Below the pieces are notes generated by a model that searched no databases, was not told where the DNA came from, and was given only the letters and a program-made list of their open reading frames with translations. A program made the translations under genes and the position numbers. DNA of 23,490 bases from the IMG/VR virus record IMGVR_UViG_3300017730_000091, positions 1 through 23,490 of that record. One strand, written 5' to 3'. Shown in pieces: positions 1 through 23,490 of this stretch. This stretch comes from a virus. The stretch's first letter is position 1. The number at the start of each line of letters is the position of its first letter.

Positions 1-419
1 GCATCACGCAAAGCGTAAGCTGCAGAAGAAGTTGCTACATCGCGGAAGTTTACATGCGACATGTTTGTTTCAATATCATCAACGATAAACTTAAATGCGT
101 TAGCAGTATCAACTACCAAAGAAATTTCTTGGTCAGTTAATTTAGTCTGCGTTACATCTGCACCACGCTCATACTGATAAACAGTGATGACAGGTTCTTT
201 GATGATTCGTACAGTATCACCAAAACCAGAAATCTCACCAGCATAGTCAGTGTTCGTAATAGCTTCTGCTACCGAAGACTTCCTAAAGAAGTTGAGTACC
301 TGTTTGGAATATACTTTGGGTAGGAAAAACGAGTTAGTTTGTCCTGATACAGAGTTACCAAAGTTACCGTTGGTGTCTGTACTTTGCTCAAATAGAGCGT
401 CTGATTGGTTATAAGCCAT
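1..419 (-). CDS. Major capsid protein, N-terminal part (cut by window edge)
   Basis: About 139 N-terminal residues are visible, beginning MAYNQSDALFEQSTD; the gene runs off the left edge. The start at 419 has a good Shine-Dalgarno sequence (TAGGAG, about 8 nt upstream) and follows the scaffold stop by 26 nt. The segment FFRKSSVAEAITNTDY followed by GFGDTVRIIKEP resembles the N-terminal region of HK97-fold phage coat proteins, where an extended arm precedes a conserved 'GDTV.I' stretch. It would form the icosahedral head shell. Position directly after the scaffold and portal genes fits the standard head-gene order. The residues are seen; the family is recognised from memory, without a search. 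An alternative is a minor head protein, which I consider unlikely. Confidence 0.85.
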   Translation of the reverse strand, partial: MAYNQSDALFEQSTDTNGNFGNSVSGQTNSFFLPKVYSKQVLNFFRKSSVAEAITNTDYAGEISGFGDTVRIIKEPVITVYQYERGADVTQTKLTDQEISLVVDTANAFKFIVDDIETNMSHVNFRDVATSSAAYALRD

Positions 420-445
420 GTTATATTACTCCTAAGTAGAAAAGA

Positions 446-1303
446 TTATCCTCTACGAACCCTTCCCTCTTCCAAAGCAAGCTTGATTTCATCTTCAACC
501 CTGTCAAATTGGTCTAGGGACATTTTCGCAATTTCACTTTCTGTCCAAATCTTAGCTTCTTTAGTATCTACATTTGTTGTTTTGGTAGATACCATATCTG
601 CTGCAGAACCTGTCTGCTGACGATTTGAACGTCTTTTGCGACTACCTTGTCCTTTACCAGTTTCTAACTTATAAAGATCTAACGCTTTAACAGCCAAAGT
701 AACATTATTAGGATTATTGTAAATCCAATCTTGTATTTGTTCAGGTTGTTCTGAAGCCCATTTATGAAAGCTATCGTCTCCTCTGATATCATCAAAGTCA
801 GGATGTCTTTCTTTAAGAGCCGTTTCAGCTTCACGCGCTTCAATTTCTGCTTCTCGTTGTTCAATAACAGAAAGCTTAGATCGTAGTGCTTCTACTTCTT
901 GTTGGCTCCGCATATGAGCTACAGTTTCTACTGTGTCATACAAATCAGGGTATTCTTCTCTAAAACGATCTAAGTCCTCTTGAGACTTAGGAGCTTGATA
1001 TTGAGGTTCAGCTTCTCTAGCTTGTTCCCTTAGTTCTTGCTCTGTTCGTTTAAATTCAGAAAGCTTCTGATCATAATGTTTCTTTAAATCGTCATAACGC
1101 TTTTTATAGTTAGTATTTGGTTCATTCTCAGTAGAAGGGGCCTTTTTTCGGGTAGCCTTCTGCTGTTGAGGTTCTTCATCGTCTTCCGGGTAATACAAGC
1201 TTTCTGCAGCACTAAGAGATTTTTTCCTCTCTTGTTGTTGCCACGGTTTACGTGCATTATATGGATTTGAGACTTCTTCCTCTTCGTATGCCTGTTCGGA
1301 CAT
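446..1303 (-). CDS. Capsid scaffolding protein
   Basis: Predicted 285 residues, extremely hydrophilic. There is an acidic N-terminus (MSEQAYEEEEVSNPY), a Lys/Gln-rich stretch, then a long charged helix-rich region (residues about 70-190, heptad-like Glu/Lys/Leu) that probably forms coiled coil, and a basic end (EEGRVRRG). Such composition directly before the major capsid gene is typical of podovirus scaffolds, which guide procapsid assembly and then leave. An upstream in-frame ATG at 1354 would add 17 residues, but the ATG at 1303 has a much better ribosome site (AAAGGAGAG, about 6 nt spacing), so I chose it. Function rests on composition and position, not on a catalytic motif. Confidence 0.75.
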   Translation of the reverse strand: MSEQAYEEEEVSNPYNARKPWQQQERKKSLSAAESLYYPEDDEEPQQQKATRKKAPSTENEPNTNYKKRYDDLKKHYDQKLSEFKRTEQELREQAREAEPQYQAPKSQEDLDRFREEYPDLYDTVETVAHMRSQQEVEALRSKLSVIEQREAEIEAREAETALKERHPDFDDIRGDDSFHKWASEQPEQIQDWIYNNPNNVTLAVKALDLYKLETGKGQGSRKRRSNRQQTGSAADMVSTKTTNVDTKEAKIWTESEIAKMSLDQFDRVEDEIKLALEEGRVRRG

Positions 1304-1405
1304 GGTACTCTCCTTTTCTACGGGGCTTGTTTCTTGCAAGGTAGCCAATTTCAAACGTCTTTAAAATCTGGGGCTTGATACTACAAGGTAGCCGTACTGT
1401 TGTTT
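1304..1405 (-). repeat. Pair of 24-25-nt direct repeats in the scaffold leader
   Basis: Two near-identical units lie 23 nt apart in the gap before the scaffold gene: 1322-1346 and 1370-1393. On the plus strand each starts GGGGCTTG, ends CAAGGTAGCC, and has a variable 6-7 nt middle. CTTG and CAAG can pair around the variable middle as a short hairpin. The unit nearer the scaffold gene overlaps the codons of the rejected upstream start. A role in processing or translation of the late mRNA is a guess. Confidence 0.6.
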
Positions 1406-2677
1406 TTAGCGTCTTCCTCCCATTAAGCTTGGCATCTGATTTGCACCTAACATAGATTGCTCTATAAGGTCTTCCTCTTCTTCCATTTGTTGATTAGGCA
1501 TTCCATAAGGATTGTCTAATAAACCGCCTACTGCGAATCCAACTTTACCACCACTAGACTTTCGTTCTGCATCATCCATCATTGTTTGAAGGTTATCTGC
1601 TCCGATTTCGCTAGTTGCTGCTTCGGTCATAACAAACTCTCCATCGCTTAGTCGCGCAGGAATTGAGTCTGATACACCTGTTCCGGGGCCTTCTACCTCT
1701 CCAGCCCCAGAAAACTCTGATGCAGTCATCACAATCTTGTCAAATATATTGCTTAATTGTGAGTCTGTTTCTAGAGCATTCATTAAATATTCTTGTTCTC
1801 CAGTGTCTAAAGACTGGTCAATTATATAACCCATATAGTCTTCTTCCATCTGGTTATCTGGAAGTTGTTTTTCTTCAGCATTAGCCTGTACTTCTGGTGT
1901 AAAAGTATCTACAGGCATTTCTTCTTCCATACCCATTTCGGGTGGAACCAACATAGAGCCGCCTTCCGCAAAATTATCTCTGAAGGCTGCGGTTTCTGCG
2001 TCCCCTATTCTTTTTTCTTCTAAGTTATCGTAGGCATCATTTAACTTTTTTATATCTGTTTTTTTACCTTCTAAAATATTTTTAGTTTTAGCTTTACTAT
2101 AACCTAACTCTTTAGCTTTACGGATAATTTCATCATCTTGTTCCCTAACCGTTACAAACTCAGAAAGAAAATCATGATATTCATCATCTGCGTTTATTTC
2201 TTTTTTAATTTCATTTAGTTTTTCTTTTTTAAAACTAACGGCATCGCCATTAGGTTTAAGTAGTATTTTTTCAAACTCTTCTATATCTGATTTTATTTGT
2301 CCTGCTTCACCAAGATAAGCTTCTTCACCTTTTGCTGAAGATTTAACTGCTTTTATAACTTTATTAATTACACCGCCTAAAGCTTTTTTATTTCTTGGTA
2401 TTAATAAAGAACCGCCTTCTGCTTCCCTTAATCTAATTTTTTTAGGATTAACACCTATTAAATTTCTAATAGATTTTTGATCTTCTGAAGGAACTGTTTG
2501 TTGAATAGCTGGCATTACAATAGTAGGACTAGCATTTTTTAAATATTCTAAAGCTGTTGAATAATTTTCATCTGTAGGATCTTGTATAGTAACTAAGTTA
2601 TTAATTACATTTGCTTTAATAGCTTCTGCTTCTTTACCTTCGCTAGGTCTACCTGTTAATAAATTAGCCATTGTCAT
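1406..2677 (-). CDS. Virion-associated or assembly protein of unknown function, 423 aa
   Basis: A 423-residue protein between the portal-linked small gene and the scaffold. I do not know its function. The C-terminal half has the motif GPGTGVSDSIPARLSDGEFVM (about residues 330-350), a Gly/Ser 'DGEFV' motif that recurs in phage tail-tip, tape-measure and internal virion proteins. Two copies of an EGGSxLxP motif occur (residues 87-94 and 238-245). They flank a Lys/Glu-rich, AT-rich segment of about 140 residues that looks inserted. The start at 2677 (MTMANLL) has AAAGGA close by; the ATG six nt later (MANLL) is equally possible. It overlaps the preceding small gene by 14 nt, suggesting translational coupling. 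Confidence 0.6.
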   Translation of the reverse strand: MTMANLLTGRPSEGKEAEAIKANVINNLVTIQDPTDENYSTALEYLKNASPTIVMPAIQQTVPSEDQKSIRNLIGVNPKKIRLREAEGGSLLIPRNKKALGGVINKVIKAVKSSAKGEEAYLGEAGQIKSDIEEFEKILLKPNGDAVSFKKEKLNEIKKEINADDEYHDFLSEFVTVREQDDEIIRKAKELGYSKAKTKNILEGKKTDIKKLNDAYDNLEEKRIGDAETAAFRDNFAEGGSMLVPPEMGMEEEMPVDTFTPEVQANAEEKQLPDNQMEEDYMGYIIDQSLDTGEQEYLMNALETDSQLSNIFDKIVMTASEFSGAGEVEGPGTGVSDSIPARLSDGEFVMTEAATSEIGADNLQTMMDDAERKSSGGKVGFAVGGLLDNPYGMPNQQMEEEEDLIEQSMLGANQMPSLMGGRR

Positions 2678-2900
2678 TTTTCCTTTCTATTTCTGCTTTA
2701 ACGCTTTCTTTTAATTGCTCTAGCTTAACCAGAGAATTCAGTCTCCCCTGACTGCGGAACAGCTCCAGTTCCGATGTTGCCACCGCCAGTACCTGTTGCT
2801 CCAAGATCTTGGCCTTCTGGAGGTACTCCTTCAGCGGCTCCCATACCTCCGGGTTGTTCACCACCGGGGCCAGCTTCCGCGCCAGTTGCTTGTCCAGCAT
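2664..2900 (-). CDS. Small conserved-looking phage protein overprinted on the portal 3' end
   Basis: A 78-residue helical, charged protein containing LAPVVNNPEVWEPLKEYL, VAVATSELELFRSQGRL and a Lys/Glu-rich end. It reads like a real amphipathic phage protein, not a random frame. It begins inside the portal gene and shares 176 nt with it in another frame. In the portal frame the same DNA encodes only a Gly/Pro/Glu-rich low-complexity tail. The start at 2900 has a modest AGGG about 9-10 nt upstream. It overlaps the next gene by 14 nt. Its place between portal and late virion genes suggests a head or connector accessory role, but function is unknown. Confidence 0.65.
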   Translation of the reverse strand: MLDKQLARKLAPVVNNPEVWEPLKEYLQKAKILEQQVLAVATSELELFRSQGRLNSLVKLEQLKESVKAEIERKNDNG

Positions 2901-4896
2901 TATTTTGCATCCCTATAATTTGAGCCATTAGTGCTGCTTCTTCAGGATCATTAATCAATTCATCTGGATCAAGATCAAGGCTGTAAGCAAGCTCGCTAAT
3001 TAGCTTATTCATTTTAATAAATGGTGCAATAGCAGGATTTTGAGCAGTTTGTAAGAACATAGTCAATCTCTGGCTACGTACTTCTTTTTGCATTAAGCTA
3101 TTTGTACCCGTGGCTTTTACTTCTAAATCACCTTTAACATCTAACTTAGTCTCTAGGAATTGCATGTTCCATTGGTAGTATGCTTCGCCCATAGGCTTAA
3201 GTAAGAAGTCATCAAGATTTTTAATTACAGTTTTAATATTAAGGGATGCTGCGCCAAGTAGCATGGACATACCTGAAGCAGTTCGCGTCATGCTTTGAAC
3301 GCCCGTTTGACCATGTGAATAGCTTGGAATACCTGTTTGTTCATCTGCAAGCTGACGAAATTTGTCAAACATTTGTAAGTTTTCTTGTGTAGTATTAGGA
3401 AACTTTAAGCCATTGATAGCTGTTCCGGGCATTCCCGCTTGTCTTCGGAATACTTTACCCGGATATATTTCCATACTTTGACCACCTACTAAAGCAGTTT
3501 CGTCTACATCAAAGACTACTGATCCAGATAACGCTAGATTGTCTATTGCCATGCGAGCGTGACCATTCATGATCTTTTGAGAATCATCCATATTCTCAGC
3601 AACCCCAATGCCAAAAAAGCTATAGGGGTTACGCTCATAAGGAAAGGCATGATAAGGCAACCTGAAAGGCGTAAAAGGATTTACTACTGCTCTTAACATT
3701 TGACCGTTGCAGATCCAAGCGTTTACTTGTACTTCATCTAGGTCATCTACTTCATCTGGTATATCCATACCAACTTGGCGAGCATATTCTGCATCCATAA
3801 CTCCCCAATACTCTAGAACTTCAAACTGCCCTGACCCAACTTCTTCTGAGCGGTGATCATCTTTCAGTTCTTGTTCATAGTCTTTTTCTTCATAATTAGG
3901 CCCCATCATAAGGGCTTCACGAATTGCGTCTTTACTAAAATATGGCATCTTTGCTAAAGACCGTAACTTTGTACGATTCATTCTATGTCTGTGAAAAATG
4001 TACTCTGCTTCGTTTATGTTTGTAGCATTTGGATCAGGGAAAAAATCCCATAAGCTAACAAACTCAATACGAGGAACGCGCACGTCAATTGGAGAATATC
4101 TTCTAGATCCTTCCTCATCTTCTTCCCACCTACTAAGTGTTTTATTAAAGTTAAATGGCCCTTTTACTATGCCTGTGCCAAATAAGGCTGATTCAAAAAG
4201 AGCGTTACGTATTTCACTAGCTCCATTTGATTCTTCAATTTGATCATGTATTAATTTTTCTAAACGTCTAGCGGCTTCTCTTGCAGGACTTACTTGTAGG
4301 GCTTGTGGGTTTGGACTTGGGCCATCGGTAAGTTGGTCGCTGACTGCTTCTTCAATAGACGTTTCTTCAAACTTTCCTGACCCATAGGTCGCTCCCGGCT
4401 TAAGTACACGCCCGTCACCTTCGTAACCAACATCAAAAGGATTCTCCTCTTTTTCTTCTGGAAATTGTTGTTGTTCTTCTTGACTTGTTTCAATTCCCGG
4501 CATAGGGTTTTGAGAATCTAAATGAGCATATTCGCTAACGCCTTCTGGTACTTTAGTTTCTGCAATACCAATAGGAAACTTATTAGATCCAAAAATAACA
4601 TCAACTAACTGCCCAAAAGCGGCCAGTACTTTTGTTTTAGTTACTTTAACAAATACTCTAGATTTTTCAGATTCTCTAAAGCGTACGTTTTTACCGTATA
4701 AACCACGATAATTATGATACGCTTCTAGCCAGCGTCTTTCATCTAAGTCTCTAGAACTTTCAGCTTGTTCGTATCGATCCATAAGAAGACCAACAAAGTT
4801 ATTACGTAAGGACTCCTCTAGTGTAAGCTGGAGTCCTTGTTCGTCTTCTACCTGCTCAAAGTACAGCTCATTTGATGTTAAGTTATTTTCATCCAT
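2725..4896 (-). CDS. Portal protein (head-tail connector)
   Basis: A 723-residue protein that would form the dodecameric ring at the capsid vertex through which DNA is pumped and to which the tail attaches. The N-terminal region (RWLEAYHNYRGLYG, then SRVFVKVTKTKVLAAFGQL), the central DFFPDPNATNINEAEYIFHR segment, and the later MTRTASGMSMLLGAA and PMGEAYYQW segments are like portals of marine podoviruses. Length fits the large P22/T7-like connectors. The last 60 or so residues are Gly/Pro/Glu-rich and overlap another gene. The start at 4896 has no clear Shine-Dalgarno site; it lies 6 nt after the preceding stop, so reinitiation is likely. It sits in the usual place between terminase and capsid genes. 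Confidence 0.88.
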   Translation of the reverse strand: MDENNLTSNELYFEQVEDEQGLQLTLEESLRNNFVGLLMDRYEQAESSRDLDERRWLEAYHNYRGLYGKNVRFRESEKSRVFVKVTKTKVLAAFGQLVDVIFGSNKFPIGIAETKVPEGVSEYAHLDSQNPMPGIETSQEEQQQFPEEKEENPFDVGYEGDGRVLKPGATYGSGKFEETSIEEAVSDQLTDGPSPNPQALQVSPAREAARRLEKLIHDQIEESNGASEIRNALFESALFGTGIVKGPFNFNKTLSRWEEDEEGSRRYSPIDVRVPRIEFVSLWDFFPDPNATNINEAEYIFHRHRMNRTKLRSLAKMPYFSKDAIREALMMGPNYEEKDYEQELKDDHRSEEVGSGQFEVLEYWGVMDAEYARQVGMDIPDEVDDLDEVQVNAWICNGQMLRAVVNPFTPFRLPYHAFPYERNPYSFFGIGVAENMDDSQKIMNGHARMAIDNLALSGSVVFDVDETALVGGQSMEIYPGKVFRRQAGMPGTAINGLKFPNTTQENLQMFDKFRQLADEQTGIPSYSHGQTGVQSMTRTASGMSMLLGAASLNIKTVIKNLDDFLLKPMGEAYYQWNMQFLETKLDVKGDLEVKATGTNSLMQKEVRSQRLTMFLQTAQNPAIAPFIKMNKLISELAYSLDLDPDELINDPEEAALMAQIIGMQNNAGQATGAEAGPGGEQPGGMGAAEGVPPEGQDLGATGTGGGNIGTGAVPQSGETEFSG

Positions 4897-4902
4897 AATT
4901 TA

Positions 4903-5472
4903 TTAATCTGGAGTCACACCAAGATGCTGGAACTCAATTAAAAAAGTAGCCGTAGTTGCTGCTGTTGCTAAATTACTTGCAAGAGGCTTTAATCGGATGT
5001 GCAAAGTACGTGCAGCAGCGCTATATAAAGAACCTGCAAGTGTCATTACTTCTGAAGTAGCTGGGCCACCGCTCATGGTAGAAAAGCCATTAGCTGCAGC
5101 AGGTACACCATTAGCAATAATATAAAGAGGGGTATTAGCTGTAATTGTTACAGCAGCACCACCATCATCTGCAATAGCTTTTTCATCAATAATCTGTCCA
5201 CCACCTGCTGCTGTTCCTAAGTCAAAATCAATATCGTCACCCGAAGAGCCAGCAGTAACCAAGTTACCATTAGCAATCATAATAAGATTTTTAATTGAAG
5301 TGTCAGCAGGTTGAGTAAAGCTAACATCATAAGTAGCGTTAGCCGTTACAGCAATAGTTCCTGTAGTAGCAGATGTTGCTGAAGTAATTACATTATCTGA
5401 AAGGGCTTGAACGTCTAGCGACTTCGCTGAGTTACGCCCCGTATCTCGTATATCTACAACTGGGTTAGTCAT
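4903..5472 (-). CDS. Probable virion surface or head structural protein, Ala/Thr/Gly-rich
   Basis: A 189-residue protein of low charge, rich in Ala, Thr, Gly and Val (for example SATSATTGTIAVTANATYDV), with beta-strand-like alternation and no signal peptide. This composition is common in phage decoration, head-fibre or tail-attachment proteins, but I recognise no named family. The start at 5472 has a strong site (TTAGGAG, about 7 nt upstream). It lies between terL (10 nt away) and portal (6 nt away) in the packaging operon, so a head-related role is the best inference. A small beta-sandwich virion protein would explain the composition. Confidence 0.6.
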   Translation of the reverse strand: MTNPVVDIRDTGRNSAKSLDVQALSDNVITSATSATTGTIAVTANATYDVSFTQPADTSIKNLIMIANGNLVTAGSSGDDIDFDLGTAAGGGQIIDEKAIADDGGAAVTITANTPLYIIANGVPAAANGFSTMSGGPATSEVMTLAGSLYSAAARTLHIRLKPLASNLATAATTATFLIEFQHLGVTPD

Positions 5473-5481
5473 ATATTTCTC

Positions 5482-7179
5482 CTAATATCCAAAATCTGCA
5501 TCTGCAGGTGTATAAGCTTGTTCAAGACGTAAGTGCCTTAACTGAGCTAGTGGGTCGTTTACTCTTGGCCTAGACATAATAAGATACCGTAAGGCATCGT
5601 ATGCGTGGTCTGGAGCATGTGTATCTACATCTTCAGGGTTTGATTTATCCAAAGGAATGCCTTGAAGCTCGCGTATCAGGCTAGGACAGCTACTGAAAAT
5701 CTGTAATTTTGGTCGTCCGCTTGGCTGTAACCTCAAGTATTCGTGAATTTGAATCTTACCCTGTATTCTATTTTTATCCGCTCTACGCAACTTGTGGCCT
5801 TGTCGTACTAATGTTTCTCCGACTGTAGGGCCTGTAGTACCTGTTCTAGACCAAGCTGCAGTATCTAGAACTCCTTGTACAGACATAGGATCTTGTAACT
5901 CCATTTCTGTAATTTTATAACCTAAGTCTTCACCAGTAAGACCTTTTTGATATAGTTCTCTATAAATAATTAAAGTACCGTCACTAGGATCTATTGTAGC
6001 CCATATACAGGCTGACTCACTAGCGTATCCATAGTCAATACCTTTAACTCTATCCCAGTGAATAGGGAGTTGAAAGGGTGGTATAACATGTTCTTCCATA
6101 CTAAATTCGGTAAAAGCTGCCCCCTCGTTTACGTCCCAATTACCTTCTAATAGCTGCTTGCGTTGCGTTGGGGGCAAAGCTTTAAGCATTTGCTCGTAAC
6201 GTCCATCATTTGCTAAAAATGGATTGTCTTCTAAACGAGCTGGTATAAACTTTCTTGTTAAACCATCTTTACCTATAAATGTAGTATCAGGCTCTGATGG
6301 TTCAATATACCTATTTTTTACCCAATGTGCGCCTACGCCACCGGGGTTAGCAGTACAACGCATATAAGGCGTTATCTCGCTGTCTGTTGTTCTTAGTCGT
6401 GAAGCTAAGTAGTTCCAAGAAAACTCTGTGGGTAGATGAGTAATCTCATCAAAACCTATCCATGAATATGCTTGTCCTTGATAACGATATACGTCTGCAT
6501 CTCTTTCAAGGAAACCAAACTCTATTTTAGCACCACTAGGAAAGTTCCAAAGCTTTTCTACTTCTCTATATTTACAACCCGGAAAAGCTTTTGGATATAA
6601 TTCCCTTGACTTATCTATTAGCTCTCGTAGCTCTGGCATAGACCTTCTAATAATTAAAGCTCTATGAGCTGCTCTATGAGCATATCTAAGAGGATCTACG
6701 AGCATAGCATAGGACTTACCACCTCCTGCTGCTCCACCATACAATACGTCAAGCTCTGAAGCTGCTAAAAAGTCTTCTTGAGGCCCTTCGTTAGCTTTAA
6801 AAACAATATTGTCTTTGTTTTCTTCTAAATGTTTTTTAACATTATCAGGCAGTATTTCTAGTTCTGTATCTTCTACTACTTGATTATTACTTAACGAATC
6901 TAACTTTTTAAATACTTGTTCTTTTTTAGAAAGTACTTTTTTATTATTATTTAACTTTTTACTTAAAGAATTTATTTTATCTTTAGTTTTTTTAACAGAA
7001 CGCCTAGCAGCTATTTTAGCTTTTTGCTCAGAATGGTAGTTATATCCTTTAGATTTAACACCAAGCTTACGCCCTGATTTTTTCTTAGGAGTACCATCTA
7101 CTTTTAATACAAAAGAACCATCTTCGTTCTTTAAGTAATTATTAGGATGGACTTCCCAATCTTTCGTCTCTTCTACCAT
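5482..7179 (-). CDS. terL: Terminase large subunit (packaging ATPase and nuclease)
   Basis: The 565-residue DNA-packaging motor. The ATPase part shows Walker A GGAAGGGKS (residues 148-156), Walker B SWIGFDE (239-245, catalytic Glu 245) and the coupling segment CTANPGG (about 275-281). The C-terminal RNase H-like nuclease has its acidic residues at GIDYG (Asp 382), VLDTAAW (Asp 439) and HAPDHAYDALRYL near the end. The motor would bind the portal, cleave concatemeric DNA and translocate it with ATP. The first 130 residues are an unusual Lys-rich extension with a DGTPKKKSGRKLG stretch and likely coiled coil. The start at 7179 lacks a clear ribosome site and overlaps the preceding gene by 38 nt, implying coupling. 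Confidence 0.95.
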   Translation of the reverse strand: MVEETKDWEVHPNNYLKNEDGSFVLKVDGTPKKKSGRKLGVKSKGYNYHSEQKAKIAARRSVKKTKDKINSLSKKLNNNKKVLSKKEQVFKKLDSLSNNQVVEDTELEILPDNVKKHLEENKDNIVFKANEGPQEDFLAASELDVLYGGAAGGGKSYAMLVDPLRYAHRAAHRALIIRRSMPELRELIDKSRELYPKAFPGCKYREVEKLWNFPSGAKIEFGFLERDADVYRYQGQAYSWIGFDEITHLPTEFSWNYLASRLRTTDSEITPYMRCTANPGGVGAHWVKNRYIEPSEPDTTFIGKDGLTRKFIPARLEDNPFLANDGRYEQMLKALPPTQRKQLLEGNWDVNEGAAFTEFSMEEHVIPPFQLPIHWDRVKGIDYGYASESACIWATIDPSDGTLIIYRELYQKGLTGEDLGYKITEMELQDPMSVQGVLDTAAWSRTGTTGPTVGETLVRQGHKLRRADKNRIQGKIQIHEYLRLQPSGRPKLQIFSSCPSLIRELQGIPLDKSNPEDVDTHAPDHAYDALRYLIMSRPRVNDPLAQLRHLRLEQAYTPADADFGY

Positions 7180-7426
7180 AAAGTTTATCTGTATGTTTTT
7201 GTAATCCTCTAGCTGAAAGGTAACGACCTGTTTTATGGTGTAACCATTCAGAAGCCATTCTTAAGCTTAATTCTTCATTAGCAACCATTTTAGAAATAAA
7301 TTCTAATGCCTCTAATTGCGAGTCTACTGGAGCTAACCAGCCACTAATATCAGAAGATACATATCCAAAAGGTATAGTAGAAGTAACACGCTTGATATAG
7401 TTATCAGGTATATCAACTGTGTTCAT
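7142..7426 (-). CDS. Small HTH-like protein between the terminase genes
   Basis: A 94-residue protein using the ATG at 7426, which has GAGGG about 5 nt upstream; a GTG six nt earlier would add two residues but fits the ribosome site worse. Residues from about 40 on (LEALEFISKMVANEELSLRM and SEWLHHKTGRYLSARGLQKH) read like a helix-turn-helix of the recombinase or terminase-small type, where a helix, a 'TGR.lS..GL' turn and a recognition helix follow each other. It overlaps terS by 14 nt and terL by 38 nt. It could assist DNA recognition in packaging or regulate transcription. No catalytic residues are seen, and the function is inferred from motif and context only. Confidence 0.65.
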   Translation of the reverse strand: MNTVDIPDNYIKRVTSTIPFGYVSSDISGWLAPVDSQLEALEFISKMVANEELSLRMASEWLHHKTGRYLSARGLQKHTDKLYGRRDERLGSPS

Positions 7427-7826
7427 ATTCACCCTCTAATATAATGTTTTCTTTTTTAGGTAATATAAATAAACCTCCAGAAACATTATGGTCTACACTG
7501 ACTTTATCAGTTTTTGTAACACCTACTCTATCTAAAATAGTTTGAGCAGCTTGGAGCTTAGAGCTTACTTGTGGAAACGGACGATCACTCTGCATAATTT
7601 CTACTAGCTTAAAAGCAGCTTTTGGAGCATTATGAGCTAACAGGTTTTCAGCCAAATCTACTAATTCTTGTTTTAAACTTTGAATAACTTGGTAGTGATT
7701 GCCTTTATATCCTGCTAATTCCGCAGATTTTTTAAGATCACCTCCCGTTTCTACAACACTATCTAAAAATAATTGTTGTTTATCAGTAAGTTCTTTAGTT
7801 CTTTTTGTATCTATAGAATAATTCAT
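7413..7826 (-). CDS. terS: Terminase small subunit
   Basis: A 137-residue protein whose N-terminus (LTDKQQLFLDSVVETGGDLK, then SAELAGYKG) is the usual small-terminase opening: a short helix and a homeodomain-like DNA-binding helix-turn-helix. A helical oligomerisation region and a C-terminal tail (GLFILPKKENIILEGEYE) follow. It would recognise the packaging site and load TerL, which lies two genes downstream. It is the first gene of the leftward late operon. The only start before the domain is the ATG at 7826; a consensus promoter's -10 box ends just 8 nt upstream, so the mRNA from that promoter would be leaderless or almost so. The identification rests on the N-terminal motif and position. 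Confidence 0.8.
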   Translation of the reverse strand: MNYSIDTKRTKELTDKQQLFLDSVVETGGDLKKSAELAGYKGNHYQVIQSLKQELVDLAENLLAHNAPKAAFKLVEIMQSDRPFPQVSSKLQAAQTILDRVGVTKTDKVSVDHNVSGGLFILPKKENIILEGEYEHS

Positions 7827-7833
7827 GTCTCGT

Positions 7834-7862
7834 ATTATAGAGTTAAATTAAAGGTTTGTCAA
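7834..7862 (-). promoter_or_regulatory. Sigma70 promoter for the late/packaging operon
   Basis: On the minus strand TTGACA (7862-7857), a 17-nt spacer and TATAAT (7839-7834) match the sigma70 consensus exactly. Transcription would start near 7827, one base before the terS ATG. It points at the structural genes, so host RNA polymerase probably transcribes them. Confidence 0.85.
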
Positions 7863-7897
7863 GTCTTTTATAATATTTAGTTATAATACTTGACAAA
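7855..7897. repeat. Perfect 10-bp inverted repeat joining both -35 boxes
   Basis: TTTGTCAAGT (7855-7864) and ACTTGACAAA (7888-7897) are exact reverse complements separated by 23 AT-rich nt. Each arm contains the -35 hexamer of one of the two divergent promoters. The arrangement would let a dimeric regulator cover both promoters, although part of the symmetry is simply two back-to-back -35 boxes; the flanking matching bases go beyond the hexamers. Confidence 0.75.
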
Positions 7898-7918
7898 AGC
7901 TGATTTCAACTGTATACT
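7890..7918 (+). promoter_or_regulatory. Sigma70 promoter for the rightward early genes
   Basis: TTGACA (7890-7895), a 17-nt spacer and TATACT (7913-7918) on the plus strand. Only one position of the -10 differs from consensus. Transcription would begin near 7925 and cross the whole control region before the first gene at 8443. Confidence 0.8.
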
Positions 7919-8333
7919 GGCGTAATCAATGACCCCCCCGCTGCATAGTATATATAGGTAACACCCTCTATAGCTATAAAACCCTCCTGATTGTATAGTC
8001 TGTAAAGTTGTTAAGTAAAGACTTTATAGCCCCGCTAAGCTGGTACACATACTAAACCTGTTAGAAATGTATATGATTGCTATATATACTACGGTAGGGG
8101 GTATGGCATCCTGCCCGGTCTAGGTAGCCCATAGATCTAGATAGACTAGACAGTCTTTGTAGAACTATATTGTATTATTTTGTAAGCCTTTCTAGTTTAC
8201 AAAGCCTCACAAGACTGTAAAGCGTATGTATTATTAGGATATTGTTAGACTAGAAAACTTAACAGTCTCAACAGCTTAGTATTTAAATAGTCTTGCCTGT
8301 TATCGTATCATTTCCCATATGAAACTCCTTACG

Positions 8334-8421
8334 TTATTTAACCTCAACAAGCTAAGAATTTTACAACCTTGCTTTCTTGCAAGCTTGAAAAATCCTTTTA
8401 ACGCTTGTTAATCTTAAATAA
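8334..8421. other. Long imperfect palindrome / stem-loop
   Basis: Arms 8334-8372 and 8379-8421 fold back on each other around a TTTCTT loop. The outer 19 nt of each arm match at 15 of 19 positions (TTATTTAA... with ...AACAAGC), and the apex pairs CTTGC with GCAAG. The middle pairs imperfectly, with four extra nt on the right side. It lies in the leader just before the first rightward gene. It could be an RNA structure, a processing site or an origin hairpin. Confidence 0.55.
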
Positions 8422-8425
8422 CTAA

Positions 8426-8439
8426 AGACTAAGGAGTCT
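8426..8439 (+). promoter_or_regulatory. Hairpin over the ribosome binding site of the first early gene
   Basis: AGACT-AAGG-AGTCT forms a 5-bp stem whose loop and 3' arm contain the Shine-Dalgarno sequence AAGGAG. The ATG follows 3 nt later at 8443. The stem could limit ribosome access, or it could be a protein-binding palindrome. Confidence 0.5.
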
Positions 8440-8442
8440 CAG

Positions 8443-8898
8443 ATGGAAAATAATACAGTTAGTGTTTCTAATATTCGCAGAGCAACAGAGTCACAGTGCA
8501 AAGCTATAGCAGCTAGGTTTTCATGCTTACCTGAGTTTGAGCCAGTGTTTAAGGAGGACTTTGATCTTATGAAGCAGAATGATCCTAGCATCTCTAGCAA
8601 CTATGAAGCTTACAAGTTGCTGTTAGACTTTATGGTCTCATGGTCTAAGGCTGACAAAGAAGAAGCAGCTCTGAACAATGGAATAGTTCAAGAGTTTCTA
8701 GGTTCTGAAAAGAAAGAGTTAGTTCTTTTAGACGATGTTGTTCCCGGTCTTCATCAGTATTTAATGCAACAGGCTGAGGAAAAGAACATAGATATGAGCG
8801 CAGCGGCTTACAAGAAACAGACTAAGTACAGCACTCAGGCTAGTCCAAGACCAGCATCTGAAGTTCTTCAAAGCTATTTAGCTACACTGACAGCTTAA
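8443..8898 (+). CDS. First early gene, unknown function, 151 aa
   Basis: I do not recognise this protein. It is 151 residues, predicted mostly helical and mildly acidic, with no membrane segment or signal peptide. Segments include QCKAIAARFSCLPEFEPVFK and a C-terminal tail rich in Ala, Ser and Pro (TQASPRPASEVLQSYLATL). The start at 8443 has AAGGAG within a small hairpin. As the first gene behind the long structured early leader, it is a candidate for a host-takeover or regulatory protein, but only position supports that. It is followed by the first copy of the repeated hairpin. Confidence 0.75.
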   Translation: MENNTVSVSNIRRATESQCKAIAARFSCLPEFEPVFKEDFDLMKQNDPSISSNYEAYKLLLDFMVSWSKADKEEAALNNGIVQEFLGSEKKELVLLDDVVPGLHQYLMQQAEEKNIDMSAAAYKKQTKYSTQASPRPASEVLQSYLATLTA

Positions 8899-8909
8899 TT
8901 CCCTGACAG

Positions 8910-8935
8910 ACCTGAGCATGTCTATAAACTGCTCG
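8910..8935 (+). repeat. Repeated hairpin, copy 1
   Basis: GAGCA (8914-8918) pairs with TGCTC (8930-8934), with a further T.G pair outside, around an 11-nt loop TGTCTATAAAC. It follows the stop of the 151-aa gene. Copies 2 and 3 are at 9198 and 12165; the stem sequence changes in a compensating way while the loop frame TGTNNNTAAAC is kept. Confidence 0.65.
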
Positions 8936-8979
8936 CTCTTAAAAAACATCCAGCTTGAGATACTATTGTAGGAGATTAT

Positions 8980-9183
8980 ATGTTTGATTCTATGGAAGAC
9001 CAAAAAGATCATTGTGGTATTATAAAGAATATAGAAGATAAAATAACAGCGTTGACTAAAGCTCAACATTGTATATCTTCTTTAAAAACTATTAGTCCTA
9101 ATTGTATGGAGGATATGTACAGAGCAATGTTATCAGAGTTGATCTTAGATTTATATGATCATAGAGATCAACATTTGCTTTAG
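8980..9183 (+). CDS. Small early gene, unknown, 67 aa
   Basis: A 67-residue protein, slightly acidic and probably helical, with Cys and His spread along it (DHCGIIKN, AQHCISSLK, ISPNCMEDMY). I know no family for it. The start at 8980 has a strong site (TAGGAG, 6-7 nt spacing). Its upstream leader resembles that of the next gene (hairpin, then ATACTATTGNAGGA, then ATGTTT), so the two genes probably share expression control or arose with a duplicated leader. The four Cys/His-containing spots could bind metal, but the spacing matches no zinc finger I recognise. Confidence 0.6.
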   Translation: MFDSMEDQKDHCGIIKNIEDKITALTKAQHCISSLKTISPNCMEDMYRAMLSELILDLYDHRDQHLL

Positions 9184-9197
9184 CCGAGGAAATAGAC

Positions 9198-9222
9198 CTG
9201 AACATGTCGTTAAACTGTTCAG
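9198..9222 (+). repeat. Repeated hairpin, copy 2
   Basis: CTGAACA (9198-9204) pairs with TGTTCAG (9216-9222), a 7-bp stem around the loop TGTCGTTAAAC. A run of six T follows, so this copy could also act as a weak terminator. It stands between two small early genes, as copy 1 does. Confidence 0.65.
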
Positions 9223-9265
9223 TTTTTTAAAATCAAAGTCTAGAAATACTATTGAAGGAAATGTT

Positions 9266-9460
9266 ATGTTTAGTTTAGAAAATTTAACTTTATTACAAAT
9301 AAAAGCTATTGTAAGAAAGTTTGAACAAGAAAATCAAGATATATCTTTTAAAGAATTTACAAAAACAGTTCAGACTACAATAGGTATGGATGATGCTGTT
9401 GTTTTTAAATGTAATAATATTTGGTTAGTTGTAGAAACAGATGGTTACATGCATAGTTAA
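9266..9460 (+). CDS. Small early gene, unknown, 64 aa
   Basis: A 64-residue protein starting MFSLENLTLLQIKAIVRKF. The frame is open from 9155, but the ATG at 9266 has GAAGGA 5-6 nt upstream and follows a leader matching that of the preceding gene, so I chose it; the earlier start would also overlap that gene. The N-terminal half is helical and the C-terminal half (AVVFKCNNIWLVVETDG) looks like a beta hairpin. I recognise no family. It is followed by a third copy of the AAAGTCTAGAAATACTAT leader sequence and a terminator-like hairpin. Confidence 0.6.
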   Translation: MFSLENLTLLQIKAIVRKFEQENQDISFKEFTKTVQTTIGMDDAVVFKCNNIWLVVETDGYMHS

Positions 9461-9486
9461 AAAGTCTAGAAATACTATGGAGGGTT

Positions 9487-9531
9487 TTAAATTTTTAAAC
9501 CCCCCAACCTTTGCGGGCTTTAAAAATTTAA
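9487..9531. terminator. Terminator-like hairpin, probably two-way
   Basis: TTAAATTTTTAAA (9487-9499) and TTTAAAAATTTAA (9519-9531) form a perfect 13-bp inverted repeat, with CCC/GGG pairs inside. AT-rich arms supply T runs in both directions. It closes the first cluster of small early genes. Confidence 0.55.
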
Positions 9532-9551
9532 TTAAATAAGAAGGAGTTAAT

Positions 9552-9842
9552 GTGCCTACGTCAAGACAAACTAAAAATAGTGTTACCAATGGTAGAGAGT
9601 ACAAAGTATCACCTGAAGGTAAACTAAGGTTAGGAAACTTGTTACAAGATTTTATTAGTATTAATAAGCTGATAAATTATGGAAGTCTTTCTGTGCGAAA
9701 AGAGATAAGGCTAAAAGGACTTTATCACGAAACATTAATAGCAATTTATAAAGAGTTTGGAATATCTTTTGAAGTTGTAGAAGATTCGGTAAAAGAGTTA
9801 CAAAAAATAGAACGCATTGAGAAAAACAGACTGTTAGCATAA
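9552..9842 (+). CDS. Small early gene, unknown, 96 aa (GTG start)
   Basis: A 96-residue, Lys-rich, mostly helical protein (SPEGKLRLGNLLQDFISINK, EIRLKGLYHETLIAIYKEFG) with no motif I know. The start is GTG at 9552, with AAGGAG 5 nt upstream; the ATG two bases earlier opens only 25 codons in another frame. The C-terminus (VKELQKIERIEKNRLL) is coiled-coil-like. It stands just downstream of the 9487-9531 hairpin and 16 nt before the next gene. Confidence 0.65.
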   Translation: MPTSRQTKNSVTNGREYKVSPEGKLRLGNLLQDFISINKLINYGSLSVRKEIRLKGLYHETLIAIYKEFGISFEVVEDSVKELQKIERIEKNRLLA

Positions 9843-9858
9843 AGGAGAAATTATTATT

Positions 9859-10086
9859 ATGTATTACGCAATTAGAAGCGAGTCTGAATCAGGGATTTAC
9901 AGTTTAAGCAGTACTATTAGAGGCTTGAGCCGTTACTTTAGAGAAGGGGATAAAATTCTAGTATATAAAAAGAATCCTCGGCAAGCTGACTATGGCTATT
10001 ACTATACAATCGTAGACGGTAAAGTTAAGCGTGATAAAAACAAAGCAGTTAATGTTACTTGGATGGCTAGGGAGTTTGGCTTATGA
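9859..10086 (+). CDS. Small early gene, unknown, 75 aa
   Basis: A 75-residue basic, Tyr-rich protein (MYYAIRSESESGIYSLSSTI, RYFREGDKILVYKKNPRQ, YGYYYTIVDGKVKR). The short strands with alternating hydrophobic residues suggest a compact beta fold. An AAAGGAG site lies upstream at a long spacing of about 11 nt. The stop overlaps the next start by 4 nt (ATGA), so the two are probably translated together. No family or function is recognised. Confidence 0.6.
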   Translation: MYYAIRSESESGIYSLSSTIRGLSRYFREGDKILVYKKNPRQADYGYYYTIVDGKVKRDKNKAVNVTWMAREFGL

Positions 10087-10310
10087 GTTCAATGCTTTTA
10101 GAGTTTGAAGTAGGAAGAGTCAGTGGAAGTTGTGACGTTTACTATGAGCCAGCTGAGTTTGATGGTATCTATCCCTTCTCCCCTGAGTTTATTGAGTTCA
10201 GCTCTGTTGTAATTAACAGTCGTCCTGTACCTTTTAACACTATCAATACTGTATTAAATAACATAATGCTAAATGCATTTAAGGAGAGTCGTTACTTATT
10301 AAATTTGTAA
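10083..10310 (+). CDS. Small early gene, unknown, 75 aa
   Basis: A 75-residue acidic protein coupled to the previous gene by an ATGA overlap. The sequence runs from a beta-like N-terminus (MLLEFEVGRVSGSCDVYYEP) through SPEFIEFSSVVINSRPVPF to a helical C-terminus (TINTVLNNIMLNAFKESRYL). No membrane segment, signal peptide or known motif is seen. A strong promoter starts four nt after its stop, so this gene ends the transcription unit. Confidence 0.6.
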   Translation: MSSMLLEFEVGRVSGSCDVYYEPAEFDGIYPFSPEFIEFSSVVINSRPVPFNTINTVLNNIMLNAFKESRYLLNL

Positions 10311-10313
10311 AGG

Positions 10314-10342
10314 TTGACAAACACTTTGAAATATGCTAAAAT
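10314..10342 (+). promoter_or_regulatory. Sigma70 promoter with extended -10
   Basis: TTGACA (10314-10319), a 17-nt spacer and TAAAAT (10337-10342), preceded by TGC, which gives the extended -10 element. Transcription would start near 10349 and include the hairpin at 10362-10416 in its leader. Confidence 0.8.
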
Positions 10343-10361
10343 ATTTTCATAGTTTAAAAGT

Positions 10362-10416
10362 TAAGTGTGCTTGAGTCGCTAAACTGCTATTAATTGCTAA
10401 GGCTCAAGTACATTTA
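10362..10416 (+). promoter_or_regulatory. 14-bp leader hairpin downstream of the 10314 promoter
   Basis: Positions 10362-10375 pair with 10403-10416 over 14 consecutive positions when read as RNA, including two G.U pairs; the loop is 27 nt and contains GCTAAACTG, recalling the TTAAACTG of the repeated hairpins. It lies about 13 nt after the predicted transcription start and 36 nt before the next gene. G.U pairs favour an RNA over a DNA role. Confidence 0.6.
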
Positions 10417-10452
10417 TTATTACTACTATCAATAACTTACGGAGATAATGTT

Positions 10453-10800
10453 ATGGGTTCCCTTAAACAAACAATAATTGAGTTAGAAAGCTACGAAGAT
10501 ATGCCTACAAGTTCTTTTGAGCAAGAAGAATTTATCGCGTTTAAAAAACTTGTAAGTACCCTTAATGTAGAAATTAATCAGCTGAGTATAAGCTATTACT
10601 CAGGCAAGCTCACTAAATCTTACTTAAATTATTTAGATGAAAGGTTAAAATATAGCAGCAATGAAGCAGAAAGAATATATTTTAATGGTTTAATAACTAG
10701 TATTGTATCTAGTTATGCTCTTGGTAAAAAGTTAAAAAACCAAAGAGAAATAGAACGTCTTGCTAACTTAGAATTAAATACTGAAGAGGAGGACTCATAA
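10453..10800 (+). CDS. Early gene, unknown, 115 aa
   Basis: A 115-residue helical protein with an acidic tail (ELNTEEEDS). It contains LVSTLNVEINQLSISYYSGK and NYLDERLKYSSNEAERIYF, which read as long amphipathic helices. I recognise no family. The start at 10453 follows ACGGAGA with about 8 nt spacing. It is the first gene behind the 10314 promoter and its structured leader. The AGGAGG that would serve the next gene sits in the acidic tail codons, so the two are likely co-translated. Confidence 0.65.
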   Translation: MGSLKQTIIELESYEDMPTSSFEQEEFIAFKKLVSTLNVEINQLSISYYSGKLTKSYLNYLDERLKYSSNEAERIYFNGLITSIVSSYALGKKLKNQREIERLANLELNTEEEDS

Positions 10801-10803
10801 TTT

Positions 10804-11067
10804 ATGATATTTAATTTAACTAAACAGTACATGAGCTATGAAGATAAGATTACTTTTCTTAGAAATAAGTTAAGAGATCATGCTAATCCATATGATATGG
10901 GTTGGCAGAAAGTAAGCGGTCTGTTAGGTTTATCTAGTGGATCTATGCTAAAGAAGCGGTTAGTTTTAAATCTTTACAAAAAAGAATGGGACTTAGCTGC
11001 TGATGCACTCATTAGTCATGTTGATTATCAAGAACAACTTGATAAGTTTAGTTATGTTATTAAGTAA
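10804..11067 (+). CDS. Early gene, unknown, 87 aa
   Basis: An 87-residue basic protein. Residues from MGWQKVSGLLGLSSGSMLKK onward look like a helix-turn-helix-type segment (helix, GLSSGS turn, basic helix), but the match is loose. AGGAGG stands 11 nt before the ATG at 10804, which is a long spacing; an internal ATG at 10831 has no site. It is followed directly by a strong terminator, so it closes the 10314 transcription unit. A DNA-binding role is only a possibility. Confidence 0.6.
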   Translation: MIFNLTKQYMSYEDKITFLRNKLRDHANPYDMGWQKVSGLLGLSSGSMLKKRLVLNLYKKEWDLAADALISHVDYQEQLDKFSYVIK

Positions 11068-11076
11068 CTCGTGTTT

Positions 11077-11102
11077 AAAACCCCTCGTTCCTGTGGGGTT
11101 TT
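11077..11102. terminator. Rho-independent terminator
   Basis: AAAACCCC (11077-11084) and GGGGTTTT (11095-11102) form a perfect 8-bp stem with a 10-nt loop and a T run at the 3' end. The A run on the other side lets it act in both directions. I see no clear promoter between it and the next gene at 11136, so some readthrough is likely. Confidence 0.75.
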
Positions 11103-11135
11103 ACTCACTCAATTAAACTTTAAAGGAAAAGAAAC

Positions 11136-12149
11136 ATGAATGTTATTACTACATTTACAAGCCGTTCAGTTAAGCGCAGACAAACTCTAGAAGATTTAGG
11201 TCCTTTACCTAGCAGTGTTACTTTTGGAACTTACACAAGACCGTTATGGTTTGAAGAATCTAAGCCTCTTAATCCAGAATGGAATAGTATGGTTAAATAT
11301 GATAAGCGCGTATTGCTTATGAACGATCAAACACATGAGCCATTATCTATTGTGGGTAAAAACTATCGTAATACTTCGTCACATGCTGATCAGTTTGGTT
11401 ACATGGAAGATATGATTCTTAATTCTTCGTTAAGCTTAGAAGGCTTAACACGCGAAGTAAGCGTATCGCATGACGGTGGTAGAGCTTATGCTAGATATCG
11501 CTTTCCAGAGCATACAGTGCAGACTGGTGATGGTGATGAGACTGTTATGGAGTTAGTAGGTAGAAATAGCTTTGACGGTTCTTGGCCTTCTATCTTTGAG
11601 CTAGGTGCATGGCGTATGATTTGTACTAACTTACAAGTTATTGGTACTGTAACTGCAGTAACAAAGCGTAGACATACTAAGCATTCAAACATTGAAGGTG
11701 CAGTTGTTGAGCTTGGTAATTGTTTAGAAGCTTTTCAAAAAGAAGGTGAGCTTTGGAATAGTTACAGACATATACCTGTGTCAGACCAAGAAGCTTTTGA
11801 AGTTCTTGCTACACTATCTGAAAATAAACATGCTATTCAAAGTATTGATTCAATTAACAATGGTACTGGATCTATTCTTGAAGCACTTGATAAAGCTACT
11901 AAGACTAAGAACGGACATGAACGTAAGACTAGTTCGTTAAATACTCTTTGGAGTCTTTATAAAAATGATTATAAACCTTCCCTTGGCAACAATCTGTTAG
12001 CCTTGTATAATACGATGACTGACTGGAGCACTCATCATCAAACTACTCGTTCTAAAAGTCCTCACACTGTTTCTTCTTTGCAAGTACAAGCAGGAGAAAA
12101 AGTCAGGAAAGTTTTACAGAACAAATCTATCTTTAGAATCGCAGCTTAG
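11136..12149 (+). CDS. DUF932-type phage/plasmid protein
   Basis: A 337-residue protein resembling the DUF932 (phage/plasmid-like) family. The diagnostic stretch is NSFDGSWPSIFELGAWRMIC followed by TNLQVIG (about residues 143-170), the place of the family's 'NS.dgs....GafR.vC.N'. The N-terminus, with the TFGTYTRPLWFEES and SIVGKNYRN segments, and the C-terminal LWSLYKNDYKPS also fit. Members occur in phages and plasmids near replication genes; their biochemical role is not settled. The start at 11136 has AAAGGA about 9 nt upstream. It lies between a terminator and a promoter, followed by hairpin copy 3, so it may be a single-gene unit reached by readthrough. Confidence 0.7.
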   Translation: MNVITTFTSRSVKRRQTLEDLGPLPSSVTFGTYTRPLWFEESKPLNPEWNSMVKYDKRVLLMNDQTHEPLSIVGKNYRNTSSHADQFGYMEDMILNSSLSLEGLTREVSVSHDGGRAYARYRFPEHTVQTGDGDETVMELVGRNSFDGSWPSIFELGAWRMICTNLQVIGTVTAVTKRRHTKHSNIEGAVVELGNCLEAFQKEGELWNSYRHIPVSDQEAFEVLATLSENKHAIQSIDSINNGTGSILEALDKATKTKNGHERKTSSLNTLWSLYKNDYKPSLGNNLLALYNTMTDWSTHHQTTRSKSPHTVSSLQVQAGEKVRKVLQNKSIFRIAA

Positions 12150-12164
12150 ATTCTCCGTTGTACC

Positions 12165-12187
12165 TGAACATGTGCTTAAACTGTTCA
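12165..12187 (+). repeat. Repeated hairpin, copy 3
   Basis: TGAACA (12165-12170) pairs with TGTTCA (12182-12187) around the loop TGTGCTTAAAC. The preceding ACC and the loop frame TGTNNNTAAAC match copies 1 and 2 nearly 3 kb away. It follows the DUF932 gene stop and precedes the 12219 promoter. Confidence 0.65.
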
Positions 12188-12218
12188 CCTTTATAACTAA
12201 ATAATCTAAGAGACTAGC

Positions 12219-12247
12219 TTGACAAGTCTTATTAGTCTCTATAGTAT
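12219..12247 (+). promoter_or_regulatory. Sigma70 promoter for the replication operon
   Basis: TTGACA (12219-12224), a 17-nt spacer and TAGTAT (12242-12247). AGACTA (12211-12216) and TAGTCT (12234-12239) form an inverted repeat around the -35 and spacer, the same pentamer that is frequent in the 7827-8442 region, suggesting a shared regulator. It would drive the SSB gene 30 nt downstream. Confidence 0.7.
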
Positions 12248-12278
12248 TATCAAACCAACTAACTGAAAGGAGAAAAAA

Positions 12279-12710
12279 ATGGCAGTAATTGAAGGAACAG
12301 CTTATTGGGCCTCAGTAACTACCCCTAATACTAAGTTTGATCCTGTGTATACAGTAAACTTAGTTGTTGATGAAGAAGTTGCACAGCAGTTTGCAGCTAA
12401 AGGACATAAAGTTAAGCAGCTAGAAGCTGGCTCTTCTATTGTTATTAAGCGTAAAGCTTTAGATAAGAATGGTAAGAAGAAGCCCGTTCCGAAGTTGGTT
12501 AATCACGATAGAGAGCCTGTAGATATTCTTGTTGGAAATGGCTCGCGTGTACGTGTTCAATACCATGAGTGGGAAACTACTAATAACTATGGAAACTTTA
12601 AAGGTTTAGATTTTCAAGCTATGCAGATTTTAGATCTTGTACCTTATGGAGATAGAAGTTTAGATGGTGATGAACTTGGAATTAAAGAAGAATTAGAGGA
12701 TGAATTTTAA
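12279..12710 (+). CDS. Single-stranded DNA-binding protein, T7 gp2.5-like
   Basis: A 143-residue protein that would coat single-stranded DNA during replication and recruit the polymerase and primase-helicase. The N-terminus (IEGTAYWASVTTPNTKFDP, then YTVNLVVD) and the later GSRVRVQYHEWETTNNYGNF segment fit the OB-fold of phage SSBs. The C-terminus is strongly acidic and ends in Phe (KEELEDEF), the partner-binding tail typical of gp2.5 and other SSBs. The start at 12279 has a good site (AAAGGAG). It is first in the replication operon behind the 12219 promoter. The acidic tail and context carry much of the call. Confidence 0.75.
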   Translation: MAVIEGTAYWASVTTPNTKFDPVYTVNLVVDEEVAQQFAAKGHKVKQLEAGSSIVIKRKALDKNGKKKPVPKLVNHDREPVDILVGNGSRVRVQYHEWETTNNYGNFKGLDFQAMQILDLVPYGDRSLDGDELGIKEELEDEF

Positions 12711-12945
12711 AGTGGCTAATTATACTTTTAAAACCGAGAATGGTTTGTACGATGTTGAGAAGCTAAATGATACTGCAAAAGTAGCGTTTAATTATTTAGC
12801 TGAAATTCAAACTGAAGTTCAAAACTTAAGTAAGCGTATTGATGTATTACAAGCAGCAACTAATACATACAAATCTGCTATGCTAGATAACTTAAATGAT
12901 GAAGCTTTAATGTCTGATGAGGAGGCAGAAGAAGTATCAGAGTAA
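12700..12945 (+). CDS. Small acidic coiled-coil protein, unknown, 81 aa
   Basis: An 81-residue protein: a short beta-like start (VANYTFKTENGLYDVEKL), then a long helix with heptad-like hydrophobics (VAFNYLAEIQTEVQNLSKRI, DVLQAATNTYK), and an acidic tail (SDEEAEEVSE). It probably forms a coiled coil. The ATG at 12700 overlaps the SSB end by 11 nt; a GTG at 12712 (MANYTF) is an alternative and may be the true start, as GAGGA lies 11 nt before it. It is co-expressed with the SSB and followed by a strong terminator. Function is unknown; a role at the replisome is inference. Confidence 0.65.
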   Translation: MNFKVANYTFKTENGLYDVEKLNDTAKVAFNYLAEIQTEVQNLSKRIDVLQAATNTYKSAMLDNLNDEALMSDEEAEEVSE

Positions 12946-12960
12946 TATAGTAGGACGTTC

Positions 12961-13005
12961 GGAGTGTGTCCCTTTCACCGGGGGACACCTCCAAACTTTT
13001 TTTTT
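12961..13005 (+). terminator. Strong rho-independent terminator
   Basis: GTGTCCC (12966-12972) pairs with GGGACAC (12982-12988), extended by GGAG/CTCC (12961-12964 with 12989-12992) past a bulged T, followed by AAAC and nine T. It is the best terminator in the window. It lies only 18 nt before the next gene start, with no room for a promoter, so the downstream genes must depend on readthrough, antitermination or mRNA processing. Confidence 0.85.
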
Positions 13006-13022
13006 GCTAAGGAGAAAGCAGA

Positions 13023-13298
13023 GTGAAAGCAATCGTTCATGTTAATCAACATCATATTAAATATAATAGAAAGCAAGACCCACGTAATAATCCTTCCTAT
13101 AAACCTGTACTTACTATCAAGATGGGTGGTAAAACATACTACGCAGACGAAGTAAAGTTTACAGGAGAATCTAAAATTATTTATTCTCGGGACTGTCCTT
13201 TATCGTGTGGTGCCGAGGTATATCTTCAGTGTGATTCTAAAGATTTAAAACTTATTAATCCTATTACATATAAGGAGATAGTAAGTGACTTTCGTTAA
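13023..13298 (+). CDS. Conserved phage protein upstream of primase-helicase, 91 aa (GTG start)
   Basis: A 91-residue protein beginning MKAIVHVNQHHIKYNRK and containing KPVLTIKMGGKTYYADEVKF and RDCPLSCGAEVYLQCDS. Proteins with this MKA-VHVNQH start and the CPLSCGA motif recur in phages and some bacteria; I know of no assigned function. The alternating strands suggest a small beta barrel. The start is GTG at 13023 with AAGGAG 8 nt upstream. It overlaps the primase-helicase start by 14 nt, pointing to joint expression and perhaps a role at the replication fork. Confidence 0.7.
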   Translation: MKAIVHVNQHHIKYNRKQDPRNNPSYKPVLTIKMGGKTYYADEVKFTGESKIIYSRDCPLSCGAEVYLQCDSKDLKLINPITYKEIVSDFR

Positions 13299-14943
13299 AA
13301 AATATGTACCTTGTAATTTGTGTGATAGTTCAAACGCTGCATCCATAAATGAAAATGGATCAGCTTATTGTTTTAGCTGTGGAGGCTATATGAAAAATTA
13401 TGAAAATCCAGACGAAGGTGTAAGCAATTATACAAACTCGTTAGAAACTAATGTAGTTCATTTTTCTAAAGATGATTACATAGGTATAATAGGTGCTTTA
13501 ACTGATAGAGGTATTAAAGAAGAAACAGCCAAGCGTTATAATGTAAGAGTAACTTATGACAATGAAGGTCAAGTTAAAGAACATTATTATCCATATTATA
13601 ATGGTCAAGATTTAGTAGCTTATAAGATTCGTAAATCTAAAACAAAAGGATTTACATCGCAAGGTAAAATACAAGAAGGTGGTTTGTTTGGTCAGTCTAT
13701 TTGTCAAACAGGTGGTAAGTATATTACTATTACTGAAGGTGAGTGTGATGCTATGGCAGCTTACGAACTTACCGGAAGTAGATGGCCTTGTGTGTCTATT
13801 AAAAATGGAGCACAAGCAGCAGCAGCAGACATCAAAAAGAACTTAGAGTTTTTAGAAACATATGAAAATGTAATTATTTGTTTTGATAATGATAAGCCCG
13901 GAAGAGATGCAGCTACCAAATGTGCTTCATTATTTAGACCTAACAAAGCAAAAATAATGACGCTGCCTATTGGCTATAAAGATGCTAATGATATGCTTAA
14001 GAAAAATGCTTTCAAAGAATATCAAGATGCTTTTTGGCAAGCTAGTACATACACACCTACAGGTATTATTAGAACTTCAGAAAAGTTACATGAGTGGTTA
14101 GAACGAGAAGTACATGCTACTGTTAGTTATCCTTGGGAAGGGCTTAATGATAAGTTGTTAGGTATAAGACAAGGTGAGTTGTTAGTTATAGCAGGAGGAA
14201 CAGGGTTAGGTAAGAGTGCTATTACTAGAGAGTTGTCTCATCATTTATTAACGCATAGTCCCGACAAGATTGGTATTGTAGCGTTAGAAGAAGATTGGCG
14301 AAGAACAGTAGACGGTATTGTATCTATTGAAGCTAATGACAAGATTCATTTAAAAGAAGTACGAGAAAATTACGGAGATGAAGAGTTAGGTGATTTATAT
14401 AATAAAGTTTTATCAGAAGATAAAATATTTATTCATGCTCATTTTGGTGTTAATAGTATTGATGAGACATTAGCAAAGTTACGTTTTATGATTATTGGTT
14501 GTGACTGCAAGTGGATTATTGTAGATCATTTACATATGTTTGTATCGGGATCAGAAAGCAATGACGAGCGTAAAACAATTGACAGTCTTATGACGCATCT
14601 TAGAAGCTTAGTATCAGAAACTAATGTAGGTATGATTTGTGTATCACATCTTAACAGAGGGTCTACTGAAGGGCATGAGAATGGGGCTGAAGTAAAGATG
14701 CATCACATTAGAGGATCAGCAGGTATATCACATGTAGCTGATTCTGTAATTGCTTTGGAAAGAAACCAACAATCTACTGACGAAGTAGAAGCTAAAACTA
14801 CACGTATTCGTGTACTTAAATCACGGTACACAGGTGATGTAGGCTTAGCTGCTCAGTTGCTTTATGATACTGAAACAGGTCGTTTAAATGAAGTACCTTT
14901 AGAAGAGCCTAAGAAGTTAGAGTTTGAAGACATACCTTTTTAA
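13285..14943 (+). CDS. Primase-helicase, T7 gp4-like
   Basis: A 552-residue bifunctional replication protein. Residues 10-32 form a four-Cys zinc finger (CNLC ... CFSC) for template recognition by the primase. The TOPRIM part shows TEGECDAMAAY (Glu 151) and CFDNDKPGRDA (Asp 201, Asp 203), which bind the metal ions for RNA primer synthesis. The C-terminal RecA-like hexameric helicase has Walker A GGTGLGKS (304-311), KWIIVDHLHMF as Walker B and a CVSHLNRGS segment. It would unwind DNA and prime lagging strands with the polymerase encoded downstream. The start is GTG at 13285 with AAGGAG upstream. The length is close to T7 gp4 (566), and all key motifs are intact. Confidence 0.95.
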   Translation: MTFVKKYVPCNLCDSSNAASINENGSAYCFSCGGYMKNYENPDEGVSNYTNSLETNVVHFSKDDYIGIIGALTDRGIKEETAKRYNVRVTYDNEGQVKEHYYPYYNGQDLVAYKIRKSKTKGFTSQGKIQEGGLFGQSICQTGGKYITITEGECDAMAAYELTGSRWPCVSIKNGAQAAAADIKKNLEFLETYENVIICFDNDKPGRDAATKCASLFRPNKAKIMTLPIGYKDANDMLKKNAFKEYQDAFWQASTYTPTGIIRTSEKLHEWLEREVHATVSYPWEGLNDKLLGIRQGELLVIAGGTGLGKSAITRELSHHLLTHSPDKIGIVALEEDWRRTVDGIVSIEANDKIHLKEVRENYGDEELGDLYNKVLSEDKIFIHAHFGVNSIDETLAKLRFMIIGCDCKWIIVDHLHMFVSGSESNDERKTIDSLMTHLRSLVSETNVGMICVSHLNRGSTEGHENGAEVKMHHIRGSAGISHVADSVIALERNQQSTDEVEAKTTRIRVLKSRYTGDVGLAAQLLYDTETGRLNEVPLEEPKKLEFEDIPF

Positions 14944-14954
14944 CGGAGATTAAT

Positions 14955-15101
14955 ATGAGTTGTCACTACAATGATCAAGTAAGAGAGGGGCTTTATGAAG
15001 AAGCCCTTCGTCTTTTTGAAAAAGGATTAGAAATAGGTTTAGTTACTGAAAAAGATATTGAACATTATGTTAATACAAGAATGGAGTTTTTAGAAGTATG
15101 A
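14955..15101 (+). CDS. Tiny unknown gene, 48 aa
   Basis: A 48-residue acidic helical protein (MSCHYNDQVREGLYEEALRL, then a Glu/Lys-rich helix) with a good ribosome site (ACGGAGA, about 5-6 nt spacing) 11 nt after the primase-helicase stop. Its stop overlaps the next start (ATGA). Spacing, ribosome site and overlap support a real gene; no family is recognised. Confidence 0.6.
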   Translation: MSCHYNDQVREGLYEEALRLFEKGLEIGLVTEKDIEHYVNTRMEFLEV

Positions 15102-15262
15102 ATAAGAAAGATTTAATATGGGAGTTGATGGAACTTAAAGAACAAGATCTAAGTGGTTATCCTAATGACTATATATTTGGATACAAATGTGCTTTAGATG
15201 AAGCTGTAGATTTAATCATGCCGTTTTTAGTAAAGATTAAGGAGAATGAAAATGAAATTTGA
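15098..15262 (+). CDS. Tiny unknown gene, 54 aa
   Basis: A 54-residue protein (MNKKDLIWELMELKEQDLSG, later YIFGYKCALDEAVDLIMPFL) linked by ATGA to the gene before and overlapping the gene after by 11 nt. It looks like two amphipathic helices, without a membrane segment or known motif. The AAGGAG for the following gene lies within its last codons. The tight overlaps make it likely to be translated as part of the operon. Confidence 0.55.
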   Translation: MNKKDLIWELMELKEQDLSGYPNDYIFGYKCALDEAVDLIMPFLVKIKENENEI

Positions 15263-15509
15263 TATAGACTGGGACACAGTAGAAGGAATAGGCACAGAGT
15301 ACGTTAAGCATTCTTACGTTATGCTACTACATGTAATTCAAGGTTGTAATCCTGACAACGATAACCACCAAAAAGAGCTTATGAAGAACGTAACCTGCGC
15401 GGAATGCTTTGAAACTGTTTTAAAATACATACTACCTGAAGGAGAATCACATGCGTTTATTGCTGAACAAAGGCAGAAACAGTTTAGCCAGATTGACCTC
15501 TTTACTTAA
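15252..15509 (+). CDS. Small unknown gene, 85 aa
   Basis: An 85-residue acidic protein (MKFDIDWDTVEGIGTEYVKH, VTCAECFETVLKYILPEGES). I chose the ATG at 15252 since AAGGAG ends 7 nt before it; the in-frame ATG at 15246 is too close to that site. No known motif is seen; the CAEC pair could bind metal or be redox-active, but there is nothing else to support this. It overlaps the next small membrane gene by 59 nt. Confidence 0.6.
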   Translation: MKFDIDWDTVEGIGTEYVKHSYVMLLHVIQGCNPDNDNHQKELMKNVTCAECFETVLKYILPEGESHAFIAEQRQKQFSQIDLFT

Positions 15510-15621
15510 AGACTGTATTGTAGATATTTTAGAAGGAAATCTAAAAAGACAAGAATGGATTGCTTTATACTCTTGTTTAATAATAGTATTTGTATTTTTT
15601 ATGGCGGGAGTAGCCCTATGA
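15451..15621 (+). CDS. Small single-pass membrane protein, 56 aa
   Basis: A 56-residue protein with a basic N-terminus (MRLLLNKGRNSLARLTSLLK) and one C-terminal transmembrane segment (YSCLIIVFVFFMAGVAL). The start has AAGGAG at 6 nt spacing inside the previous gene, and the stop overlaps the thyX start (ATGA). So it is well supported as a gene although it overlaps its neighbour by 59 nt. Basic residues before the membrane segment suggest the N-terminus stays in the cytoplasm. Function is unknown: it could be a holin-like or membrane-anchoring protein, but its place in the replication operon argues against a lysis role. Confidence 0.65.
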   Translation: MRLLLNKGRNSLARLTSLLKDCIVDILEGNLKRQEWIALYSCLIIVFVFFMAGVAL

Positions 15622-16259
15622 AAGCAGAAATGATTGACCTCATGGGAGGAGACTTAACTGTCGTTAACAGCGCAAGGGTTTCGTTTGATAAAATATCTAC
15701 ACAGTTTAAAGATAAAGATAAAGGTCTTATTAAATACTTAGCACAGCATGATCATTGGACACCCTTCGGTCATGTACAGGCTCAGTTTAGAATTAAAGCT
15801 CCACTCTTTATTGCAAGGCAGTTGGTTAAGCATCAGACGGGCTTGGTCTGGAATGAGGTCAGCCGAAGGTATGTAGATAGCGAGCCAGAGTTCCATGCTC
15901 CTGAAGGCTGGAGGAAACGTGCGCCAGATAAGAAACAAGGTTCACTTGATGAAACATTTACAGACCACGATGAAATAAGATTTGATGACAGGTACTGGGA
16001 TTTAATTACTAGAATTAAAACTACTTACGATAACATGTTAGCGGCTGGTGTTGCCCCTGAACAAGCACGTATGATTCTTCCTCAATCTATGATGACTGAA
16101 TGGATTTGGACTGGATCGTTAGTTGCATTTGCTAGGGTAGTTAAGCTAAGATCTAGTAAAGATGCTCAGTACGAATGTCGTCAAGTAGCTAGAATGATTG
16201 ATGATGAATTTAAAAAATGCCCTCAACTTAAATACTCGTGGGCAGCACTTAACCGATAG
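15618..16259 (+). CDS. thyX: Flavin-dependent thymidylate synthase ThyX
   Basis: A 213-residue ThyX that makes dTMP from dUMP with methylenetetrahydrofolate, FAD and NADPH. The core ThyX signature is present as RQLVKHQTGLVWNEVSRRY (residues about 67-85), with the His, Asn-Glu, Ser and Arg-Arg-Tyr positions kept. The upstream WTPFGHVQAQFRIKAPLFIA and the C-terminal MMTEWIWTGSLVAF also fit phage ThyX. I chose the ATG at 15618 (MKAEMIDLMGG), with GGGAG 8 nt upstream and an ATGA overlap, rather than the in-frame ATG at 15555, which would add an unrelated hydrophobic piece. It supplies thymidine for phage DNA together with NrdJ. Confidence 0.93.
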   Translation: MKAEMIDLMGGDLTVVNSARVSFDKISTQFKDKDKGLIKYLAQHDHWTPFGHVQAQFRIKAPLFIARQLVKHQTGLVWNEVSRRYVDSEPEFHAPEGWRKRAPDKKQGSLDETFTDHDEIRFDDRYWDLITRIKTTYDNMLAAGVAPEQARMILPQSMMTEWIWTGSLVAFARVVKLRSSKDAQYECRQVARMIDDEFKKCPQLKYSWAALNR

Positions 16260-16267
16260 GAAAAAAT

Positions 16268-18010
16268 ATGAAATTAGTTTTTGATATTGAAACTGATGGT
16301 TTAGAAGCTAACAAGCTTTGGTGTTTAGTAGCTAAAGATTTAGACGCTAATAAGATACATGCTTTTTCACCAGATAATATAAATGAAGGCTTAAAATTAA
16401 TTAAAGAAGCTAACTTACTTATAGGTCATAACATATTAGGTTTTGATATACCTGTATTAGAAAAGCTTACAGATATTAATTTTAAAAATAAAAAAATAAT
16501 TGACACGTTAGTTCTTTCAAGATTAGCTAACCCTGAACGTGGAGGGCATAGTTTAAAGCATTGGGGCTATCAATTAAATTTTTTAAAAGGTTCTATGGAA
16601 CAGGAAGATTTTTCAGGCTATACACAAAAAATGTTAGATTATTGTGTTAATGATGTAGAGTTAAATGCTTTAGTGTTTGAAGAGTTATTAAAAGAGTTAG
16701 CAGACTTTGACCATAGATCTATTAACTTAGAGCATGAAGTATCTTTAATTTTAAAAGAGCAAGAAAAACATGGCTTTTTGTTTGATGAATATAAAGCTTC
16801 GTTATTATTAGCAGATTTAAACGAGCGTAAAGCAAACATTGAACAAACAGTACAGCAGGTATTTAAACCAAAGTTAATTACTCTTAAGACTGTTAAGCCT
16901 AAGAAAAAGAAAGACGGTACTTTATCTAAGCAAGGATTAACTACTGATGAATACAATACTATTTTAAAGAAACCTTATTTAATTCGTTGGCTTCCTTTTG
17001 ATAGAAAAAAATTACAAGAATTTAATTTAGGTTCTCGTAAACAAATAGGAGAGTATCTTCAAGATTTTGGTTGGAAGCCTAGTAAGTTTACGCCTACAGG
17101 TCAACCTATTGTAGATGAAAGTACATTAGCTACTGTTAAAAATATACCTGAAGCAGAACTTATAGGTACATATTTACTACTACAAAAACGTATAGCACAA
17201 GTAGATTCATGGTTTAAAAACTTAAAAGAAGATAATAGAGTACATGGATATGCTATTTCTAACGGTACAATTACTGGAAGAATGTCACATTTAAAGCCTA
17301 ACATGGCTCAAATACCAGCGGTATATAGTCCTTATGGTAAAGATTGCAGAAGTTGTTGGGTTGTACCAGAAGGACATAAACTTGTAGGCATAGACGCTAG
17401 TGGTCTTGAGTTGCGTATGCTTGCTCACTACATGAATGATGAGGAGTATACAAATGAAATTCTCAATGGAGACATACACACAGCAAATCAAAAACTTGCA
17501 GGACTTGAATCAAGAAATCAGGCTAAAACTTTTATCTATGCATTCTTATACGGAGCAGGAGACGCAAGACTTGCTTCAGTGGTCGGAGGAAGTAAAAAAG
17601 AAGGCGCTGCGTTACGAAGACGTTTTCTCTATAATCTTCCTGCACTTAGAAACCTTAAAGAACGAGTTGAAAGAGCATCAACAAAAGGTTATCTTAAAGG
17701 ATTAGATGGTAGAAAAGTTAGAATAAGACATGAACATGCTGCTTTAAATACATTATTACAGTCGGCCGGTGCTGCAGTAATGAAACAAGCATTGGTAATA
17801 TTAAATAATATTATACAAGAAAATAATTATCCTGCTTATTTTGTAGCTAACATACATGATGAATGGCAGTTGGAAGTACATGAAGATTATGCTACTGTAG
17901 TTGGTGAAGCAGGAATAGAAGCAATTAAACAAGTTACTGATATATTTAACTTGCGTTGTCCTTTAGACGGTGAGTATAAAATAGGAGATAACTGGAGTGA
18001 AACACACTAA
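16268..18010 (+). CDS. Family A DNA polymerase with 3'-5' exonuclease, T7-like
   Basis: A 580-residue replicative polymerase. The exonuclease domain has FDIETDG (Asp 6, Glu 8), LIGHNILGFDIPVL and YCVNDVELN. The polymerase domain shows GRMSHLKPNMAQIP, motif A GIDASGLELRM (Asp 376), the O-helix RNQAKTFIYAFLYG (Arg 416, Lys 420, Tyr 424) and motif C NIHDEWQLEVH (Asp 531). Tyr 424 occupies the position of E. coli Pol I Phe 762, as in T7 Tyr 526. There is no 5'-3' exonuclease domain. The length is somewhat below T7 polymerase (704), with a Lys-rich insert near residues 205-220. The start at 16268 has AGGA about 8 nt upstream. Confidence 0.95.
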   Translation: MKLVFDIETDGLEANKLWCLVAKDLDANKIHAFSPDNINEGLKLIKEANLLIGHNILGFDIPVLEKLTDINFKNKKIIDTLVLSRLANPERGGHSLKHWGYQLNFLKGSMEQEDFSGYTQKMLDYCVNDVELNALVFEELLKELADFDHRSINLEHEVSLILKEQEKHGFLFDEYKASLLLADLNERKANIEQTVQQVFKPKLITLKTVKPKKKKDGTLSKQGLTTDEYNTILKKPYLIRWLPFDRKKLQEFNLGSRKQIGEYLQDFGWKPSKFTPTGQPIVDESTLATVKNIPEAELIGTYLLLQKRIAQVDSWFKNLKEDNRVHGYAISNGTITGRMSHLKPNMAQIPAVYSPYGKDCRSCWVVPEGHKLVGIDASGLELRMLAHYMNDEEYTNEILNGDIHTANQKLAGLESRNQAKTFIYAFLYGAGDARLASVVGGSKKEGAALRRRFLYNLPALRNLKERVERASTKGYLKGLDGRKVRIRHEHAALNTLLQSAGAAVMKQALVILNNIIQENNYPAYFVANIHDEWQLEVHEDYATVVGEAGIEAIKQVTDIFNLRCPLDGEYKIGDNWSETH

Positions 18011-18320
18011 TATGAAACCTATTAAAATAACAGATCGAAAGCCTAAGCATGATCCTAATAGAATAGGAGACTTAGCAGAGCATTACGCTATTACTTGGTT
18101 ATGGGATAACGGTTATCATGTGTTTAAAAACTGTGGATGTACTGGACCTATTGATATTATAGCTTTAGATCCTGAAGGTTTAGTTATTTTAATAGATGTA
18201 AAGTCTTATAAGGATGGTAGACTTTCTTCAAAAACAGAACTGCAAAAAAAATTAGGTGTGCAGTATCTCCATTATAATTCAGTCACACGTAAATGTAGAT
18301 TTGTAAGGCATAGAAAATGA
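17997..18320 (+). CDS. PD-(D/E)XK endonuclease, resolvase-like
   Basis: A 107-residue small nuclease. Glu 28 (GDLAEHYA), Asp 53 (GPIDIIAL), and Asp 67 and Lys 69 (LIDVKSY) lie in the order and spacing of a PD-(D/E)XK core, similar to small Holliday-junction resolvase or VRR/endonuclease-like folds. It probably cuts branched or damaged DNA. I used the GTG at 17997, with AGGAG 9 nt upstream and a 14-nt overlap with the polymerase; the ATG at 18012 is an alternative. Two more nucleases follow at 18317 and 19394, so this module serves DNA processing and recombination. The exact substrate is unknown. Confidence 0.7.
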   Translation: MKHTNMKPIKITDRKPKHDPNRIGDLAEHYAITWLWDNGYHVFKNCGCTGPIDIIALDPEGLVILIDVKSYKDGRLSSKTELQKKLGVQYLHYNSVTRKCRFVRHRK

Positions 18321-19147
18321 ATATAGTTGAAGATATTTATGATAGCATTAGTCCATTACTAAACAATAAATCATTAAACATTTCTGAAGAGCTTATAGAA
18401 AAGTTTGGTGAAAGTATGAAAAATGTTTTAAGGCATTGGTCTAAAGCCCAAGATGTTAAAAAGAATAATATTCGTATGTCTAATATAGGCAAGCCTCCTA
18501 GAAGAATGTGGTATGATATAAAGTACAATATTAATACCTTTAAATTAGAAGATCCTTACTTGCCTATTAAGTTTTTATATGGTCATATGTTAGAAGAAGT
18601 TCTTTTATTTTTAGTTGAATTTTCTGGACATCAAGCTACAGACCAACAAAAAGAAGTAGAGTTAAATGGTATTAAAGGACACATTGATTGTAAAATTGAT
18701 GGGGAAATAATAGATATTAAAACAGCATCTAGCTTTGCATTTAATAAATTTAAAAAAGGTACATTAGTATCTGATGATCCTTTTGGATACTTAGCACAGT
18801 TGTCAGGTTACGAAGAAGCAGAAGGTACAAATCAAGGAGGATTTTTAGTTATTAATAAAGAGTCAGGTGAGCTTGTAATGTATAAGCCTGATGAATTAGA
18901 CAAACCTAATAGTTATAATTTAATTACTAAAATTAAAAACTCATTGTTAGAAAGTGAGCCACCTGAAAAATGTTATCAGCCTGTCGCTGAAGGAAAAGCT
19001 GGCAACTTAAAGCTTCCTAAAAACTGTGGTTATTGTCCGCATAAATTTAGGTGTTATCCTAACCTTAGAGTATTTCAGTATTCAAAAGGTTTAACATATT
19101 TAACTAAAGTAGTTAGTGAACCTAAGGTGCCTGAAGTATGGTTATAA
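18317..19147 (+). CDS. RecB/Cas4-like exonuclease with Fe-S cluster cysteines
   Basis: A 276-residue PD-(D/E)XK exonuclease. The core is His 90 (GHMLEE), Asp 124 (GHIDCKI), Asp 133 and Lys 135 (IIDIKTAS), and the RecB QxxxY motif (Gln 161, Tyr 165, in QLSGYEEA). Four Cys at 219, 237, 240 and 246 (KCYQ ... CGYC ... RCYP) would hold a 4Fe-4S cluster, as in Cas4 and AddB. It likely degrades host DNA or processes ends for recombination, a role played by gp6 in T7. The start overlaps the previous stop by 4 nt (ATGA). The motifs are seen; the cluster and substrate are inferred. Confidence 0.85.
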   Translation: MNIVEDIYDSISPLLNNKSLNISEELIEKFGESMKNVLRHWSKAQDVKKNNIRMSNIGKPPRRMWYDIKYNINTFKLEDPYLPIKFLYGHMLEEVLLFLVEFSGHQATDQQKEVELNGIKGHIDCKIDGEIIDIKTASSFAFNKFKKGTLVSDDPFGYLAQLSGYEEAEGTNQGGFLVINKESGELVMYKPDELDKPNSYNLITKIKNSLLESEPPEKCYQPVAEGKAGNLKLPKNCGYCPHKFRCYPNLRVFQYSKGLTYLTKVVSEPKVPEVWL

Positions 19148-19401
19148 AAAGTAAAAAACAAAAAATGAACCAGAAAGTTTTTTATATTTTATTTGAGTGG
19201 TTGGAAAATATTTTACCGGAAAATGAAATATCAGAAGCTGAAAAGTTAAGTATGATACCTACAGAAAAGTACTATACTTCTATGGGTCAACGTAGATTAA
19301 ATGCTTATACTTATAGATGGGTTAGAAAAAAAATTAAAAAACTTTTAAAAAGAAATTATAAATTAGAAAGTATTACTTTAAGAGATGTAGAAAATGCCTA
19401 A
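19138..19401 (+). CDS. Small basic protein between nucleases, unknown, 87 aa
   Basis: An 87-residue, strongly basic protein overlapping the exonuclease by 10 nt and the endonuclease by 8 nt. It contains KVFYILFEWLENILPENEIS and a Lys/Arg-rich helix (YTYRWVRKKIKKLLKRNYKL) that could bind nucleic acid. No known family is recognised. Its place between two nucleases, with overlaps on both sides, suggests a partner or DNA-binding helper for them, but this is only inference from position and charge. Confidence 0.65.
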   Translation: MVIKSKKQKMNQKVFYILFEWLENILPENEISEAEKLSMIPTEKYYTSMGQRRLNAYTYRWVRKKIKKLLKRNYKLESITLRDVENA

Positions 19402-19819
19402 ACGAAGTTCTAGAAAAGTTAGGCCAAGAGAATCTAATATACCTAAAGGATATGATTCAAAATGGGAAGCTAAATTACATAAGTCTCTTTTAAAAACTTG
19501 GAAAGCTCATTCAGAAAAAGTTCCTTACATTGTAGAGCATGTTTATAATCCTGACTTTATAAAAATTATTGAAGGTAAAAAAATATTACTAGAAGCTAAA
19601 GGAAGATTTTGGGATTATGCAGAGTATAGTAAGTACTTATGGGTAATTAAAATATTGCCTGATGATGTTGAGCTGGTATTTATATTTTCTTCCCCCTTTG
19701 CTCCGATGCCTCGTGCGCGTCCTCGCAAAGATGGAACCAAGCTGACACACTCAGAGTGGGCAGACAACCATAAAATTAAATGGTATTCAGAAAAAACTTT
19801 TCCAGAGGAGTGGAAATGA
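19394..19819 (+). CDS. Endonuclease I-like Holliday junction resolvase (T7 gp3 type)
   Basis: A 141-residue nuclease close in size to T7 endonuclease I (149). Glu 25 (KWEAKLHKS), Asp 54 (YNPDFI), Glu 67 and Lys 69 (LLEAKGRF) reproduce the T7 gp3 pattern (Glu 20, Asp 55, Glu 65, Lys 67). It would resolve four-way junctions, debranch replicated DNA before packaging and cut host DNA. The N-terminus is basic (MPKRSSRKVRPRES). It overlaps the previous gene by 8 nt, and its stop overlaps the next start (ATGA). The DNA around 19690-19760 is more GC-rich than the rest of the gene. The identification is strong on motif and context. Confidence 0.85.
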   Translation: MPKRSSRKVRPRESNIPKGYDSKWEAKLHKSLLKTWKAHSEKVPYIVEHVYNPDFIKIIEGKKILLEAKGRFWDYAEYSKYLWVIKILPDDVELVFIFSSPFAPMPRARPRKDGTKLTHSEWADNHKIKWYSEKTFPEEWK

Positions 19820-20088
19820 AACAACATACAAAAACAAAAGTTAGCATTGATGATGCAACCCCAGAAGAATGGAATAATGTTAATAAGCCTAAGCATTATA
19901 ACAAGGGAGAAATTGAATGTATAGATGGAATAAGCGCAATGTTAAGCCACGAAGAGTTTGTTGGTTATTTGCGAGGAAACAGTCTGAAGTACCGCTGGCG
20001 TTATCCTTACAAAAACGGAATAGAGGATTTACAAAAAGCAAAATGGTACGAAGATAAATTAATGCAGGTTCTAAATAAAAATGGATAA
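19816..20088 (+). CDS. DUF3310 protein, T7 gp1.7-like
   Basis: A 90-residue protein with the DUF3310 pattern: KPKHYNKGEIECIDGISAM, then YLRGNSLKYRWRYPYKNG and DLQKAKWYEDKLM. In T7, gp1.7 contains this domain and acts as a nucleotide kinase on dGMP and dTMP; whether this short version is active is unknown. I chose the ATG at 19816, with GAGGAG 5 nt upstream and an ATGA overlap with the endonuclease stop; the frame opens earlier at 19780 but without such a site. It would fit the nucleotide supply role of ThyX and NrdJ nearby. Confidence 0.85.
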   Translation: MKQHTKTKVSIDDATPEEWNNVNKPKHYNKGEIECIDGISAMLSHEEFVGYLRGNSLKYRWRYPYKNGIEDLQKAKWYEDKLMQVLNKNG

Positions 20089-20236
20089 AAATTATTTAGA
20101 TTTAAAAAATGAACGGAGGGATAAGTATACAAAAAAACTTAAAAATAAAAAAGTTAAAAATGTTAAAAACTCTTTGAAGATTAAAAAAGAAAAGCTAGAG
20201 TTTGAAGAATATAAAAATATTTTAAAGGATTTGTAA
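20081..20236 (+). CDS. Tiny Lys-rich protein, 51 aa
   Basis: A 51-residue very basic protein, about 40% Lys/Arg (NERRDKYTKKLKNKKVKN and a KEKLEFEEYKNILKDL end), likely one long helix. It overlaps DUF3310 by 8 nt and the membrane gene by 1 nt (TAATG), which supports translation, but I see no strong ribosome site for it and the Lys-rich bias of AT-rich DNA could mimic a gene. If real, it may bind nucleic acid. Confidence 0.45.
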   Translation: MDKNYLDLKNERRDKYTKKLKNKKVKNVKNSLKIKKEKLEFEEYKNILKDL

Positions 20237-20541
20237 TGAAAATTATTCCTTCTGTTTTAAAAGTTATGCCTAATGATATTACAGTTATTACATCTTTACT
20301 AGGTCTTACTTGTTCTCTTTTATATATAGCTACTAACTATTTTTACTTTGCTATTTTATCTATGTCAGGTTTAGTGTTTTATTTTATAAATGATTTATTT
20401 ATTTTTTTAAAATTTGCTTTGCACTTTCCTATGGATACTCAGATAAAAGCAAGTAAAATTATATATGAAGAATTAATTATTATCGTTACAAATATTATTT
20501 CAGTTTATGTAATAATTATGTTTTTTAGCGCACAAAGTTAG
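20236..20541 (+). CDS. Integral membrane protein, unknown, 101 aa
   Basis: A 101-residue protein with three likely transmembrane segments: ITSLLGLTCSLLYIATNYFY, then FAILSMSGLVFYFINDLFIF, then a C-terminal IIIVTNIISVYVIIMFF. It has few charges. The start shares one base with the previous stop (TAATG), and AAGGA lies about 6 nt upstream. It might be a holin by size and topology, but no other lysis gene is seen, and its place between DUF3310 and nrdJ makes a metabolic or superinfection role equally possible. I cannot assign a function. Confidence 0.7.
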   Translation: MKIIPSVLKVMPNDITVITSLLGLTCSLLYIATNYFYFAILSMSGLVFYFINDLFIFLKFALHFPMDTQIKASKIIYEELIIIVTNIISVYVIIMFFSAQS

Positions 20542-20550
20542 GAGTTTATG

Positions 20551-22422
20551 ATGGATCAGTATCAACAATACATACACAAAAGTAGGTATGCACGTTACAT
20601 AGATGATGAAAAACGTCGAGAAGAATGGGGAGAAACAGTTAATCGTTACCTTGCTTTTTTTGTAGAGCGTAATCAGTTAGGTGATTCAGAAGCTGAAGAG
20701 TTGTTTGAATCTATTACTAGACAAGAAGTAATGCCTTCTATGCGTTGTCTTATGACAGCAGGAGCAGCTTTACACCGTGACAACGTAGCGGGTTTTAACT
20801 GTTCTTATCTACCTATTGACAGCCCTCGCTCCTTTGACGAGCTTATGTACATCTTATTATGTGGAACAGGCGTAGGATTCAGTGTTGAGCGGGACTACGT
20901 TAACAAGCTTCCAGAAGTAGCTGATAGCTTTCACGATACAGATTCTACTATTGTTGTAGCTGATAGTAAGGTAGGCTGGGCAAGCTCCTTTAGAGAGCTT
21001 ATAAGCCTGTTATATGCTGGTAAGGTTCCTAAGTGTGACTTGACTAGGGTTCGTCCAGCAGGAGCTAGGCTTAAAACATTTGGAGGCAGAGCAAGTGGAC
21101 CACAGCCTTTAGCAGATTTATTTAATTTTACTGTTGATATGTTTAAAGCTGCAACAGGACGTAAGCTTACCTCATTGGAGTGTCATGACTTAGTGTGTAA
21201 AATTGCAGACATTGTTGTTGTAGGCGGTGTCCGTAGGTCAGCCCTTATTAGTTTAAGTAATGTTACTGATAACCGTATGGCTAACGCTAAAAATGGTGAG
21301 TGGTACTTAAGCAATGGTCAGAGAGCTTTAGCAAACAACAGTGCTGTGTATTCTGAAAAACCTGACTTTGATACTTACTCTTCTGAAATGAAACGCCTGT
21401 ATGATTCTAAGTCTGGTGAGCGAGGCATTTTTAGTCGTATTGCAGCTCAGAAAATAGCAGCACGTAACGAACGCAGAGATGCTACATATAAGTTTGGTAC
21501 TAATCCCTGCAGCGAGATTATCCTTAGACCTTATCAGTTTTGTAATCTATCAGAGGTTATTGTTAGATCAGATGATACAGAAGACACTCTTGTAGAAAAG
21601 GTACGTGTTGCTACAATCTTAGGAACGCTTCAATCTACTATGACTGACTTTCGTTATCTACGTAATATTTGGAAAAAGAACACAGAGGAAGAGGCTCTTT
21701 TAGGGGTGTCTATGACAGGTATTATGGACTGCAAGTTAACTAATGGATCAACAGGAGAACAGGCTTTAGGACGGCTTTTAGAGACTCTCAGAGACATTGC
21801 TATACTTACTAACAGGTCATGGGCGCAGAAGCTAGGAGTTAATCCGTCAGTTGCTATTACTTGTGTTAAGCCTTCAGGTACTGTATCACAGCTAACTGAC
21901 AGCGCCAGTGGTATTCACCCAAGGTTTAGTGATTACTACATTAGGACTGTAAGAGCAGATAAGAAAGATCCTCTTGCTACAGCTATGATTGATGCAGGGT
22001 TTCCACATGAAGAAGATGTAATGAATAACTCTAACTGGGTGTTTAGCTTTCCTCAGAAGGCTCCTAATAAAGCCGTGACAGTAGAAAGCATGGGAGCTAT
22101 GGAGCAGCTAAAGCTTTGGAAGATCTATCAAGATTACTGGTGTGAACATAAGCCTTCTATGACTTGTTACTATAACGATGATAACTTCTACTCTGTATGT
22201 CAGTGGATCTGGGAAAACTTTGACAGCGTTAGTGGTATTAGCTTTTTACCAGAAGCAGAGCATGTTTATAAGCAAGCACCTTATCAGAAAATAGACAAAG
22301 CTACGTATCAAAAACTTTTAAAAGAAATGCCTAAAGATATGGAGTGGGACATTGAAGAGCTGGATGATAACACTGAAGGTGCTCAAACTTTAGCATGTGT
22401 TGCAGGAGTATGTGAAATATGA
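20551..22422 (+). CDS. nrdJ: Adenosylcobalamin-dependent (class II) ribonucleotide reductase, monomeric
   Basis: A 623-residue class II reductase making deoxynucleotides from ribonucleotides with coenzyme B12. All expected Cys are present: NCSYLPIDSP near the N-terminus, the catalytic NPCSEI and QFCNLSEV (like Cys 408, Glu 410 and Cys 419 of the L. leichmannii enzyme), and the C-terminal shuttle pair CVAGVC. The phosphate-binding KPSGTVSQLTDSASG segment is also seen. It is roughly 115 residues shorter than the L. leichmannii enzyme. I chose the ATG at 20551, with TAGGAG at better spacing than for the ATG at 20548. It needs host cobalamin, so the host should make or import B12. Confidence 0.93.
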   Translation: MDQYQQYIHKSRYARYIDDEKRREEWGETVNRYLAFFVERNQLGDSEAEELFESITRQEVMPSMRCLMTAGAALHRDNVAGFNCSYLPIDSPRSFDELMYILLCGTGVGFSVERDYVNKLPEVADSFHDTDSTIVVADSKVGWASSFRELISLLYAGKVPKCDLTRVRPAGARLKTFGGRASGPQPLADLFNFTVDMFKAATGRKLTSLECHDLVCKIADIVVVGGVRRSALISLSNVTDNRMANAKNGEWYLSNGQRALANNSAVYSEKPDFDTYSSEMKRLYDSKSGERGIFSRIAAQKIAARNERRDATYKFGTNPCSEIILRPYQFCNLSEVIVRSDDTEDTLVEKVRVATILGTLQSTMTDFRYLRNIWKKNTEEEALLGVSMTGIMDCKLTNGSTGEQALGRLLETLRDIAILTNRSWAQKLGVNPSVAITCVKPSGTVSQLTDSASGIHPRFSDYYIRTVRADKKDPLATAMIDAGFPHEEDVMNNSNWVFSFPQKAPNKAVTVESMGAMEQLKLWKIYQDYWCEHKPSMTCYYNDDNFYSVCQWIWENFDSVSGISFLPEAEHVYKQAPYQKIDKATYQKLLKEMPKDMEWDIEELDDNTEGAQTLACVAGVCEI

Positions 22423-22628
22423 AAGAAGGTAATTTAATTTCTTTCAAAGTTCTTATTGATGACAAAGGGAGACTAAGCACTGAGCTTAGTTTTCTCCCTG
22501 AAAATGAAATTACAAATATTTTTTCTGATGTATATACACAAAATTATATAAGAAATATTTTAAGAGAAGGTCACTTTAAGTTAGATTCATTACATAACTA
22601 TTTAGAAAAACAGTTACAGGCTTTATAA
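22419..22628 (+). CDS. Small unknown gene after nrdJ, 69 aa
   Basis: A 69-residue protein joined to nrdJ by an ATGA overlap and to the next gene by a 1-nt overlap. The first half is beta-like (ISFKVLIDDKGRLSTELSFL), the second helical (VYTQNYIRNILREGHFKLDS). No family is recognised. Being in the same operon as nrdJ it may be a nucleotide-metabolism accessory, but nothing in the sequence proves it. Confidence 0.65.
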   Translation: MKEGNLISFKVLIDDKGRLSTELSFLPENEITNIFSDVYTQNYIRNILREGHFKLDSLHNYLEKQLQAL

Positions 22629-22837
22629 TGGAAGAATTATTTCTTACTCCAGAAACAAGACTGGCTACTGTTCTTAGAACTAACTCTGAAATTATAGCAG
22701 CGTTAGCCTCTATAGAATTAGCTGAAGAAAACATTGCAATAATTACAGAGCTTTTAAAAAAACATTCTGATTTTGTTTTAGATCTATCAACTAAAGCAGC
22801 TTTAGCAGAAAGATTGGATGTAAGAATTATTAAATAA
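22628..22837 (+). CDS. Small unknown gene, last of the rightward operon, 69 aa
   Basis: A 69-residue Leu/Ala-rich helical protein (ETRLATVLRTNSEIIAALAS and ENIAIITELLKKHSDF) with a repeated Ile/Leu pattern that could form a helical bundle. The start shares one base with the previous stop. Its own stop is immediately followed by the stop of the opposite-strand gene, with no base between and no terminator visible. No function is known. Confidence 0.6.
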   Translation: MEELFLTPETRLATVLRTNSEIIAALASIELAEENIAIITELLKKHSDFVLDLSTKAALAERLDVRIIK

Positions 22838-23092
22838 TTACTTACGTGATTTAGCTCCTGAACACTTCCAACGCTTACGAGACAAGTTGTTAGGAGTGTT
22901 AGGATCGTTCTGCTTTTTCTTAGGTAAACGCTTTTTGATGCCTAAGCTTCTTGCACAGTAGCTATCGCCTTTAGAAGTACCCGGCTTTACTCTAGGTCCA
23001 CCACCTTTAGCTTTACCAGCCTGACCGTAACTAACCTTCTTACCACTAGACGTTACCTTTACCTTCGCTTTTCCTTTTCTAGGTTTAGCCAT
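22838..23092 (-). CDS. Conserved-looking basic phage protein with two Cys, 84 aa
   Basis: An 84-residue, strongly basic protein (MAKPRKGKAKVKVTSSGKK, SYGQAGKAKGGGPRVKPG) with a conserved-looking centre SYCARSLGI and end LSRKRWKCSG. I recall closely similar proteins as common in marine phage genomes, without a known function. High charge and Gly content suggest nucleic-acid binding, or packing with virion DNA. Its start shares 8 nt with the 26-aa membrane peptide gene, so expression is coupled. It converges with the nrdJ operon. Confidence 0.7.
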   Translation of the reverse strand: MAKPRKGKAKVKVTSSGKKVSYGQAGKAKGGGPRVKPGTSKGDSYCARSLGIKKRLPKKKQNDPNTPNNLSRKRWKCSGAKSRK

Positions 23093-23165
23093 CTATATGT
23101 TCCTTTTCTTTTTTATCTAACCAAACAACAATTAACAGTAGTAAAAATACTACTATAGTTCTCAT
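23085..23165 (-). CDS. 26-aa single-pass membrane peptide, coupled
   Basis: A 26-residue frame: a short start, the hydrophobic core TIVVFLLLLIVVWL, and a charged end (DKKEKEHIDG). Its ATG overlaps the stop of the 81-aa gene (ATGA) and its stop lies inside the start of the 84-aa gene (ATGGCTAA). That exact coupling on both sides is unlikely for a chance frame. It would be a tiny inner-membrane peptide. AAGG stands very near its ATG, so it probably depends on reinitiation. Confidence 0.5.
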   Translation of the reverse strand: MRTIVVFLLLLIVVWLDKKEKEHIDG

Positions 23166-23407
23166 ACCTTACGGTGCCTACGTGTTTTTTTTGCAACTTT
23201 CTTAGGCTGCTTACTGTGCTGCTTACCTTTCTTAGTATCTTCTCGTTTCTTTTTAGTAGTAGCGGCATACTCTTTACTGCTTAAAGATTTGATAGCCTTC
23301 TCAGGAAGATAACGCTCACCTGTTTCACTAGACTTTTTACCAGACTTAGTACGCCACTTCTGTTTTGTCCAAGCTTTTAAAGACTTTTGAGACTTTTTAA
23401 GCGCCAT
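23162..23407 (-). CDS. Basic phage protein, DUF5872-like, 81 aa
   Basis: An 81-residue very basic protein. The KAWTKQKWRTKSGKKSS, TGERYLPEKAIKSLSSKEY and TTKKKREDTKKGKQHSKQPK segments match what I remember of the DUF5872 family, present in many phages, with no settled function. A W..Q.WRTKSGK start and a RYLP motif mark it. The start shares one base with the previous stop (TAATG), and GGAGG lies upstream in the preceding gene's last codons. It is one of three very basic neighbours that are probably co-transcribed. Confidence 0.75.
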   Translation of the reverse strand: MALKKSQKSLKAWTKQKWRTKSGKKSSETGERYLPEKAIKSLSSKEYAATTKKKREDTKKGKQHSKQPKKVAKKTRRHRKV

Positions 23408-23490
23408 TACTTGTATCCTCCACCCTTAGCTTTGTATTGCTTGGCTAACATCTGAGCTTTTCTAGCTGACCATTGACCAGCTTTACCGCC
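23407..23490 (-). CDS. C-terminal end of a basic phage protein (cut by window edge)
   Basis: Only the last 27 residues are seen, ending GGKAGQWSARKAQMLAKQYK then AKGGGYK and a TAA at 23409-23407. It is basic and Gly-rich like its neighbours, and this ending recurs in small phage proteins that travel with the DUF5872-like gene. The stop shares one base with the next start. The start lies outside the window, so length and function cannot be judged. Confidence 0.65.
   Translation of the reverse strand, partial: GGKAGQWSARKAQMLAKQYKAKGGGYK

Follow-up and report, generated by a model that had tools for sequence, protein, structure and literature searches.

In a 23,490-nucleotide viral fragment (hereafter the window), two promoters of host type stand back to back between the packaging genes and the early genes, and their -35 boxes lie in the arms of an inverted repeat. 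The locus raises the question of whether this symmetry is an operator through which a single factor could control early and late operons together, as a preliminary description of the DNA had proposed, or whether the promoters themselves are what the phage group has conserved.

Phage identity and gene layout

Judged by its sequence, the window comes from a podovirus that resembles SAR11 phages and is probably of the HMO-2011 type. Its terminase large subunit (TerL) shares 64–65% identity with those of the Pelagibacter phages HTVC115P, HTVC103P, and HTVC104P, and approximately 44–48% with those of HTVC033P, HMO-2011, and Roseobacter CRP phages. The HMO-2011-type group carries a polymerase with a DnaJ-like domain (PMC9038755). 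The genes run in two divergent arms, with names derived partly from sequence reading: terS, terL, portal, and capsid-type genes leftward, and single-strand-binding, primase-helicase, ThyX-like, family A polymerase, and ribonucleotide-reductase-like genes rightward. The sign of the GC skew switches at the divide, as expected from divergent coding and possibly also from an origin. The terminase genes are located as follows.

5482–7179, minus strand: terL, terminase large subunit, in a leftward operon with terS; 65% identity to the HTVC115P terminase large subunit
7413–7826, minus strand: terS, terminase small subunit, an ORF whose HTVC115P homologue is annotated 'putative terminase small subunit'

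A search for single-subunit RNA polymerase (PF00940) returned none in 12 relative genomes or records, with T7 as a positive control. Both arms would therefore be transcribed by the host enzyme, barring an alternative polymerase or sigma factor that escaped detection.

A conserved pair of divergent host-type promoters

Direct reading and a scan both recovered exactly the divergent hexamers reported in the preliminary description, with 27 nt between the -35 boxes. PL is directed at the packaging operon and PR at the early/replication operon, as that description had also stated.

7834–7862, minus strand: PL, left promoter (TTGACA at 7862–7857, N17, TATAAT at 7839–7834)
7863–7889, no strand assigned: AT-rich spacer separating the two -35 boxes, situated where a UP element of PL or PR would lie
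7890–7918, plus strand: PR, right promoter (TTGACA at 7890–7895, N17, TATACT at 7913–7918)

PL scored 12/12 and PR 11/12 against the bacterial σ70 consensus, which may not be that of SAR11, and both fit the σ70 pattern of TTGACA and TATAAT hexamers 16–18 nt apart, with a conserved 17-nt spacer. Their predicted transcription starts are at about 7827–7826 for PL and about 7925 for PR. In the window's record, the exact pattern TTGACA-N16-18-TATAAT occurs once, at PL. Under the looser pattern TTGACA-N16-18-TAYAMT, PL and PR are the only sites in several whole relative records (G001, G002, and G007), and other records hold a few more.

The pair was then followed in relatives. The first-round relatives, 53 in number, from IMG/VR and found through TerS, all have a divergent promoter pair scoring 11/12 or 12/12 immediately 5' of terS; every relative of the group thus has the near-perfect host-type promoter before its packaging genes to which the preliminary description had drawn attention. 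TerS identity to the window's protein is 36–82% among representatives of these relatives and the isolates. Both promoters score 12/12 in HTVC115P; HTVC103P and HTVC104P have scores of 11/12 and 12/12, and HTVC033P has a 12/12 left site and an 11/12 right site. At the terS locus of HMO-2011 and CRP-1 there is no such promoter pair, and the genes upstream of the terminase are co-directional. A search of viral contigs that used only the pattern of a conserved core in the right leader (described below) retrieved 68 stretches, 64 of them with enough upstream sequence; both promoters at 11/12 or better, together with terS, were present in 62 of these 64. Among 48 non-redundant pairs, the spacer is 17 nt in 43 left and 47 right sites, and the left -10 box is TATAAT in 42. 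From these patterns, PL and PR look like genuine conserved divergent host-type promoters that are presumably active.

A predicted leaderless mRNA for terS

The usual distance from a -10 box to the transcription start is 6–7 nt. In the window, the terS ATG follows the PL -10 box by 7 nt, and the sequence just 5' of this ATG is PL itself. The same arrangement holds in all 68 distinct loci in which terS could be traced: an in-frame terS ATG lies 6–9 nt after the left -10 hexamer, placing the start codon at, or a few nucleotides from, the predicted start site. Among named isolates, the distance is 6 nt in HTVC103P, 6 nt in HTVC104P, and 7 nt in HTVC115P. The terS mRNA is therefore predicted to be leaderless, and would begin at the first codon or at most about three bases ahead of it. 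HTVC033P is an exception, with 156 nt from the PL -10 box to the annotated terS start, so that, across the wider group, not every terS mRNA would be leaderless. Among the window's genes tested, a Shine-Dalgarno-like tetramer precedes 15 of 19 rightward and 5 of 8 leftward genes.

Downstream of terS in one relative (L014, 1102–1160, plus strand), a glutamine riboswitch was identified (RF01739, E = 2e-8).

The right leader and a conserved core

On the other side of the divide, the predicted early transcript starts with a long leader that is not translated and measures about 517 nt in the window; in relatives, about 380–1350 nt pass without a clear rightward gene. Within it lies a conserved element of about 78 bp.

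7925–8442, plus strand: predicted untranslated leader of the early transcript, with no plus-strand ORF of at least 50 aa
8040–8116, plus strand: conserved core, GTACACA...GAAATGTATATGATTGCTATATATAC..GGTAGGGGGTATGG..TCCTGCC (profile match, E = 2e-15)

The core is nearly gapless and comprises AAAATGT, a TATATATA run, a G-rich tract, and TCCTGCC. A profile search found it in a single copy per genome in all clades sampled, and an independent pattern search agreed. An Rfam search of the right leader gave only chance-level matches, none above the gathering score, and the core yielded neither an RNAalifold consensus structure nor RNA covariation. A structured RNA in the core was considered and rejected: there were no consensus pairs, and the cognate hairpin was no more stable than swapped combinations in a permutation null. 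In the right leaders of HTVC103P and HTVC104P (L171 and L172), a C-rich tract replaces the G-rich tract on the same strand, and the flanking TTTACA and TATATA parts are retained. Because RNA structure is lacking and the G-rich strand is swapped in these two isolates, the core looks like a duplex-DNA element; an origin, a packaging site, and a binding site are the candidate roles.

Four genuine contig ends lie no more than about 30 nt away from the core: the start of L070 (equivalent to window position 8084), ends of L124 and L156, and the record end of G006. The ends of L154 and L155 were left out, being ends of stored stretches and not of contigs. These contig ends might reflect a terminus or pac region of the genome, or the breaking of assemblies at the G-rich tract.

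In HTVC115P (L066), the right leader also contains an intrinsic-terminator-like hairpin, AAACCGGTGGGGTTTTTTT, about 150–180 nt from terS and before the core. It could serve attenuation or a small RNA in that isolate, and it is unexplained by a simple constitutive early promoter.

The first early gene and its hairpin

A long inverted repeat pairs the Shine-Dalgarno sequence and start region of the first early ORF.

8311–8450, plus strand: long inverted repeat/hairpin
8443–8898, plus strand: first early ORF, 151 aa, with a good Shine-Dalgarno sequence (AAGGAG) and no family match

The hairpin has a folding energy of -45.4 kcal/mol (z = -8.1) and is present in the window and near relatives. At the equivalent place, L005 and L006 have stronger hairpins (-63 and -60 kcal/mol) of different sequence in which the pairing is kept. 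The structure may delay translation or serve as an RNase III target. A family search with the first early proteins gave no matches and no phage regulator- or repressor-like family; most of them are unknowns.

A mini-ORF, ATGGGAAATGATACGATAACAGGCAAGACTATTTAA, with its own TAAGGAG lies at 8290–8330 on the minus strand and arose by inverted duplication of the early gene's start region.

A transcription model and the timing of the packaging genes

Taken together, we consider it likely that two constitutive host σ70 promoters sharing an AT-rich spacer form the main transcription origin of this phage and that any late timing is imposed after initiation. The sequences, their conservation, the spacing to terS, and the variability of the gap between the promoters were observed directly; around them, the model would have the near-consensus, back-to-back promoters PL and PR both active from their predicted start sites and free of a repressor. 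From PL, transcription would begin at the terS ATG or a few bases away from it, giving a leaderless mRNA that continues into the packaging and structural genes. From PR, an early mRNA would be made whose long untranslated leader crosses the 78-bp DNA element. The AT-rich spacer lies in the UP-element position, and presumably plays the UP-element role, for PL and PR alike, and polymerases starting at either promoter probably compete with or assist those at the other. The conflict that the preliminary description saw between a near-perfect host promoter and late expression of the packaging genes is a real one; under this model, any lateness of the late genes would be set after initiation, by leaderless translation, RNA structure, or distance.

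A different account places the control at PL itself, which would be kept off early and would fire late. The silencing factor would act elsewhere than at the inverted repeat and could be a nucleoid protein of the host, a small early protein, or TerS repressing its own gene. Packaging genes are typically late, TerS proteins commonly carry a helix-turn-helix DNA-binding domain, and some DNA-binding regulators, lambda cI among them, are known to be made from leaderless mRNAs, all of which favours such silencing. However, a consensus promoter would be odd to retain if it had to stay off, no further conserved motif was seen in the surroundings of PL, and the family search of the first early proteins yielded no repressor-like candidate, although most of these proteins are unknowns. 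We therefore regard early silencing of PL as unlikely. The infection transcriptomes found in the literature concern other pelagiphages, HTVC022P and HTVC027P (PMC12753301), and no expression data came to light for the present phage type.

TerS might also have a further role. It might be made from a leaderless mRNA at the onset of infection, from the strongest promoter of the genome, and bind DNA early, its target being the 78-bp core some 200 bp away, which would be a packaging start, a replication origin, or both. We hold this to be quite unlikely; if true, TerS on the core would couple transcription start, replication, and packaging at one locus.

The inverted repeat as a probable by-product of facing -35 boxes

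The inverted repeat of the preliminary description is exact over 10 bp in the window, with TTTGTCAAGT the reverse complement of ACTTGACAAA.

7855–7864, no strand assigned: left arm, TTTGTCAAGT, the PL -35 box and its context
7888–7897, no strand assigned: right arm, ACTTGACAAA, the PR -35 box and its context

As an operator, it would let a dimeric phage or host factor bind across the facing -35 boxes and switch early and late transcription together. The exactness of the arms speaks for this proposal, but 6 of the 10 bp follow automatically from two divergent consensus -35 boxes, and in relatives the arms range from 6 to 12 bp, the shortest consisting of the hexamers only. For tests of gap and symmetry, pairs were oriented by terS and reduced to the 48 non-redundant ones. 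The gap between the -35 boxes is 6, 9, 12, 14–17, 22–30, 37, 38, or 41 nt, with a mode of 26–28 nt; about half of the pairs fall at this mode, which favours an operator, but beyond this group there is no fixed helical phase, and half-sites at a fixed spacing or phase, as a dimer operator would have, were not found across the 6–41-nt range. An apparent helical periodicity of the gap was rejected as a signal of its own, since it reflects the related phages of the 26–28-nt group, which are not independent.

Nor did the flanks co-vary beyond the promoter context. Symmetric flank matches averaged 4.04 of 8, against 3.94 ± 0.14 for permuted left/right contexts, and 1294 of 5000 permutations reached the observed value. 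What relatives keep is the hexamers and their local context, cTTGACAAa: a C precedes TTGACA in 40 of 48 left and 42 of 48 right sites, and each of the two following A residues is present in 40–45 of 48. CTTGAC is the usual form of the -35 box in alphaproteobacteria. The comparison of spacing and symmetry in relatives, which the preliminary description had named as the check on its proposal, thus turned against a single factor on the inverted repeat: no fixed symmetric operator is kept. The repeat would instead be a by-product of identical -35 contexts placed face to face.

Dyad symmetry inside the gap gave the operator one further, modest point, at 43% compared with 36% in shuffled gaps (z = 3.8, a value inflated by relatedness). 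This excess argues weakly for a factor that is flexible or that binds AT-rich DNA; together with the mean A+T content of the gap (78%), it also fits a shared UP-element position. On balance, a dimer operator across the -35 boxes appears very unlikely. That the -35/-10 matches are accidents of AT-rich DNA is practically out of the question: although weak 9/12 sites are only slightly commoner than in shuffles, over a longer stretch scanned, the expected number of 12/12 sites is 0.037 per window at the same dinucleotide composition, and chance is refuted by the conservation of the pair, which stays in place in 53/53 relatives while intervening sequences diverge.

Comparison with known systems

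The nearest described parallel that we found is the PL1/PR2 pair of the Cluster O mycobacteriophages (the Corndog group), in which divergent SigA-like promoters flank an AT-rich gap and leaderless mRNAs are predicted on both sides (PMC4351075). The window shares the divergent host-sigma promoters, the AT-rich gap, and a predicted leaderless mRNA, but only terS is predicted to be leaderless here, whereas on the opposite side a conserved core lies within a long leader. Cluster O phages are, moreover, unrelated long-tailed phages, whereas the window's arrangement spans dozens of diverse phages.

Lambda PR/PRM likewise combines divergent σ70 promoters with a leaderless transcript, that of cI, and the window resembles it in both respects, its own leaderless transcript being a prediction. 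Unlike lambda, the window has both promoters near consensus, no conserved operator array, and no repressor identified, and its leaderless gene is terS, not cI.

In T7, early genes are driven by the strong consensus host promoters A1–A3 and late genes by the phage RNA polymerase. The window is similar in its strong consensus host promoter for early genes, and its RNA hairpin before the early gene resembles RNase III-type leaders of the T7 type. In contrast to T7, no phage RNA polymerase was found in the 12 relative genomes or records searched, and the packaging genes lie directly behind a host promoter.

Significance

HMO-2011-type phages have been described as dominant and widespread in the ocean, and a text search of the paper describing them found no mention of promoter, terminal, or RNA polymerase (PMC9038755). 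The real worth of the locus is its group-wide conservation, the fixed distance of 6–9 nt that separates the left -10 box from the terS ATG, and the adjacent core, which is unnamed; the inverted repeat is incidental. The core beside the promoters is a candidate origin or packaging site that has no name in the databases searched, Rfam included. The proposed transcription origin of the group, fixed and recognisable from its sequence, places a predicted leaderless packaging gene after a host promoter of consensus type, and gives a direct, testable prediction of how early and late genes may be ordered in SAR11-like hosts by a phage for which no polymerase of its own was detected.
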